Below, piece by piece: positions 1 to 64,000 of a stretch of 64,000 nucleotides of DNA (positions are counted from its first letter, which is position 1; the number at the start of each line of letters is the position of its first letter). The DNA is from Mariprofundus aestuarium (GTDB lineage: Bacteria > Pseudomonadota > Zetaproteobacteria > Mariprofundales > Mariprofundaceae), in contig NZ_CP018799.1 in NCBI RefSeq assembly GCF_002795805.1, forward strand, positions 1,543,001-1,607,000. The letters are read 5' to 3'. Below the pieces are notes generated by a model that searched no databases, had not been told where the DNA came from, and was given only the letters and a program-made list of their open reading frames with translations. Both the position numbers and the translations under genes were made by a program.

Positions 1-297
1 CTCAATGTCGAAACACTGGGCATTCTGGTACTAGGCATGCTGGCCTTTGCTGTAGGCACCGCTGCAGGCCTGCTGATGGGTAAACTGATGTGTCGCTTAA
101 GTGGCGGTAAAATCAATCCACTAATCGGTGCTGCAGGTGTATCCGCTGTACCAATGGCAGCACGTGTAGTAAATAAGGTGGGGCTGGAAGCAGATCATCA
201 CAACTTCCTGCTTATGCATGCCATGGGCCCGAATGTGGCAGGAGTAATTGGTTCGGCTGTTGCAGCAGGTATCCTGCTCGCCATCGTCGGCGGCTAA
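1..297 (+). CDS. Sodium-translocating decarboxylase beta subunit (OadB/GcdB family), 3' end only
   Basis: The reading frame is open from the first base and ends with TAA at 295-297, so only the last 98 residues are present. Gly/Ala-rich membrane helices, the segment [21 protein letters not shown] and an ending in a long hydrophobic helix match the C-terminus of the beta chain of biotin-dependent Na+-pumping decarboxylases (oxaloacetate, glutaconyl-CoA or methylmalonyl-CoA type). In that family this membrane subunit decarboxylates carboxybiotin and drives Na+ export. The substrate cannot be told from the fragment. slyD follows 15 bases downstream on the same strand. Confidence 0.85.
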
Positions 298-312
298 CAC
301 CTTCGCGTTAAC

Positions 313-765
313 ATGCAGGTATCCGCAAACAAAGTTGTATCGATTCACTATACGCTAACGCGCCCGGGTGGTGACATTATCGAATCCTCCCGCAATGGAG
401 ACGCCCTCACCTACATCCACGGTACCGATGCACTGGTTCCTGGACTAGAGAAAGAGATTGAGGGTAAATCTGCTGGGGACCGGATCAGTGTCAGCGTAAA
501 ACCTGAAGAGGGTTACGGCCTCCGCAGTGATGAACTGATCCAGTCCGTACCACGGTCCATTTTCCATTTTGACGGCGAGATTGAACCCGGCATGCGTTTT
601 CAGGCCGATACTGGCAGGGGCATTGAACTGGTGACTGTTGTTCAGGTGACTGAGGAGAATGTTGTCGTTGATGCCAACCACCCGATGGCCGGTGAAACAC
701 TTAACTTTGATGTCGATGTAATAGCCGTTCGCGAGGCATCTGAGGAAGAACTTCCGCACGTTTAA
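313..765 (+). CDS. slyD: FKBP-type peptidyl-prolyl cis-trans isomerase, SlyD-like
   Basis: A 150-residue cytosolic PPIase/chaperone. The N-terminal half carries the FKBP core (residues about 1-70, with VPGLEKEIEGKSAGD and EEGYG). The inserted chaperone flap follows (about 70-120), and the FKBP fold closes with NHPMAGETLNFDVDVIAVR, a segment typical of SlyD/FkpB. The His/Cys-rich metal-binding tail of E. coli SlyD is absent, so nickel handling is unlikely to be shared. It starts 15 bases after the decarboxylase subunit. Confidence 0.92.
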   Translation: MQVSANKVVSIHYTLTRPGGDIIESSRNGDALTYIHGTDALVPGLEKEIEGKSAGDRISVSVKPEEGYGLRSDELIQSVPRSIFHFDGEIEPGMRFQADTGRGIELVTVVQVTEENVVVDANHPMAGETLNFDVDVIAVREASEEELPHV

Positions 766-777
766 GTCAAAATCCGG

Positions 778-806
778 TTGCGAAAAACAGCCTGTTCTGG
801 TATAAA
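778..806 (+). promoter_or_regulatory. Sigma70-type promoter for the small basic gene
   Basis: TTGCGA at 778-783, a 17-base spacer and TATAAA at 801-806 fit the sigma70 pattern well. A start point near 813 would give a leader of about 37 bases to the ATG at 850. It lies just after slyD, so the small gene can be expressed on its own. Confidence 0.65.
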
Positions 807-849
807 TAATCCTGCTTGGAGAGCACATCTCACAAAAAGGAGAACGCTT

Positions 850-1047
850 ATGCTAGGTAGACACCAACGCACCTCACCTAAGGAGACCACACTGATCACT
901 TTAGCGTGGAGACAGCTCCACCAGTGGCACACTCAGGAAAAAAGACGCTTAAAGAGAGCCATGAATAAGCGTATGAGGCGTGATGATAAGCTAGAGGTCA
1001 GGCAGGATCTCCTCCTAACATCCACATCCAGTTTACTTAACCGCTAA
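850..1047 (+). CDS. Small highly basic protein of unknown function (65 aa)
   Basis: I do not recognise this protein. The ATG at 850 has an AAGGAG ribosome site at the right distance; an in-frame start at 778 lies inside the promoter and is unlikely. The protein is rich in Lys and Arg, with a central run such as QEKRRLKRAMNKRMRRDDK, and has no hydrophobic segment or signal peptide. The composition suggests binding to nucleic acid or the ribosome, but that is inference. It has its own promoter (778-806) and a perfect terminator (1053-1076), so it is a compact single-gene unit. Confidence 0.65.
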   Translation: MLGRHQRTSPKETTLITLAWRQLHQWHTQEKRRLKRAMNKRMRRDDKLEVRQDLLLTSTSSLLNR

Positions 1048-1052
1048 AAAAG

Positions 1053-1076
1053 AAAGCCCTCCACTCGGAGGGCTTT
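1053..1076 (+). terminator. Rho-independent terminator-like hairpin
   Basis: A perfect 10-bp stem (AAAGCCCTCC / GGAGGGCTTT) with an ACTC loop begins six bases after the stop of the small basic gene. The A-rich left arm and T-rich right arm make it usable from both strands, including for the convergent gene ending at 1110. Confidence 0.85.
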
Positions 1077-1109
1077 CGCTTGATACTTAAACTAATTGAC
1101 GTGAAACCT

Positions 1110-1439
1110 TTATCTCTTGCGTTCGAAACAGTGAACCCAGACCTTAGCATCGCCCTTCCACTCCATGCCTTTGTGCATGTTGAGGATCACTGATTTATAA
1201 GCTTCCATTGATGCATAACCTTCGGCCTGAGCATCCACATCACTCATATCACCGATATTTTGGCGTTTCAGTGCAGTCACGATAAACACTACTCCATCGA
1301 GCTCAAACTCTTCGTCCGGATAGGCATAAATGCCATCACGGCGCTGTTCGGTTTTATTACCCTCAAGGGCAGCAGAAACCAGCTTTGGGTGCCTAACAAG
1401 CCGGCTGATGTCACATGTTTTTTCAGGAAAGTTATTCAT
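1110..1439 (-). CDS. ASCH-domain-like protein
   Basis: About 109 residues from the chosen ATG at 1439. Upstream in-frame starts at 1475 and 1502 are possible, but none has a convincing ribosome site. The sequence resembles small ASCH (PUA-like) proteins: a short helical start, an EGNKTEQRR stretch near the ASCH G-K-E-R signature, a beta-rich middle (FELDGVVFIVTALKRQ) and a final strand with VWVHCFER. ASCH domains are thought to bind RNA or modified nucleosides. The specific role is unknown. It converges on the small basic gene and shares its terminator. Confidence 0.6.
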   Translation of the reverse strand: MNNFPEKTCDISRLVRHPKLVSAALEGNKTEQRRDGIYAYPDEEFELDGVVFIVTALKRQNIGDMSDVDAQAEGYASMEAYKSVILNMHKGMEWKGDAKVWVHCFERKR

Positions 1440-1558
1440 ATTACCGCCATGCTGTGAGATTGAATGTCGATTCATCAGCCGCTGTATCCGGAATATCTTC
1501 AAACAATTATTTATGCCATTTCCGTAGAGTCGAATACTCCGCTTAACGGTTCCTAGTT

Positions 1559-2983
1559 TTAATCAGACTGATCGGAAATAGCAGCCGTCTCCACCAGGTG
1601 GTTAGGCAACTCTTTCTTGGTTTTTCCAGCCAACTTGCCAAGGTCATGGATCTGATTGATAACATTACCGCGACCGGATGAGATACGATTGTGTGCAGTG
1701 CCATAGGCGGACTGTGCCTGATCAAGGCGCTGTCCCACCTCTTCAAACGCTGATACAAAATCAACCATCTTGTCATGCAGCTTGCTGGCACGGTCAACCA
1801 ACTTGACCACATTCTCGCTTTGCCGCTCATACCGCCAGAGCTGCTCAATTAGCTTCAGCGTAGCGTAAAGTGTTGAAGGCGTAACAACAGCCACGCGCTG
1901 CTCGAAAGCGCTTTCAAAGACACTCTGATCAGCTTCTATAGCCATAAGGTATGCACCCTCAATCGGCAGGAACATCAAAACATAGTCCGGCGTATTTACA
2001 TTAGGGAGGTGATCATAACGTTTGGATGAGAGAGCTTTGATATGCTCCTTCAGGCTGCGAAGATGCGCCTTAACGGCTATGTCACGAGTCACATCATCAT
2101 CTGCGGCAATCGCCCGCTCATAATCAACCAGTGCAACCTTGGAGTCGACAATCACCTGCTTGTTGCCTGGCATATAGATCACCACATCAGGTCTGAAGCG
2201 CTTGCCATCTTCATCAGTGAACGACTGCTCACGCACAAACTCCTGGCCTTCGCGAAGACCGGATGACTCCAACAACCTCTCCAGAATCATTTCACCCCAG
2301 TTACCCTGTGCTTTGTTCTCACCCTTGAGCGCCTGCGTCAGGTTAATCGCATCTTCTGACATTTGACGATTGAGGTTTTCCAGCTGTGCAAGGTGCTCGC
2401 GCAGGCCCGCACGGTCCTTTGAATCGCTGAGGTGCACTTCATCAACTCGTTTGCGGAAATCGCCCAGTTGCTCGCGCATAGGCTTCAATACTTCATCGAG
2501 ACTGCTGCGATTCTGTTCGGAAAAGGCCTTTCCCTTCTCCTCAAAAATCTGATTCGCCAGCAGTTTGAACTCACTCGCCAGTTTATGCTTTGCATCTTCC
2601 AGCAGTGCCAACTTCTCTGCTGTTGCCTGCCGCTCTTTATCCAGTGTGGTTTCGAGCTCTGAAATGAGTGAAAGGTGTTTAAGTTTCTCCGCATTGGCCT
2701 GAGCAACTTCGCGCTCCCTCTCCAAAAGATGGGCCTGACAATCCATCATCTGGATTTTCATCTGCTCGATACGTTCTGTCAGTGTTGCGACTTCGATTTG
2801 TCTTTCTGTAAAGTAACCTTCAAGATCATGAAAAGAGGCCTTGAGTTCCCCATTTTCAATTTCCAGCGTTTCTATCGCCTGGTTCTGGTTGTGGAAGCTG
2901 ATCAGCCAGCCGAGAAGCAGGAGAACAGCCAGCGCCATCAAGCCGACAGCAACTGGCTGAGTCAGTACAGATATATCCACCAA
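1559..2983 (-). CDS. rmuC: DNA recombination protein RmuC
   Basis: A 474-residue protein with one N-terminal membrane helix (about residues 8-30), a long heptad-rich coiled coil (about 35-190) and the RmuC nuclease-like domain (about 220-430). Conserved RmuC segments include the GNWGEMILERLLESSGL region, VIVDSKVALVDYERA and LMFLPIEGAYLMA. RmuC is membrane-anchored and limits sequence inversions at short inverted repeats. It starts one base after alaS ends, so it is probably the last gene of the thpR-recA-recX-alaS-rmuC run. Confidence 0.93.
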   Translation of the reverse strand: MVDISVLTQPVAVGLMALAVLLLLGWLISFHNQNQAIETLEIENGELKASFHDLEGYFTERQIEVATLTERIEQMKIQMMDCQAHLLEREREVAQANAEKLKHLSLISELETTLDKERQATAEKLALLEDAKHKLASEFKLLANQIFEEKGKAFSEQNRSSLDEVLKPMREQLGDFRKRVDEVHLSDSKDRAGLREHLAQLENLNRQMSEDAINLTQALKGENKAQGNWGEMILERLLESSGLREGQEFVREQSFTDEDGKRFRPDVVIYMPGNKQVIVDSKVALVDYERAIAADDDVTRDIAVKAHLRSLKEHIKALSSKRYDHLPNVNTPDYVLMFLPIEGAYLMAIEADQSVFESAFEQRVAVVTPSTLYATLKLIEQLWRYERQSENVVKLVDRASKLHDKMVDFVSAFEEVGQRLDQAQSAYGTAHNRISSGRGNVINQIHDLGKLAGKTKKELPNHLVETAAISDQSD

Positions 2984-5599
2984 CTACCCTTGAATTAGAG
3001 CAGCAACAGAGTCCAGCGCCACCTTCAGCTTATCAGGTTCCGTACCACCGGCCATGGCCATATCAGGCTTACCGCCACCTTTGCCACCACAGATGATCGC
3101 CACTTCACGTACGATATTGCCAGCATTGTACTTACCGACAAGATCGGAAGTGACACCGGCAACAAGCTGTACTTTCGGGCCGCTCTTCATGCCGAACACC
3201 AGAACACCCGATTTCATCTTACCTTTGGCTTTATCCATGAAGTCGCGCATATCCTTCACGCCGGATACTTCAGCAGTCAGCAGCTTCACACCGTTCACAT
3301 CGATCGCATTTTTGATCAGATCATCCAGCAGGCCGGTTGACTGCTTGGCACGCAGACTGGTCAGCTCTTTTTCTGTTTCTTTCAATTTTGATTGAAGGTT
3401 TGATACTGCATCTGCTGCCTCAAATGGGCGCACTTTCAATGAACCGGCTGTCTCATTCAGTGTATCTATATCAGCGATGAAACTCTGGTAAGCAGCCGGA
3501 CCTGTGACCGCTTCAATACGACGAACACCTGCTGCAATTCCTGTCTCCGCTGTGATACGGAACGGACCGATATCGCCGGTACGGCTCACATGGGTACCAC
3601 CACAAAGCTCTGTGGAGAACCCTGCAGAGACCACACGCACCTCATCTCCATACTTCTCACCAAACAGTGCCATGGCACCGGATGCAACCGCTTCATCCTG
3701 TGTCATCAGCTTGGTATCAACCGGATCATTGGCCCAGACTGCCGCATTCACTGCAGCCTCAATCTTCTGCAGCTCCTCCTTTGTAACCGGCTGAAAGTGA
3801 TTGAAATCAAAACGAAGTCTCTCAGGATTAACAAGAGAGCCTGCCTGTTTTACATGGTCGCCAAGCACATCACGCAATACCGAGTGCATCAGATGGGTAG
3901 CGGTATGATTGCGACGGATCGCATCACGACGTTCGCCACCTACCGACAGGTTGGCGATACCCTGAACATTTAAGGTTCCCCGCTTTACCTTGCCTACATG
4001 CACAAACAGATCGGAGAGAAGTTTCTTGGTATCGCTAACCACGAACTCAGCATCACCGGAGGTGATCAGACCCGTATCGCCAACCTGACCACCGGACTCG
4101 CCATAGAATGGAGTCTGGTTACAGATCAGCCACGCCTCATCTCCTTCACTCAGAGACTCAACAGCTTCGCCATCCTTGATCAGGCCGGTGATAACACCTT
4201 CAGCATTGATTGTTGTATAACCCAGGAATTCGGTCGGGCCATGTTTTTCGCGCAACTCGAACAGCGCTTTGGGAAGACTTGCCTCTCCGCTTCCACCCCA
4301 GGCAGCACGCGCACGTGTGCGCTGCTCTTGCATGCAAATCTCGAAGCCGTCCATGTCCAGCCCGATGTTCGTACCTTTGAGAATATCAGCAGTCAGATCG
4401 GTCGGGAAACCGAAGGTATCATAAAGCGTGAACAGGGTTTTACCCGGAATAACACCACCCTCGCCTGCTTCAGCTGCAGCCTGCTCCACCAGTTTCAGTC
4501 CCTTATCCAGCGTTTTAATGAAACGCTCTTCCTCAATACGGATCACCTGCTCGATATTGGCCTGCGCCTCACGCAACTCGACAAAATGACTGCCCATCTC
4601 GGTCACCAGTGCATCGACAAGCTTGTAGATAAATGCCTCTTCGTTACCCAGCAGGCGGCCATGACGACAAGCACGGCGCAGAATTCGCCTCAGAACGAAG
4701 CCACGACCCTCATTGCTTGGCAGTACGCCATCTGCCAGCAAAAACGCCACAGAACGCAGATGATCGGCCAGAACACGCAAGGAAACATCCTGCTCTGCAT
4801 TATCACCGAACTGGATGCCGGTTTCCCTGCAGGCAGCTGCAATGAGGTTTTTAAACAGATCAATATCGTAGTTGTTGTGTACGCCCTGCATCACCGCAGT
4901 AATGCGCTCCAAGCCCATGCCGGTATCAACAGACGGTTTAGGCAGCGGTGTCAGTTCACCCTCTTCATTGCGGTTGTACTGCATGAACACAAGATTCCAG
5001 ATCTCGACAAAGCGATCCCCGTCCTCTTCAGGGGTTCCCGGAGGGCCACCCCAGACATCTGCGCCATGATCAAAAAAGATCTCTGAGCATGGGCCGCACG
5101 GGCCAGTATCGCCCATCGACCAGAAGTTGTCCTTGGCGCCAATACGGGCGATTTTGTCAACAGGGATGCCGATCTCTTTGGTCCAGATATCGTAGGCCTC
5201 ATCATCCTCTTCAAAAACGGTAACAAACAGGAGATTGGGATCGAGTTTCATCTCTATAGTGAGAAATTCCCATGCGTAACGGATCGCATCATGCTTGAAA
5301 TAATCCCCGAAGGAGAAGTTACCCAGCATTTCGAAAAAGGTGTGGTGGCGGGCGGTGTGCCCAACATTTTCCAAGTCGTTGTGTTTGCCGCCGGCGCGCA
5401 CGCACTTCTGACTCGATGTTGCAGTCACATAGGGACGGGATTCATTACCAAGGAAGACATGTTTGAACGGCACCATGCCCGCATTGGTAAACATCAGGGT
5501 TGGATCACCATGCGGAACCAGTGAACTGGAAGCCACGACTTCGTGTCCTTTACCTGCAAAGTAATCTAAAAATTTCTGTCGAATCTCGGACGTTTTCAC
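2984..5599 (-). CDS. alaS: Alanyl-tRNA synthetase
   Basis: Full-length (871 aa) class II synthetase that charges tRNA-Ala. The N-terminal catalytic domain starts with the usual SEIRQKFLDYF and carries the motif 1 region FTNAGMVPFK. The editing domain carries the zinc-binding HTATHLMH and CGGTH motifs that clear mischarged Ser and Gly. The C-terminal DHHA1 domain ends with a Gly-rich GGKGGGKPDMAMAGG. It lies 55 bases downstream of recX, the common proteobacterial recA-recX-alaS order. Confidence 0.98.
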   Translation of the reverse strand: MKTSEIRQKFLDYFAGKGHEVVASSSLVPHGDPTLMFTNAGMVPFKHVFLGNESRPYVTATSSQKCVRAGGKHNDLENVGHTARHHTFFEMLGNFSFGDYFKHDAIRYAWEFLTIEMKLDPNLLFVTVFEEDDEAYDIWTKEIGIPVDKIARIGAKDNFWSMGDTGPCGPCSEIFFDHGADVWGGPPGTPEEDGDRFVEIWNLVFMQYNRNEEGELTPLPKPSVDTGMGLERITAVMQGVHNNYDIDLFKNLIAAACRETGIQFGDNAEQDVSLRVLADHLRSVAFLLADGVLPSNEGRGFVLRRILRRACRHGRLLGNEEAFIYKLVDALVTEMGSHFVELREAQANIEQVIRIEEERFIKTLDKGLKLVEQAAAEAGEGGVIPGKTLFTLYDTFGFPTDLTADILKGTNIGLDMDGFEICMQEQRTRARAAWGGSGEASLPKALFELREKHGPTEFLGYTTINAEGVITGLIKDGEAVESLSEGDEAWLICNQTPFYGESGGQVGDTGLITSGDAEFVVSDTKKLLSDLFVHVGKVKRGTLNVQGIANLSVGGERRDAIRRNHTATHLMHSVLRDVLGDHVKQAGSLVNPERLRFDFNHFQPVTKEELQKIEAAVNAAVWANDPVDTKLMTQDEAVASGAMALFGEKYGDEVRVVSAGFSTELCGGTHVSRTGDIGPFRITAETGIAAGVRRIEAVTGPAAYQSFIADIDTLNETAGSLKVRPFEAADAVSNLQSKLKETEKELTSLRAKQSTGLLDDLIKNAIDVNGVKLLTAEVSGVKDMRDFMDKAKGKMKSGVLVFGMKSGPKVQLVAGVTSDLVGKYNAGNIVREVAIICGGKGGGKPDMAMAGGTEPDKLKVALDSVAALIQG

Positions 5600-5654
5600 C
5601 GGGAATCCTCCACCTTTTTCAATAACAGCCCGTGTAAAAGCCTAAGGCTCCCCA

Positions 5655-6110
5655 TCATCGCTGTTTTAGTACGCGCAGAATCGTAGCACTGTTATGCCCC
5701 TTATTCCGCAAAAAACGGGCCTGACGCTGCCAGACCCGCTCCTCATCAAATCTCAAACCACAGGGATCACGTTGATCTAGCAGTTCACGACAGACCTGCT
5801 CATCATCGTAATCCTCGCTTACCTCAGCAAGAACTGCATGCAAGACTGAGGATTCAGCGCCCTTCTGCATGGCCTTTTGTGCTGCCAGCCATGGGGCTTC
5901 ACCTCTCTTCATGCGTGAGCGCAGGAAAGCTTCAGCATAACGTTGCTCACTCAGGTAGTTATCACGTTTAAGCTGCTTGAGCACCACTTCAATGGTCTCT
6001 TCACCATACTCCCGGCCCGCCAGACGCTCTGACATCTCTCGCGTGTTAAATTCACGCCCGGACAGCAGACGGACAGCATAGGTGTAAGCTGCCAGCTCTT
6101 CTTTATTCAG
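5655..6110 (-). CDS. recX: Regulatory protein RecX, probable CTG start overlapping recA
   Basis: RecX binds RecA filaments and limits their activity. The first ATG in frame (6035) gives only 126 residues and removes the first helix of the family. In-frame coding extends upstream through 25 more codons ([18 protein letters not shown] and so on), which match the usual RecX N-terminus, but these contain no ATG, GTG or TTG. The frame is closed by a TGA just beyond. A CTG at 6110, eight bases after an AAAGAGG ribosome site inside the recA 3' end, is the best start. This gives 151 residues and an 8-base overlap with recA. The ATG at 6035 remains the alternative. Confidence 0.85.
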
Positions 6111-7110
6111 CGCTTGCAGCCTCTTTAATCAAACCCAGCTCAGTGCGCACCTTGGTTTCAATCTCGGCCAGCATCTCCGGATTAGCTTTCAGGAAGTTGA
6201 TCGTGTTGTCCCTGCCCTGGCCGATCTTCTCATTATCCTTGGCATACCAAGCACCGCTTTTATTCACAAAGCCGAACTGCACGCCCATATCGAGAACTTC
6301 ACCCGCATGGGATACACCCTCACCATACATAATAGAAAACTCTGCCTTTTTGAATGGTGGTGCCATTTTGTTTTTCACTACCTTCACGCGGGTCTCATTA
6401 CCAAGGATCTCTTCACCCTTTTTAATCGAGCCGGTACGGCGAACGTCCAGTCGCACAGAAGCATAAAATTTCAGCGCATTACCACCGGTGGTGGTTTCCG
6501 GATTGCCGAACATCACACCGATCTTCATGCGAATCTGGTTGATAAATATGATCGTTGTTTTGGAGCGTGAAATCGAGCCGGTAAGTTTACGCAATGCCTG
6601 GCTCATAAGGCGCGCATGCAGCCCCATGTGCGAATCGCCCATGTCACCTTCGAGCTCTGATTTTGGTGTCAGTGCGGCAACCGAATCCACCACGATCACA
6701 TCCAGCGCTCCGGAGCGGGTCAGCATATCCACCACTTCAAGCGCCTGTTCGCCGGAATCCGGCTGTGAAACCAGCAGGTTATCAACATCCACACCCAGCT
6801 TTTCAGCATAACTTGGATCAAGCGCATGCTCGGCATCGACAAAGGCAGCTGACCCACCCATACGCTGGGCTTCCGCAATTGCGTGCAGTGCCATCGTGGT
6901 CTTACCGGATGATTCGGGGCCATAAATTTCAATCACGCGGCCACGCGGATATCCTCCGACACCGAGTGCGACATCCAGTGCCAGTGAACCACTGGGGATC
7001 ACCTCTACAGGTACCTTGGCATTATCACCAAGACGCATCACAGTACCTTTACCAAACTGGCGCTCGATCTGGCTTAACGCGGATTCCAGTGCTTTCGATT
7101 TATCAGACAT
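6103..7110 (-). CDS. recA: Recombinase RecA
   Basis: 335 residues, normal length for RecA, the ATP-dependent strand-exchange protein and SOS co-protease. Walker A is GPESSGKTT, Walker B is [12 protein letters not shown], and the L2 DNA-binding loop region ([18 protein letters not shown]) is intact. The start overlaps the end of thpR by 8 bases and has a GAGGGG ribosome site. Confidence 0.99.
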
Positions 7111-7708
7111 ATTTTCCCCTCGTTCGATAGCTCGAACCGTTCAATTCAAATGTTTCCAGTCGCCGGTACTGCGGACCTTCCGGCCTTAAAATGGACTGGT
7201 ACAGGTTTATCCTGTCCACACGCCACTCAAGCTCGGGCACATCAGCCATCATCTGCAACCGTTCCATGTTCATCATTCCCGCATGGGCTCTGATTCTGGC
7301 TACGGTAATATGTGCTTGAAAAGCCGCCTCTCTGGCAGTGCGTTTGCGAACCGTATCATGCCCTGCCCTTCTGCAACAACGGGCAAGATGCTTCAGCTTG
7401 CTGTCACCCGATGCTTCACGAACACCGGCCCAGAATACTCGTGGTTTTGATGGTTTGGGAAACAGACCATAACCGCCTGTTTTCAGGGTCATGGCAACAG
7501 CACTACGTGCGCATTCTGCCAGCTCTTCAGAGAGATCATCTACCTCACCACCTGAGACATCACCATAAAACGCCAGCGTCATATGCCACAAGTGCGGTGC
7601 AACCGGCCTCCAGTGATCAGGATCGAGGTGACCTCTGACCTCCTCCCACCAGAGGCTTATCTGATCTTTTACAGGTGGAGGAATCTCAATACCGACAAAC
7701 AGACGCAT
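7103..7708 (-). CDS. thpR: RNA 2',3'-cyclic phosphodiesterase ThpR (LigT family)
   Basis: 2H phosphoesterase that opens 2',3'-cyclic phosphates on RNA. Both catalytic H-x-T motifs are visible: HMTL (His about 42) and HITV in the second half. The start at 7708 ([11 protein letters not shown]) aligns with the family; the frame is open further upstream to 7795, and ATG at 7726 is an alternative. Its stop overlaps the recA start by 8 bases, so the two are probably co-transcribed and translationally coupled. Confidence 0.88.
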
Positions 7709-7835
7709 GCCGGGATCATATTGCATTTGGAAATATAATTCTCCACGAAATAAGCAGGAACATTCACTCCAACAGCGATCATAACAATGGGGCAATCAAC
7801 TGAAGAGCGATTAGAATTCGCTACTGAGAACAGCC

Positions 7836-9356
7836 CTATCTACCAACCTCTCGGTCAAGCTGACCATTGCGCAAACGAATCCGGTAATCCTTAAGCGCAT
7901 CGCCCACCTTGCCCTGCAGTAGATAGAGGGCAAGGAAGTTCGGGAATGCCATGGCAAGCAGCAGAAGATCGCTGAAATCGAGGATATTGCCGGCGCTCAC
8001 CAACGAGGCCAGCACAATAAACATCAGGAACATCAACCGGTAAAGCATCGAAAAGCGTTCGCCGAAGACATAGGTCCAGCAACGCTCACCGTAATATGAC
8101 CATGATATCATCGTGGAGTAGGCAAACAGCACCACCGAAATGGAGAGAATCACCGGAAACCATGAGATGACCGAACCAAAGGCCACGGCAGTAAGTGCAG
8201 CGCCCTTACTGGCCTCAACCAGTGCAGCATGCTCCGGCGCGTTGTAGACACCTGTCAGAATGATCACCAACGCTGTCATCGTGCAGATCACCACGGTATC
8301 GATAAATGGCTCATAGAGTGCAACAAAACCCTGCCGGACAGGGTACTTCACCGATGCAGCAGAGTGTGCGATGGCCGCCGAACCGATGCCCGCCTCACTG
8401 GAGAATGCTGCACGTTTAAAGCCCTGCACAATGACTCCGATCATGCCACCGGCAACAGCGGTCGGTGCAAACGCCTCAGTCACGATCAGGCTGATAGCAG
8501 CCGGCACGTCAGTGATATGTGTAAGAATAATCCACAGGCATGCTGTGAGATAGATAAAGACCATCGTTGGCACCAGCGCCTCGGCTGCATGGGCGATACG
8601 TTTGATGCCCCCAATAATCACAATCCCCACAGCCGTGGCCATAAAGACACCGAACACCCATGGATACTCCTTGAAAAAGGTAAGTTCGTTCTGAACCGCA
8701 CCCAGCGCCTGCGACACCTGAAATGCATTGCCACCGCCCAGGGATGCGGCAACACAGAGGATTGCAAACAACACCGCCAGCTTCTTACCAATACCGGGCA
8801 TCCCCTTCTCAGCAAACCCCTTGGAGAGGTACTGCATCGCCCCACCCATAACGTGCCCATCGGGCCGGAACTCACGGTACATCTGAGCCAGCGTCACTTC
8901 AGTAAACTTGGCGGTCATGCCGAAGAAACCTGCTACAATCATCCAGAAGGTTGCACCGGGGCCACCGATACTGACTGCAATCGCGACGCCCGCGATGTTG
9001 CCAAGTCCCACCGTAGCCGAAAGCGCAGTAGTCAGTGCCTGGAAGGGAGAAACCTCACCCTGATCATCGGATGAACGATATTTCCCTCGCAGAATCTGCA
9101 GCGCATGGCCCATCATGCGCAGGTTAACAAACCCGAATCGGATCGTGAGATAGACAGCACCGATAATCAGCCATGCGACGATAAACGGAATTGCCCCCTC
9201 ACCCGGCATCACATCATAAAAGAGTACAGATGCCAGATACCCGTTCAGGGTGCCGAAAAAGGCATCCACACCTGCTGCTTCACCCTCTGCATAGGCGAGT
9301 TGTGCCGGCAACAGCATCGAAACCAACAGAAAAACCTTTATCAATGACCGCTTCAT
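7836..9356 (-). CDS. Sodium:alanine symporter, AGCS family
   Basis: 506 residues with a cleavable-looking N-terminal signal (hydrophobic core ending AQLAYA) followed by about ten membrane helices. Family segments include the FQALTTALSATVGLGNIAGVA motif region and GGPGATFWMIVAGFFGMT. AGCS carriers import alanine or glycine with Na+. The gene stands alone: thpR is oriented the same way 127 bases downstream, and the 89 bases upstream hold the dinG hairpin and presumably its promoter. Confidence 0.93.
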   Translation of the reverse strand: MKRSLIKVFLLVSMLLPAQLAYAEGEAAGVDAFFGTLNGYLASVLFYDVMPGEGAIPFIVAWLIIGAVYLTIRFGFVNLRMMGHALQILRGKYRSSDDQGEVSPFQALTTALSATVGLGNIAGVAIAVSIGGPGATFWMIVAGFFGMTAKFTEVTLAQMYREFRPDGHVMGGAMQYLSKGFAEKGMPGIGKKLAVLFAILCVAASLGGGNAFQVSQALGAVQNELTFFKEYPWVFGVFMATAVGIVIIGGIKRIAHAAEALVPTMVFIYLTACLWIILTHITDVPAAISLIVTEAFAPTAVAGGMIGVIVQGFKRAAFSSEAGIGSAAIAHSAASVKYPVRQGFVALYEPFIDTVVICTMTALVIILTGVYNAPEHAALVEASKGAALTAVAFGSVISWFPVILSISVVLFAYSTMISWSYYGERCWTYVFGERFSMLYRLMFLMFIVLASLVSAGNILDFSDLLLLAMAFPNFLALYLLQGKVGDALKDYRIRLRNGQLDREVGR

Positions 9357-9421
9357 AACGACCCTCCCAGGTAGCTGAAACTCTGCCGAAAGAAGCAGAT
9401 AATAAAAGCTTTGGCTAACGC

Positions 9422-9454
9422 GATGATTAGAGCCACCCCATGGCTCTAATCATC
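9422..9454 (-). terminator. Strong inverted repeat at the end of dinG
   Basis: A perfect 14-bp stem (GATGATTAGAGCCA at 9422-9435, TGGCTCTAATCATC at 9441-9454) with a 5-base loop. It includes the dinG stop codon and its last two codons. No clear T-run follows on either strand, so terminator function is likely but not certain. Confidence 0.55.
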
Positions 9455-11305
9455 TTGTTCATAGAACCAGCGGACTTCAGAGAGGTCATCTTTAATCGGA
9501 GCCGGAGGCAGATTCCTGGCCACCTCGCGGCCATACCCTTTCACATACAACCTAGAGTCGAGCAACGCCATTACACCGCGATCGTGAACCGAGCGTATTA
9601 ATCGCCCTGCCCCCTGCCTCAGCGTGGCAATGGCTTCGGGCAACTGAATATCACTGAAACCGCTACCGCCCAGCTCCTCACAACGTTTGATACGCGCCTT
9701 AAGAAGCGGGTCATTAAATGGTGCAAACGGCATTTTATCAATGATCACCAGGCTCAATGCTTCACCCGGCACATCCACCCCCTCCCAGAAACTACGCGTA
9801 CCACAAAGCACCGAATGGGTATCACTACGAAAGGTGTCGAGAATTGCATCCCGGCTACCGGACTCCCCCTGAATCAACACATTCCACGGCAGCCGCCGCG
9901 CAAGCTCAGGCCCAACCTGAGTAAGCGCCTGCCATGAGGTAAAGAGTACAAATGCGCGACCCTGCGAGGCTCGGATCAGTGTCTCCATCTCATCAGTGAT
10001 TGCACTTAACCCCTGATCAGAGCGCGGGTCGGGCAAACTGCGTGGCAGGTAGATCATCGCCTGCCTGCTGTAATCAAATGGTGAGGCATGGTAACTCTCA
10101 GATGCCTCCTCAAAACCTAGCCTGTTCTTCGTATAAGCAAATGAACCGGAGACCCGCAACGTCGCCGAAAGCAGGATAAATGCAGCAGGCCGCTCCCATA
10201 GATGCTGTTTAAGCACCGGCCCGGTCTCCACAGGCGCGACTACATAACGCCGGTTATCCGCATCACCCTCACTCCAGCCAACGAAACCCTCGGCTGGCTT
10301 CCTGACCATACCTATTTCAGCGATGATCTGCTCGGCCCGGTCAGCCAGACGCGCCAAATCTTCACTGCGTTCGCGCCGGGAATCGGCAAGTTTAAACATC
10401 TCACGCCAATACTGCTCAACCAGCTCCAGATCGGCCTTTTGCCATGCATCGAGCAGGTCCCGTCCGAGCAGAACAATATCCTTTTTCAGAGCCGCCTCAT
10501 CGCCTAGTTCATCCAGCAGCGCCTGCATATCATTGAGCCACTGGATCAAGGTAAGGCGGGTCAACTGTATTCCGAAATGCTGGCATGCTAGCTCTGGCAG
10601 TGAATGCGCCTCATCGATAACATAGACATCAAAACTGGGCAAAATCTCCCCGTACTCACCCGATTTCAGCGCCGCATCGGCAAGCAGCAGGCTGTGGTTG
10701 GTCACCACGATATCGGCCACCTGCGCCTTAAGGCGCGCCTTCATCAAAGGGCACTCTTCAAAATCACCGCACCGGGAGCCAAGACACTGATCGGCCGTAG
10801 CCGTCACCATAGGGCCAATGCCTTTGGCAAATACGTCAAAGTCCAGACCTGAAAGGTCACCATCCTTACTGGTTTCCGACCACTCAAGCACTTTAAGCAA
10901 CGACTTTCTCTGCCAGATCTCCAGCTGTGCAGAACTGACAGAACGGCGCAGGTGCTGCGGGCAGAGGTAGTTGCTACGCCCTTTAAGAAGCGCGACCCTG
11001 CGTCTGGCACCCAGTGCCTTCTGCACAGCAGGAAGATCGCGGTGCACCAGCTGATCCTGCAGGGAACGCGTGTGGGTTGAGATTAGAATTTTATCCGCGG
11101 AACGTAGTGCGGGAAGCAGGTAAGCCAGCGTCTTTCCTGTACCTGTTTCAGCTTCAGCCAGCAGCATCCCTTTCTGATCAAAGGTCTCGGCAATTTCTCC
11201 AGCCAGCTTGATCTGCTCTTCGCGACGGGCATAACCCGGCAAACCTTCAACCAGCGCCGACTCATCATCGAAATCACGCCGGACCAAACCGGCCAAATCA
11301 CTCAT
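9446..11305 (-). CDS. ATP-dependent DNA helicase, DinG/YoaA (XPD-like) family
   Basis: 619-residue superfamily 2 iron-sulfur helicase. Walker A is in AEAETGTGKTLAYLLP and the DEAH box is VIDEAHSLPE. Four cysteines that fit the XPD-type Fe-S site lie between them (NYLC, then QCLGSRCGDFEEC). Helicase C-terminal motifs such as GTRSFWEGVDVPGEAL and RQGAGRLIRS are present. It lacks the nuclease extension of Gram-positive DinG, so it resembles YoaA, which acts on stalled forks. It overlaps the upstream ABC ATPase gene by 8 bases. Confidence 0.9.
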   Translation of the reverse strand: MSDLAGLVRRDFDDESALVEGLPGYARREEQIKLAGEIAETFDQKGMLLAEAETGTGKTLAYLLPALRSADKILISTHTRSLQDQLVHRDLPAVQKALGARRRVALLKGRSNYLCPQHLRRSVSSAQLEIWQRKSLLKVLEWSETSKDGDLSGLDFDVFAKGIGPMVTATADQCLGSRCGDFEECPLMKARLKAQVADIVVTNHSLLLADAALKSGEYGEILPSFDVYVIDEAHSLPELACQHFGIQLTRLTLIQWLNDMQALLDELGDEAALKKDIVLLGRDLLDAWQKADLELVEQYWREMFKLADSRRERSEDLARLADRAEQIIAEIGMVRKPAEGFVGWSEGDADNRRYVVAPVETGPVLKQHLWERPAAFILLSATLRVSGSFAYTKNRLGFEEASESYHASPFDYSRQAMIYLPRSLPDPRSDQGLSAITDEMETLIRASQGRAFVLFTSWQALTQVGPELARRLPWNVLIQGESGSRDAILDTFRSDTHSVLCGTRSFWEGVDVPGEALSLVIIDKMPFAPFNDPLLKARIKRCEELGGSGFSDIQLPEAIATLRQGAGRLIRSVHDRGVMALLDSRLYVKGYGREVARNLPPAPIKDDLSEVRWFYEQDD

Positions 11306-12263
11306 CTACAGAAATATTCAATGGATGTAGGCAGGCAAAACCTTGCGGATTGAGTATTGCATCGAATGCTGCGCAATCCTCCTGCGCATAATGGCAGCGG
11401 TTTCTAAAAGGACAGCCTTTTTCCGCAACCCTTTCATCAGTAGCGACCACGCTTTCAACACCATCCCGCTCGTCAGGATGCGCAATGGGCCGGGCCTTGA
11501 GCAAGGCCTCGGTATAGGGGTGATGGCAGGAGCCGAAGACATCCACCACACTCCCCTGCTCAACTACATGGCCGGCAAACATCACAGCTGCCTCGTCGGC
11601 AATATGGCGCACAACCGACAGGTCATGAGAAATAAAGAGGTAGGCAAGCCCTTTAGCCTGCTGCAGATCCTTCAGGAGGTTCAATATCTGGGCCTGTACC
11701 GACACATCAAGCGCAGAAACCGGCTCATCGAGAACCAGCACCTTCGGCTCGACAATCAAGGCTCTGGCAATACCGATACGCTGTCGCTGACCACCTGAAA
11801 ACTGATGTGGATAGCGATCCATACCGCTCTCATCCAGTCCGCACTGACTCAACACCTCGGCCACACGATCACGCCGCTGACTACGATTAAGCTCCGGCTG
11901 ATGTACACGCAGCCCCTCAGCCACACTCTCCCACACCTTCATGCGTGGATTGAGACTGGCAAAGGGATCCTGGAATACCATCTGGATATGACGGCGACGA
12001 CTTCTGAGCGCCCTGCCACGCAGATGTGTCACCTCTTCATCACCCCAATAAATCTGCCCGGCATCAGCAGCAAGTAGCTGCATTGCCATACGTGCCACAG
12101 TCGATTTTCCGCTTCCTGATTCACCCACGATTGCCAGTGTCTGACCGGCCTTCAGGTCAAATGAGACGTCGACCACAGCCTTTTTATCCGCACCGATGGC
12201 CCGGAACATGCCTCCGGCCGCAAAGGTTTTATTGAGCCCTGAGACCCTGAGTACGCTGCTCAT
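11298..12263 (-). CDS. Oligopeptide ABC transporter ATP-binding protein, OppF/DppF type
   Basis: 321 residues with Walker A GESGSGKST, signature FSGGQRQR, Walker B VLVLDEPVSALD and the C-terminal oligopeptide-transporter extension with cysteines (CPFRNRCHYAQEDC). These subunits power peptide import. It overlaps its OppD-type partner by 4 bases and the helicase gene by 8. No permease genes are adjacent; the only peptide-binding protein in the window is at 50324-51832. Confidence 0.92.
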   Translation of the reverse strand: MSSVLRVSGLNKTFAAGGMFRAIGADKKAVVDVSFDLKAGQTLAIVGESGSGKSTVARMAMQLLAADAGQIYWGDEEVTHLRGRALRSRRRHIQMVFQDPFASLNPRMKVWESVAEGLRVHQPELNRSQRRDRVAEVLSQCGLDESGMDRYPHQFSGGQRQRIGIARALIVEPKVLVLDEPVSALDVSVQAQILNLLKDLQQAKGLAYLFISHDLSVVRHIADEAAVMFAGHVVEQGSVVDVFGSCHHPYTEALLKARPIAHPDERDGVESVVATDERVAEKGCPFRNRCHYAQEDCAAFDAILNPQGFACLHPLNISVDE

Positions 12264-13222
12264 TTGGACCCCACGTGAACACAGCGTGCGATATGCGAAT
12301 GATCACGCCAGACATCAGCAGCAACGGTAGCGCTACAGAGCTCATCAGCACCACTGCAACGCGGTGCGAAATGGCAACCGCAAGGCCACTGCCCAGGCGG
12401 CGGTACCTGGCCTGCAATTACGGCAAGTGCGCCTCCGGTTTCAGAAACCTCCGGCCTGCACCCCATCAATGCACGCGTATAGGGGTGGGCAGGATGATCG
12501 AAGATCTCTTTGACCGGCCCTGATTCAACAATCTGACCGGCATACATGACGGCGACATCGTCACACATCTCCGCCACCAGACCGAAATCGTGGGTCACCA
12601 GCAGCAAACCCAGTCCTCTTTTTTTCTGCAGGTTGAGCAGCAGTGCGATAATTCGCTTCTGTACCGACACATCGAGTGCAGTCGTCGGTTCATCGGCAAT
12701 GATATAATCAGGATCAGCAGCCATCGCCATGGCGATCAGCACACGCTGGCGCATGCCTCCGGAGAGTGAGTCGGGATATTGCTTGAGTATCTGCTCAGCA
12801 TCCTGCATGCCGACATCAAGCAGCAGATCAATCGCCCGCTGCCGTGCCTGCTGTTTATCCATATCTAGGTGAAGGCGGATTACTTCAATGATCTGGCTGC
12901 CAATCGAAAAAACCGGGTTCAGGGCTGTCATCGGCTCCTGGAATATCATGGCAATTCGGCCACCGCGTGTGCGTCTCAGCCGTTCATCACTCATGGTAAA
13001 CAGGCTTTCGCCATCAATCAGGATATCGCCACTGCTCTTTGCCACGCCCTGAAACTCGCCAAGGCGCAATATCGCCTGTGCCGTCAGCGATTTACCGCAG
13101 CCGGACTCGCCGACCAGCCCCAGTACACGCCCCGCCTCCAGCGCCAGTGACACCCCGGATACAGCATCGACCCGGTTCCCCTGAATCGAAACCGATAGCG
13201 ATAAATTGAGGACTTCAAGCAT
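12260..13222 (-). CDS. Oligopeptide ABC transporter ATP-binding protein, OppD/DppD type
   Basis: 320 residues with Walker A GESGCGKSLTA, signature LSGGMRQRV, Walker B YIIADEPTTALD and the C-terminal peptide-transporter domain (CHFAPRCSGADELC). It is the usual heterodimer partner of the overlapping OppF-type gene. fumC lies 68 bases upstream on the same strand, so a longer operon is possible. Permeases are missing from this locus. Confidence 0.92.
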   Translation of the reverse strand: MLEVLNLSLSVSIQGNRVDAVSGVSLALEAGRVLGLVGESGCGKSLTAQAILRLGEFQGVAKSSGDILIDGESLFTMSDERLRRTRGGRIAMIFQEPMTALNPVFSIGSQIIEVIRLHLDMDKQQARQRAIDLLLDVGMQDAEQILKQYPDSLSGGMRQRVLIAMAMAADPDYIIADEPTTALDVSVQKRIIALLLNLQKKRGLGLLLVTHDFGLVAEMCDDVAVMYAGQIVESGPVKEIFDHPAHPYTRALMGCRPEVSETGGALAVIAGQVPPPGQWPCGCHFAPRCSGADELCSATVAADVWRDHSHIARCVHVGSK

Positions 13223-13290
13223 GGCGGCAGTGTGACGGATGCACAGCTCGCTTTCCAGTCGGAACCATTATTGCGAAAACTTCTGCTATC

Positions 13291-14661
13291 TTAGGCGTGC
13301 GGAGCCAGCATCGAGGCCGGGTCAAGAAGGCTGTCCAATTCAGCCTCGGGCAGTACGCCCTCCTCCATACAGATCTGGCGAACCGTTTTACCTTCGCTGA
13401 CCGCCTGTTTGGCGATCTTGGAGGCGCGATCATAACCGATTACTGGTGCAAGTGAGGTCACCATGCTCATGCTCCACTCAATCTGATCGGCACAGCGCTC
13501 ACGGTTGGCGGCAAGCCCTGCGATACATTTATCGGCAAACATGCGGCTCGCACTTGCCAGCAACCGCTCCGACTCCAGCAGATTGTGCGCCATCATCGGC
13601 AGCATCACATTTAGATCGAGCAAACCTGATGCACCACCGAATGCAATCGCAGCATCGTTGCCGATCACCTGTGCGCAAACCTGAGCCAGTGATTCGGCAA
13701 TCACCGGATTCACCTTGCCCGGCATAATCGATGAGCCCGGCTGAACGGCAGGCACGGTAATTTCACCGATACCGCAACGCGGTCCCGCATTGAGCAGGCG
13801 CACATCGTTGGCAATTTTCACCAGTGATACAGCTACCGTTTTAAGCTGGCCGGAGAGTTCAACGGCTGCATCCTGTGCTGCCTGTGCCTCGAAGTGGTTG
13901 GCTGCCTCACAAAATTCAATGCCGTAACTTTTCGAAAGCTCTACAGCAATCAACCGGCCGAAATCGGGATGGGTGTTCAGTCCTGTACCAACCGCTGTGC
14001 CTCCCTGGGCCAGCTCTATTATTCTTGGCAGCGTGGACTCCAACCGTTTGATGCCCAGTTCAATCTGTCGCGCCCAGCCGGAGATCTCCTGCCCCAGCGT
14101 AATGGGTGTTGCATCCATCAGGTGGGTACGGCCGATCTTCACTGCATCCATAGTCTCCCCAGCCTTGGCCTCAATCTCCTTCAGCAGGTGGCGCAAAGCA
14201 GGCAGAAGCTCATGCACAAGAAGATCTGCTGCAGCCAGGTGAATGGCAGTAGGGATCACATCGTTGGAGGATTGCCCCATATTCACATGATCGTTGGGAT
14301 GAACAGTGATACTGCTGTCGACCAGAGCACAGCGATGCGCAATCACCTCGTTGGCATTCATATTGGTTGAGGTGCCGGAACCGGTCTGGAAGATATCGAC
14401 CACGAATTCGTCGTCCCATCGACCATCAGCCACCTCGGTTGCCACCTGTGCAATCAATTCAGCCTGGTCTGCCCCAAGCTTTCCAAGTGAGCTGTTTACC
14501 GTAGCCGCAGCCTGTTTAATGCGACCGAGCGCACGGATAAATTCTCGCGAAAAGCGGAGATCCGAAACCGGGAAATTCTCTACGGCACGCGCCGTCGATG
14601 CGCCGTACATCGCATACTCGGGCACCTGCATCTCGCCCATTGAATCCGTTTCAATTCTCAT
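13291..14661 (-). CDS. fumC: Class II fumarate hydratase
   Basis: 456 residues, usual length. It converts fumarate to malate without an Fe-S cluster. The superfamily signature GSSIMPGKVNP is intact, as are the active-site segments SGTSTNMNANEV and GRTHLMDATP. A GGGAG ribosome site precedes the ATG. It starts 3 bases after the phosphatase gene, so the two are probably co-transcribed. Confidence 0.97.
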   Translation of the reverse strand: MRIETDSMGEMQVPEYAMYGASTARAVENFPVSDLRFSREFIRALGRIKQAAATVNSSLGKLGADQAELIAQVATEVADGRWDDEFVVDIFQTGSGTSTNMNANEVIAHRCALVDSSITVHPNDHVNMGQSSNDVIPTAIHLAAADLLVHELLPALRHLLKEIEAKAGETMDAVKIGRTHLMDATPITLGQEISGWARQIELGIKRLESTLPRIIELAQGGTAVGTGLNTHPDFGRLIAVELSKSYGIEFCEAANHFEAQAAQDAAVELSGQLKTVAVSLVKIANDVRLLNAGPRCGIGEITVPAVQPGSSIMPGKVNPVIAESLAQVCAQVIGNDAAIAFGGASGLLDLNVMLPMMAHNLLESERLLASASRMFADKCIAGLAANRERCADQIEWSMSMVTSLAPVIGYDRASKIAKQAVSEGKTVRQICMEEGVLPEAELDSLLDPASMLAPHA

Positions 14662-14664
14662 TCA

Positions 14665-16284
14665 CTACTCCCGTCTTACGCACAACAGCGTCAAATCGTC
14701 ATCCAGTTCATTGCGTCCATAATTATTCAACTCTTCCAGCAACAGCGTCGGATATTGATCAAGCGGATCAGCAATGTGGTTTGCAAGCCACTTTCTCAGC
14801 CTTGCCTCACCAAACAACTCCTTACCGACACGGCTGGATGACTCAGTCACACCATCGGTATAGATCAACAGGGTATCACCCTGCTTAAAGTCGGTTCGCC
14901 CGACCTCGTAAGTGATTCCTTTCACCAGCCCGAGCGGCGGCGCTGATGCCTCCAGTGGCCTGATCCCCTCACTGTTTGCAAGCAGTGGCGGCACATGACC
15001 AGCATTTACCCACATCATCGAATGGCTCTCCGGCTGCAACTTACCCATAAACAGTGTCACAAAACGGCCGGCTGCCAGCGAGTCGCAGAGTGCCCCGTTC
15101 AGGTAGTCCGCTGCCACCTCAATCGGCCAATCCACCATCGCCAATCCCCGCAACATGGCCTGCAAATTTGCCATCGTCAATGCAGCCGGGTAGCCCTTGC
15201 CTGAAACATCAGCTACCACCAGCCAGACACGTCCATCTTCGAGTGCGATATAATCGAAGTAGTCGCCGCCCACTGAATAACAGGTCTGCTGGAACCCCTC
15301 CAGTTTATAGAACGGAATCACCGGCGCATGCTTGGGCAGCAGCCCCTGCTGAATTTCAGCAGCAATGGCCAGCGAATCCTTGAGATCCTCACGCTCCTGC
15401 AGGCCGTGCATGGCGGTATTCAATCCCCTCGCCAGCTCTCCGAATTCATCATCGATCAGAACCGGCACACGCCCCGTAAAATGGCCTTCAGCCAGGTGAT
15501 GCAGCCCTTTTTTCAGCGAGCGCGTCACCTGCTTCAGGGTGTGGCTAAGAAACCAGACCAGAATCATGCCCCCGCAAATACTCATCGACACCAGCACCAT
15601 GGCCTGTGAGAGAATAAAGTACTCCTCTGCCACCTCCCCCGCCTGCGCCAGATAAACAAACAGGCCGAGAATCAATATCGGTAAAAAACCGGTGGATAGA
15701 AAGATCAGCCACGGGCGGTACTGTGAGGAGATAAGGTAGCGCTCAACACGTTTACTGCTGCTGAGCTCAGAAACAAACAATCCCTGCAGTGCGAACTTTG
15801 AGCGCAGGCGTGTGCTGTAGACAATCGAACTGGATACCGCCAGTGCCGGGGCCAGAACACCAGCCCCGAAGCAGAAATTCAGGGTCAGGGCGAGAAACAT
15901 GCGCCAGGTGAAGAGATGCTCACCCATCAAAGCCACCGAACTGATGACGATGATCAGGTAGATGGCAAATATCCATCCTGCAATGGTATAACCTTTCAGC
16001 GTCCGCCAGGGAAAATCAGCCATCACCGATTCGATAAGGCGACGATGTTTCTCAGGGTGATCCGGCGTCATCAACAGCGCCTTCAGTGGCCGGAATGACC
16101 ACCAGGCAGCCCCGCAGAACAGCACAATAAAAACAACGGCATCCATGATCGAAACCGCAGATGTGATACCGAGGTTCGTTGCATTGCCATTGGCCCGCAT
16201 GACCACCTGGCCAAGCAGAAAAATGACAGGCAGCGGCCAGAGGTAGACGAGGTAATGGCGGAAGTTTTTGTCAGCTATTCCCAT
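14665..16284 (-). CDS. Membrane-bound PP2C-type serine phosphatase (RsbU/SpoIIE family) with HAMP domain
   Basis: 539 residues. About six membrane helices fill the first half (to about residue 255), followed by a HAMP linker (about 255-310, with HLAEGHFTGRVPVLIDDEFGEL) and a SpoIIE/PP2C domain (about 320-538). Metal-binding motifs are seen in GGDYFDY, VVADVSGKG, NAGH and YTDGVTES. Such proteins dephosphorylate anti-anti-sigma (STAS) proteins. No STAS or anti-sigma partner lies nearby. The link with fumC (3-base gap) is unexplained. Confidence 0.9.
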   Translation of the reverse strand: MGIADKNFRHYLVYLWPLPVIFLLGQVVMRANGNATNLGITSAVSIMDAVVFIVLFCGAAWWSFRPLKALLMTPDHPEKHRRLIESVMADFPWRTLKGYTIAGWIFAIYLIIVISSVALMGEHLFTWRMFLALTLNFCFGAGVLAPALAVSSSIVYSTRLRSKFALQGLFVSELSSSKRVERYLISSQYRPWLIFLSTGFLPILILGLFVYLAQAGEVAEEYFILSQAMVLVSMSICGGMILVWFLSHTLKQVTRSLKKGLHHLAEGHFTGRVPVLIDDEFGELARGLNTAMHGLQEREDLKDSLAIAAEIQQGLLPKHAPVIPFYKLEGFQQTCYSVGGDYFDYIALEDGRVWLVVADVSGKGYPAALTMANLQAMLRGLAMVDWPIEVAADYLNGALCDSLAAGRFVTLFMGKLQPESHSMMWVNAGHVPPLLANSEGIRPLEASAPPLGLVKGITYEVGRTDFKQGDTLLIYTDGVTESSSRVGKELFGEARLRKWLANHIADPLDQYPTLLLEELNNYGRNELDDDLTLLCVRRE

Positions 16285-16551
16285 CCCGTGACCCTATCCC
16301 GTTTTATTCGCAAGTTCACGTTTCGTTTTGCTCCTGCATCCGGGAGAAGGGCCAACTAATCGCGCCCTGAGAGTTCATTCTCAATCCATCCGGACCCCCT
16401 GAAAATGGATGGACGGTGGTGAGTTTTTTTTGTATGGTTTAGTGAAATCGAAACCAGAAACAACCGGGCCAATACCGCCCTGTTGATCAACCGCACAAGG
16501 TGCAGAGGATAGGGTTGTTTTTTGTTTCCCTCATCAAGCCGGGAGGGTGTC
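16285..16551. other. Divergent intergenic region with inverted repeat
   Basis: This spacer must hold promoters for the phosphatase (minus) and the EF-G-like gene (plus). A 7-bp inverted repeat (TCCATCC at 16385-16391, GGATGGA at 16407-16413) lies in it, followed by a T8 run near 16423. I could not fix a convincing promoter and see no coding sequence or RNA gene. Confidence 0.3.
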
Positions 16552-18558
16552 TTGAATAAGCTCAGCAGCTCACAAATCAGAAATATTGCATTGCTCGATC
16601 ATGAAGGCGCAGGTGAAACCACGCTGCTGGAGTCGATGCTGCACATTGCGGGCGCAACAAACCGCATGGGACATATCGATGCCCACAACACCATCAGCGA
16701 TTTTGATCCTGATGAGAAGGAGCATGAGAAGTCTCTCTACTGCTCCACTCTGTCGTTCAATTACCGGAACCTTCATTTCAACTGCCTTGATGTGCCGGGT
16801 TCACCGGATGCTATCGCTGAGGCGATGACCGCCCTGCATGCGGCAGAGTGTGCACTGATCTGCATCGATGCCACCGATGGCATCAAGGTCAATACACGCA
16901 AGGTATGGCGACTGGCCAGCCAGCGCGGCATCCCCCGCATCATCGCCATGACCAAACTCGACTCGGAGAATACGGACTTTTCTTTAGCGCTTGAAGCGAT
17001 CAAGGCTGAATTTGGCAATCGCTGTATTCCGCTCTACATCCCCAATGCCTCATCCTCCACATTTAGCGAGGTCTATTCGGCACTGCACAACAAAGATGCC
17101 AATGATGAAACAGCTGCTGCCTATGAGCAGATTGTAGAAGCCATTGTCGAAACCGACGATGACCTGATGGAGCGCTACCTTGAGGGCGCAGAGATCAGTG
17201 AAAAGGAGCTTGTAGCAGCCCTGAAAGAGGCACTGATCCACGGCAATCTCTTTCCTGTCATACCTACTGCCGGAGAGCATGAAGTGGGCACTAGGGAGCT
17301 TCTGGAGCTATTGAGTGAATTGGCACCGGCACCGGGTGAAATTGAGCGTATCGTCTATCAGAATGAGGAACCGGTTTCGATAGCAGATGTCAAAGGCTTC
17401 TCTGCCTACGTCTACCACACCGAGTCAGACGAGTTTGTCGGACGCATTTCCTATCTGCGCGTACTATCCGGTTCGATCGCAGCTCATGGCAGCTTCATTA
17501 ACCGCCGTTCCGGAAAAGAGGAGAAAGCCGGTCACATCTTCCGCGTAATCGGCAAGCAGCAGCAGGATATCAGCAAGGCTATTGCCGGAGATCTTGTGGC
17601 GATCCCGAGGGTTGCTGATATGCATGCCTGTGACGTCATCACTGATGCATCGACGGATATCGCCCTGGATGAACTGAGGTTCCCAACCCCGATGGTGTCA
17701 CTGGCCGTCCGTCCGAAAACCAACAAAGATGACCAGAAACTGGGAACGGTTCTGCATGAGTTCGAGAATGATGATCGCACATTCCATGTTCACAGCGACC
17801 CGCAGACCCACGACATGATCATCAGCGGCATGTCCGACCTGCATCTGCGCCTGATCCTCAATAAACTGAAACGCCGCTATAAGGTGAATGTAACAACCTC
17901 TACACCACGTGTAGCCTACATGGAGACCATCACCACCAACATCAACCATGTCGAATACACGCACAAGAAACAGTCCGGCGGTGCAGGCCAGTTCGGCCGG
18001 GTGGTGATCAACATGGAGCCGCTGGGACGGGGTGAAGGTTACGAGTTTGTCGATAAAATCCATGGCGGCGTCATTGATGGCGTATTCCGCGCCTCTGTCG
18101 ACAAGGGCGTTCAATCAGCAATGCAGGAGGGTGTGATGGCCGGATATCCGGTCACCGATGTTCGCGTCACCCTTATTGATGGCAAGACCCACACGGTCGA
18201 TTCCAAGGATATCGCTTTCCAGATCGCCGGGCAGAAGGCTTTCAAAAAAGCTTTTGAGCAGTGCAGGCCGGTACTACTGGAACCGATTGTGAGCATGGAG
18301 ATCACCGTGCCACAGAACCATATCGGCGATATCATGGGGGATCTCAATGCACGACGGGCCCAGATCCTCTCAACCGATATAAAAAGCAGCAAAGCGATCA
18401 TTGAAGCCCGGGCCCCCATGGCTGAAATTCAGTCCTATCAGGCGCAACTCAAGGCGATGACAGGCGGTGAAGGCAGCTACACGATCGAATTCGATCACTA
18501 CGATGTCGTTCCGCCGACGATCCAGAAACGGATTCTGGAAGAGTCAGCCAGCAACTGA
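16552..18558 (+). CDS. Elongation factor G-like protein with degenerate GTPase site
   Basis: 668 residues from the TTG at 16552, chosen because GGGAGG sits 5 bases upstream; an in-frame TTG at 16522 is less likely. All EF-G domains are present: G domain (1-260), beta barrel (about 280-380), domains III-V with KKQSGGAGQFGRVVI and GKTHTVDSKDIAFQIAGQKAF. The G domain is unusual: the P-loop reads DHEGAGETT, with Glu22 in place of the invariant Lys; the switch II DxPGH is DVPGS (Ser84 for the catalytic His); the NKxD motif is TKLD. EF-G paralogues (FusA2-like) are known, but this combination argues against ordinary GTP hydrolysis. It stands alone, with a terminator after it. Confidence 0.85.
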   Translation: MNKLSSSQIRNIALLDHEGAGETTLLESMLHIAGATNRMGHIDAHNTISDFDPDEKEHEKSLYCSTLSFNYRNLHFNCLDVPGSPDAIAEAMTALHAAECALICIDATDGIKVNTRKVWRLASQRGIPRIIAMTKLDSENTDFSLALEAIKAEFGNRCIPLYIPNASSSTFSEVYSALHNKDANDETAAAYEQIVEAIVETDDDLMERYLEGAEISEKELVAALKEALIHGNLFPVIPTAGEHEVGTRELLELLSELAPAPGEIERIVYQNEEPVSIADVKGFSAYVYHTESDEFVGRISYLRVLSGSIAAHGSFINRRSGKEEKAGHIFRVIGKQQQDISKAIAGDLVAIPRVADMHACDVITDASTDIALDELRFPTPMVSLAVRPKTNKDDQKLGTVLHEFENDDRTFHVHSDPQTHDMIISGMSDLHLRLILNKLKRRYKVNVTTSTPRVAYMETITTNINHVEYTHKKQSGGAGQFGRVVINMEPLGRGEGYEFVDKIHGGVIDGVFRASVDKGVQSAMQEGVMAGYPVTDVRVTLIDGKTHTVDSKDIAFQIAGQKAFKKAFEQCRPVLLEPIVSMEITVPQNHIGDIMGDLNARRAQILSTDIKSSKAIIEARAPMAEIQSYQAQLKAMTGGEGSYTIEFDHYDVVPPTIQKRILEESASN

Positions 18559-18571
18559 TCGAGAAATAATA

Positions 18572-18599
18572 TCCCGGCTGATAGCAATATCGGCCGGGA
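18572..18599. terminator. Terminator-like hairpin with GCAA tetraloop between convergent genes
   Basis: A 12-bp stem with one T-G wobble pair (TCCCGGCTGATA paired with TATCGGCCGGGA) is closed by a GCAA tetraloop, a stable GNRA-type loop. It sits between the EF-G-like gene and the convergent 50-residue membrane protein gene. No T-run follows, so termination efficiency is uncertain. Confidence 0.55.
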
Positions 18600-18616
18600 G
18601 TTCCCTGCACGCTAAA

Positions 18617-18769
18617 TCAAACCTTTTGTTCCTTATTGAAGAAACAGATATAAACAACAATTGTGATAGTGAATGAAAGGATCACACCGATAAAAAGGTC
18701 GTTCACACCAAACTTCAGGAAGTGCATAACAACACCTGTTGTTATTGATAATATCCATGCACTTAACAT
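18617..18769 (-). CDS. Small membrane protein (50 aa), unknown function
   Basis: I do not recognise the family. The frame from ATG (18769) to TGA encodes 50 residues with two hydrophobic stretches: the first about residues 2-18 (AWILSITTGVVMHF), the second about 24-44 (LFIGVILSFTITIVVYICFF), followed by a short basic tail ending KEQKV. A GAGAGGGG ribosome site lies 5 bases before the ATG, which supports it as a real gene. It is convergent with the EF-G-like gene. Confidence 0.55.
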   Translation of the reverse strand: MLSAWILSITTGVVMHFLKFGVNDLFIGVILSFTITIVVYICFFNKEQKV

Positions 18770-18942
18770 ATGAACCCCTCTCCCCGATTCCCTCCCTGGA
18801 ACAGACGTTATATTTATTGTTAATAGTTTAGTTTATAGACCAATTTCGGATCAAGTCAAAGCAGCCCCCCTGAAGGAACACTTACTAGCGTTACTCTTTT
18901 ACAACGCGGGAAGATTGAGCACCATTAATTCGAACCTAGGAT

Positions 18943-19326
18943 TTAATGAAACAGTGCTCTGGTCTCTTTACCAAACAGATAAATCAGAATAAGAAGTGCA
19001 AAGAAAATGCCAACCAGTTGCAACATGAGATTTGCTACTGAACCATCTAAACTCATGGCTAACAAACTCAGTAGAATCGATACTATATAAATAGCTATTG
19101 TCAGGTAGCAACCCCACTTATGTAACTTCCATAGGCCGTATGCTCCGACCAAGGTCAAAATACCAATGGCCAGCACGACCCAGTTTACCATCACCACGTC
19201 CAATGAAAACAGATCAAACAATATTGATGGCACGCCAAACACCAGGCAGAGCACCCCGCCAAACGCGGTATACATCGCAATAACTACAAGCCATCGCGGT
19301 TTATCATCTGTAGTAACATTATTCAT
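18943..19326 (-). CDS. Four-helix membrane protein, unknown function
   Basis: 127 residues, unrecognised. Four hydrophobic segments (about residues 12-35, 45-65, 70-92 and 98-120) separated by short loops make it an integral inner-membrane protein with little soluble part. AGGAG lies 6 bases before the ATG. It is the last chromosomal gene before the integrated element and is followed (upstream, 19440-19476) by a terminator hairpin. Confidence 0.7.
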   Translation of the reverse strand: MNNVTTDDKPRWLVVIAMYTAFGGVLCLVFGVPSILFDLFSLDVVMVNWVVLAIGILTLVGAYGLWKLHKWGCYLTIAIYIVSILLSLLAMSLDGSVANLMLQLVGIFFALLILIYLFGKETRALFH

Positions 19327-19439
19327 ATCCTTCTCCTGCCTAGCTTAGTATAGACAAGAAAATGAATTTTGAGACATCGCACAATTTTGATAGGAAAAGA
19401 ATATAGCTTGTTCAGGTTCTTTTGACGCAGGCCTAACGC

Positions 19440-19476
19440 AAAAGAGCCGCATGACACTTAGTCCTGCGGCTCTTTT
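19440..19476 (-). terminator. Terminator hairpin next to attL, probably the original terminator of the tRNA gene
   Basis: A perfect 12-bp stem (AAAAGAGCCGCA at 19440-19451, TGCGGCTCTTTT at 19465-19476) with a 13-base loop. In the pre-integration arrangement (attB) it would sit directly behind the 3' end of the tRNA(CAU) gene, reading on the minus strand. The element now separates them by 6.6 kb. Confidence 0.75.
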
Positions 19477-19480
19477 TAGT

Positions 19481-19504
19481 TGGTGGCGCTTCAGGGACTC
19501 GAAC
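19481..19504. repeat. attL, 24-bp core repeat
   Basis: TGGTGGCGCTTCAGGGACTC plus GAAC, identical over all 24 bases to 26097-26120. Flanking bases differ on both sides, so the core ends here. It is an orphan 3' tRNA end with no tRNA body attached. Confidence 0.93.
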
Positions 19505-19766
19505 GCTAAGTGACTGTTTTTCAAGAGAAAACCCAGACCTACTCAGACCACTCCAGACCAATGACCCCAACGGTTTAGCCCTCCCCCCTACTTTCGACCA
19601 ACCAGTCCAGACCAACCCAGACCAGCCCTTAGAATGTCACAAATCGGTCACAACTTGCCCCCTCTGTGGAGCTGAGTTGCAGGAGGGTAGCGCACCCCCC
19701 GCCCCATGGACGGAGGGAGCGCATTCCGACTGTAACGAAGACGACGAGGCACACCGTGTCTGTTGA
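19503..19766 (+). other. Displaced 3' coding segment of the integrase gene
   Basis: Read in the integrase frame across the 24-bp core, this stretch is open for 87 codons and stops with TGA at 19764-19766. The encoded tail begins TLSDCFSREN and contains ECHKSVTTCPLCGAEL and later Cys and His residues, a zinc-ribbon-like pattern. In the integrated state it has no start of its own. In the circular form it would extend the integrase from 403 shared residues to 490 and overlap the rep start (19756) by 11 bases in another frame. The frame and overlap are read directly; that the circle forms is inference. Confidence 0.7.
19534..19623 (+). repeat. CAGACC iterons with 10-bp phasing
   Basis: Five copies of CAGACC start at 19534, 19544, 19554, 19608 and 19618; within each group they are exactly one helical turn apart. 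They lie between attL and rep. They may be Rep-binding iterons (origin), integrase arm sites, or both. Confidence 0.6.
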
Positions 19767-20616
19767 TACATTCGTTGCCTCGCATCTGAAGGTGAAGCAC
19801 AACTCTGCCGGAGAGGTCAGCATCACCCTGCCGACCAATCCCAATCTTCACCGCCCTCCTCCACCTGATAATTCTGGTTCAAGAATCACTACCTGTTTAT
19901 CTAGGCGTGGAGCAAAAAGTATCCGTGGTGCTGTTTATCTTGCAGGTAGAGATCACGGAGGCATGGGAACTTTTATTACGGTCACGTTCGATTTAGAGGC
20001 TAGAGAACGCTTGGCATCTGGAGAAACAACCATAGGAGCCGAAATAAGCCGCTTTCTTGATGCTTGGCGCAGTAGGTATCGGAAGAAAGGTAAAAAGCAG
20101 CCTCTGTTCATCTGGGTGGCTGAGAACCCCAACGATTCAAATCCTCATGTCCATATTTTGACCAATGATAAGGTTGAGTATCGGCATTTCAGGATGTGGG
20201 CACGTGGGCTGGAGAAGCTCTGGGGCAACGGCATGGTGCATCTGGAGAAGATCAAATATGCGAAAGCGGCTGGTCGTTATTTAATGAAGGCCGTCGGTTA
20301 CCTTGCAAAGGGAACCGATGGCAACCAAGGCTCCGTGGTAGGTCAACGCTATGGCGTTAGCCGTGATCTCAAACCTAAAGAACATATCGACTATGTTCAT
20401 GTCGGAATCGAAGGCGTCATTGCCTATCGCAAAATGATTACTGAATCATCCGGGAAAAAGTTTAATGACATCTACGTACATGAACATGGGGTTTGGACTC
20501 CCCCAGGTCATGGAGTTAACCAAACCCTGATCATGATTCTAAACTTATTACACATTCCTGAAACTCAGAAAATTAGGACAATGTTTCAATCAAACTCTCC
20601 TCAAAGCTTTATATAG
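19756..20616 (+). CDS. HUH-family replication initiator (rolling-circle Rep, ORF2/G2P-like)
   Basis: 286 residues from the GTG at 19756, preceded by a GAGG ribosome site; the frame is open back to a GTG at 19666, which reads through low-complexity sequence. The HUH motif is HVH at residues 131-133 (context SNPHVHILTN). The candidate nucleophile Tyr residues follow at 168, 175 and 182 in KIKYAKAAGRYLMKAVGYLA. This order (HUH, then YxxxxxxY) fits rolling-circle initiators of filamentous phages and small plasmids, which nick the origin and stay attached through Tyr. The last 27 bases overlap the convergent ariB-like gene. Confidence 0.8.
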   Translation: MSVDTFVASHLKVKHNSAGEVSITLPTNPNLHRPPPPDNSGSRITTCLSRRGAKSIRGAVYLAGRDHGGMGTFITVTFDLEARERLASGETTIGAEISRFLDAWRSRYRKKGKKQPLFIWVAENPNDSNPHVHILTNDKVEYRHFRMWARGLEKLWGNGMVHLEKIKYAKAAGRYLMKAVGYLAKGTDGNQGSVVGQRYGVSRDLKPKEHIDYVHVGIEGVIAYRKMITESSGKKFNDIYVHEHGVWTPPGHGVNQTLIMILNLLHIPETQKIRTMFQSNSPQSFI

Positions 20617-21450
20617 AAAAGGATCTATTTTCATATCACAGTCATTTGCTATGCGGGCTTTTAGCTGTTCAAAAGATGAATGATAAGCAAATTCTCTGGT
20701 CAGCAGCAAATGAATGAAAGGTAAGATATAATCTTTTCCTGAAAGTACGCACACTAAGTCCAAGTCATACTTTCTTAAGTGCTTAACAACAATTTTTTTC
20801 TCTTTTTGATACTGCTCATCGCCAAGAATTAACTTCAATTGAGTAATTATCACTCTCATTCTTCCTAATATTAGGGGTTTTAAAACATTGGGGCTCCCAC
20901 CGTCCAAAAAACGATGTATATTATAAGAAACTGTTTTCACTCCAATTTTCTTTTTATGATTCCTGTGGCAAATTGCATACAACACAAAAAGTGGAAGAAA
21001 TGATTTCTCCAGACTTTTTATCTGAGCGTCAAAATTTAGCCTTGAGCAAACATCGACTTTAGTGCTGTTATAGTCACTCTCATGAGCTATGGTTTCCAAT
21101 GTTTTTCTACATAACAATAAGTTTTCTGAGCAATAAACTCTCAAAGAGTAAAAATATTTTAGTTTTAAAGGCCTTGTCCCACATATTAAATTCAAATCCC
21201 CATCAACTATATAAATCTTTTTTCTGGTCGAGTTACTCTGGTCTGCTTTACAGGCATCAATAACTTCTTTCCTTCCGCCAAGCTGAAATATGCGAACTAC
21301 TTTTGCTTTACCTTCCAAGATTCTCGAAAACAATTTTTCATACACCGCTCGGTTTGCTTTATCTTCAACAAATATATCTATTTCATTAAATGGTCTATAC
21401 AAAAAAGAATATGCTTTTTTTGCAATGCTGGAGTATTCTAATATACCCAT
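20590..21450 (-). CDS. DUF4435/TOPRIM nuclease-like protein, AriB-like (PARIS effector)
   Basis: 286 residues. The N-terminal part has a TOPRIM-like pattern: Glu29 in IDIFVEDKANRAVYEKLF, then IYIVDGDLN with Asp83 and Asp85. YCSEN (106-110) matches the YxxEN motif typical of DUF4435. In PARIS, AriB is held by the AriA ATPase and released on sensing a phage anti-restriction protein, then acts as a nuclease (tRNA cleavage is reported for PARIS). The ATG follows the ariA-like stop by one base (TGA-C-ATG), so the two are tightly coupled. A family match is by motif only. Confidence 0.75.
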   Translation of the reverse strand: MGILEYSSIAKKAYSFLYRPFNEIDIFVEDKANRAVYEKLFSRILEGKAKVVRIFQLGGRKEVIDACKADQSNSTRKKIYIVDGDLNLICGTRPLKLKYFYSLRVYCSENLLLCRKTLETIAHESDYNSTKVDVCSRLNFDAQIKSLEKSFLPLFVLYAICHRNHKKKIGVKTVSYNIHRFLDGGSPNVLKPLILGRMRVIITQLKLILGDEQYQKEKKIVVKHLRKYDLDLVCVLSGKDYILPFIHLLLTREFAYHSSFEQLKARIANDCDMKIDPFLYKALRRV

Positions 21451-21451
21451 G

Positions 21452-22816
21452 TCAACCCTTACTCAGATCAATACAAGCTTCTTCTCTGTCTAAAATAATG
21501 GATGGGGAGTGTGTAGCAAAAATCAGCTGCAAGTCAGGGTTTGCTTCTTGAATTGCTCCAACAAACATTTCTTGCCACATAATATGCAATGACAATTCTG
21601 GCTCATCTACAATTAATGAGACCGTCTCATCGCGGCTTCGATTGAAGTAAAGGTTGGACAACATAACAAAAAGGTGCGCCTCCCCAGATGATAATCCAGT
21701 TAAAGATCTCACATTGCCGTTCACCTCGAGTTGAATTTGACCTGCCTCTGAAAAACAAATTTTCTTTCCACCATGTTCTAGGAATGCGTTGATTCCATAT
21801 AGATATTTATCAACCTTAGAATATGCTTCGTTTTTCTTTTTATTAAATTTTTCAACTAGTTTAATTAATGTGTTGATATTGGCTTCTTGAGGAAGAAATG
21901 ATGTCCAGCTAAAGAACTCCATCATTTGATCGGGTTTCAATTTTTCAAAAATGTCATCAAATGCTTTAATGTCATACTTGTTAAACTGTTCATACATAAC
22001 TTCAATGTAGCGAAAAAATGGAGAAACATGACTATCAATATCCTTTTCTTCCACTCCAATGTTTATAAGGGTCTGCTTAACTAGCACATGCTTCTTTTTC
22101 ATTTGAGCTACATATCTTGCATCAGGGATTTTTGGCTTAATTTTTTCATCTTGTGCTTTGTCATCCTTGATGTGGAATGAACACAGAACCATGTCTCTCA
22201 TCAACCTATTAGCCAGAGTCTTTTGTTCTGAAGAAATCGTTCGATAATAGTCCTCGACCATTTCCCTAGTTTCAATCATCCCTTCTTTCAAGCTTCCAGC
22301 AAAGACCTCTCGAAAATGTCTATTTCTAATCCTTGGTCGGATATTTTTATCGGACAAATCACCACTTACTTTTCTTTCAAGGCCAATAAACATTGGCGAT
22401 GGTAAAGATTTAATGCTCTTAATTACTGGATGTGAAAAGGCGATTGTCTCTGCCTCTTTGTAAAATTCTACTCGCCTTTCTTCATACCTATATGAAGATT
22501 CATAAGGATCTCTTTTAATTAATGATAATTTATAAGAATCTTTCACATTACTATGCAAGATGGTCAATTCATCTTCTGAGGATTTCGCTGTGATAGAATG
22601 TGTCTTTCCATCAATATTATATTCAACTTTCATCTCAGAGAAATCTACATCAACCAAATACAGTAAAGATGGTTGAAGCAATGCAACCATCCCCCTTACA
22701 ACTGAAGTTTTTCCGCTTCCATTGATCCCAGTCAGAAATGACAATTCTTCATTAAACTTCACTGAAATATCTAAGTAACCATGAATTTTTTTGCCTGTAA
22801 ATTTAGTAATCTTCAT
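21452..22816 (-). CDS. AAA15-family ABC-type ATPase, AriA-like (PARIS sensor)
   Basis: 454 residues, SMC/OLD-like ATPase. Walker A GINGSGKTS (30-38), signature LSSGE (375-379), Walker B SLIVDEPELSLH with Asp404/Glu405, and the switch His436 in ATHSPSII. The insertion between them is long and largely helical with charged stretches. It lacks a C-terminal TOPRIM, so it is not a single-chain OLD nuclease; the nuclease part is the next gene. GGGG lies 7 bases before the ATG. The pairing AAA15 plus DUF4435 is the defining arrangement of PARIS. Gabija-type or other OLD-like systems are the alternative. Confidence 0.8.
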   Translation of the reverse strand: MKITKFTGKKIHGYLDISVKFNEELSFLTGINGSGKTSVVRGMVALLQPSLLYLVDVDFSEMKVEYNIDGKTHSITAKSSEDELTILHSNVKDSYKLSLIKRDPYESSYRYEERRVEFYKEAETIAFSHPVIKSIKSLPSPMFIGLERKVSGDLSDKNIRPRIRNRHFREVFAGSLKEGMIETREMVEDYYRTISSEQKTLANRLMRDMVLCSFHIKDDKAQDEKIKPKIPDARYVAQMKKKHVLVKQTLINIGVEEKDIDSHVSPFFRYIEVMYEQFNKYDIKAFDDIFEKLKPDQMMEFFSWTSFLPQEANINTLIKLVEKFNKKKNEAYSKVDKYLYGINAFLEHGGKKICFSEAGQIQLEVNGNVRSLTGLSSGEAHLFVMLSNLYFNRSRDETVSLIVDEPELSLHIMWQEMFVGAIQEANPDLQLIFATHSPSIILDREEACIDLSKG

Positions 22817-22887
22817 TAATCATCCCCATAAACAGCTAACGTGAATTTCCATAGGCTTGTCTAATATACCAAAAAGTCGAACCATTA

Positions 22888-23115
22888 TTATTTTTCAACT
22901 CCATCCCTTCTTCCAGCTTCATACATTTGCCTCATCTCAATTTCTTTAACCTTTTCATCGCTTCGCATAATTTCAAAAACAGACCAAATCAAGCCAAACA
23001 CCATCAGATAAAATAAGATATCAATCTTAGCTGCCATACTCAGGTTGAACATCTTGCCATCGTATAACCAGATTAGAGATGTGAATGTTGCTGCTGATAT
23101 AATTCCCCAAATCAT
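22888..23115 (-). CDS. Small two-helix membrane protein in the defence operon
   Basis: 75 residues, unrecognised. Two hydrophobic segments (about residues 2-18 and 32-50) are followed by a charged C-terminal tail (EIMRSDEKVKEIEMRQMYEAG). GGAG lies 8 bases before the ATG. It lies 72 bases upstream of the ariA-like gene and 60 bases downstream of the HNH gene on the same strand. A membrane-linked role in the defence module is possible but not shown. Confidence 0.6.
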   Translation of the reverse strand: MIWGIISAATFTSLIWLYDGKMFNLSMAAKIDILFYLMVFGLIWSVFEIMRSDEKVKEIEMRQMYEAGRRDGVEK

Positions 23116-23175
23116 TTCTTTTTCTCCTAAAACAATATATTGATGGCCTTGCTCGGCTTAACAGGCCTAAACTCA

Positions 23176-23724
23176 TTATCTGTTAACAAATGCCTCATCC
23201 AATTGCTTATACATATTCAGTGACTTTTCAGATTCTAATTTAATATTTTCATAAAGACTGTTCGCAATCACACGAATTGCATGCCTCTCTTTTTCGTCTA
23301 AGTCCGGATATTTTTCAGCTGTAATATGATTAATTATTTTGTTCTTTCTTTGCTCGAATAGGTAAGATTCATTTCTTCTCTCACATACAACCTGAAGGTG
23401 TTCTTCCCAAGATGTGTATGTTTTACCTTCCTTTCTTTCTCGCTTGTTACAAGGCTTACAGCATGGAGCAATATTCCCAGGGTGGTGAAGTCCATATTCG
23501 GTTCTGTTGAACATCAATAAATGTTCAATTTGCAGCACTGCGTGCGCTTCTCCGCAGTAACAACACGTTCCGCTGAAAACATCATCTCTAATCCGGGCCC
23601 AAGTCGCTTTCCCTTTGCCTGAACCGGTATTGAATGAATGGCCTAGATAATACTCTCCAACTTTAGTTAAGAAACTTCGGACAGCTGTATTAGCAGCATC
23701 AGATGAAGTGTTATATGTTGTCAT
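23176..23724 (-). CDS. HNH endonuclease
   Basis: 182 residues. The HNH motif is framed by two zinc-binding Cys pairs: CCYCGEAH (Cys 54-57), then IEHLL with catalytic His68, Asn84 in HHPGNIAP, and CCKPCNKRE (Cys 88-92). The C-terminal half is helical and charged. Such stand-alone HNH proteins occur in restriction and defence loci and in phages. Its ATG overlaps the stop of the upstream secreted-protein gene (ATGA), so they are translationally coupled. Confidence 0.8.
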   Translation of the reverse strand: MTTYNTSSDAANTAVRSFLTKVGEYYLGHSFNTGSGKGKATWARIRDDVFSGTCCYCGEAHAVLQIEHLLMFNRTEYGLHHPGNIAPCCKPCNKRERKEGKTYTSWEEHLQVVCERRNESYLFEQRKNKIINHITAEKYPDLDEKERHAIRVIANSLYENIKLESEKSLNMYKQLDEAFVNR

Positions 23725-24215
23725 TGCTTGTTATATTGACCGTAGCCACTGCTGTTCACAGTACCCAAACTTTTTGAAGGCTTCGCTGATTTTGGTTTTG
23801 CTTTTGAGTAATTAATCGCAGTAACAACCCCTCGTGCAACCATTACAACAGGAACTTCTGAGTAATTGTAATATACGAGCCGCTCTGACCTTTCCTGGGC
23901 CGTCATCGAGACAAGCGTTTTACTTGGAACACCCCAAGACTTAATGACATCTTTTTTGCTCATGCCGATTTTTATCTTTTTCAATCGGATCAATTGGTTT
24001 GCTTGAGTAGCGGTAAGCTCACCATGACCTTTTTTTGAAGCATTCTCTCTTGAGTAATCTCGCATCCTCTTGCGGCTAAGTTCCTTTCCGCTTTCACATG
24101 GAGAATCCTGCCAGCTAATAGAACCACTGGGACTTTCGCATTTATATGTTATGCCCGCATAAGAAACTGGAATAGCCATGAATACAGCAACGGCCACAAT
24201 CAATAATTGTTTCAA
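23721..24215 (-). CDS. Secreted DUF4124-domain protein with SmpA/BamE-like segment
   Basis: 164 residues from the TTG at 24215, which has AGAGGG 7 bases upstream and lies just after the predicted transcription start; an in-frame TTG at 24233 would precede it. A signal peptide (KQLLIVAVAVFMAIPVSYAG) is followed by a DUF4124 motif (ITYKCESPSGSISWQDSPC) and a region (about 80-125) with IKIGMSKKDVIKSWGVPS, resembling BamE/SmpA-type folds. Exported DUF4124 proteins are common in proteobacteria with unknown function. Finding one as first gene of a defence operon is odd. Confidence 0.7.
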   Translation of the reverse strand: MKQLLIVAVAVFMAIPVSYAGITYKCESPSGSISWQDSPCESGKELSRKRMRDYSRENASKKGHGELTATQANQLIRLKKIKIGMSKKDVIKSWGVPSKTLVSMTAQERSERLVYYNYSEVPVVMVARGVVTAINYSKAKPKSAKPSKSLGTVNSSGYGQYNKQ

Positions 24216-24238
24216 GATAAATCCCTCTCTCAATGAAG

Positions 24239-24267
24239 GTTATAGATCATCACAACATATTTCACAA
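24239..24267 (-). promoter_or_regulatory. Promoter of the defence operon
   Basis: On the minus strand TTGTGA (24262-24267), a 17-base spacer and TATAAC (24239-24244). Transcription would begin near 24232, 17 bases before the TTG start of the first gene. It would drive the run DUF4124 - HNH - small membrane protein - AriA-like - AriB-like. Confidence 0.5.
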
Positions 24268-24346
24268 CCTAGATATATATAGGGGCTTGCAAATTACCCC
24301 CCTCATAGACAACCTTTCGTTCAGATTCTCAATTGCGAGGCTCCTC

Positions 24347-24670
24347 ATGGATAACGATAAATTCATTTCTATCATCGACAATGCCACAGAAAAGTTTCGT
24401 GGCGACATCACTCATTTAAGCCGTGCAATAGGCATGCTTGCCGTTGGGCGCCGCTTAGGATGGCGAGTGACCTATCTCATTTATAGTCGAGCAACTGTTC
24501 GTAAGTACGAGAAACTTCTTTATGTAAGCATTCAAGATGTATTGCCTGAGAAAGGAGATTTGGCTGAAAAATCTCTTGCAGGAAAAGCTCTTAAGAAAGT
24601 CGACAACTTTTGGAAGGCCGTAAAGGGAGAAATCCCAGGTATTCGATCAACTATGACCACCCAGGACTAG
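24347..24670 (+). CDS. Hypothetical protein (107 aa) of the integrative element
   Basis: Unrecognised. The ATG at 24347 has GAGG 6 bases upstream; the frame is open back to an ATG at 24233, which lacks a ribosome site and overlaps the divergent promoter. The protein is helical and basic (HLSRAIGMLAVGRRLGWRVTY) with no membrane segment or clear HTH. It lies between the divergent defence operon and xis-int, a usual place for a regulator, but that is only position-based. Confidence 0.55.
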   Translation: MDNDKFISIIDNATEKFRGDITHLSRAIGMLAVGRRLGWRVTYLIYSRATVRKYEKLLYVSIQDVLPEKGDLAEKSLAGKALKKVDNFWKAVKGEIPGIRSTMTTQD

Positions 24671-24676
24671 TGTCTA

Positions 24677-24705
24677 TTGACACGCCCCTAGGGGAACTGT
24701 AACTT
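24677..24705 (+). promoter_or_regulatory. xis-int promoter with palindromic operator in the spacer
   Basis: A perfect TTGACA (24677-24682), a 17-base spacer and TAACTT (24700-24705). The spacer contains the 10-bp palindrome CCCCTAGGGG (24685-24694), a good candidate operator for a repressor that would keep the element integrated. Confidence 0.55.
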
Positions 24706-24731
24706 GCACCTATTCCACGCTGGAGGTGCAA
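24704..24731 (+). promoter_or_regulatory. Inverted repeat masking the xis ribosome site
   Basis: TTGCACCT (24704-24711) and AGGTGCAA (24724-24731) form a perfect 8-bp stem that includes the GGAGGT ribosome site of xis. The left arm lies at the promoter's -10/start region, so it would be present only in RNA read through from upstream, not in RNA from the xis promoter. Confidence 0.45.
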
Positions 24732-24733
24732 AG

Positions 24734-24907
24734 ATGAAATGGATTACAATAAAAAAACTTAGTGACCTAACCGGGTACTCTGAGGATGCAATCCGAGCCA
24801 AAATTAGAAAAGGTGTTTGGTTAATGGGACTTCATTGGATCAAGGCTCCAGACGGTCGGGTTTTGTTTAATCCTCAAGCCATTAATTCTTGGGTCGAAGG
24901 CCATTAA
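24734..24907 (+). CDS. Excisionase, Xis/AlpA-like
   Basis: 57 residues from the ATG at 24734 (GGAGGT six bases upstream); an in-frame ATG at 24704 is less likely. The sequence MKWITIKKLSDLTGYSEDAI is a typical winged-helix excisionase start, followed by RAKIRKGVW and a short W-containing C-terminus (INSWVEGH). Such proteins bend DNA at att sites to direct the integrase to excision. Its stop is two bases before the integrase ATG. Confidence 0.8.
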   Translation: MKWITIKKLSDLTGYSEDAIRAKIRKGVWLMGLHWIKAPDGRVLFNPQAINSWVEGH

Positions 24908-24909
24908 TC

Positions 24910-26154
24910 ATGGGGGCCAAGTTAAGAGGGAAAAGCATACAGGTTGATTTTTCATATCAAGGCCAGCGATGCCGTGAAACCTTGAAACTTGAACCAACAA
25001 AAGCACACCTTCTATTCGCAGAGCGAAAGCATGCAACAATTCTACATGAAATTGCCATAGGAACATTCGATTACAGAAAGCACTTCCCAAATAGTAAACG
25101 CGCACTTCAATTTTCTGGCAGTCAATCCGGCACTCAATTAGTTAAAGATGCCCTCCTCTCTTACCTGGCCGATAAAAAGATAAGAATAGCAAACTCCACT
25201 TACGGCTCTTATGAAACTGCTGTTAGATGCCACTTAATACCAGCATTTGGGCAGATGAGAGTAGAAGATTTGTCTACACAGGTAATCCGCCATTGGCTTG
25301 GTGGACTTACCACTATTAAAAACAAACGAATAAATAATGTCTTAATTCCCCTGCGCGCCATTCTAGATGATGCTTTCGCAGATGGTTCTATAGACCGGAA
25401 TCCGATGGATAGAATAAAAAACCTAAAAGTCAGAACACGTGAGCCAGAGCCTTTCGATGATGTTGAGCAGTTAGCAATTGTTAGTGCAGCTTCAGATCAA
25501 GGCATTGCTAACGCAATCCAGTTTGGTTTCTGGACAGGGCTACGAATCGGCGAATTGATTGCTTTGCGGTGGAGCGATATTGATTGGAGATCAGATACAG
25601 TTCACATAAGACACAACAATGTTCGTGGCCTAGAAAAAGGAACTAAGACAGAGGCGGGCAATCGAAGCATTGACCTACTTCTACCAGCATTAAAGGCACT
25701 TCAATGCCAAAAGAAAATCACTTTCAATCAAAACGATTATGTATTTCACAACCCTAATACCAACCGCAATTGGAATGATGATATCAAGTTCAGGAAAATT
25801 GCCTGGGAACCAACAGTAAAGCGAGCAAAGATACATTATAGAGAACCAAAGCAGATGAGACACACATATGCTTCTATGATGCTAACAGCAGGTGAAAATA
25901 TCGCATGGGTATCTCAACAGCTAGGTCACACCTCGATTCAAACCACATTGAAAAGGTATGCTCGATGGATTCCAAAAATGAATAACGGGTCAGGAACTAA
26001 GGCAGTAGCGATGTTTTCTAAATCTACTCAGAACGACACAATTTTGGCACAAAAAAAAACGGAAGCCCGTAAGCTCCCGTCTTTATTACACTTATATGGT
26101 GGCGCTTCAGGGACTCGAACCCCGGACACATGGATTATGATTCCACCGCTCTAA
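24910..26154 (+). CDS. Tyrosine recombinase (phage-type integrase), truncated by integration
   Basis: 414 residues as it stands. An N-terminal arm-binding domain (about 1-60), a SAM-like core-binding domain (about 75-165) and the catalytic domain with Arg212 (TGLRIGE), Arg317-His318 (KQMRHTYAS), His340 (LGHTS) and the Tyr350 nucleophile (KRYARW). The first His of the usual HxxR is replaced, as in related phage integrases with RHTFAS. The last 18 residues (from GGASGTRTPD) are only the antisense of the tRNA gene, and the stop lies inside the tRNA. In the circular form the same frame continues into 19503-19766, giving 490 residues. Confidence 0.92.
   Translation: MGAKLRGKSIQVDFSYQGQRCRETLKLEPTKAHLLFAERKHATILHEIAIGTFDYRKHFPNSKRALQFSGSQSGTQLVKDALLSYLADKKIRIANSTYGSYETAVRCHLIPAFGQMRVEDLSTQVIRHWLGGLTTIKNKRINNVLIPLRAILDDAFADGSIDRNPMDRIKNLKVRTREPEPFDDVEQLAIVSAASDQGIANAIQFGFWTGLRIGELIALRWSDIDWRSDTVHIRHNNVRGLEKGTKTEAGNRSIDLLLPALKALQCQKKITFNQNDYVFHNPNTNRNWNDDIKFRKIAWEPTVKRAKIHYREPKQMRHTYASMMLTAGENIAWVSQQLGHTSIQTTLKRYARWIPKMNNGSGTKAVAMFSKSTQNDTILAQKKTEARKLPSLLHLYGGASGTRTPDTWIMIPPL
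26051..26080 (-). terminator. Element-borne terminator behind the tRNA gene
   Basis: Reading on the minus strand from the tRNA, an 8-bp stem (ACGGGAGC / GCTTCCGT, one G-T pair) with a 6-base loop is followed by a run of nine T. It lies 16 bases after the tRNA CCA, inside the integrase coding sequence on the other strand. It can replace the native terminator displaced to 19440-19476. Confidence 0.75.
26097..26120. repeat. attR, 24-bp core repeat within the tRNA 3' end
   Basis: Identical over 24 bases to 19481-19504. It covers the CCA, the acceptor 3' strand and the T-arm up to the T-loop of the tRNA, a classic target for tyrosine integrases. Confidence 0.93.
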
Positions 26155-26173
26155 CCAACTGAGCTAAAGCGCC
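26097..26173 (-). tRNA. tRNA with CAU anticodon (elongator Met likely; Ile2 possible)
   Basis: 77 bases including encoded CCA. A 7-bp acceptor stem (GGCGCTT / AAGCGCC), D-arm GCTC..GAGC, anticodon stem GTGGA/TCCAT with loop ATCATAA (anticodon CAT), and T-arm with TTCGAGT all pair. The sequence start (GGCGCTTTAGCTCAGTTGG) and A73 fit elongator Met. CAU is also used by the lysidine-modified Ile2 tRNA, which sequence alone does not exclude. It is the integration site of the element. Confidence 0.96.
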
Positions 26174-26189
26174 GTTGAATGTGGCGCGA

Positions 26190-26217
26190 AGTATAGGAAG
26201 CCGATTCGCTTTGGCAA
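26190..26217 (-). promoter_or_regulatory. Promoter of the tRNA gene
   Basis: On the minus strand TTGCCA (26212-26217), a 16-base spacer and TATACT (26190-26195), then a GC-rich stretch (TTCGCGCC) like the discriminator of stringently controlled stable-RNA promoters. The tRNA begins 16 bases after the -10. Confidence 0.7.
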
Positions 26218-26297
26218 GACTCATTTCCTATCTTTTTTTATCAGCTAGATCGCCATTGTCTAACATGCGATGAGCATTGTATTCATGTGTGCCCGGC

Positions 26298-26477
26298 TTA
26301 TTTATGGGCTGCCTTGAACATATCCCTGGTAACAATCTTTTTCTGCAGCCATGAGGCCCACTTCTCAGCCGCGGCTTTCACTGCAAAGCAGCCGCACTGG
26401 TGGGAGTGATTACTAAACCATACATGTGCCTCATAGTGGCAATCGCTGTTCTCTTTCTGATCTTTGATGAATACCAT
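26298..26477 (-). CDS. Small Cys/His-containing protein (59 aa), unknown function
   Basis: Not recognised. The frame from ATG (26477) to TAA encodes 59 residues with a His/Cys cluster (SDCHYEAHVWF, then NHSHQCGCF) and an amphipathic helix (KAAAEKWASWLQKKI). The cluster could bind a metal, which is inference. A GGAGG ribosome site lies 8 bases before the ATG, and a near-consensus promoter with an operator-like repeat lies upstream (26502-26529), so the gene is well supported despite its size. A longer frame over the same bases (26378-26860) is rejected. Confidence 0.65.
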   Translation of the reverse strand: MVFIKDQKENSDCHYEAHVWFSNHSHQCGCFAVKAAAEKWASWLQKKIVTRDMFKAAHK

Positions 26478-26501
26478 GGCCTCTGCCTCCGGATAAATGT
26501 A

Positions 26502-26529
26502 AGTATATTATTATTTGATAATATGTCAA
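26502..26529 (-). promoter_or_regulatory. Strong promoter with overlapping inverted repeat
   Basis: On the minus strand TTGACA (26524-26529), a 16-base spacer and TATACT (26502-26507). The inverted repeat ATATTAT-N6-ATAATAT (26505-26524) spans the spacer and touches both elements, the position of a repressor site. Confidence 0.65.
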
Positions 26530-26701
26530 GTGGCAGATTGTCGCAGTTAACCAGCATCCCTCGTCTTTCGCCTGATACGAAAGAGGCCTGAGAACACCCA
26601 TTGTTACAATGGCCTTGCTGCTTTGCTATCTTTCGCAAAGAAGTTTGAATGATTGAAGGCGGCTGAGGGAATCGGCACTTCAATTTAACGAGGGGAAACG
26701 A

Positions 26702-27733
26702 TTGAGCACTTCCGAAACGCCACAGAATAAACCGAAACGCATTCTTTCCGGCATGCGCCCTACAGGCAAACTGCATCTGGGCCACTATAAAGGTGTACTT
26801 GAAAACTGGCTGAAGCTGCAGGATGAGCATCAATGCTTCTTCTTCGCTGCAGACTGGCATGCCCTGACAACAGACTACGCCAACCCGTCCATCGTCAAGG
26901 ATACGATCTGGGATATGCTGATCGACTGGCTGGCTGTGGGCGTAGACCCGGAAAAGGCGGTTGTCTTTATCCAGTCAGAGGTGCCTGAACATGCAGAGCT
27001 GCACCTGCTCTTCTCGTTTATGACCCCCCTCTCCTGGCTGGAGCGCGTACCAACCTACAAGGATCAGATCGAGCAGCTTCGTGAAAAAGATCTCGGCACC
27101 TACGGCTTCCTCGGTTATCCGCTGCTGCAGGCGGCTGATATCCTGATCTATCGCGCTGATGGCGTACCGGTCGGTGAGGATCAGGTACCGCATGTGGAGC
27201 TGACCCGCGAGGTAGCCCGCCGCTTTAACCACCTCTACCGTCAGGGCATCCCTCCCCTCTTTCCCGAACCCGCATCGATGTTGATGCCTGCCGCCAAGTT
27301 ACCGGGGCTCGATGGCCGCAAGATGAGCAAATCCTACGGCAATACCATTGAGCTGGGTGAAGAATGGAAGGTGACTGAGAAGAAGGTTAAAACCATGCCT
27401 ACCGACCCGGCCCGCGTGCGTCGTGATGATCCGGGTAATCCCGAGAACTGTCCGGTATGGGACTTCCACAAGGTCTACTCCACCGAAGAGGAGCGTCAGT
27501 GGGTTAAGGAAGGGTGTACCACCGCAGGTATCGGTTGTATCGACTGCAAGATGTGCATGCTCAAACACCTTGAAGAGGAGCTGCAACCAATCCGTGAGCG
27601 GCGCATCGAGATCGCTTCCCGACCGGACGATCTCAGGGATATCGTACGTGCCGGCAATGAACGGGCCCGCCATGAGGCCTCCCGCACCATGGAGAAGGTG
27701 CGTAAAACGCTGAAGATGGGCTATCGCGTATGA
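26702..27733 (+). CDS. trpS: Tryptophanyl-tRNA synthetase
   Basis: 343 residues, class I synthetase that charges tRNA-Trp. The HIGH-type motif is in GKLHLGHYKG and the KMSKS motif is in GRKMSKSYGN. The start is a TTG with GAGGGG upstream. It overlaps scpA by 4 bases (ATGA), heading an apparent operon trpS-scpA-scpB-rluB-HhH glycosylase-uvrC. Confidence 0.97.
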   Translation: MSTSETPQNKPKRILSGMRPTGKLHLGHYKGVLENWLKLQDEHQCFFFAADWHALTTDYANPSIVKDTIWDMLIDWLAVGVDPEKAVVFIQSEVPEHAELHLLFSFMTPLSWLERVPTYKDQIEQLREKDLGTYGFLGYPLLQAADILIYRADGVPVGEDQVPHVELTREVARRFNHLYRQGIPPLFPEPASMLMPAAKLPGLDGRKMSKSYGNTIELGEEWKVTEKKVKTMPTDPARVRRDDPGNPENCPVWDFHKVYSTEEERQWVKEGCTTAGIGCIDCKMCMLKHLEEELQPIRERRIEIASRPDDLRDIVRAGNERARHEASRTMEKVRKTLKMGYRV

Positions 27734-28494
27734 CAGGAGCAGTGCAGGCGCCTCTGATCCACCATGAGGAAGTAGAGCAGCGTGCACTGCCACCGGTCCA
27801 GCTGGATAAGTTCGAGGGACCACTGGATGTTCTTCTGCATCTGATCCGCAGTCAGGAGCTTGATGTTTTCGATATTCCGCTGGCCATGATCACCAAGCAG
27901 TATCTGGGTATTCTTGAGGCTCAGGAGGAGCTTGATCTGGAGATCGCCGGTGATTATCTGGTGATGGCCAGTACCCTGATGCAATTGAAATCGCGTATGC
28001 TGTTGCCGCGCCCTGAAATGGATGAAGAGGGTAACCAGATCGATCCGCGCGCTGAGCTTGCAGCGCAGCTGATTGCATACGAACAGTATCGCATGCTTGC
28101 TGAGGAGCTGAACGAGCGGCCACGCATGGGCCGCGATCTATTTGTCCGCTCCATCTTCCCTGAAGCTGATGAGGTAGAGCGGCCATTGCCCGATGGCGAT
28201 CTCGATGCCCTTCTGCTGGCCTTCCGAGCAGTACTCAAACGTGTCGGTGGCGAGGTTCGCCATCAGATTTTCTCTGAAACCATGAGTGTGCGCGAACGCA
28301 TGGGAATCGTGCTAGAACGACTGCAAAGCGGCGGCATGCAGCTGGATGAGTTGCTTACCGGTGAGCCCGGGCGTGAAGCGCTGGTCACCACGGTACTGGC
28401 CATTCTCGAACTGTGGCGCCAACAGACAATCACCGTAATCCAAAGTGAAAATTTCGGCTCCATCACCTTGCTTCTGAAGGAGAAAATGCAATGA
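27730..28494 (+). CDS. scpA: Segregation and condensation protein A
   Basis: 254-residue kleisin of the SMC-ScpAB complex, which organises chromosomes for segregation. The N-terminal kleisin domain has KFEGPLDVLLHLIRSQELDVFDIPLA, then DYLVMASTLMQLKSRMLLP. A C-terminal winged helix binds the SMC head. It overlaps trpS and scpB by 4 bases each. Confidence 0.95.
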   Translation: MTGAVQAPLIHHEEVEQRALPPVQLDKFEGPLDVLLHLIRSQELDVFDIPLAMITKQYLGILEAQEELDLEIAGDYLVMASTLMQLKSRMLLPRPEMDEEGNQIDPRAELAAQLIAYEQYRMLAEELNERPRMGRDLFVRSIFPEADEVERPLPDGDLDALLLAFRAVLKRVGGEVRHQIFSETMSVRERMGIVLERLQSGGMQLDELLTGEPGREALVTTVLAILELWRQQTITVIQSENFGSITLLLKEKMQ

Positions 28495-29099
28495 ACAACG
28501 CAACACAGCTCTGTTCCCAACTTGAGGCAGTCATACTGGCAAGTGATGAGCCGATCACCCTGGCAAAGCTGCGCAGCCTGCTTGACGAAGAAATTAACTC
28601 CTCTGATATCCGCGAAGCACTCAGCGAACTCGAGGCGCACTATCAGGATCGCGGCATCAGGCTGGAAAAAGCAGCCGGTGGCTGGCAGTTCCGCACAGCA
28701 CCTGAACATGCCGAGATTATTCACACCATGTGGGAGATAAAACCGCAGAGGTTGTCACGTTCATCACTGGAGACCCTGGCAATCATCGCTTATCGCCAGC
28801 CGACCACACGTGCTGAGATTGAAGCATTAAGGGGTGTTAAGGTATCGAGCCAGATGATCGCCACGCTGCAAGAGCGCGGCTGGATTAAGGTACTGGGGCG
28901 CAAGGATGTTCCGGGGCGGCCTCACCTCTACGGCACCGGCAAACAGTTCCTCATCGACTTTGGACTGGAATCACTGAAGGATCTGCCGGAATCGGCACAG
29001 TTAATGGATGAGGATGAGATCCAGCAACTGGTGATGGAAAATATTGAACAACCCACGGAAGAAAATGAAACAGACGAAGAAACCAACCAGGCAGCCTGA
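28491..29099 (+). CDS. scpB: Segregation and condensation protein B
   Basis: 202 residues, two winged-helix domains. Family segments include the start LEAVILASDEPI and LETLAIIAYRQPTTRAEIE and GRPHLYGTGKQFLIDFGL. It dimerises and binds ScpA. The last 45 residues are acidic and low-complexity. It overlaps scpA by 4 bases and rluB by 35. Confidence 0.95.
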   Translation: MNNATQLCSQLEAVILASDEPITLAKLRSLLDEEINSSDIREALSELEAHYQDRGIRLEKAAGGWQFRTAPEHAEIIHTMWEIKPQRLSRSSLETLAIIAYRQPTTRAEIEALRGVKVSSQMIATLQERGWIKVLGRKDVPGRPHLYGTGKQFLIDFGLESLKDLPESAQLMDEDEIQQLVMENIEQPTEENETDEETNQAA

Positions 29100-30039
29100 A
29101 CAGAAGCGTAACACCAGAGCCTCCAAACCAACGGAACAGAAGGGCAAGAGCAGGGTCTCTAAGCCATCTGAACAGCATGGTAAGGGTAGAGTCCCTAAAG
29201 CAACTGAACTGCGAGGTAAAGGCCGCCCTCAGGGCAAATATCAGAACAAATCCAAGCCAGCAAAAAATCTGGACCCGGTTGTTGTCGACCTCAGTTCCGG
29301 CGAGCGCATCAATCGCTACCTCTCCAGCTGTGGCCTCTGCTCCCGACGCGAGGCTGATCGCTGGGTAGAGGCAGGTCGTGTGTCGGTAAACAATGAGATC
29401 TGCAAAGAGCCCGGCATTAAGATCCAGCCCGGCGATATTGTCTGTGTCGATGGTGAACCTGTTCTGCAGCAGACCAACTTCACCTATCTTCTGTTGAACA
29501 AACCCAAAGGGCAGCTCTGCTCACGTCGCGATGATAAGGGACGCCCCCTGATTTACGACACGCTCGATGTTGCACCTAATGTGCAGTCAATTGGCAGGCT
29601 CGACATGGATACTGAAGGGCTGCTGATACTCACCGATGACGGCAATCTAACACGCGCACTGACCCATCCCGGTGCCAAGGTGCCTCGTGAATACCGTGTG
29701 CGTGTGGCCGGTCAGGTTTCGCTGGAGACGCTGGAGAAACTGCGCCGTGGCGGTTTCGACATTGGTGAAGGTGATAAGTGTGACGGCTGGGAGGTATCGG
29801 TAAATTCCGAAACCAAGGGGCACACATGGCTGACTGTGGTAATTCTTCGTGGTCGCTGGCGCGAAGTGCGCCGAACCTTTGAGGCGGTCGGTCACCCGGT
29901 TCGCAGGTTGATGCGCATTCGTTTTGGCACAGTTAAACTCGAAGAGGGGATGCCACTTGGCAGCACCCGAAAACTTAACAAGAACGAGATCAAACGACTG
30001 CGCACCAGCTATATTAAAGACGATCAGGACACAGAGTAG
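29065..30039 (+). CDS. rluB: 23S rRNA pseudouridine synthase, RluB/RsuA family
   Basis: 324 residues from the ATG at 29065 (GGAAGAAA upstream; a TTG at 29044 is in frame). A basic, repetitive N-terminal extension (about 75 residues of Lys/Arg/Pro/Glu repeats) is followed by an S4 RNA-binding domain (ERINRYLSSCGLCSRREAD) and the catalytic domain with the Asp in GRLDMDTEGLLILTDDG. RluB modifies U2605 of 23S rRNA; RluE/F or RsuA relatives are the alternatives, but the extension and the scpAB context favour RluB. Confidence 0.88.
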   Translation: MKQTKKPTRQPEQKRNTRASKPTEQKGKSRVSKPSEQHGKGRVPKATELRGKGRPQGKYQNKSKPAKNLDPVVVDLSSGERINRYLSSCGLCSRREADRWVEAGRVSVNNEICKEPGIKIQPGDIVCVDGEPVLQQTNFTYLLLNKPKGQLCSRRDDKGRPLIYDTLDVAPNVQSIGRLDMDTEGLLILTDDGNLTRALTHPGAKVPREYRVRVAGQVSLETLEKLRRGGFDIGEGDKCDGWEVSVNSETKGHTWLTVVILRGRWREVRRTFEAVGHPVRRLMRIRFGTVKLEEGMPLGSTRKLNKNEIKRLRTSYIKDDQDTE

Positions 30040-30041
30040 CG

Positions 30042-30725
30042 TTGAGAAAACCCTCCCCACTTCAGATCTATCAGCTGCTATACAAGGTGTACGGACCACA
30101 GTACTGGTGGCCTGCTGACAAACCATTTGAGGTGATGGTGGGTGCAATTCTCACCCAGAACACAAGCTGGACCAATGTCGAGATGGCAATTAATAACCTG
30201 AAAGCGAAAAAGATGCTTCATTACGCTTCGATTGCCAGCAGCAATCACGAGCAGCTTGCTGAGGTTATTCGCCCCTCCGGCTTCTTCAATCAGAAGTCCG
30301 ACCTACTGCAGCGCTTCTCCCTCTTCTATATGAATCAGGGTAAAACATCCGGCCTGAAAAAGTGGCCGAAAAGCACCCTGCGCAAGCAGCTTATTGATAT
30401 ATCTGGCATTGGGCCCGAAACGGCTGATTCCATTCTTCTCTATGCACTGGATAAACCGGTATTTGTCGTGGATGCCTACACCCGGCGAATTTTTACTCGC
30501 CTTGGGCTGCTACCTGACAAGATCGATTACGATGGAATCCAAAACTATTTCCAGCAACGACTGGCGCCTTCTCTGTTAATGTTTCAGGAGTACCATGCGC
30601 TTATCGTCGAACACGCCAAACGCCACTGCCGTCCAAAACCGGTCTGTGATAACTGTCCGCTACACACGATCTGTGCAACTGCACGGCAAGACAGCATGCC
30701 ATCGGAAAACTCACTGACCGCGTAA
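30042..30725 (+). CDS. HhH-GPD endonuclease III-like DNA glycosylase with Fe-S cluster
   Basis: 227 residues, TTG start two bases after rluB. The helix-hairpin-helix reads ISGIGPETADSILL and the catalytic Asp is in VFVVDAYTRR. The Lys that EndoIII uses for its lyase reaction is Glu here (GPET for GRKT), so it is probably a monofunctional glycosylase, as in the MagIII/alkylbase type. The Fe-S loop has four Cys in CRPKPVCDNCPLHTIC (C-x5-C-x2-C-x5-C, one residue shorter than EndoIII). Confidence 0.85.
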   Translation: MRKPSPLQIYQLLYKVYGPQYWWPADKPFEVMVGAILTQNTSWTNVEMAINNLKAKKMLHYASIASSNHEQLAEVIRPSGFFNQKSDLLQRFSLFYMNQGKTSGLKKWPKSTLRKQLIDISGIGPETADSILLYALDKPVFVVDAYTRRIFTRLGLLPDKIDYDGIQNYFQQRLAPSLLMFQEYHALIVEHAKRHCRPKPVCDNCPLHTICATARQDSMPSENSLTA

Positions 30726-30799
30726 AAGAGTAGATCATCCGTTTAAAGTTTGACGCCAATGCTGGTGGCAAAGGGAACCACAGGAGATAGGCTGCCGTC

Positions 30800-32638
30800 A
30801 TGTGGTTTGAGCCCCCTCTCCCTCTATCTTCGCTGCCAAGTGAGCCCGGTGTTTACCGCATGCTCGATGGTGAGCGCAAAGTGCTCTATGTCGGTAAGGC
30901 ACGAAATCTGCGAAAGCGGGTTTCAAGCTATTTCCAGCAAATGCCTGATTCACCACGCACGCAGGCGATGGTTCAGCAGATTCGTGACCTTAACTTCACC
31001 GTTACCGCGTCAGAGGCTGAGGCGCTGGTACTCGAACATAATCTGATCAAGCAACTCAAGCCACGTTACAACGTGCTGATGAAGGATTCAAAGTCCTACC
31101 CCTACATCCTGCTTACCGATGAAGCCTATCCCAAACTGCACCTCTATCGCGGTAAACGAACGCTTTCCGGCGAGTACTTCGGCCCCTTCCCCAATGCCGG
31201 GGCAGTGCATCAGACACTGCATGTCATGCAGTCGATTTTCCGCATCCGCGATTGCGAGAACGGGGTATTTAACAACCGCTCGCGCCCCTGCATGCAGCAT
31301 CAGATAGGTCGCTGTTCTGCCCCCTGCTGTGATCTGGTCAGCCAGGATGAATATGGATCGCAGGTGGGTGAAGTTCGCCGCTTTCTCAAGGGCGAGGATG
31401 AGGCGCTATTAAAATCATGGGAGTCGGAGATGCAGCAGGCTTCCGATGTCATGGCGTTTGAAAAGGCGAGCTTGCTGCGCGATCGAATTCGGGCACTGCG
31501 CTCCATTCTTGCCGGGTCTGAGCAGAGCACCCTGCCCGATAGTGCCGATGTGATCACGCTAATCCGTCACGCATCCGGTGTACTGGCCAGCATCGGAGTG
31601 CGTCGCTCCGGTCACGATCTGGGCACCCATACCCTGCGCATCGCACAGGCAGCGGATGCAGAAGATGCCGAAATCCTGCAAAGCCTTCTGATCGAGCGCT
31701 ACAGGGATGATCTGCCACCGAACGAGATTCTTGTGACCTGCTTGGACGCCGAATGCCGTGAACTGCAACGGCTGCTGCGACTGCTGCATCCAAAATGCAA
31801 ATCGAATGTGAATCACCCCCAGCGTGGCGGAAGAAAACAGTGGCTAGAGCAGGTGCTGCATTCGGGGCGCCAGATGCTCTCAAGCCGCAGAAGTGAAGAC
31901 CAGCAGCCAGCCTTTCAGGCTCTGGCCGAGCTACTCTCGGTTGATTCACCTGAACGCATTGCAGCTGTAGATAACGCTCATCTGGGTGGTAAACAGATGG
32001 TTGCTGCTATCACCTTTGCCGGATGGCAGGGGCCTGAGAAAGAGCTCTACCGCCGTTACAAGCTCGATGGTATCTCCGCCACCGCTGATGTTGGAGAAGG
32101 TGATGACTATGCGGCCATGGAAGCCGTGCTTACCCGTTTCTTCCGTGCCATCAATGAGGAGGCCATTCCCTGCCCCGACCTGATGCTGATCGATGGTGGC
32201 CGCGGTCAACTGGGCATAGCGATGCAGTGCGCTGCCAGTGCAGGCCTTCACGATCTGAAATTGCTCGCAGTCACCAAGGGGGATGGGCGCAAGCTCGGTG
32301 AAGAGACACTCTGGCCCGGCTGGCTGGAGAGCGGAGAAGGCGGCATTGGCAAACCCCTGAAGCCGGGTCGCCACTCCCCCGCACTGCTTCTGATTGCCAG
32401 GGTACGCGACGAGGCACACCGCTTTGCCGGCGCCTATATGCGCAAACGCAAAAAGAAGAGCATGTTCACCTCGGCACTCGATACCATACCCGGCATCGGG
32501 CCTGCCAAACGCACCGCACTGCTCAAACATTTCGGTGGTATCGAAGGGGTAAAAATGGCCGGACGGGCGCAGCTGGCCCAAGCACCCGGCATCTCCGACG
32601 GGCTTGCCGAACGCATCTTTATCGCGCTACATAAATAA
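30800..32638 (+). CDS. uvrC: Excinuclease ABC subunit C
   Basis: 612 residues, full length. The N-terminal GIY-YIG nuclease (PGVYRMLDGERKVLYVGKAR) makes the 3' incision, the UVR motif is in EKASLLRDRIRALRSIL, the RNase H-like domain (LMLIDGGRGQLGIA) makes the 5' incision, and tandem HhH motifs (IPGIGPAKRTALLKHFG) close the protein. It acts with UvrAB in nucleotide excision repair. Confidence 0.98.
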   Translation: MWFEPPLPLSSLPSEPGVYRMLDGERKVLYVGKARNLRKRVSSYFQQMPDSPRTQAMVQQIRDLNFTVTASEAEALVLEHNLIKQLKPRYNVLMKDSKSYPYILLTDEAYPKLHLYRGKRTLSGEYFGPFPNAGAVHQTLHVMQSIFRIRDCENGVFNNRSRPCMQHQIGRCSAPCCDLVSQDEYGSQVGEVRRFLKGEDEALLKSWESEMQQASDVMAFEKASLLRDRIRALRSILAGSEQSTLPDSADVITLIRHASGVLASIGVRRSGHDLGTHTLRIAQAADAEDAEILQSLLIERYRDDLPPNEILVTCLDAECRELQRLLRLLHPKCKSNVNHPQRGGRKQWLEQVLHSGRQMLSSRRSEDQQPAFQALAELLSVDSPERIAAVDNAHLGGKQMVAAITFAGWQGPEKELYRRYKLDGISATADVGEGDDYAAMEAVLTRFFRAINEEAIPCPDLMLIDGGRGQLGIAMQCAASAGLHDLKLLAVTKGDGRKLGEETLWPGWLESGEGGIGKPLKPGRHSPALLLIARVRDEAHRFAGAYMRKRKKKSMFTSALDTIPGIGPAKRTALLKHFGGIEGVKMAGRAQLAQAPGISDGLAERIFIALHK

Positions 32639-32736
32639 TTGCAGCGAACTACGAAAGCACCATAAAAAGCCTGATGTAAAAACAGTTCTGAACGCCTATA
32701 CTCGCAAGCCTATCATTGGACATCTCGGGAGCAGCT

Positions 32737-34239
32737 ATGAACAGCACAGGCAGTAAAACCATTCAAATCTCGGCGTTAATGGAGAGCAGCGGTGTTAAAT
32801 TCGGCACCAGTGGCGCCCGTGGCCTTGCCGATGACATGACCGACTACGTCTGTTACGCCTACAGCCTGGCCTTCTTGCAGTACCTTCTTGAAAGCCACCA
32901 GATCAGCACAGGAGACAGGGTAGCCATTGCCGGCGACTATCGCCCCAGCAGTCCGCGCATTATGGCTGCAGTTGCCAAGGCCGTTGTTGATGTCGACTGC
33001 GAGCCAATCAACTGTGGTTTTATTCCTACACCTGCCGTTGCCTGTTATGCGATGAACCTGAATCTTGCCAGTATCATGGTAACCGGCAGTCATATTCCGG
33101 ATGACCGCAACGGCATCAAGTTTTACAAGCCAGCAGGTGAAATCCTCAAGGCGGATGAACAGCTCATGTGCAGCCGTGAAGTGGAGATCAAAGAGGGGCT
33201 TTTCGACTTGCACGGCAATGCATTAGCAACCTCACTTCCTACAGAACAAGCGAACGCCTACCGCGATTACGTGCAGCGCTACCTCGACTTTTTCCCAGGC
33301 GATTGCCTGCAAGGATACAAAATCGGCGTTTACGAGCACTCCAGCGTGGCCCGCGATATCCTTGGTGAAGTCATTGAGGGGCTGGGAGCCGAGGTGGTAC
33401 GCCTGAACCGCTCCAAGAAATTTATACCTGTCGATACCGAAGCAATACGTCCTGAAGATGTGGCTCTCGCACTTGAGTGGTCACGGGAGTATGAGCTCGA
33501 CTGCATTGTCTCTGCCGATGGTGACGGTGACCGTCCACTGGTATCGGATGAGAATGGTGAATGGTTACGCGGCGATGTCGCAGGCATCCTCTGTGCCCGC
33601 TTCCTCGGGGCAAAACATGTGGCAACGCCGGTCTCCTGTAACAGTGCCGTTGAGAAGTGTGGCTGGTTCAATCAGGTTGATCGCACCCGTATCGGCTCCC
33701 CATTTGTTATCGCAGCCATGGATGAGGCTGTAGCAGCAGGATCTGAAAACGTAGTGGGTTATGAGGCCAACGGTGGCTTCCTGACCGCCTCCGATATCGA
33801 GCTGAACGGCAAAAACCTGACTGCACTGCCAACCCGCGATGCAGTGATTGTGCCGCTGGCGATTCTGATGCTCGCCAAAGAGTACAACGTATCCATCACA
33901 GGTCTGCTGAAACAACTTCCCCAGCGTTTCACCAGCAGTGATCGCCTGAAAGCGTTCCCTACTGAACTCAGCCATCAGCGTCTGAATCCGCTCAGCAGCG
34001 AGAATAACGAAAACAACAAACGCGAGGCAGAGGCCATACTCGGCGATCTGTTTGGTGAAGTAGTCGCCATCGATAATACCGATGGCGTACGCATTACCTT
34101 CGCCAGTAATGAAGTGGTCCACTTGAGACCCTCTGGCAACGCACCTGAACTACGCTGCTACAATGAGGCGGATTCTGAACAGCGGGCAGTTGAGATGAAT
34201 AAAGTCTGCCTGGCTCTTCTCGAAAGCTGGAGGAAATAG
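32737..34239 (+). CDS. Phosphohexomutase (phosphomannomutase-like)
   Basis: 500 residues from the ATG at 32737 with GGGAG upstream; an ATG at 32716 is also in frame. The alpha-D-phosphohexomutase domains are in order: phosphoserine loop MVTGSHIPDD (variant of TASHNP), metal loop SADGDGDRPL, sugar-binding region GYEANGGFLT and phosphate-binding loop RPSGNAPELR. The EANGG segment and loops differ from the AlgC-type gene at 43943, so the substrate may differ (phosphomannose, phosphoglucose or phosphoglucosamine). Confidence 0.85.
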   Translation: MNSTGSKTIQISALMESSGVKFGTSGARGLADDMTDYVCYAYSLAFLQYLLESHQISTGDRVAIAGDYRPSSPRIMAAVAKAVVDVDCEPINCGFIPTPAVACYAMNLNLASIMVTGSHIPDDRNGIKFYKPAGEILKADEQLMCSREVEIKEGLFDLHGNALATSLPTEQANAYRDYVQRYLDFFPGDCLQGYKIGVYEHSSVARDILGEVIEGLGAEVVRLNRSKKFIPVDTEAIRPEDVALALEWSREYELDCIVSADGDGDRPLVSDENGEWLRGDVAGILCARFLGAKHVATPVSCNSAVEKCGWFNQVDRTRIGSPFVIAAMDEAVAAGSENVVGYEANGGFLTASDIELNGKNLTALPTRDAVIVPLAILMLAKEYNVSITGLLKQLPQRFTSSDRLKAFPTELSHQRLNPLSSENNENNKREAEAILGDLFGEVVAIDNTDGVRITFASNEVVHLRPSGNAPELRCYNEADSEQRAVEMNKVCLALLESWRK

Positions 34240-34289
34240 CAGAAAGCTTCTCTCTTCGCTGAAGGTGGCCGGCAAGGTAGTGTTCGCCG

Positions 34290-35798
34290 GTGCCTGACAT
34301 CATCCTTACCACACTCAATGCCCGCTATACCCATAGCTCCATCGGCCTGCGCTATCTCTTTGCCAACCTTGGTGACCTGCAAAGCCGGGCATCAATCATG
34401 GAGTTCGTCATCAATGACAATGTGCAGGATATCGCCGAAAAGCTTCTGGTACGGAAACCCTCCATTATCGGCATCGGCGTCTATATCTGGAATGCGAACC
34501 AGTGCCGCGAACTTCTGGAGACCATCAAGAAGGTATCACCACAAACTATCGTAGTACTCGGTGGCCCGGAGGTGAGCTACACCCCGTTTCGTGTCAACTT
34601 CGATGCAGCCGACTATATCATTCAGGGTGAAGGCGATCTCGCTTTCGGCGCACTCTGCAGGATGACTCTGAATAACAATAACCCTGTTGAGCGCATCATC
34701 AAAGCGACACCTGTCAATCTGGACGAGATCGAACTCCCCTATCGCTATTACAGTGATGAGGATGTGGCCAACCGTTACATCTATGTAGAGGCATCACGTG
34801 GCTGCCCATTCCTCTGTGAATTCTGTCTCTCCTCAATTGATAAAAAGGTGCGCCCCATCTTTCTCGACAAGTTGCTGGATGAGTTCGAACTGCTATGGCA
34901 ACGCGGTGTGCGCAGCTTCAAATTTATCGACCGCACCTTTAACCTCAACGTTACTGTCGCCAACCGACTGCTCGATTTCTTTCTCGACAAAGAGGCGCCT
35001 TACTTCGTCCACTTCGAGGTAATTCCGGATCATTTCCCTGGAAGCGTCAGGGAGCGTATCACCCGTTTTCCTGCGGCCTCGCTGCAGCTGGAGATCGGTA
35101 TCCAGACGCTCAACCTTGAGGTGGCACGTAATATCAAACGCAACCTGAAGCTTGATAAGGTTGAGGAGAATATCCGTTTTCTTGAAACCGAGACCAGCGC
35201 CCACATGCATCTCGACCTGATCGTGGGACTACCCGGTGAGAGCATTGAAAGCTTCGGCAATAACCTGAATCAGCTCTGCGCCATGACCCATTCAGAGATT
35301 CAGATTGGTATCCTGAAAAAACTCTCGGGCACTTCCCTTTCCCGCCATGATGAGATCTTCGGCATGGTCTACAGCGACAGGCCGCCTTACGATATCCTGA
35401 AGAACAACGAGCTCAGCTTTGATGATATCCAGCGCATGAAACGCTTCGCCCGCTTCTGGGATCTCTTTTACAACAGCGGCAACTTCAAACAGAGCATTTC
35501 ACTGCTCTGGCCGGAGGGTAAGGTATTCGAGGGCTTCTACGCCTTCTCGCTCTGGGTTTATGGTGAAACTGCATCCACCTGGAAAATCTCACTCGACCGA
35601 CTTGCCCTGCTTCTCTTCCGTTATCTCACCGAGCAGTGCGCTCACGAAGCAGAATCACTGGCTAAGCTTTTGATCGGCGACCTGATGAAGATTGAGGGTC
35701 GCAATATGCCGAATTTTCTTAAACCCTACCGTCAATCCACCCCCGAAGTGAAACAGGTTCTCTCTGCCCACAACAAACGGCAGCTCCGACATGTTTAG
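34290..35798 (+). CDS. B12-binding domain radical SAM protein (DUF4080 type)
   Basis: 502 residues, GTG start. An N-terminal cobalamin-binding-like domain (LTTLNARYTHSSIGLRYL, then GIGVYIWNANQC and VVLGGPEVSY) precedes a radical SAM core with the CxxxCxxC motif in RGCPFLCEFC. The C-terminal third fits DUF4080. The usual B12-binding DxHxxG is not evident, so cobalamin use is uncertain. Members with this layout have no settled substrate. It starts 50 bases after the phosphohexomutase. Confidence 0.85.
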   Translation: MPDIILTTLNARYTHSSIGLRYLFANLGDLQSRASIMEFVINDNVQDIAEKLLVRKPSIIGIGVYIWNANQCRELLETIKKVSPQTIVVLGGPEVSYTPFRVNFDAADYIIQGEGDLAFGALCRMTLNNNNPVERIIKATPVNLDEIELPYRYYSDEDVANRYIYVEASRGCPFLCEFCLSSIDKKVRPIFLDKLLDEFELLWQRGVRSFKFIDRTFNLNVTVANRLLDFFLDKEAPYFVHFEVIPDHFPGSVRERITRFPAASLQLEIGIQTLNLEVARNIKRNLKLDKVEENIRFLETETSAHMHLDLIVGLPGESIESFGNNLNQLCAMTHSEIQIGILKKLSGTSLSRHDEIFGMVYSDRPPYDILKNNELSFDDIQRMKRFARFWDLFYNSGNFKQSISLLWPEGKVFEGFYAFSLWVYGETASTWKISLDRLALLLFRYLTEQCAHEAESLAKLLIGDLMKIEGRNMPNFLKPYRQSTPEVKQVLSAHNKRQLRHV

Positions 35799-35833
35799 GT
35801 GAATATGCTTCTAAAACAAGACCGTAGTTACCA

Positions 35834-36718
35834 TTACAGCTTAAAGCACGGGGTTGTACATTTCTGCTCAAGTTGGTGAGTAATCTGCTCAATCTGACTT
35901 TTGCTTAATGGGGTATTGGCGCGCGCGCTTTCAATGAACTCCAGGTCAGCACCATTCGTAATACCGATTTCATCTGATTTAACCTGATGATCGATATGCC
36001 ATCCGGGAACAACGAGCAGGGGATGAACATGAACCTCTTCACCTAGGGCATCGATTAGCCACTGCTTGAACCACTGAGCCTGTTGTGTTGCCTCATCGAT
36101 AGCCTTTGCGTCTGTATGATCAGGGAAAATCAGTTGATTGCCATCAAACACCACCTCTGAGTCTGCAGTTTCGGCACCTCGATCCAGTTTGCTGCATGCT
36201 TTGGTTTTAACGGTGAAAACGCCGGAGGGGCCGATCAGGATATGGTCTATATAGAACCCCTTGGCCTGAACATCGTGATAAATGTAGAACCCTTTCCGCT
36301 TCAACGGATCAAGCAGTTGTCCTGCTGAAATTTCACCATCCAGGGCAAGCCGAACATTATGTCTCTGTGCTGCAAGTCTCATCAGTTTCACTATGGCGAA
36401 AATGATCATCAAGGCACCTAAAGTCGTTGAAAAGCCAGTTCTAAATACTGTCTCTTCCAGCCCGGAAAAATATGACAGCGTGATGTGGGCTGCAAAAAAG
36501 TACATCGGCACACCAGTTATCAGTATGATGAATCCCATAAAGCTTTCATCGATCTGCTCTAGCTGTAGCCGTAAGCTGTAGCCGGGTTCTCTGAGGCAGT
36601 TCTGGGTAAAGGGGCTCCGCACCTTATTCTTTTTGAGTTTGTAATAGGCAAAGAGCAGTGCCGCTATTAACAAAGCCGGTAAAAGTATCGCTGCAAGAAT
36701 CGGTAACAGTGTAGTCAT
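35834..36718 (-). CDS. Membrane-anchored NERD-domain protein
   Basis: 294 residues. One helix at the N-terminus (about 5-27) and two more (about 60-85, 92-115) precede a cytosolic NERD domain (about 130-250) with KRKGFYIYHDVQAKGFYIDHILIGPSGVFTVKTKA-like order: the Asp-His and the VKTK positions are those of the nuclease-related fold. NERD proteins are suspected nucleases of unknown role. The small helix protein gene at 36749-36904 is 30 bases upstream on the same strand. Confidence 0.8.
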   Translation of the reverse strand: MTTLLPILAAILLPALLIAALLFAYYKLKKNKVRSPFTQNCLREPGYSLRLQLEQIDESFMGFIILITGVPMYFFAAHITLSYFSGLEETVFRTGFSTTLGALMIIFAIVKLMRLAAQRHNVRLALDGEISAGQLLDPLKRKGFYIYHDVQAKGFYIDHILIGPSGVFTVKTKACSKLDRGAETADSEVVFDGNQLIFPDHTDAKAIDEATQQAQWFKQWLIDALGEEVHVHPLLVVPGWHIDHQVKSDEIGITNGADLEFIESARANTPLSKSQIEQITHQLEQKCTTPCFKL

Positions 36719-36748
36719 GCTCGCAACCTACAACCATAAAACATTGGT

Positions 36749-36904
36749 TTACCTACCAGGGAGTTGAGCCCACTCCTGCAACTCATACAATAGTCCCAAG
36801 ATCTCATTCCCGGTCCATGCGATGTAAAGGAATGTTAGAAATATAAATACCAAAAATGCATAAATAATCCACTTGTCATACGTTATGATTTCCTTAAAGC
36901 TCAT
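36749..36904 (-). CDS. Single-helix small membrane protein (51 aa)
   Basis: Start at the ATG at 36904, with GAGG eight bases upstream; a longer start at 36970 lacks a ribosome site. One hydrophobic helix (about residues 12-32, IIYAFLVFIFLTFLYIAW) is followed by a short polar tail. It lies 30 bases before the NERD gene and may be co-transcribed. No known family is recognised. Confidence 0.5.
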   Translation of the reverse strand: MSFKEIITYDKWIIYAFLVFIFLTFLYIAWTGNEILGLLYELQEWAQLPGR

Positions 36905-37127
36905 ATCACTCACCTCACATTTGAGGGTGCATACCTCTAAAAAGCGTTTACCAATAATATTATAGATCATATTTCTGGTGTTTGTAGAACATTCATAGCC
37001 AAAGCGGTCATTTAGCTCATCAGTTTATGCCGATCATTTCCACTATTATGATTGACGGATTTAAAACCATCACACGCAGGCTGTTGTTTGGATAGTCTAA
37101 GGAGGTCTGGTTTGCTTCAGGAAACTC

Positions 37128-38141
37128 CTAGCGCCAGACACTGCCGGGGGAGTCGAAACTTCCCAGCACCTTGATATAGTTGGAACGTTCAAATGCAGCA
37201 GGATCAGTGGCATTGCCATGGCTGACACTTCCCTTGAGCTGAGTGACAGATGAATACTCCTTCTCCTCCATCCACTGCTCGATCCCCTTCAAGACCTCAC
37301 CGAGATATTCAGGGCCATGATGCAGCAGTGCCGAGCACATATGTGTTACATCGGCTCCGGCCAGCAGCAGCTTGATGGCATCCTCTGATGTGTGAATGCC
37401 GCTGGTGGCGGCAAGCGTGAGATTGACGCGGCCGTAAAGCATGGCGATCCAGCGCATGGCTAGGCGTGACTCGACGGGCGTCGAAAGCTGAAGGCTGGGA
37501 ATAACCTGCAGGGATTCCAGATCAATATCGGGCAGGTAATAGCGGTTAAAAAGCGACACACCATCAGCTCCTGCCTTTTCAAGTTTTTTGACAAAATTGC
37601 CGACCGAACTGAACTGTGGCGAAAGCTTCATGATAACCGGAATGCGGATATGCATCTTCAGTTCGATCAGTGTTTCGATGTACCGAGCTTCGACAATATC
37701 TGCCGACTGCTCCATATCAGCAGGCATGTAGTAAACATTCAGCTCCAGCGCATCGGCCCCTGTTTCCTGCAACTGTCTGGCATGGGAGATCCAGCCGCTG
37801 GGGGTAGTTCCGTTCAAGCTGGCAATCACGGGAATCTCAAGCGAACGCTTCAACCCCTCCAGCTGCTCCAGATAGGACTCCAGATGCGTTTTGTAACTAT
37901 CCCCAGATGGCAGGTAACTGGCCGCCTCGAAGTGGCCGATATCCTGATGATGCATCAGATGATCAAGCCGCTCCTCATCCGCATTCACCTCCTCCTCAAA
38001 CAGCGAATTCATCACGATCGCTGCAGCACCGGCATCTTCTAGTCGTTTGGCAGCACTGAGGTCTTTCGCAAAGGGAGAAGCTGAAGGTACGAGAGGGTTT
38101 TTCAGCTTCATGCCAAGGTATTCTGTAGAGAGATCAATCAT
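37128..38141 (-). CDS. Dihydroorotate dehydrogenase-like protein linked to PFOR
   Basis: 337 residues with the FMN-dependent TIM-barrel layout of class I dihydroorotate dehydrogenases (start STEYLGMKLKNPLVPSASPF; phosphate/FMN loops ATSGIHTSEDAI and LLAGADVTHM). It overlaps the PFOR gene by 4 bases. This pairing with a single-chain PFOR is common, so it is probably not the pyrimidine enzyme. Its reaction is unknown; electron transfer with the ferredoxin pool is a reasonable guess. Confidence 0.85.
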   Translation of the reverse strand: MIDLSTEYLGMKLKNPLVPSASPFAKDLSAAKRLEDAGAAAIVMNSLFEEEVNADEERLDHLMHHQDIGHFEAASYLPSGDSYKTHLESYLEQLEGLKRSLEIPVIASLNGTTPSGWISHARQLQETGADALELNVYYMPADMEQSADIVEARYIETLIELKMHIRIPVIMKLSPQFSSVGNFVKKLEKAGADGVSLFNRYYLPDIDLESLQVIPSLQLSTPVESRLAMRWIAMLYGRVNLTLAATSGIHTSEDAIKLLLAGADVTHMCSALLHHGPEYLGEVLKGIEQWMEEKEYSSVTQLKGSVSHGNATDPAAFERSNYIKVLGSFDSPGSVWR

Positions 38142-41100
38142 GACTTTTCTCCTTCGTTCTCTGCGTCATATGAGAGGCTAGCCAGCTGCTCGTAGTGATG
38201 GAATCGCTCCATTACTCCCTCCTGTGCCCTCTGCATCAGCGCTTCGGCTGCTTCCGGGTGGGTGCGCCATAGCATTGAGAAACGCGCCTCAGTCTGTGCG
38301 AACTCTTTGTATGGAATGCTCGGTCTCTTCGAATCGAGCTGCAGCGGATTCTTACCCTCTGCGATACGTCGTGGGTCAAAGCGAAGCAGGTTCATGTGGC
38401 CGCTATTCACCACCAGTTCCTGCTGCCGCAGGTTGTGTGATAGATCGACACCATGGGCAATGCAGGGACTGTAGGCGATAATCAGTGACGGGCCATCATA
38501 ACTCTCTGCCTCAATAAATGTTTTCAGCGTCTGCAGATCCTTGGCTCCGAAGGCGACATGGCCGACATAAACATGTTCGTAAGCCATGGCGATCATCGAG
38601 AGGTCCTTCTTGGCGACTGCTTTACCTCCGGCGGCAAACTTGGCTACCGCGCCGATCGGCGTGGACTTGGACATTTGACCACCGGTATTGGAATAGACCT
38701 CGGTATCAAGCACGAGAATATTCACGTTGCGGCCACTGGCCATGACGTGATCCAGTCCGCCAAAGCCGATATCATAAGCCCAGCCGTCACCACCAATCGT
38801 CCAGACACTCTTCTTCACAAGGTAGTCGGCCACCGATTCAAGGTTACGGGCAGTCTCGCCCTCAATTTCCACAAGCTGCTCTTTCAGCAGCTCAACACGG
38901 CAGCGCTGCTCATAAATGCCTGGTTCGTCACTCTGGTCGGCCCGCCTGATCGCATCGACCAGCTCTCCGTCGAGATTCAGCCCTGACTCCTGCAGCAGTT
39001 GCAGGGCAAAATCACGATGGGCATCAATCGCCAGCCGGAAACCGAGCCCGAACTCGGCATTGTCCTCAAACAGGGAGTTGGACCATGCAGGCCCCCTGCC
39101 CTCAGTATTGGTTGTATACGGAGTGGTTGGCAGGTTGCCGCCATAGATCGATGAACAGCCTGTGGCATTAGCAATCACCATACGGTCACCAAAGAGCTGG
39201 GTGGCCAGCTTGATGTATGGCGTCTCGCCACAGCCCACACAGGCACCGGAGAACTCAAACAGCGGTTGCGCCAGCATCGCCCCCTTCATGCCGTTCCAGC
39301 GTATCTGCTGGCGGTCGTATTCAGGCAGGCCAAGGAAGAAGTCCCAGTTTTTCCGCTCCTGCTCACTAATCGCTGGCTGGGGGGCCATGTTCAGCGCCTT
39401 GCGGCTGACATTGCTCTTATCCTTCACCGGGCAAACCTCTACACAGAGACCACAACCGGTGCAGTCTTCAGGGGCAACCTGATAGGAGATACGACTGCCC
39501 GGTTCAAATTCGCGTCCTTTGACCGCCACATGTTTGAAGCTCTCCGGTGCATCTGCTGTCGCCTCTTCACTGAACACCTTGGAGCGAATCGCTGCATGCG
39601 GACAGACAAACGGGCATTTGCCGCAATGAATACAAATATCCTCATCCCAAACTGGAATTTCCAGCGCAAGGTTACGCTTCTCGTAGGCGGCAGTACCCAG
39701 CGGCCAAGTGCCATCGTTCGGCATAAAGCTGACTGGGATAGCATCACCACGTCCGGCAATAATTTCACCGGTGATGTTTTTGACGAATTCGGGAACATTG
39801 CTTGCAACCGGCGGGCGCATGACCGATTCACTGGTAACCTTGGATGGCACTTCAACCCTGTGCAGGTGCTCAAGAGAGGCATCAATAGCGGCAAAGTTGC
39901 GCTCGACAATCTTCGCCCCCTTGCGACCGTAGGTTTTCTCGACAGCCTCTTTTATCTTGGCAATCGCCTCATCCTTCTCAAGAACACCTGAGATGGCGAA
40001 GAAACAGGTCTGCATCACAGTATTGATACGACGCCCCATGCCGGACGCCGAGGCCACTTTATATGCATCAATGACATAAAATTTCAGCTTCTTTTCGATA
40101 ATCTGCTGCTGCATCTTCTCCGTCAAATCATGCCATACAGCATCTGCAGCATGCGGTGAGTTCAGCAGGAACACCGCGCCTTCTGCAGCGTGGACCAGCA
40201 TATCGTAGCGCTGAAGGAATACAGGCTGGTGGCAGGCGATAAAGTGAGCCTCATTGTTACCAATCAGATAGGTGGAACGGATCGGATCGGGGCCGAAACG
40301 CAGATGGGATACCGTCACCGCCCCCGCCTTCTTCGAGTCGTAAACGAAAAATCCCTGCGCATGCAGATCGGTACCCTCGCCGATCATCTTGATTGAGTTC
40401 TTGTTAGCTGAAACCGTCCCGTCAGAGCCTAGGCCATAGAACATGCAACGGGTGACATTGGCATTGGCATCAAGCGATATCTCGGTCCACTCAAGGCTGG
40501 AGTGCGTAAGGTCGTCATGAATGCCGATGGTAAAATGATTCTTCGGCGTATCCTTAGCCGTCTGATCGAACACAGCTTTAATCATGCCCGGCGTAAACTC
40601 TTTGGAGGAGAGGCCGTAGCGGCCACCAATCACCCGCGGCATGCCAGTGAAGCGCTCTCCGCCACTACCGACATATTCGGCCAATGCGGTCACGACATCC
40701 TTATACAGCGGCTCGCCATCTGCTCCCGGCTCCTTGGTGCGGTCCAGCACGGCAATCTTTTTCACGCTGGCAGGCATAGCATCAATCAGGTGGACAGCAG
40801 AGAGTGGACGGTAGAGACGGACCTTAAGCACGCCCACCTTTTCACCACGGGCTACCATATCTTCCACAGTTTCAATCGCCGCCTCGGCTCCCGATCCCAT
40901 TAATACGATCAGTCGCTCTGCATCGGGTGCCCCGTGATACTCAAAAAGCTGATACTGCCTGCCAGTCAGTGAGGCAAACTGATCGAAACACTCCTGAACA
41001 ATGGACGGCATCGCATCATAATAGGGGTTCACCGATTCGCGCCCCTGAAAATAGACATCGGGATTCTGGCTACTGCCTCGCAACACAGGTGCATCGGGGG

Positions 41101-41728
41101 TCAAAGCCCGTTGGCGATGCGCCCGAACCAGCGCATCGGGAAGCATGGCCCGCAATATTTCATCCGACGGTACATGGACCTCATTCACCTCGTGCGAGGT
41201 ACGGAAGCCATCAAAAAAGTGAACCATAGGAATGCGTGATTTCAGTGTCACCGACTGGGCGATCAGGGCAAAATCCATCACCTCCTGTACCGAGTTGGAG
41301 GAGAGCATGGCAAAACCGGTCTGGCGCACGGCCATAACATCGGAGTGGTCACCAAAGATAGAAAGAGCCTGGGCGGCAAGGGAGCGTGCTGCCACATGAA
41401 ACACTGCGCTGGTCAACTCACCGGCAATTTTGTACATGTTAGGAATCATCAGCAGAAGGCCCTGCGACGATGTGAAGGTGGTAGTCAGCGCGCCGCTCTG
41501 CAGGGAGCCGTGCACCGTGCCCGCAGCGCCTGCCTCGCTCTGCATCTCGATCACTTCGGGAACTGCCCCCCAGAGGTTTTTGCGCCCCTGATTGGACCAG
41601 GCATCGCTCATCTCACCCATGCCTGATGAGGGGGTGATCGGGTAGATGGCGATCACCTCATTAGTACGGTGAGCCATGTAGGCCGCAGCCTCGTTGCCCT
41701 CGATGGTCAGTTTATGCTTATCCGCCAT
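38138..41728 (-). CDS. nifJ: Pyruvate:ferredoxin (flavodoxin) oxidoreductase, NifJ type
   Basis: 1196 residues from the ATG at 41728, which has a strong AGGAGGT ribosome site; an upstream in-frame start (41746) lies before that site. All domains of the single-chain enzyme are present: the N-terminal PFOR domain (IAIYPITPSSGMGEM), the gamma domain, two 4Fe-4S motifs (CIHCGKCPFVCP and CTGCGLCVEVCP) and the C-terminal thiamine-diphosphate domain (ACVGCGETPYIKLATQLF, GGDGWAYDIGFGGLDH). It interconverts pyruvate and acetyl-CoA plus CO2 with reduced ferredoxin and can run toward carbon fixation. Confidence 0.96.
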   Translation of the reverse strand: MADKHKLTIEGNEAAAYMAHRTNEVIAIYPITPSSGMGEMSDAWSNQGRKNLWGAVPEVIEMQSEAGAAGTVHGSLQSGALTTTFTSSQGLLLMIPNMYKIAGELTSAVFHVAARSLAAQALSIFGDHSDVMAVRQTGFAMLSSNSVQEVMDFALIAQSVTLKSRIPMVHFFDGFRTSHEVNEVHVPSDEILRAMLPDALVRAHRQRALTPDAPVLRGSSQNPDVYFQGRESVNPYYDAMPSIVQECFDQFASLTGRQYQLFEYHGAPDAERLIVLMGSGAEAAIETVEDMVARGEKVGVLKVRLYRPLSAVHLIDAMPASVKKIAVLDRTKEPGADGEPLYKDVVTALAEYVGSGGERFTGMPRVIGGRYGLSSKEFTPGMIKAVFDQTAKDTPKNHFTIGIHDDLTHSSLEWTEISLDANANVTRCMFYGLGSDGTVSANKNSIKMIGEGTDLHAQGFFVYDSKKAGAVTVSHLRFGPDPIRSTYLIGNNEAHFIACHQPVFLQRYDMLVHAAEGAVFLLNSPHAADAVWHDLTEKMQQQIIEKKLKFYVIDAYKVASASGMGRRINTVMQTCFFAISGVLEKDEAIAKIKEAVEKTYGRKGAKIVERNFAAIDASLEHLHRVEVPSKVTSESVMRPPVASNVPEFVKNITGEIIAGRGDAIPVSFMPNDGTWPLGTAAYEKRNLALEIPVWDEDICIHCGKCPFVCPHAAIRSKVFSEEATADAPESFKHVAVKGREFEPGSRISYQVAPEDCTGCGLCVEVCPVKDKSNVSRKALNMAPQPAISEQERKNWDFFLGLPEYDRQQIRWNGMKGAMLAQPLFEFSGACVGCGETPYIKLATQLFGDRMVIANATGCSSIYGGNLPTTPYTTNTEGRGPAWSNSLFEDNAEFGLGFRLAIDAHRDFALQLLQESGLNLDGELVDAIRRADQSDEPGIYEQRCRVELLKEQLVEIEGETARNLESVADYLVKKSVWTIGGDGWAYDIGFGGLDHVMASGRNVNILVLDTEVYSNTGGQMSKSTPIGAVAKFAAGGKAVAKKDLSMIAMAYEHVYVGHVAFGAKDLQTLKTFIEAESYDGPSLIIAYSPCIAHGVDLSHNLRQQELVVNSGHMNLLRFDPRRIAEGKNPLQLDSKRPSIPYKEFAQTEARFSMLWRTHPEAAEALMQRAQEGVMERFHHYEQLASLSYDAENEGEKS

Positions 41729-41873
41729 ACCCACCTCCTGAGACATACCAGACTCGAGTTTAACGGATATTAAGGATATTGCATGTGTCCATTGAAGTCA
41801 TTGCTTCAACTGAGAGTCGAGACGCTATGAGGGATCAGGGTGTTACGGCGAGCTTCAGCAGGCTATAGCATCG

Positions 41874-43850
41874 CTATCTAGAAGCTTGCATCCGCTCTAG
41901 GTTTTTGCGCATGGCAGCCATGAAGTCTTCTGCCTCTTCTTTGGCCTCTTCGCTGTCTGTATCACGATCTACCCAGCGCATCACAGATTGATCAGGCTCT
42001 TTGAGAAACGGCGAAGGTGCACACTTTTCCTTCTGTCCAAAACGCTTGCGCACACGCGTATAACTGAGAGTCAGAAAATAGCGGGCTCGTGTCATCGCCA
42101 CATACATCAGGCGACGCTCCTCCTCCATGCGATTTTCCTCCAGCGCGCTCTGGTGGGGAAACATGCCATCCTCCACGCCAACCACATAGACATTATCGAA
42201 CTCGAGTCCTTTGGAGCCATGTACCGTCATCAGGCGCACCTGCCCGGAGGGATCGTCATCCTTTTTATCAGCCATCAGGAAAATATCCTGCAAAAAGCTG
42301 GCAAGGTCACCACCCTTCTCTGCATGCATGATCCACCAGCGACGCAACTCCATGAGGTTACCCATGCGCATCTCTGCCTTCTCCTCATCCTCAGCCTCGG
42401 CCCGAATCGCAGCCTCAAGGTGTGTCATATCAAGTGCCGCATCAAAGGCCTCATCAGCCTCCCCATGCTTGAACTGGAACTCCAGTGCCACAATCAGATC
42501 ACCGAACTCATGTAGGCTATGCGCTCTTTTATGCTCAAGTTCCTCGTGCAGACAGGCAGAAAGCAGGGATATGCCATGTGCCATAGCAAACAGTCCCAGC
42601 TCACCGAGTGCCACATCACCAATGCCGCGACGAGGCCTGGCAATGGCACGCATGAAGGCAAGGTCATCATCGAAATTGGCGATCAGCCGCAGGTAAGCGA
42701 GAAGGTCCTGAATCTCAGCGCGATCAAAAAATGAGAGGCCGCCGGTAATATGGTAGGGGATTTTCTCCCTGCGCATCGCCAACTCGATTTCACGCGCCTG
42801 GTAGGAGGCACGATAGAGTACGCAGAAGTGATCCCAGTTGCTGCCGGACTTGCCATCATCGGCAGCCATACGCCTGCCTTTGATATCCGAAGCTACCCGC
42901 TGCGCCTCCTCCTCCGGATTCGGAGACTCCCATACACGCACCGGCTTCCCCATTCCGAGGTTGGAGCGCAGGGTTTTACCGAGCCTCTCTGAATTTTTTG
43001 AAATCAGTGAATTAGATGCTTCAAGAATGGATCCTGTAGAGCGGTAGTTCTCCTCCAGCTTGATGACAGTAAGCGTCGGATAGTCGCGATCCAGCAGAAA
43101 GAGGTTTTTCACCTCCGCCCCTCTCCAGCCGTAGATCGATTGATCATCATCACCCACCACAGTCAGGTTACCCTTCTCAGGCACCAGCAGTCGCACCCAC
43201 TCATACTGGACACGACTGGAGTCCTGATACTCATCAACAAGGAAATGGCGGGCACGTGAGCGCCACAAGGCTCGCACTTCATCATTCTCACCAAGCAGCG
43301 TAATCGGCAGTACAATCAGGTCATCGAAATCAACTGCATTCATCCGCTCCAGAAGCTGATCATAGCGTTCGCGAATGGCGGAAAGCTGGTTGTCATGGGC
43401 TTCAATCAACCCGTTTTTCAGTGATGAGAGGCGCGAAAGAAGCCTGTCCACCTGATCAGCATCAGCAGGCAGCTTCATATCGGAAAGTACCGATTTAAGT
43501 GCCGACTTCTGCTCGGCTCCGGCAAACACAGAGACATTGGCTCGACGATTCAACAGCTTGGCATGTTCACGCACAATCGCCAGCCCCAGAGCATGGAAGG
43601 TACAGATACGCAGCTTATCGGCTTTTTTACCCAAACGCATCTGCAGGCGCTCGCGCATCTCTTTTGCCGCCTTATTGGTAAAGGTCACGGCAGTAATCGC
43701 ATCTTCCGGCACATCGCGTTCAACGAGCGTGGCTATACGCTCGGTAATCACACGTGTTTTTCCTGAGCCGGCACCGGCCAGAACCAGCAGTGGCCCGCCA
43801 CGGTGATGCACGGCACGATACTGTTCTTCATTAAGCTGATTACTAGACAT
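41874..43850 (-). CDS. ATP-dependent DNA helicase, UvrD/Rep/PcrA family
   Basis: 658 residues from the ATG at 43850 (SSNQLNEEQYRAV); a GTG at 43880 is also possible and neither has a clear ribosome site. Superfamily 1 motifs: Walker A LAGAGSGKTRV, motif Ia TFTNKAAKEMRERL, DEYQDSS (motif II), GDDDQSIYGWRGAE (III) and late motifs TVHGSKGLEFDNVYV and RRLMYVAMTRAR. The length and start are close to E. coli Rep. It unwinds 3'-5' during fork restart or repair. Confidence 0.93.
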   Translation of the reverse strand: MSSNQLNEEQYRAVHHRGGPLLVLAGAGSGKTRVITERIATLVERDVPEDAITAVTFTNKAAKEMRERLQMRLGKKADKLRICTFHALGLAIVREHAKLLNRRANVSVFAGAEQKSALKSVLSDMKLPADADQVDRLLSRLSSLKNGLIEAHDNQLSAIRERYDQLLERMNAVDFDDLIVLPITLLGENDEVRALWRSRARHFLVDEYQDSSRVQYEWVRLLVPEKGNLTVVGDDDQSIYGWRGAEVKNLFLLDRDYPTLTVIKLEENYRSTGSILEASNSLISKNSERLGKTLRSNLGMGKPVRVWESPNPEEEAQRVASDIKGRRMAADDGKSGSNWDHFCVLYRASYQAREIELAMRREKIPYHITGGLSFFDRAEIQDLLAYLRLIANFDDDLAFMRAIARPRRGIGDVALGELGLFAMAHGISLLSACLHEELEHKRAHSLHEFGDLIVALEFQFKHGEADEAFDAALDMTHLEAAIRAEAEDEEKAEMRMGNLMELRRWWIMHAEKGGDLASFLQDIFLMADKKDDDPSGQVRLMTVHGSKGLEFDNVYVVGVEDGMFPHQSALEENRMEEERRLMYVAMTRARYFLTLSYTRVRKRFGQKEKCAPSPFLKEPDQSVMRWVDRDTDSEEAKEEAEDFMAAMRKNLERMQASR

Positions 43851-43942
43851 AGGTGGCGCAGCATAAGGGGGAGCAGGCACTTCGCAAGTGCAAGTTCCAT
43901 CATTGGGGATTAGTCTTTTCAGGTCTTGGGAGGGATTGCTTT

Positions 43943-45304
43943 TTGAATAACGATTTTCCGCATCATGTGTTCCGCGAATATGATATTCGAGGCATAGCAG
44001 GAACCGACATCACCGAGGATTTGGCCTACCGGCTTGGCAAAGCCTATGCGGCCATGCTGCCTGCAGGCGAGTCCAGAGCTGTCATTGTCGGCCGCGATGT
44101 TCGCCTCTCAGGAATGGCCCTACAGTCAGCCCTGATCAAAGGCCTGACTGACGCGGGGGTCAATGTAATCGATATCGGCATTGTCCCCACTCCGCTTGCC
44201 TATTTTGCAGTTTATAAATTCGATGCCGCTGGAAGCGTTCAGGTGACAGCAAGCCACAACCCGGGTGAATATAACGGTTTCAAGATGATGATCGGAAAAT
44301 CGAGCCTGTACGGCGATGACATTCAACAGATCAAGAAACTGATACAGACGGAGTTTCCTGATGCCGATATACTCGGTAACTGCAGACAGAGCTGCATCAT
44401 CGACTACTATACTGACTTTGTTGTAAGCGACTGCCCATTAGCCTATCCGCTCAAGGTGGTGATCGACGCAGGCAACGGTCCTTCGGGCATCATAGCAGCC
44501 CCGCTCTACCGACAACTGGGCTGCGAGGTGGTCGAACTCTACTGCGAACCGGATGGAACCTTTCCCAACCACCATCCCGACCCGACCATTGAAGCAAATA
44601 TGGTTGACCTTGCTGAGGCCGTTAGTCGGGAAAAAGCCGATCTCGGCATCGCCTTCGATGGTGATGGCGACCGCATCGGTATCGTCGATGCCAATGGTGA
44701 AATGGTCTGGAGTGACATGCTGCTGTTACTGCTGTCGAGGCACCTGCTGAAGACACACCCGGGCGCCACGATCATCTCCGAAGTTAAGTGTTCACAGCAT
44801 ATGTATGACGGCATTATCGAGGCCGGTGGCAAGCCTGTAATGTGGCGCACGGGCCACTCACCGATCAAAGCGAAAATGAAGGAGACCGGCGCACTTCTGG
44901 CAGGCGAGATGAGCGGACATATGTTTTTCGCTGACCGCTTCTTTGGTTTCGATGATGCGGCCTATGCCGGCGCACGCGTGATGCAGATGCTCACCGACTG
45001 CAAAGCAACCTTTGCCGAGCTCTTAACCGGCATTCCTGAATCGGTATCGACCCCCGAGCTGCGTATAGAGTGCAGTGATGAACGGAAATTCGCGCTGGTC
45101 GAAGAGGCAATCACCCACTTCAGGGCAAAGGGTTATGATATCATCGATATCGACGGCATGCGTATCCAGTTCGATGATGGCTGGGCTCTGCTGCGAGCAT
45201 CCAACACCCAGCCTGCGCTAGTATTACGCTTTGAAGCCCCTGCTGAAGATCGACTGCAGGAGATGCGTGATCTCATCGAAAGCTGGCTTAAAAAGAACCG
45301 TTAA
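43943..45304 (+). CDS. Phosphomannomutase/phosphoglucomutase, AlgC type
   Basis: 453 residues from the TTG at 43943, with GGGAGGG 8 bases upstream. Family motifs are complete: FREYDIRG at the start, phosphoserine loop VTASHNPGEYNG, metal loop FDGDGDRIG, sugar-binding GEMSGHMFF and phosphate loop RASNTQPALV. AlgC-type enzymes serve both mannose- and glucose-1-phosphate routes to exopolysaccharide and LPS. Confidence 0.94.
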   Translation: MNNDFPHHVFREYDIRGIAGTDITEDLAYRLGKAYAAMLPAGESRAVIVGRDVRLSGMALQSALIKGLTDAGVNVIDIGIVPTPLAYFAVYKFDAAGSVQVTASHNPGEYNGFKMMIGKSSLYGDDIQQIKKLIQTEFPDADILGNCRQSCIIDYYTDFVVSDCPLAYPLKVVIDAGNGPSGIIAAPLYRQLGCEVVELYCEPDGTFPNHHPDPTIEANMVDLAEAVSREKADLGIAFDGDGDRIGIVDANGEMVWSDMLLLLLSRHLLKTHPGATIISEVKCSQHMYDGIIEAGGKPVMWRTGHSPIKAKMKETGALLAGEMSGHMFFADRFFGFDDAAYAGARVMQMLTDCKATFAELLTGIPESVSTPELRIECSDERKFALVEEAITHFRAKGYDIIDIDGMRIQFDDGWALLRASNTQPALVLRFEAPAEDRLQEMRDLIESWLKKNR

Positions 45305-45317
45305 AAAACCACCTTCC

Positions 45318-46442
45318 CTATAAGATCTTACTGACGATACCCCCGCCCAGTAGCTCATCGCCAGAATAAAATGCGGCCACCTGACCGGGGGCGGTCGGCT
45401 TTTGCTGCTCTTTGAATTGCACATGGAGGCATTCACCCTCCTCGATTAACTCGCAGGCGGCGGGCTGCATCTGGTAACGCACCTTGGCGGTAACAGTTTC
45501 ACCGGCATGCGGCTTGCGAATCCAGCTGATATCACCCACTTCAACCTCGCGAATCACCGCATCCTCAGGGTGTGCCACCACCACACGCGCTGTTATGCCA
45601 TCCAGCCCAACCACATGCCACGGCCCGTTCGGCAGCCCTAAGCCTTTGCGCTGGCCCAGCGTGTAGTGGGCAATACCCTGATGGCGTCCCAGATTGTTGC
45701 CTAGGACGTCGACTATATCACCTTCGACAAAACCGGCTGATGCCCCTTCTCGCTTCAGGAATGCGATACGATCACCTGCCGGGATAAAACAGATGTCCTG
45801 ACTCTCATGTTTCTCAGCCGTAGGTAGCTGATAATGGCGGGCAAGCTTGCGCGTATCGTCTTTCTCCAGCCCACCGACCGGAAAGAGGATACGGGCTGCC
45901 TGCTCACGATTCGTTGTTGCCAGGAAATAACTCTGATCCTTCTTGGCATCGTTACCCTTTAATAGGTGAATACCGCTCTGATCATCAAGCCGTTGTACAT
46001 AGTGGCCGGTCGCCACATATTTAGCTTCCAGCTGGTCAGCAGCTTTCAGCAGCGCACCGAACTTCACGAATCGGTTGCAGCGCTCACAGGGATTGGGGGT
46101 GCGCCCGCTTTCGTAATCGGCCACAAACGGATCGATCACATCGCGACGGAACTCCTCGCGCATATCCATGGCATAAAATGGAATACCGACGCTATCTGCA
46201 ACACGGCGGGCATCATAAGAGTCCTCAAGCGAGCAGCAGGAGCCATGACGGTTCACATCCTCACGCGAATAGTCCCATACATTGAGGAACACCCCGACCA
46301 CATCCAACCCCGCCTCTTTGAGCAGTGCAGCCATCACCGAGCTATCCACTCCACCGCTCATCGCAGCAATCACCCGCACACCTTTAAGGTGCTTTAAGCC
46401 ACTTACAACTTCGGCAATTATCTCTTCAACACTTCGATCCAT
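45318..46442 (-). CDS. mnmA: tRNA-specific 2-thiouridylase MnmA
   Basis: 374 residues. The PP-loop is AMSGGVDSSVMA; catalytic cysteines are in NPCERCNRFVKFGALL and in SQDICFIP. The C-terminal OB-like domain binds tRNA. It thiolates U34 of tRNA Glu/Gln/Lys. It is convergent with the AlgC-type gene (13-base gap). Confidence 0.96.
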   Translation of the reverse strand: MDRSVEEIIAEVVSGLKHLKGVRVIAAMSGGVDSSVMAALLKEAGLDVVGVFLNVWDYSREDVNRHGSCCSLEDSYDARRVADSVGIPFYAMDMREEFRRDVIDPFVADYESGRTPNPCERCNRFVKFGALLKAADQLEAKYVATGHYVQRLDDQSGIHLLKGNDAKKDQSYFLATTNREQAARILFPVGGLEKDDTRKLARHYQLPTAEKHESQDICFIPAGDRIAFLKREGASAGFVEGDIVDVLGNNLGRHQGIAHYTLGQRKGLGLPNGPWHVVGLDGITARVVVAHPEDAVIREVEVGDISWIRKPHAGETVTAKVRYQMQPAACELIEEGECLHVQFKEQQKPTAPGQVAAFYSGDELLGGGIVSKIL

Positions 46443-46513
46443 GCCCGAAGCTTAACAGCCATTAGTGAATTGTCCTGCTGTTCAATATGAGAGGAAGTTT
46501 TGATTACATCGAC

Positions 46514-47374
46514 TCATTTATTCTGTGGTAACCTGCCCAGCCCTTCACTTAGCAGCGCGTGATGCTTATGGCTTGAGCTGATGAGGCCGTGGCGGAGCAG
46601 GAAATCGATAATGACCAGATTGCAGTTGGGCTTAAACTCATCACTGTGGCGCACAATTTCAGCCACCTTTTCAATGGGCATCAGTTCAAAGCTACCAACT
46701 TCGCCATCGGTGCAATTTGGAATAAACGCTTCCGGCAGTAACAAGTCGTAACAGAAGATCGTATCGTTCCTCAGCCCTCGCTCCACCTCACAGCAATAGC
46801 TGATGGCTCCCACCGCTTTAGCGGCAGCCGCCAGTTGCTGCGGCATATCAGCTTCTTCCCTGCACTCCTTGGCCAGATTCTCAGATAATGATATAGCGTG
46901 CGGTAGGCCGCCTGCCACCAAATGATCCAGGCGATCCGGAAACGCTCTGCGGTCCGATGCCCTGCGGGCGATCCACATCATCAAACCATCGCCTGTTTGC
47001 ACATAACCGTTGAGATGCTGACCGAAAGCGCGGATGCCGAATTGCGAAACAACAGCCCGGTCAATCTGAAGTGCGGCCGCTTTTCCAAACTCCGAGAGTA
47101 CTGGAAACATTTCCCCTAGAAGGGGCCGAACCGCACCGGATTCTGCCAAACGCTCCAGCACAGCAGCCACTGCCTCAGAGCGCGATTCAAATCCCTTAAG
47201 TTCGGGGTTAAGCAACACCTGTCTGGATGAGGTGATAAAGCAGTCGGGAAAATCACCCAGTTGACTGGCGAAACGGTGGCGAATCCAGCCCATGCGAGTG
47301 CCATCAACTACAAACGGAAGAAAGTTTTCAGGATTCCAGCAGTTCAACGCCCGGATGTGATCAATATATGTCAT
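46514..47374 (-). CDS. NUDIX hydrolase with DUF4743 N-terminal domain
   Basis: 286 residues from the ATG at 47374 (MTYIDHIRALN); longer in-frame starts overlap prs and look non-coding. DUF4743 fills the first half (NPENFLPFVVDGTRMGWI) and the NUDIX fold follows (MMWIARRASDRRAFPDRLDHLVAGGLP, then ENLAKECREEADM as the NUDIX box). Members of this class are linked to thiamine-diphosphate analogue or nucleotide hydrolysis in plants, fungi and bacteria. The substrate is not known here. Confidence 0.8.
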   Translation of the reverse strand: MTYIDHIRALNCWNPENFLPFVVDGTRMGWIRHRFASQLGDFPDCFITSSRQVLLNPELKGFESRSEAVAAVLERLAESGAVRPLLGEMFPVLSEFGKAAALQIDRAVVSQFGIRAFGQHLNGYVQTGDGLMMWIARRASDRRAFPDRLDHLVAGGLPHAISLSENLAKECREEADMPQQLAAAAKAVGAISYCCEVERGLRNDTIFCYDLLLPEAFIPNCTDGEVGSFELMPIEKVAEIVRHSDEFKPNCNLVIIDFLLRHGLISSSHKHHALLSEGLGRLPQNK

Positions 47375-47399
47375 GCATGGAAGTTTAAACCTCTGGTTA

Positions 47400-48290
47400 T
47401 CAGAGACAACGGCGAATACCGTCAGCCAAAAGTGAACCCAGTCCAATTGCATTGGTCGGATGCAAGATGCTATCGGTACTCCATAGGTGATCAATACCGG
47501 TGGTGCGAATTAACGCTTCGGCATCACCGATAAAAAGCGCATGCGTGACAATCAGTGAAACTGAAGAAGGTCTTCCGGTCAGAACCGATTTGGCCGCAGC
47601 CACCATGGTTCGTCCGGTACTGGCCATATCATCTACAATCACAACATCTCGACCAGCCAGAGAGATACTCTCCGGCAACCGGATAGATACATTGCGATCA
47701 CCAAACCGCTGCTTATCCCCAATAACGAAATCAAAACACCTGCCTTGGGCAATCGCTGAGACCCACTGCAGTGATTCGGCATCCGGACCAACTAATAACG
47801 GCTTATCGAAACGGTCGGCAATAAATTCGGCGATAGGCAGCGTTGCGGTCAGGCTAATAGCCTGCGAACAGCTTACAGCCTGCTCCAGCCGTTCAATCCG
47901 GTGCAGGTGCGGGTCTACTGTCACCACGGCATCGAACGCGCTTCCCAGTAACGTACCAATTGTCTGCTGACTCACCGCCTCACCAGGATGAAATGCCTTG
48001 TCCTGACGCATGTAACAGAGGTAAGGGGCAACCAGCGTAAGCTTGATGGCACCGTTATCACGTGCTGCCCCAGCGGCCAGAAGCAGTTCGATCAGCTTCT
48101 CGTTAGGATGATCTAGACTCAGACAGATGATGACATGTTGGGGCAGCTCCGCCGGCACAGACACCCTGCTCTCGCCGTCCGGAAACCTGTGCACCTCGAT
48201 CTCACCGCTTGCCACTGCAAGCAATTCTGCCAGCTCACCTGCAAGGTTTCGGCTATCTGCAAAGCCAAGCACCACCATATTACTGCTCAT
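47400..48290 (-). CDS. Ribose-phosphate pyrophosphokinase (PRPP synthetase)-like protein
   Basis: 296 residues, about 20 shorter than housekeeping Prs. The start is shortened, but catalytic parts are present: [19 protein letters not shown] (catalytic loop region), VDPHLHR and the PRPP loop [13 protein letters not shown]. It makes PRPP from ribose-5-phosphate and ATP, or a related reaction. It overlaps the AMP-phosphorylase-like gene by 4 bases. Its distance from standard Prs makes it likely a second, pathway-specific copy. Confidence 0.85.
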
Positions 48291-49834
48291 AACGGCGGAA
48301 AGTAGCGTGGTGCAGGCGGATTATCGCCGATCCTGAAACCGATATCCTTTTTGGTCTGCTCTACCGCGAAATCGAAATCGGACGGGAACTCGGCGTAAAT
48401 AAGATAAAGCACCTCACCAGCCTCAACCTTATCACCCATCTTCTTCAGCAGATCGACACCCGCCCCCTTATCCATCGGCGCCCCGGCCATGCGGGCAATC
48501 CGGGCCATTTGCAGGTTGTTGATCTCAACCACAAAACCCGACTCAGGCGCTACGACCTCCATGACCAAGGCACCCCGCACATACGGTTCTTCATTTACCC
48601 CCTGTGCACCAATAATCGCCTGCATCTTGGCCATGGCGCGGCCGGTTTCGAGAATGTCGCGGGCAATGGCATAACCTTGACCACCGCGCACATCCGGATC
48701 GAATTCAAGAATACGGCCGGCAAGCCGCAGCGACTTCTCGCGAAGGTCGGATGGTGCATCTGGATCATTTTCCAGCACCTTGATCACATCGCGTGCCTCA
48801 AGTGCCGGCCCAATCCCGCGACCGATTGGCTGTTCACCATTGGTAATCACCACCTCAAGATGTAGACCCAGACGATCGCCAACATACTCAAACAGTTTAC
48901 GGAGGCGCAAAGCATCGTTCATCCGACGCACCTTGGCCGTAGGACCAACCGGGATATCTATTAATAGATGAGTGGCGCCTGCTGCCACCTTTTTGGAGAG
49001 GATCGAAGAGACCATCTGCCCGGGAGAATCAAGTGACAGCGGTCGCTCCACCGAAATCAGGATATCATCAGCTGGGGCAAGTTTTGCCCTCCCGCCCCAT
49101 GCCAGACAACCACGTTCGCGGCGAACGATATCATGCAGATCTTTCAGATCGAGATCGACGCGAGCCAGCGTTTCCATCGTATCTGCCGTGCCGGACGGTG
49201 AGGTGATCGCCCGGCTTGAGGTCTTGGGGATCAGCATGCCGTGGGCGGCTACAATCGGCACAACCAGCATCGTCGTGCGGTTACCCGGAATACCGCCAAT
49301 ACAGTGTTTATCGGCTACCAGCGGTTCTCCCCAGTCCAGCTTTTCACCGGTTTCAACCATCGCCTCGGTAAGATAGAGCAACTCCTCACGCTCCATGCCG
49401 CTCTCACTGCAGGCGACCAGAAATGCGGACATCTCCATACGTGAATAGCGATTACCAACCACATCTTTGATAATGGAGAGGTAATCAGAGGCATGGAGGC
49501 ACTCACCGGCAATCTTTCGGTGAACTGCATCCAGCGACTCAGGCGGAGTGGCATGGGCAATACAGACCATATTGCCATCTTTCAGACCAAGCTGTTCGAA
49601 TGCCTGTTCACTTAAACCCAGCTCATCAATCGCCATAATCCCGCCATCGTTAACGACATTGAGAACCGCCAGCACCTGCTGATGATTTTTCACACTGTTG
49701 ACCTCAACCTTGGCCAGCGCCTGAAACCCCTCGGTATGGTAAACAGGACAGTCGCGATGCAGATAGGCGACATTCTCCTTGAATGTGTCGATACCGATGC
49801 GGCGAAGTTTTAGATGAATGCCGGGCCTGTTCAT
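48287..49834 (-). CDS. AMP/thymidine phosphorylase family protein (DeoA-like, archaeal length)
   Basis: 515 residues, longer than bacterial DeoA (about 440) and close to archaeal AMP phosphorylase (about 500) because of an N-terminal domain (residues 1-85) with a [19 protein letters not shown] segment. The core has [14 protein letters not shown] and the signature region [24 protein letters not shown] ribosome site precedes the ATG. AMP phosphorylase cleaves AMP with phosphate to ribose-1,5-bisphosphate; the substrate choice here is an inference from length and motifs. Confidence 0.85.
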
Positions 49835-49914
49835 ATCGCTCCTCCAGAGAGACGGAATTGCAACACCCTCTTACTGTATTTATAGCCGTAATAGCCCGAA
49901 AAGTCGATACAGGA

Positions 49915-50322
49915 CTACAGGTTCCTATCATCCTGCGCGACTTCAAGAAGTATGCCGCTGGGGTCCTTGATAAAGAAATATTTGATACCGGTTTTGCCCT
50001 GCACAAGCTCGATACCCTCAGCAAGACCATGCTCCTGCAGAGCTGCTCTGGCAGCCTGGATATCGGCGACTTTGATGCCAAAATGCTTGATACCGATTCT
50101 GGGCAGGTCGGTGGCCAACTGCTGTGATGACTCTGGCGCTGCAACAGCATTCTCAAAACAGAACAACTCCAAAAGCGTCTGCCCCTGCTTGAGATGCACG
50201 ATGGAAAGCATTTTATCGGCCGCCTGCCAGCGGAACACAGGCTCAAACTCGAACAGGCTGTAGAACTCAACCGAGCTCTCAATATCCCGAACACTTAATG
50301 CGACGTGATGAAAGCTGAACAC
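49915..50322 (-). CDS. VOC (glyoxalase/dioxygenase) superfamily protein
   Basis: 135 residues from the GTG at 50322 with GGAGG six bases upstream. Two beta-alpha-beta-beta-beta units start with FHHVALSVRDIESSVEFY and KHFGIKVADIQAAR. Metal-binding His and Glu positions are plausible (HHVAL, ILLEV). The reaction is unknown. It begins right after the peptide-binding lipoprotein gene (TGATGTG), so the two are coupled. Confidence 0.8.
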   Translation of the reverse strand: MFSFHHVALSVRDIESSVEFYSLFEFEPVFRWQAADKMLSIVHLKQGQTLLELFCFENAVAAPESSQQLATDLPRIGIKHFGIKVADIQAARAALQEHGLAEGIELVQGKTGIKYFFIKDPSGILLEVAQDDRNL

Positions 50323-50323
50323 A

Positions 50324-51832
50324 TCAATCCTCCTCAGTTGCAAAAGAGATATTCATCAGCCCGCGAAGGTTGCCATCAGGCATCGGTTCAAACCCCTGAA
50401 TGCGTGCTCCGGAAACGGCAATCACTGGATCATACCAGAGCGGAATATAGACCATATCCTTCAGCATCTGCTGCTGAACCCTGGCATAGAGTGCCTTACG
50501 TTCTGACTGGCTCTCTCCGGCAGCGGCAGCTTCTAGCCAGCCGTCCACTTCCGGATTGCTGTAGCGGCCACGGTTTGCCCCCTTCGGTGGCCACATCTCT
50601 GTGTGCAGAATCCAGCGATAGATATCTGGATCGGCGATTCCTACCCAGGAAAGAGAAAAAACCTGGAAATCGCCGCGCTTAATACGCGCATAAAACCCGC
50701 CCCACTCCAGCGACTCAATCGAAACCTTTATGCCCGCCATCTCCCACATCCCGGCAATTGCTGTTGCCAGCCGCAGTCGGGTCGGATCTGTGCTGGTACG
50801 ATAGTTCAACGTGAAGCGAATACCGTTTTCACCCCGCGGAAATCCCGCTGCATCAAGAAGTCGCTCCGCTTCATTCAGGTTAAAAGCAACTGCAGGCAGC
50901 TGACTGGAAGCCCAATGGCTCGTAGTCAGCACGGTTTCAGCAAGCACGGGAAGATCGGAGAATAGTGCTGACTTGAGTTTTTCCCGATCCAGCGCCAGCG
51001 CCAGCGCTCTACGAACCCGAACATCATCCAGCATTTTATCCTGCAGATTCAAGCCGATATAGGCGAATGTGGTGGAGGGACGTGTTTGAACCGTCAGCTG
51101 TTTTTGATCCCGGATATAGGGCAGCAGGTGCGGAGGAAGATCATTCTGCACAAAATCGAGTTCGCCGCGTGTCAGTTTCAGCACCCGCGTTACCGGATCC
51201 TTCACGCTGCTGAAGCGAATCCTAGCCACAGATTCCGCTTCTTCCCTGCGCTCAAGCGTAATACCGTTTTCGTTCCAGAGAGCCAGCTTGTAGGCGCCGC
51301 AGCCGTTGGTCTGATGGGCATTGTGAGGCGCGCCTGCAATTGATGCAGGAAGAATGCCGAGATTCAGGCGTGAAAGCAGTGATGCATCAGCTCTGGAAAG
51401 GTGAATCGACAGGCTATAATCGTCATCCACATCAATATGATCGATAGCAGCAAAACCCGCTTTGAGCGGACTGACCAGTGCAGGGTTGATCACCGCACGC
51501 AGCGTTGCCGCCACATCCCCAGCAGTCACCTGACTCCCATCACTGAAGGTCACGCCTTGCCTGAGCCTGAATCGCCACAGCAGAGGCCTGGGATGTTCCC
51601 AGCTCTCTGCCAGATCGCCCTCGACATTGAACGATGCATCGAGCTTCAACAGACCGCGATGCAGAAAATCCTGCACGCGTACCGAGGCGGCATCGGTAGC
51701 AAAGCGGGGGTCGATCGTAATCGGCATCTGCGCCAGCCCCACACGCAACAGATCGCGATCTGCATCAGCTGACTGGCATCCAGCCAGAATCAACATGCAA
51801 CAAAACAACTTGAGAAAATTTATTTTCATCAC
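50324..51832 (-). CDS. Peptide ABC transporter substrate-binding lipoprotein (family 5)
   Basis: 502 residues. The signal ends in lipobox LAGC with Cys19 as lipidation site. The SBP family 5 fold is recognisable: the early LAESWEHPRPLLWRFRLRQG with FSDGSQVTAGD, and later ALALDREKL. It captures peptides or similar solutes outside the membrane. No permease is adjacent; the ATPases at 11298-13222 could belong to the same importer. Confidence 0.9.
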   Translation of the reverse strand: MMKINFLKLFCCMLILAGCQSADADRDLLRVGLAQMPITIDPRFATDAASVRVQDFLHRGLLKLDASFNVEGDLAESWEHPRPLLWRFRLRQGVTFSDGSQVTAGDVAATLRAVINPALVSPLKAGFAAIDHIDVDDDYSLSIHLSRADASLLSRLNLGILPASIAGAPHNAHQTNGCGAYKLALWNENGITLERREEAESVARIRFSSVKDPVTRVLKLTRGELDFVQNDLPPHLLPYIRDQKQLTVQTRPSTTFAYIGLNLQDKMLDDVRVRRALALALDREKLKSALFSDLPVLAETVLTTSHWASSQLPAVAFNLNEAERLLDAAGFPRGENGIRFTLNYRTSTDPTRLRLATAIAGMWEMAGIKVSIESLEWGGFYARIKRGDFQVFSLSWVGIADPDIYRWILHTEMWPPKGANRGRYSNPEVDGWLEAAAAGESQSERKALYARVQQQMLKDMVYIPLWYDPVIAVSGARIQGFEPMPDGNLRGLMNISFATEED

Positions 51833-51871
51833 AACAGAGAATGCTTCAATTCTGTGTTATGGCAAGCAGAG

Positions 51872-53131
51872 TTAGCTGCGCTGCCACAGGCTCATTGCTT
51901 CCACATGCCCCGCTCCCGGAAACAGATCCAGCGCCCGAAGCGCTTTCAGGCGATAGCCATGCTCCTTGAGCAAAGCTCCATCACGGGAACCTGCCGCCGC
52001 ATCACATGAGATCATGATAATTTTATCCGGAAGCAACCGGGACATCTGGCTGCATATCCGTTTTGCCCCGCGCCTTGGCGGATCGAGGATTAGCAGGTCT
52101 GCCCCGATATAGGGCTCCAGATCAAAGACTTCGAAGAGGTTGGCTACTGCAAATGTGGATGTAATCCCAATCGCTTTCGCATTGGCCGTTGCTGCCCTTA
52201 CACTGGCTGCATTCAACTCAGCACCAATTACCTCCGCGCCAGTAGCAGCAGCAAGTGGCAATGAAAGGTTGCCGATTCCGCAAAAAAGATCGGCGATACG
52301 CCGAACCTTACCGGCCCACTGTTGAATCTGTGCAATCAATTCGCGGTTACCCTCCATCTGCCCCTGCACAAAGCCATCCGGACCTACTGTAAGCGCCACA
52401 TCACAATCTCCTGCGGGAAGAAGATCGTGAAAGTTTTCGACAGGCTTTTGCATTGGACGGGTAATCCCGTTGCTGTCGCGCCACCACCACTGCAGTGGCA
52501 TTGATTCAATATTTGTAGCTTCCATTTCCGCAGTGGGCTTGCACTCCGTCTCCAGTATCACATGTACGCCGTCGGAAAGGTGTACAGCCTGAACTGACCC
52601 GATGCCGTTAAGGCTTACATTTTTTTCGATCAGGGTTCGCAGTGCATTCAGTTCAGGTGTCAGAACCATACATTCACGGTGCCGAACCGGCTGGTGACTG
52701 GCCTGCGCATAAAAGCCAAGGAAGAGTCCTTTCCGATCACTTCCGACAAACCAGCGCACCCGCCGCCGACAGTGATCGGCATGAAACTGTACGGGCATCC
52801 ACTCGGTTCCAGCATCGACCAACGGTTCAAATGCAGCTTTTACCCACCCCGACTTCAGTTCGGACTGAGCTTGTCCTGATATAGACTGCAGCGCGCATCC
52901 ACCACATGCATTACCAACCGGACAAGGTGGTTCAATTCGCGTTTTGGAGGGTTCAATCACCTCGACTATTTCCCCACGAAAAACGCCGCGCCGTTTCGCA
53001 GAGATATGAACTGCCAGCAGATCACCGGGCACAGCATTGGCCACCAACACTGTAGTACCATTCACGTTAACGGCAGCTTCACCGCCTGGAAGGATCGGGC
53101 CAACGATGCCCTCTACGGTATGACCGATCAT
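51872..53131 (-). CDS. TRAM-domain RNA uracil-C5 methyltransferase (RlmD/RumA-like)
   Basis: 419 residues. An N-terminal TRAM RNA-binding domain (1-60) is followed by an Fe-S motif (EPPCPVGNACGGCAL) and an AdoMet domain with ADLFCGIGNLSLPLA, LDPPRRGAK and a catalytic Cys in MISCDAA. RlmD and RlmC methylate 23S rRNA, TrmA tRNA; the Fe-S motif favours RlmD/RlmC. It overlaps the next gene upstream by 4 bases. Confidence 0.85.
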   Translation of the reverse strand: MIGHTVEGIVGPILPGGEAAVNVNGTTVLVANAVPGDLLAVHISAKRRGVFRGEIVEVIEPSKTRIEPPCPVGNACGGCALQSISGQAQSELKSGWVKAAFEPLVDAGTEWMPVQFHADHCRRRVRWFVGSDRKGLFLGFYAQASHQPVRHRECMVLTPELNALRTLIEKNVSLNGIGSVQAVHLSDGVHVILETECKPTAEMEATNIESMPLQWWWRDSNGITRPMQKPVENFHDLLPAGDCDVALTVGPDGFVQGQMEGNRELIAQIQQWAGKVRRIADLFCGIGNLSLPLAAATGAEVIGAELNAASVRAATANAKAIGITSTFAVANLFEVFDLEPYIGADLLILDPPRRGAKRICSQMSRLLPDKIIMISCDAAAGSRDGALLKEHGYRLKALRALDLFPGAGHVEAMSLWQRS

Positions 53132-54273
53132 TTCAGCAAATGATCCAGATGATCGAACTGCTTCAGATAATCGGGGCGCTCGCCCTGCAAGCCTTTCGAC
53201 TGGATAAGAAGCTTGAACACCTCCCCCATGCCGAAGGGCATCAACACCCGCTTGGCGTGGGCCATCAGGTGCATGCTCATAGCATCGTTCTGCACTGCCA
53301 GCGACTGCACAAATGAATGTACCGAAGGTGACTGCGCCAGCCAGCCACCCTGCGACATCCAGAGTAGTGGCGAAAGCCCGACCCTGTTTCCGGCCTGAAC
53401 CAGCGCTGTAAAATCAACATGGGCGGTAATATCGCGACTGCCGGGATCGCTGAGAACATCTTCGCTGGTCTTTTGACCGATATGGGCCATGAGCGAGCCC
53501 TCTACCCTGCCTTCGCGGTAATACTCCTGCTGCGAATAGCCGTAATCAACGGTAAACACAAAACCGCGTCCTACGATATTCGAGAGCTGTTGCTGCCACG
53601 GCTCCAGTCCCGGATTCCATTCGCTGACATAGCCATCTTGCCACCGGTTAACCAATTCAGGTGCTATCTCCGGCCCGCGTTCAACCGCGGCTTCACCATC
53701 TTTCCACTCAAACCGATCGCCGGAGAGTGCAACACCGCGCTCAAAGAACTGACCATCCCGATGGCGGAAACAGCGAACCGGAAATGCATCGGGCAGTTCA
53801 TTACTGAAAATGATGATATTTTCCCGGGGCGACAGCTCATCAAGTGATGCAACAACCTTGACCTCAAAACCACGCTCGGCAAACAGTGCCGCCTGCCGCT
53901 CTCGCAGCTGCTCACTGTGCTCAACTGAAATCACGGCAGTCGGAGCCTGCATCGAAAACTGGGAGATCAGATCTAGGGTAGAGGCCAGCAGCTTACCGGA
54001 GCCGGACCCCTGCTCCAGCAGTGTCCATTCACCAGGTTCATCCAACTCCTTCCACGCCCAGAACAGCAGATCTGCAAAGCCGAGTGAAAGCCAGGGACCC
54101 AGTTCGGGGGCTGTAACGAAATCCCCTTTTTCTCCAAATACTGTTTTCGACTCGTAATAACCGAGGCCCGGTTCGTATAGTGCTGCCTGCATAAATCGGT
54201 CAAAAGAGAGGAAACCGCCTGCCTCTTCGATTGATCTGCGGATGACCTTCTCAAGCTGTTGATGATCGGACAT
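53128..54273 (-). CDS. MidA/NDUFAF7-type SAM-dependent methyltransferase
   Basis: 381 residues, DUF185 family. The start motif [18 protein letters not shown] and an AdoMet loop in [11 protein letters not shown] are typical, with later [15 protein letters not shown] and [14 protein letters not shown]. In mitochondria the relative NDUFAF7 dimethylates an arginine of a complex I subunit; the bacterial role is unclear. It is divergent from trxA. Confidence 0.88.
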
Positions 54274-54275
54274 GG

Positions 54276-54304
54276 TTGACGCTCTTACCCCCCAGGACTA
54301 ACGT
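54276..54304 (+). promoter_or_regulatory. Promoter of trxA
   Basis: TTGACG (54276-54281), a 17-base spacer and TAACGT (54299-54304). A start near 54311 would give a leader of about 25 bases to the ATG at 54336. Confidence 0.55.
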
Positions 54305-54335
54305 TTCGTGCATTCCAAATCAAAGAGGAAAGCAA

Positions 54336-54668
54336 ATGTCTTCAGATTTAATTATTCATGTCAGCGACGAAAGTTTTGATGCCGATGTTCTAAAAGCAAC
54401 TGGCCCTGTCGTCGTAGACTTCTGGGCTCCATGGTGCGGCCCGTGCAAACAGATTGCCCCGATTCTGGACGAAGTTGCAGGCGAGAAGCAAGGCCAGGTG
54501 ACTATTGCCAAGATCAACATCGATGATAACCCGAACACTCCTGGGAAATATGGCGTTCGTGGCATCCCTACCCTGATGTTGTTTCGTGATGGCAACGTAC
54601 AGGGAACCAAGGTTGGTGCAGTGAACAAGGCCAAGCTGACCGAGTTCATCGACGAACATCTGGACTGA
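54336..54668 (+). CDS. trxA: Thioredoxin
   Basis: 110 residues, full length. The redox site WCGPC has Cys34 and Cys37 in [15 protein letters not shown], and the cis-Pro loop is GIPTL. The ATG at 54336 follows a GAGG ribosome site; the frame is open upstream to 54276, within the promoter. It is a single-gene unit with a strong terminator. Confidence 0.98.
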
Positions 54669-54685
54669 TTCACATATATCAATTG

Positions 54686-54714
54686 AAAAAGGCAGGGGAT
54701 AACCCTGCCTTTTT
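54686..54714 (+). terminator. Rho-independent terminator of trxA
   Basis: A 12-bp stem (AAAAAGGCAGGG / CCCTGCCTTTTT) with a GATAA loop and further T, 17 bases after the trxA stop. Confidence 0.9.
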
Positions 54715-54799
54715 TCGTTTAATACACTTCTACAATTTACCGAACATCTATACGTAGATAAAACTAACGTTTATTTGCGACCATTCATCCAGAATTCAT

Positions 54800-55003
54800 T
54801 TACCAGAATCTGGATGCAGATGGATCTGGTGACTCATCGTTCACAACGTCATCTGCGACCGACTCAGTCGTCTCAACCTCAGGCACTTCTCCCTCAGGCG
54901 TGTCACTCCGCTTCTCCAGCTTACGCAGACGCTTCTCTTCATTTTTCTTCTGCTTGGCGATCTCTTTCTGACGTTTCTCATATTTAAAATTCGGTCTAGC
55001 CAA
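54800..55003 (-). CDS. Small basic-then-acidic conserved protein (67 aa)
   Basis: TTG start at 55003 with GGAGG and good spacing. The N-terminal half is strongly basic and heptad-like (RPNFKYEKRQKEIAKQKKNE); the C-terminal half is acidic. Short proteins starting ARPNFKYEKRQKE are found in several proteobacteria with unknown function. No signal peptide. Convergent with trxA. Confidence 0.75.
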   Translation of the reverse strand: MARPNFKYEKRQKEIAKQKKNEEKRLRKLEKRSDTPEGEVPEVETTESVADDVVNDESPDPSASRFW

Positions 55004-55266
55004 CTAGGCACCTCCAATCACTTCAAGTGTCCGGCCAATGCAAGCGGGATCTCCGCTGCTGGTGCCATTGAAACCGACAAACGCCAACTCTGCCAATCTT
55101 TCACGCTGCCGTCCCGATAATAGTCACCTAAGCGTAGTCGAAGCCTTTTGAATCCAGATTAAGCAAGGTCGAAACTCACCCTCTAAGTTTCACCTTACCT
55201 AGTATATTTCATGGAATTGAACTATAACAACAATGCATGCATGTACCTTCGCAAGGAGGCTGAAGG

Positions 55267-55527
55267 ATGAAAGATCTAAATTCCTTTTGTAACCATAGGC
55301 TTACCTCCTCTCTCCATTCTAACGAACAAGGTGTGAGTACCGTTGAGTATGCGATTATTATTTCCTCACTCTCAATTGCCGCCACCATAATTCTCGTGTT
55401 CCTCGGAGCCCAGATTGAGGGTAGTTTCAATAATTTAGCAGACACCTTTGGAAGCGCTATGGATGCTGGAGGAGACTCTGGAAGAGACGGAGGGGGCAAG
55501 GACGGTGGCGGGAGCAAGGATCATTAG
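55267..55527 (+). CDS. Flp/Fap-type IVb pilin (orphan)
   Basis: 86 residues; GGAGG seven bases before the ATG. A basic 21-residue leader ends at the prepilin peptidase site G-VSTVE, with Glu+5 in VSTVEYAIIISSLS, followed by one long hydrophobic helix. The tail is unusual: Gly/Asp/Lys repeats (GGDSGRDGGGKDGGG) and a final KDH. No tad/cpa assembly genes are in the window. Confidence 0.85.
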   Translation: MKDLNSFCNHRLTSSLHSNEQGVSTVEYAIIISSLSIAATIILVFLGAQIEGSFNNLADTFGSAMDAGGDSGRDGGGKDGGGSKDH

Positions 55528-55633
55528 TTTAGTTCCAGCTTATTTATAAATGCATAATTTTTAATTATACATTGTGGTTAACAATAGTCATTCATATTGC
55601 ATAGAGACGCATCCTGCGTAAGCCTGCAGGCAC

Positions 55634-56101
55634 ATGAATACTCCCCTGCACATAGTTCTTGTAGAACCAGAGATTCCACCGAACACTGGCAACATCGCGA
55701 GACTGTGTGGCTGCACTGGTTGCACTCTGCATCTGGTACACCCACTCGGATTTGATGTGGATGAGAAAGCAGTGCGCCGAGCCGGGCTCGATTACTGGCA
55801 ACATCTGGATGTCCATCACCATCAAAACTGGCAGGAGGCACGTCAGTTTATCGGTGAAAACCGTAACTGGTACGGACTCAGCTCTAAAGTCAAAACAAGC
55901 TTCTGGGACGTTCAATACAGCCCCGGAGACGTACTGGTTTTTGGCCCGGAAACAAGAGGGCTAAGCGAAGAGATTTTAAATGACATCAATCCAGTCACTA
56001 TCCCGATGCGGGATGATGCAGCAGTGCGCTCTCTCAATTTATCTAACGCCTGCTCGATTGCTCTGTTTGAGGCACTAAGGCAGCTAAAAACAGCGCAATA
56101 A
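55634..56101 (+). CDS. trmL: tRNA (cytidine(34)-2'-O)-methyltransferase TrmL
   Basis: 155 residues, SPOUT family. Motifs: the start IVLVEPEIPPNTGNIARLC, then GPETRGLSEEIL and IPMRDDAAVRSLNLSNACSI, which form the AdoMet knot. It methylates the wobble base of Leu tRNAs. Normal length. Confidence 0.95.
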   Translation: MNTPLHIVLVEPEIPPNTGNIARLCGCTGCTLHLVHPLGFDVDEKAVRRAGLDYWQHLDVHHHQNWQEARQFIGENRNWYGLSSKVKTSFWDVQYSPGDVLVFGPETRGLSEEILNDINPVTIPMRDDAAVRSLNLSNACSIALFEALRQLKTAQ

Positions 56102-56417
56102 CAATGAACTATCCACTGCTGGAATGCCTCCATTAAGACTTTTTTATAATTACTTCAACAACTTAAATTCCACTTTATCTAATGATATGTAAATTATTAA
56201 AAATAAAGTCTTTTATTATATGCCTAATAATTAGGCGGAACATCGACAGTGTAAGTAAAGGCATACCAACTATAAAAGAGCGTCATTTTATCCACCAAGT
56301 TATCCACAGGATCTGTGGATTGTGCGCGCAAACCCTTTTGTACCAAGGAGCACAGCGAAACAGAGTTGCGAATGAAAACAAGCAGGCTATTTACTGACTA
56401 TCAATAAGAATGAATTT
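56102..56417. other. AT-rich intergenic region between convergent genes with DnaA boxes and a palindrome
   Basis: 316 bases without a gene. The left part (56145-56235) is very AT-rich and contains the perfect palindrome GCCTAAT-A-ATTAGGC (56222-56236). The right part has three DnaA-box-like 9-mers (56288-56322). Both flanking genes point into it, so promoters are not expected here. I see no open frame with a ribosome site. Confidence 0.5.
56288..56322. promoter_or_regulatory. Cluster of three DnaA-box-like sites
   Basis: TTATCCACC (56288-56296, one mismatch), TTATCCACA (56300-56308, perfect) and the reverse-oriented TGTGGATTG (56314-56322, two mismatches to TGTGGATAA). The first two are 12 bases apart. 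Confidence 0.5.
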
Positions 56418-57227
56418 CTACACTCTTCTGTGTTGTAAAACCGGCATCGATTTACGTATCCGATTCAGCTTCTCCATGGAGAGATCGGCAATGATCACGC
56501 CCTCACCTTCAGGTAGTTCCGCAACAATCTCCCCCCACGGATCAATCACCATACTGTGCCCCCACGTCTCTCTACCATCGGCATGTTTCCCGAACTGTGC
56601 AGAAGCAATCAGATAGCACTGGTTTTCGATTGCCCGGGCACGCAACAGCGGTTCCCAATGCGCAGAACCAGTGACTGCAGTGAAGGCGGCAACATTGCAG
56701 AGTATCCTGCATCCGGCACGCGCGTGAAGCCGGTATAACTCAGGAAAGCGAAGATCATAGCAGATGCTTAAACCGATGCGCCAAGCATCAAGGTCTATCG
56801 TTAACGGCTGCGAACCCGGCTCAATCAAGCCCGACTCATGATAGCTCTGCCCCAGATAATCCATATCAAAAAGATGGATCTTGTCGTACACAGCAAGCAA
56901 CTTACCACTGGCATTAAATACTGGAGAGCTATTGCGAAGCAGTCCGTGATTACCCTTGAGTAGCAAACTGCCACCAATAATCGCCATATCATGTTTTACA
57001 GCCTGATCTGAGAGAAACCTTAAAATCGGTGAATTCTGCTCATCCTCGGCAGCCTCTCGTTTCTCCTGCTCATCGCCACCCATATGGGCGAAGTTCTCAG
57101 GCAGCACAGCAAGCTCCACTCCCTCACCCGCAGCCTCAGCCAGAAGCTCTCCGACCTTCATTAAATTCTTACTGACGTCGCGAACGGAATTAAGCTGGAT
57201 GGCGGCGACCCGCATTGAATCAGACAT
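56418..57227 (-). CDS. Carbon-nitrogen hydrolase, Nit family (deaminated-glutathione/omega amidase-like)
   Basis: 269 residues. The catalytic triad is visible: Glu in LPENFAHMG, Lys in AVYDKIHLFDMD and Cys in SICYDLRFPELYR. The RFPELYR segment fits the Nit1/omega-amidase branch, which hydrolyses deaminated glutathione or omega-amides. It lies 5 bases after the DUF4438 gene and may be co-transcribed. Confidence 0.9.
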   Translation of the reverse strand: MSDSMRVAAIQLNSVRDVSKNLMKVGELLAEAAGEGVELAVLPENFAHMGGDEQEKREAAEDEQNSPILRFLSDQAVKHDMAIIGGSLLLKGNHGLLRNSSPVFNASGKLLAVYDKIHLFDMDYLGQSYHESGLIEPGSQPLTIDLDAWRIGLSICYDLRFPELYRLHARAGCRILCNVAAFTAVTGSAHWEPLLRARAIENQCYLIASAQFGKHADGRETWGHSMVIDPWGEIVAELPEGEGVIIADLSMEKLNRIRKSMPVLQHRRV

Positions 57228-57232
57228 AACGC

Positions 57233-58120
57233 TTACTCAGTCGCAAAGCGCCCAATCCCCTTTAAAACACCCAGGTTGGCCTGACTACTGAGCACCGGCA
57301 CCAGCTTTTCATCACAGGCACTCATCAATGTCATCATTCCCGGCCCATGGCCTCCCAGCGGGGAGTCAGAATGAATCACCACGCCAATTGTGACCGCTCC
57401 CTTACGGTAGGTACGCCCGTAACGATTATCGTGATCAAGCACTGCAACAAAATCACCGAAACGAATTCTATTCATGCCGTTCTCGTTCACTGTATCCTCA
57501 TCATGGCAGAGGATGTCGTAATCACCGGTAGTCACCGAAAGCGCACCAATACCCGAGCCCATCGCATGCCCCGGAACAATCACATTCACCGGCACTTCAA
57601 TCTTGCCATCTTCACGTTCAACAAGCCCCCACCCCTCCAGCACATCGGGATCCAGACTGTAGATATAGACATCAGGATGATCGATGAGCTTCAATCCCTG
57701 GCCATAGCCCTTAACCAGAAACTTGTCGTCACAGGTCAGCTTATCCAGCGTAACATCGGGGAAATCGAGCATCAGGTGCTCAACACCGCCATGGTGACCG
57801 AGCACCGTTCCCTTCGCGCCCTTCGCTGCACCGGAAATCACGGTCGCCTCGTTGCCACAGCAGGCCAGAAACTGGTATCCTGACTCACATTTTCTGTTTT
57901 TATGGCTCATCGTCGTGGAGACGCCCGGCTCGATATGCTCTCCGGCCCAGCCGAATACCGAATCACCGATCTTCACGTTATAGGTAATGCCGCCTGTCGA
58001 CGGCCAGGCGAAAACTTCACCTGCCGCCCCCACCTCGAACGGCGCCCACTGATGCGCCGGAGCAACAGCCCCCTGCACTGCGGTTTTGACTAACTGTTCA
58101 CGATTGTTTTTCAGGCTCAT
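57233..58120 (-). CDS. DUF4438-domain protein
   Basis: 295 residues, matching the DUF4438 family known from thermophiles and proteobacteria. Conserved-looking segments include GNEATVISGAAKGAKGTVLGHHGGVEH, then VTTGDYDI and IGVVIHSDSPLGGHGPG near the end. The fold includes a beta-barrel of unknown function. It is soluble with no signal peptide. The function is not known; the coupling to a Nit hydrolase is the only clue. Confidence 0.8.
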   Translation of the reverse strand: MSLKNNREQLVKTAVQGAVAPAHQWAPFEVGAAGEVFAWPSTGGITYNVKIGDSVFGWAGEHIEPGVSTTMSHKNRKCESGYQFLACCGNEATVISGAAKGAKGTVLGHHGGVEHLMLDFPDVTLDKLTCDDKFLVKGYGQGLKLIDHPDVYIYSLDPDVLEGWGLVEREDGKIEVPVNVIVPGHAMGSGIGALSVTTGDYDILCHDEDTVNENGMNRIRFGDFVAVLDHDNRYGRTYRKGAVTIGVVIHSDSPLGGHGPGMMTLMSACDEKLVPVLSSQANLGVLKGIGRFATE

Positions 58121-58175
58121 AAATTTCCCTTTGGTACAAACTAAATCCTATTATTAACGAAATATCTGTTTTTAA

Positions 58176-58811
58176 TCAATCACCGTCGGCTTTAATTAAC
58201 TGCAGAAACTGCAGAAACTGCAGCCGCGAAATCTCGCGCGCACCGAGACTTTGTAAATGCGCGGTGTGAAATTGGCAGTCAATCAGCTTCCAGCCATCGC
58301 GCAACGCCTGGCCACACAGCGCTGCCAATGCAATCTTAGAGGCATCTATCTTGCGGCTAAACATCGACTCGGCAAAAAAGACACTGTTGCACAACACGCC
58401 GTAAAGACCACCGACCAGCTCATCGCCATCCCACACCTCCACCGAATGCGCATGCTTCTCTTCAAACATCCTACGATAGGCTTCCATCATCTCAGGCAGA
58501 ATCCAGGTCCCGTCCCCTCCCTTACGCTGGATTTCGGCACACAGCTTGATAACATCGGTGAATGCCTCATCGAGTGTAACAGTATACAACCCCTGCCGCA
58601 TTCGGCGCGCCAGCCTTTTCGAGCAGTGAAACTCAGCGGGAAAGAGAACCATACGCGGATCTGGCGACCACCATAGAATCGGCTGATTCTCGGAATACCA
58701 CGGAAATATACCCTTCGCATATGCCGCCAGCAGCGTGTCCGGTTCAAGGTTGCCACCGGCAGCCAGCAACCCATCTTCATCGGCCTGTGATGGATCAGGA
58801 AACTCAATCAT
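58176..58811 (-). CDS. aat: Leucyl/phenylalanyl-tRNA--protein transferase
   Basis: 211 residues, full length. It adds Leu or Phe to N-terminal Lys/Arg for the N-end rule. Family motifs: FPWYSENQPILWWSPDPR near the N-terminus, then VEVWDGDELVGGLYG and SMFSRKIDASKIAL. The C-terminus contains a short tandem 9-bp repeat in the DNA (58200-58223) that encodes LQF-LQF-LQ. Confidence 0.95.
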   Translation of the reverse strand: MIEFPDPSQADEDGLLAAGGNLEPDTLLAAYAKGIFPWYSENQPILWWSPDPRMVLFPAEFHCSKRLARRMRQGLYTVTLDEAFTDVIKLCAEIQRKGGDGTWILPEMMEAYRRMFEEKHAHSVEVWDGDELVGGLYGVLCNSVFFAESMFSRKIDASKIALAALCGQALRDGWKLIDCQFHTAHLQSLGAREISRLQFLQFLQLIKADGD

Positions 58812-58943
58812 AGTCTCGAACCTATATCAGACGTTGATTTCACCGCCACCTTTACCGCTTTGCCACGTTCTGAGTGAAAAGATTCAGACATAACAATCGA
58901 AGGCCACACCAACCTCAATATGTACGGTTTATAGTGCGAACAA

Positions 58944-61868
58944 CTATCCTGCTTCCTTGGCATCAAGGATCTGCCTGATCAGTTGCGATAAACTTTCGAC
59001 AGTAAATGGTTTGTTGATAATTTCTTGGCCGGACAGATCTTGCTTCTCATCAAGGAAGGAGCCTCTGTCATACCCTGTGGCAAAAACAATTGGAAGGTGC
59101 CCACCCAGCTGCTTGATCCTCTTGGCTGCATCAATTCCACCCAGAACAGGCATGACAACATCAAGAATTACCAAGGCGAGCTCATTCATGTTGTGTTCAA
59201 ACAAGCGCACAGCCTCTTCACCATTTCGGGCGGCAACAACTCGGTAGCCGAGCTCATTCAAAACGCTTTCGTACATTTCCAAAACCAACGCTTCGTCATC
59301 AGCAACCAGAATCAACTCGTTTTGACCTGCTGCTACCTGTTGTGGTCGAACTCGCTCCGCCTCTGTTGCGGACTCAACAAGAGGCAGGTAGATGGTAAAT
59401 GTCGTTCCTCCACCGGGAACACTATCTACTTCTATCGCGCCCTTGTGCCCCTCAATGGCACCATAAACCATCGCCAGTCCAAGCCCGGTCCCTTTGCCAA
59501 CTCCTTTGGTGGTAAAAAATGGGTCGAATATCTTAGATACCAGCACTTCAGGGATGCCTTCGCCATTATCACTCACCATCAGGCAGGCGAACCGTTTTCC
59601 TTTGCAGTCAGGATGTCGCTGCCTGAAGGAAGCATCGCTGATGTATGGCTTGAGAGTACAGGATATTTTCCCGCCCTTGATACCCTCCAGTGCATCTTTT
59701 GCATTGTTGATGAGGTTCATTATGACCTGCTGCAACTGGGTTGGGTCGCCATGGATGTAGAGCTCTTCAGATGGCGTCTCACAGCTTCTTTCAATGTTTT
59801 CCGGAACAGCTGTTGAAGCCAGCTTCGCGGCCTCCTTCAGAAATGGTGTTAATGGGAAATCACTCATTTCCACCTGTTCTTTGCGGGCAAAGGTCAACAG
59901 CTGTTTGATCATTCCTGCGGCACGCATACTGATCCTGTCGATAGATTCGATATTCGCCAATAGCTTTTGGTCACCTTTAATGCGGGACTTGGCCATATAG
60001 GCATTGCCCACAATGCCTGCAAGCATGTTATTAAAATCATGGGCAATGCCGCCCACAAGCACACCAATGGCTTCCATCTTCTGCGACTGAAGGAACTGCT
60101 CCTCAAGCCTCTTGTATTCGCTCATATCCTGCTGCAGCGAGACAAAATGTGTGATATTACCGCTATCGTCATGAATTGGCGCCACAGTCAACAGTGCCGG
60201 GTAGAAACTGCCATCTTTACGGCGGTCAATCAGCGTCCCCTGCCAGACCTCTCCACGTAGAATCGTATCCCATAGATCCTTGTAGAATGCCGGGTCCTGA
60301 GCTGAACTTTTGAGAATGGCCGGGGTTTTTCCTATAACCTCTTTTACACTGTAGCCTGTGATCGCCGCAAAGGCTGGATTTGCATATTCGATGATGGCAT
60401 CCCTGTCTGTGATCACTGCAGCCTCACCTGCATGCTCCATAGCCTGAAATAACATCTTGAGTCGTTTTTCGGCCTCTTTTCGCTCAGTGATATCGCTAAC
60501 CACGCCACTCCACAGGCTTCCAGATTCGTCCATTGTTGTGAGGTCGGATTCAATCTGTATCCAGCGTGTTTTTCCGCAGACGATAAAACGGCCTTCCCAG
60601 CGAAAAGGCTTATTACTTACCTTTGCTTCGTTGTTGGCTCGGATCAGGTTATCTAGGTCATCATGGTGAGCGGCGGAAAAGGCGATGCTGGCATCATGCA
60701 GTACCGCATCTGCATCAAGACCAAGTATCTTACAAAACACAGGACTAATATACTCAAAACCCATCGAATCATCGGCATGGAAGCGGAAGAGATAGACACC
60801 AACTGGAATGGATTTCACCAGATTGTCATAGCGGGACATGCTCTCGCCCAGCTTGATCTTTTCGGAATGAAGCTCAGCGGTTCGCTGTTCTACCATCTCT
60901 GCAATTTCCGTTGTTTTTCGAGACGAAATCCAGAGGTATCCTGCCAGCATACACGACAGCAACAACACAAGCCCCACACTTTGCAGGGCAGTAAAACTCT
61001 GATGTTGCTTCAGGAAGGCAGGTGCAGCTTCGAATCGGACATGCCACTTGTGTTCGCCAGCCACGATGATCTTCTCTGTGCTGATCCCTGTTTTCAGGGC
61101 CTGATCCTTTCCGGAACGCGTACGTGACAAATGGAAGTAAAAAGGCATTTTTTGAGGGTCTGATGCATCTCTCAGATAATAATCGACTGCAGCAGTAGGC
61201 ATGTTTCTGAGTGACTCATCAATTAAAGGTGCCACATTCCATTCACTAACGACAAAACCAAGCAGGGCATCTCTTCGTCCTGCCGGGTTATCGACTTCAC
61301 TGTTTTTATATACAGGCGAGAAGATAATCAGCACATGGTGGTCATCACCTTCAGGATAGATATCTACCCGGTGATGCCCAGTATCCATGGCCATCAGCAT
61401 ATGCTGCCAACGACTTGGAATTGGGAGAAGCTCCGGCTTGAACCAGTTCTCTCTTTTTTGGTCAGCCATCAACAGTTGATAATCAAAATCACGGTATTTA
61501 GGTGCACGATGATTGTTTGAATCTGCTGACTCCAAACGGGGAAGCCATGCCAACAGTCGCACTTCTGGATTTTTCGGGTCAGAGACTCCTGCTAAAGCAC
61601 CAATTTCAGCACTTGCCAGTTCATCGACTTGTTCAACCACCAGCTCATGGCGAACAACTGCAACAACATGATCCGCAGTTTCAAACACATGATCCAGTAC
61701 GTTCTTGATTGCCGATGTTCTGGTGTCTGCCCGATATTCAAACGTTTGTTGAAAGTGGGCATTCTCCCAGCTTTTAACCTGATCAAACACCAGAAGCGAT
61801 AGAATCGCCCCTATCACCAATGGCCAAATGAGTGCCTGAAACTTCACAAATCTTCCCATAATATCCAA
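58944..61868 (-). CDS. Hybrid sensor histidine kinase with CHASE and PAS domains
   Basis: 974 residues. Order: membrane helix (about 10-28), periplasmic CHASE domain (about 40-280), second helix (about 295-320), PAS (about 345-465), PAS plus PAC (about 475-605), histidine kinase with His in [13 protein letters not shown], ATPase with [17 protein letters not shown] and GTGLGLAMV, then a receiver with Asp in [13 protein letters not shown] and Lys in INKPFT. It probably senses an external ligand through CHASE and signals through phosphorelay. No separate regulator lies beside it. Confidence 0.93.
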
Positions 61869-62112
61869 TTTAGCACTGAGATAGAAGATATGCCAGCGAA
61901 TGAGTGCTTATGCCCCGTTGGCAACCATTCAATACTGGGCCTTATCGGGAACAGCTTTCCTCCTAGCAAGAGAACCATCCCGTGAGAGAGGCGAAACCTA
62001 CAACTGCTTCAAAAACAAAATAAATAGCGCCCCATCATCCGAATTATTATATTAGACTATTCGAATGCTTTAATGATAGAGTTGTCATTCTTGAATCTCC
62101 CCGGAGGATATT

Positions 62113-62802
62113 ATGGCCGATCTAAATAACGTCAGCCCACATGAACAATTCAAACAAGAGGATTCAGAAGTCCGCCAAAAGATAGCTAAAGCACATCGCA
62201 ATCAAACCATTACGTGGACGCTAAGTGTGCTTCTGGCAGCAATACTCTTTGGGGGGCTGGCTTTCGCCCACTTAAAGCATCTGGCAACCCTTACAGGGAT
62301 GGCAGATGACCTATCGCTGATCCTGATGACTGTAACGATTCTGGTTACAACCGGTTATGTTGTCTTTATCTTCTTCTATTTTGGTACCGTACGCAGAATT
62401 TACCATGCACACAGCGTCATCCATCAGCGCTTGAAAGATCAGGTACATCCTGATGAACATCCCAAATTCTCATGGCACAGTTATTTCAGAAAAGAAGGTA
62501 CTGAATCCCGCAACAGTGGCTTTGGCGTTATCTTTGCCATCACCACGAAGGTTGCCATCCTTTTTGCGGCCATTCTCATTCTCCAATTCGGCTGGATGCA
62601 CATGATGGCCGTCAGTGGGCATGAACTACAAACCGAACATTACGCCTACCTTGGTCTTATTGACCTGACCCTGTTTTCCAGCCTTGTCCTATTTATTGTC
62701 GTCCTGCTTGCCGTGCGAATTGGTGCGCTGGGAAAGAGAGGCGAAGAACATAAGTTTGCCAAAGAGCATCATCCGCCGGAGGATCCGAACAGAGCCAGAT
62801 AA
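62113..62802 (+). CDS. Four-helix membrane protein, paralogue A
   Basis: 229 residues, unrecognised. GGAGG six bases before the ATG. Four hydrophobic segments (about 34-54, 73-97, 140-163, 183-208) follow a polar, charged N-terminus. It shares with the next gene the motif WHSYFRKE, a membrane segment ending in a W(I/M)H, and YLGLIDLTLFSSLVLF. The two are a tandem duplication. Confidence 0.75.
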   Translation: MADLNNVSPHEQFKQEDSEVRQKIAKAHRNQTITWTLSVLLAAILFGGLAFAHLKHLATLTGMADDLSLILMTVTILVTTGYVVFIFFYFGTVRRIYHAHSVIHQRLKDQVHPDEHPKFSWHSYFRKEGTESRNSGFGVIFAITTKVAILFAAILILQFGWMHMMAVSGHELQTEHYAYLGLIDLTLFSSLVLFIVVLLAVRIGALGKRGEEHKFAKEHHPPEDPNRAR

Positions 62803-62884
62803 AGCTTCAGCCTTGCTGTAACAAACCTCGGATATAGTCTTCTGACTTCAAAACAAGCCATACAGCAGGCTGGACGAGGTTTTA

Positions 62885-63511
62885 ATGAACGAAGCTACGA
62901 TTTCCACTGAACATGAGCAGTTTCTCGAAGAGCACACGCAGATCCGGGAAAAGGTGCTCCGCCTGAAGCGGATAAAAAACGTCATCTGGCTCATGCTCTG
63001 GTTGCCGTCCATCGCTCTGGCTTCATTCATAGCCTACAACCACACCACGATGGAGCCTCAGTCCCTAGCAGAATTCGCCATCCCGCTGTTGAAGTGGGGT
63101 GGCTTGGTCTGCACGATCATCTATCTTGCCTATATCGTGCTGCACGTCCCCGTGGTTCGCGCCATATATCAGGCTAAAAGTGTTGTTTTCCCTCGTTACA
63201 ATTCAGCAGTGACAGAGAAAGAGAAAAAATCATTCCAGTGGCACTCCTACTTCTCCAGGAAGGAAAGCAATATCCCAAGTGGTATAAGTGTTGCATTTAT
63301 TCTGGGTGCAAAAGTCACGACCCTCTTCCTGCTAATCATCTTTTATCAATTCTCATGGATCCACGCACTTGGCCAAATTGGTGAAGAGTTAAATAATGAG
63401 CACTACTCGTTCATGGGTTTTATTGACTTTGCCCTCTTTTCATCTCTGGTTCTTTTCGCCGTTGTACTGATATTCACCCGCGTTTCCTCACTGGCAGGAA
63501 AAAAAGGGTGA
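62885..63511 (+). CDS. Four-helix membrane protein, paralogue B
   Basis: 208 residues, 82 bases after paralogue A. GAGG five bases before the ATG. It carries WHSYFSRKE, FSWIHALGQIGEELNNEHY and FMGFIDFALFSSLVLFAVV, aligned with the motifs of A. Function unknown; a single-family pair suggests a heteromeric membrane complex. tgt starts 42 bases downstream. Confidence 0.75.
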   Translation: MNEATISTEHEQFLEEHTQIREKVLRLKRIKNVIWLMLWLPSIALASFIAYNHTTMEPQSLAEFAIPLLKWGGLVCTIIYLAYIVLHVPVVRAIYQAKSVVFPRYNSAVTEKEKKSFQWHSYFSRKESNIPSGISVAFILGAKVTTLFLLIIFYQFSWIHALGQIGEELNNEHYSFMGFIDFALFSSLVLFAVVLIFTRVSSLAGKKG

Positions 63512-63553
63512 ACTCCTTGCTGCAATGATGTGCAGGCGGCAGTCTGCGCCGCC

Positions 63554-64000
63554 ATGTCATCGCTCTCATTTGAAATTGTCGCCAACGACGAAAATGGCTA
63601 TGCCCGTGCAGGCCGTATGCAACTGCCACATGGCCTTGTGGAAACCCCTGTTTTCATGCCGGTCGGAACTCAGGCAACCGTAAAAAGCCTCACACCTGCA
63701 GACCTTACCGACGATATTCAGGCCAGTATCATTCTGGGAAACACCTACCACCTGATGCTGCGCCCCGGTGCTGACCTGGTGGAGAAGATGGGTGGACTGC
63801 ATAAATTCATGGCGTGGAATAGACCGATCCTTACCGACTCAGGTGGTTTTCAGGTCTGGTCGCTTGGTGAGCTGCGTAAGATAGAGGCGCATGGCGTACG
63901 CTTCCGCTCCCATATCGATGGCCGCGAAGTGTTTCTCGGGCCCAAAGAGAGCATGGATATCCAGCGAAAACTCGGCAGTGATATTGTTATGGCTTTCGAT
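63554..64000 (+). CDS. tgt: Queuine tRNA-ribosyltransferase, 5' part
   Basis: The first 149 residues are present; the gene runs out of the window. It exchanges guanine 34 for preQ1 in tRNAs with GUN anticodons. The start [18 protein letters not shown], then [30 protein letters not shown] and [18 protein letters not shown] with the active-site Asp, are as in bacterial Tgt (Trp replaces the usual Phe after FQV). Confidence 0.95.

Follow-up and report, generated by a model that had tools for sequence, protein, structure and literature searches.

A glutamate-bearing P-loop in an EFG II-type elongation factor G paralogue of Mariprofundus aestuarium

Genomic context of the EF-G paralogue

The window analysed here is a stretch of 64,000 nucleotides (G000:C1:1543001-1607000) of the 2.54 Mb single-contig genome of Mariprofundus aestuarium. 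It contains an intact open reading frame for an EF-G-like protein of 668 residues (Table 1). The gene starts with TTG at 16552; in place of this codon L010 and L025, two of its orthologues, use ATG. Pfam recognises all five EF-G domains above the cut-offs (G, 111 bits; II, 40; III, 89; IV, 147; V, 95), and the Pfam matches in the protein are confined to EF-G domains. The P-loop reads GAGETT. The P-loop glycines, Thr23, Ser61, Asp80, Gly83 and the aspartate of TKLD are retained, as are the QSGGxGQ motif of domain IV and the equivalent of Escherichia coli His583, whose replacement by lysine (H583K) stalls translocation (PMC4490557). An AlphaFold2 model built from 37 sequences has a mean pLDDT of 90.6 and is silent on bound nucleotide. 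It superimposes on E. coli EF-G on the translocating ribosome (7n2v) with a TM-score of 0.93, and on ribosome-bound Bacteroides EF-G2 (8dmf) with 0.85.

Table 1. Features of the EF-G paralogue gene and of the nearby integrated element (window coordinates)
Feature	Position	Strand	Evidence
EFG II-type EF-G paralogue, 668 aa	16552-18558	+	ORF, NCBIfam and Pfam profiles, motif reading
Ribosome-binding site GGAGG, 5 nt upstream of the start codon	16542-16546	+	conserved in three congeners
Altered P-loop HEGAGETTLLES, residues 17-28; Lys to Glu22 at 16615-16617	16600-16635	+	alignment, codon comparison
Switch I / G2 (RGITI position), HEKSL; Ser61 EFG II-like, Glu59 clade-specific	16723-16737	+	alignment
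Switch II DVPGS, without the catalytic His (usual for EFG II); Ser84 at 16801-16803	16789-16803	+	alignment
G4 TKLD, as in Thermus and M. smegmatis EF-G2; Thr134 at 16951-16953	16951-16962	+	alignment
Domain IV loop I YTHKKQSGGAGQ, clade-invariant	17956-17991	+	alignment of orthologues
Domain IV loop II DGKTHTVDSK; His547 aligns with E. coli His583	18178-18207	+	alignment
G2P/REP_ORF2-type rolling-circle Rep, in element	19666-20616		
HNH-like nuclease, in element	23176-23724		
Tyrosine integrase, in element	24889-26154		
tRNA-Met gene, element at its end	26097-26173	-	

A separate normal fusA gene lies at G000:C1:318914-320959 of the same genome and is followed after about 70 bp by an EF-Tu match. 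Its product has the motifs GKTT, DTPGH, NKMD and RGITI and is 33% identical to the window protein. Weaker matches to other translational GTPases are found elsewhere in the genome.

In M. aestuarium and three near congeners the EF-G gene is divergent to a gene for a SpoIIE-type phosphatase; the near relatives include Mariprofundus micogutta. We claim no partner for the EF-G paralogue, because the phosphatase gene is separated from it in one further genome (G020) and was not found near it in four others (G012, G027, G416 and G398), some of these stretches being short. A functional link thus has no support from the neighbourhood. The intergenic region between the two genes (16285-16551) contains short blocks kept in four species, for example TGTATG.TTT. 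A promoter scan upstream of the EF-G gene gave nothing above shuffled sequences.

About 900 bp downstream of the gene starts a 6.6-kb integrated element (19476-26120) bounded by a near-perfect direct repeat of 29 nt (19476-19504 and 26092-26120, 93%). It is integrated at tRNA-Met, and the EF-G gene lies outside it, so the gene is not mobile-element cargo. In the element, a gene for an AriB-like DUF4435 protein (20590-21450) adjoins one for an AriA-like AAA_15 ATPase (21452-22816), both on the minus strand; the two are a candidate anti-phage pair of the PARIS type. We also found no viral copy of the EF-G gene: the sole IMG/VR match to the P-loop pattern is a chance match of 30 residues, not an EF-G.

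Assignment to the EFG II subfamily

By its sequence the window protein is a member of the EFG II (EF-G2) subfamily. This assignment follows from the match to NCBIfam model NF009381 (PRK12740-type EF-G; 774.6 bits, cut-off 583), from the nearest solved G domains, and from two marks of the subfamily, serine for threonine in G2 and leucine at the last P-loop position (PMC3150367), found here as Ser61 and Leu25. When only the G domain is compared with solved structures, 1wdt, 9k0z and 7uvp come first (144-151 bits), and the next EF-G scores 121 bits. The protein stays below the cut-offs of the Bacteroides-type EF-G2 model NF058620 (515.9 bits, cut-off 1000) and of the M. smegmatis-type model NF009377 (540 bits, cut-off 890). 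A tetracycline ribosomal protection protein was rejected, the score on NF012153 (292 bits) being far under the cut-off of 775. Chain A of 7uvp is itself deposited as 'Tetracycline resistance protein TetQ', yet it is Bacteroides EF-G2, because NF058620 matches its G domain at 492 bits and the same-sequence entry 8dmf is titled as ribosome-bound EF-G2 of B. thetaiotaomicron.

In two further P-loop features the window protein departs from the description of the subfamily. Glycine at position 16 is 86% conserved in EFG II (PMC3150367) and not universal; the window protein has Asp16, and two orthologues (L009 and L010) have glycine. The G1 sequence GKT is described as conserved in EFG II (PMC3150367), whereas all ten orthologues covering the site read GET. 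On the tree the GET proteins appear as a derived lineage inside EFG II.

The P-loop change is the exceptional one

The earlier note on this locus had described an EF-G paralogue that kept a ribosome-binding architecture and lost three residues of the nucleotide site: the P-loop lysine, the switch II histidine and the G4 asparagine. The architecture and the altered motifs (GETT, DVPGS and TKLD) hold, and the genome has the separate normal fusA gene that the note had wanted confirmed. The description therefore stands in part; its treatment of the three losses as equivalent does not, since two of them recur as features of the subfamily.

We compared the protein with 26 other EFG II proteins, 14 from Pseudomonadota (L053-L066) and 12 from Planctomycetota (L109-L120). 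The switch II position is occupied by tyrosine in 20 of the 26 and by histidine in only one; the rest have leucine, glycine, glutamine or alanine. The first residue of G4 is asparagine in all 14 Pseudomonadota proteins and threonine in 7 of the 12 from Planctomycetota. Among the characterised EF-G2 proteins, the motifs are GSGKTT/DAPGY/TKLD in Thermus, GGGKTT/DTPGY/TKLD in M. smegmatis and GSGKTT/DCPGS/NQLD in Bacteroides. Both GTP binding and GTP hydrolysis are reported for Thermus EF-G-2 (PMC3150367); in E. coli EF-G, the H91A mutation leaves GTP binding normal and slows hydrolysis only 7-fold (PMC4532990). Ser84 and Thr134 are therefore ordinary EFG II features and no evidence of a dead GTPase. 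More generally, changes of the switch II histidine or the G4 asparagine alone should not be read in EFG II as the sign of one. The P-loop lysine, on the other hand, is present in 26 of 26 other EFG II proteins and in fusA. Of the three changes, only Lys22 to Glu is exceptional.

Origin, distribution and selection

The gene belongs to some of the iron-oxidising Zetaproteobacteria: 10 of the 78 genomes surveyed in this class carry it, eight of them in Mariprofundus (8 of 23 genomes of the genus); this survey, like those of the phylum and the order, is a sample, and several of the genomes are incomplete. Because most congeners are without the gene, it must be dispensable. Glu22 occurs in every one of the ten distinct orthologues covering the site, down to 65% identity, and the homologues with standard motifs that the earlier note had named as a refutation were not seen among the orthologues. 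A DNA pattern for the GETT P-loop matched 9 of 398 Pseudomonadota genomes, each match lying inside the EF-G paralogue gene; the reversed control pattern matched none.

A tree of the quick type without bootstrap, computed after removal of the motif columns, places nine Glu22 orthologues together in one group (SH-aLRT 99). The sister group consists of two proteins (L012 and L071) from a Nitrospirae-labelled MAG and another genome of the same phylum, 52-56% identical and with the motifs GKT[TS], DVPG[TS] and NRLD. Since the Glu22 orthologues form a single clade and the nearest outgroups keep lysine, the replacement arose once, on the stem of the clade. The switch II histidine is already absent in the sister group.

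In an alignment of the nine orthologues, 42% of the residues do not vary. No unbroken invariant stretch is longer than 12 residues, and two reach that length: the altered P-loop and domain IV loop I. Variation in the P-loop codons among orthologues is synonymous only and includes GAA/GAG for Glu22. Where dS could be computed, dN/dS is 0.06-0.085, about 0.07 overall, compared with 0.04-0.08 for fusA, all rough values because several dS exceed 1. The dN of the paralogue exceeds that of fusA by a factor of 1.1 to 5. Some residues are shared by the whole clade and missing from the EFG II outgroups; they include Glu22 and, where the RGITI motif has its glycine, Glu59. To judge from these patterns, the change of Lys22 to glutamate is maintained by selection in the clade.

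Possible function

The P-loop lysine is normally placed between the beta and gamma phosphates of the nucleotide (PMC6310460). Because lysine at this position contacts both, Glu22 is expected to weaken or abolish GTP binding. We propose that the window protein is an EFG II translocase with weak or no GTP binding and hydrolysis that works beside fusA, an explanation to which we give about an even chance. It would bind the ribosome at the EF-G site. Glu22 and the switch I residue Glu59 would repel the beta and gamma phosphates, leaving GTP binding and hydrolysis weak or absent, and tRNA-mRNA translocation would be promoted mainly by binding energy and the intact domain IV. Such a factor would be slower than the fusA EF-G, would spend little or no GTP, and could be of use when energy is scarce. 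The binding energy of EF-G is indeed held to drive translocation, while hydrolysis and Pi release serve dissociation (PMC12775393). The same requirement of hydrolysis and Pi release for leaving the ribosome (PMC12775393) counts against our explanation, and so does the dispensability of the gene in most congeners.

A bolder version is possible, though we hold it only tentatively: an EF-G fold that makes no use of guanine nucleotide, in which Glu22 fills or repels the phosphate site, translocation proceeds by binding energy alone and release takes another route. A clade-specific lysine, Lys112, is a candidate salt-bridge partner of Glu22.

The earlier note had thought of hibernation or stress control. 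The protein would then occupy the EF-G site without GTP hydrolysis, stay on, and block or protect ribosomes under stress. The loss of the P-loop lysine from an otherwise intact ribosome-binding architecture would suit such a brake, and EF-G stays on the ribosome for longer when it cannot hydrolyse GTP (PMC12775393). However, the domain IV tip, required for tRNA movement and not for binding alone, belongs to the best-conserved parts of the protein, a stress-gene context is not conserved across the neighbourhoods compared, and tight binding is not expected without nucleotide either. We regard this role as unlikely. Given the intact domain IV tip and the precedent of Bacteroides EF-G2, the low-hydrolysis translocase is, by analogy, the likelier of the two.

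Somewhat less weight goes to the idea that the protein is still an active GTPase, with the nucleotide held by the P-loop backbone, by Thr23 and Ser61 through Mg, and by TKLD, so that Glu22 only tunes affinity or rate. The retained nucleotide-site residues listed above fit this idea; in Thermus EF-G-2, TKLD goes together with GTP binding (PMC3150367), and the invariance of the whole loop could mean that something is still bound there. Nevertheless, the charge is reversed at a residue touching the beta and gamma phosphates (PMC6310460), one that is lysine throughout the other EFG II proteins and fusA, and switch I carries the additional Glu59.

It is improbable that the protein is a recycling specialist which, as mitochondrial EF-G2 or the spdEFG2 of Borrelia do, splits ribosomes together with RRF. 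EF-G paralogues that divide translocation and recycling among themselves are known (PMC3150367), but domains IV-V score only 70 bits against the recycling-type mitochondrial EF-G2, compared with 205 bits against Thermus EF-G; the translocation histidine is retained, and the protein groups with EFG II, not with spdEFG. Finally, chance, sequencing error or recent decay can be dismissed: the G domain changes at a somewhat higher rate than the other domains (dN/dS about 0.10 versus 0.04-0.08) and many congeners lack the gene, but all covering orthologues share the change in full-length open frames, with low overall dN/dS and only synonymous P-loop variation.

Whether EF-G needs GTP hydrolysis for moving or only for leaving the ribosome is a long-running question, and a naturally selected EF-G with a glutamate P-loop is a ready test object for the role of GTP. 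If translocation by this protein proved nucleotide-free, GTP binding itself would be dispensable; if the protein proved to block ribosomes, it would be a new kind of ribosome brake.

Comparison with known EF-G paralogues

The window protein shares with canonical EF-G (fusA) the five-domain architecture, the QSGGxGQ motif of domain IV and the His583 equivalent. In contrast to the GKTT, DTPGH, NKMD and RGITI of fusA, it has GETT, DVPGS, TKLD and HEKSL.

EF-G-2 of Thermus thermophilus (1wdt, 2dy1) is also an EFG II protein, provides the nearest solved G domain, and has a switch II without histidine (DAPGY) and TKLD. It differs from the window protein in having the P-loop lysine, and GTP binding and hydrolysis are reported for it (PMC3150367). 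Mycobacterium smegmatis EF-G2 (9k0z, 9k10) is likewise an EFG II protein with TKLD and no switch II histidine (DTPGY in its case). It is reported to bind guanine nucleotides and to lack ribosome-dependent GTPase activity (PMC3150367). It differs in keeping the P-loop lysine and in belonging to NF009377.

Another EF-G paralogue, in family f8 of the Pseudomonadota (L036, L040 and L080), has also lost the P-loop lysine and has tyrosine at the switch II position. Its P-loops read GATT, GATT and GSTT in three genomes (G045, G048 and G051), and 25 relatives of the same order keep lysine. The loss in this family is independent of that in the window protein and led to alanine or serine; the family keeps RG[IL]TI and NKM[DE] and is 35-36% identical to the window protein. 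Five relatives of this paralogue from the order of G048 (L126-L128, L134 and L141) have NEMD rather than NKMD in G4, with the P-loop lysine kept. As EF-G paralogues have lost this lysine on two occasions or more, pseudo-GTPase translocases of the bolder kind described above may recur as a class.

The closest likeness to the proposed function is offered by EF-G2 of Bacteroides thetaiotaomicron (fusA2/BT2167; 7uvp, 8dmf), also a paralogue beside a normal fusA, with serine in switch II (DCPGS) and a similar ribosome-bound fold. Later papers credit Bacteroides EF-G2 with translocation that needs no GTP hydrolysis (PMC12775393) and with enabling GTP-independent translation (PMC10294740), and it is described as induced upon carbon limitation (PMC6989115). 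Bacteroides EF-G2 retains the P-loop lysine (GSGKTT), has NQLD in G4 and belongs to a family of its own (NF058620), so the two proteins do not represent the same solution.
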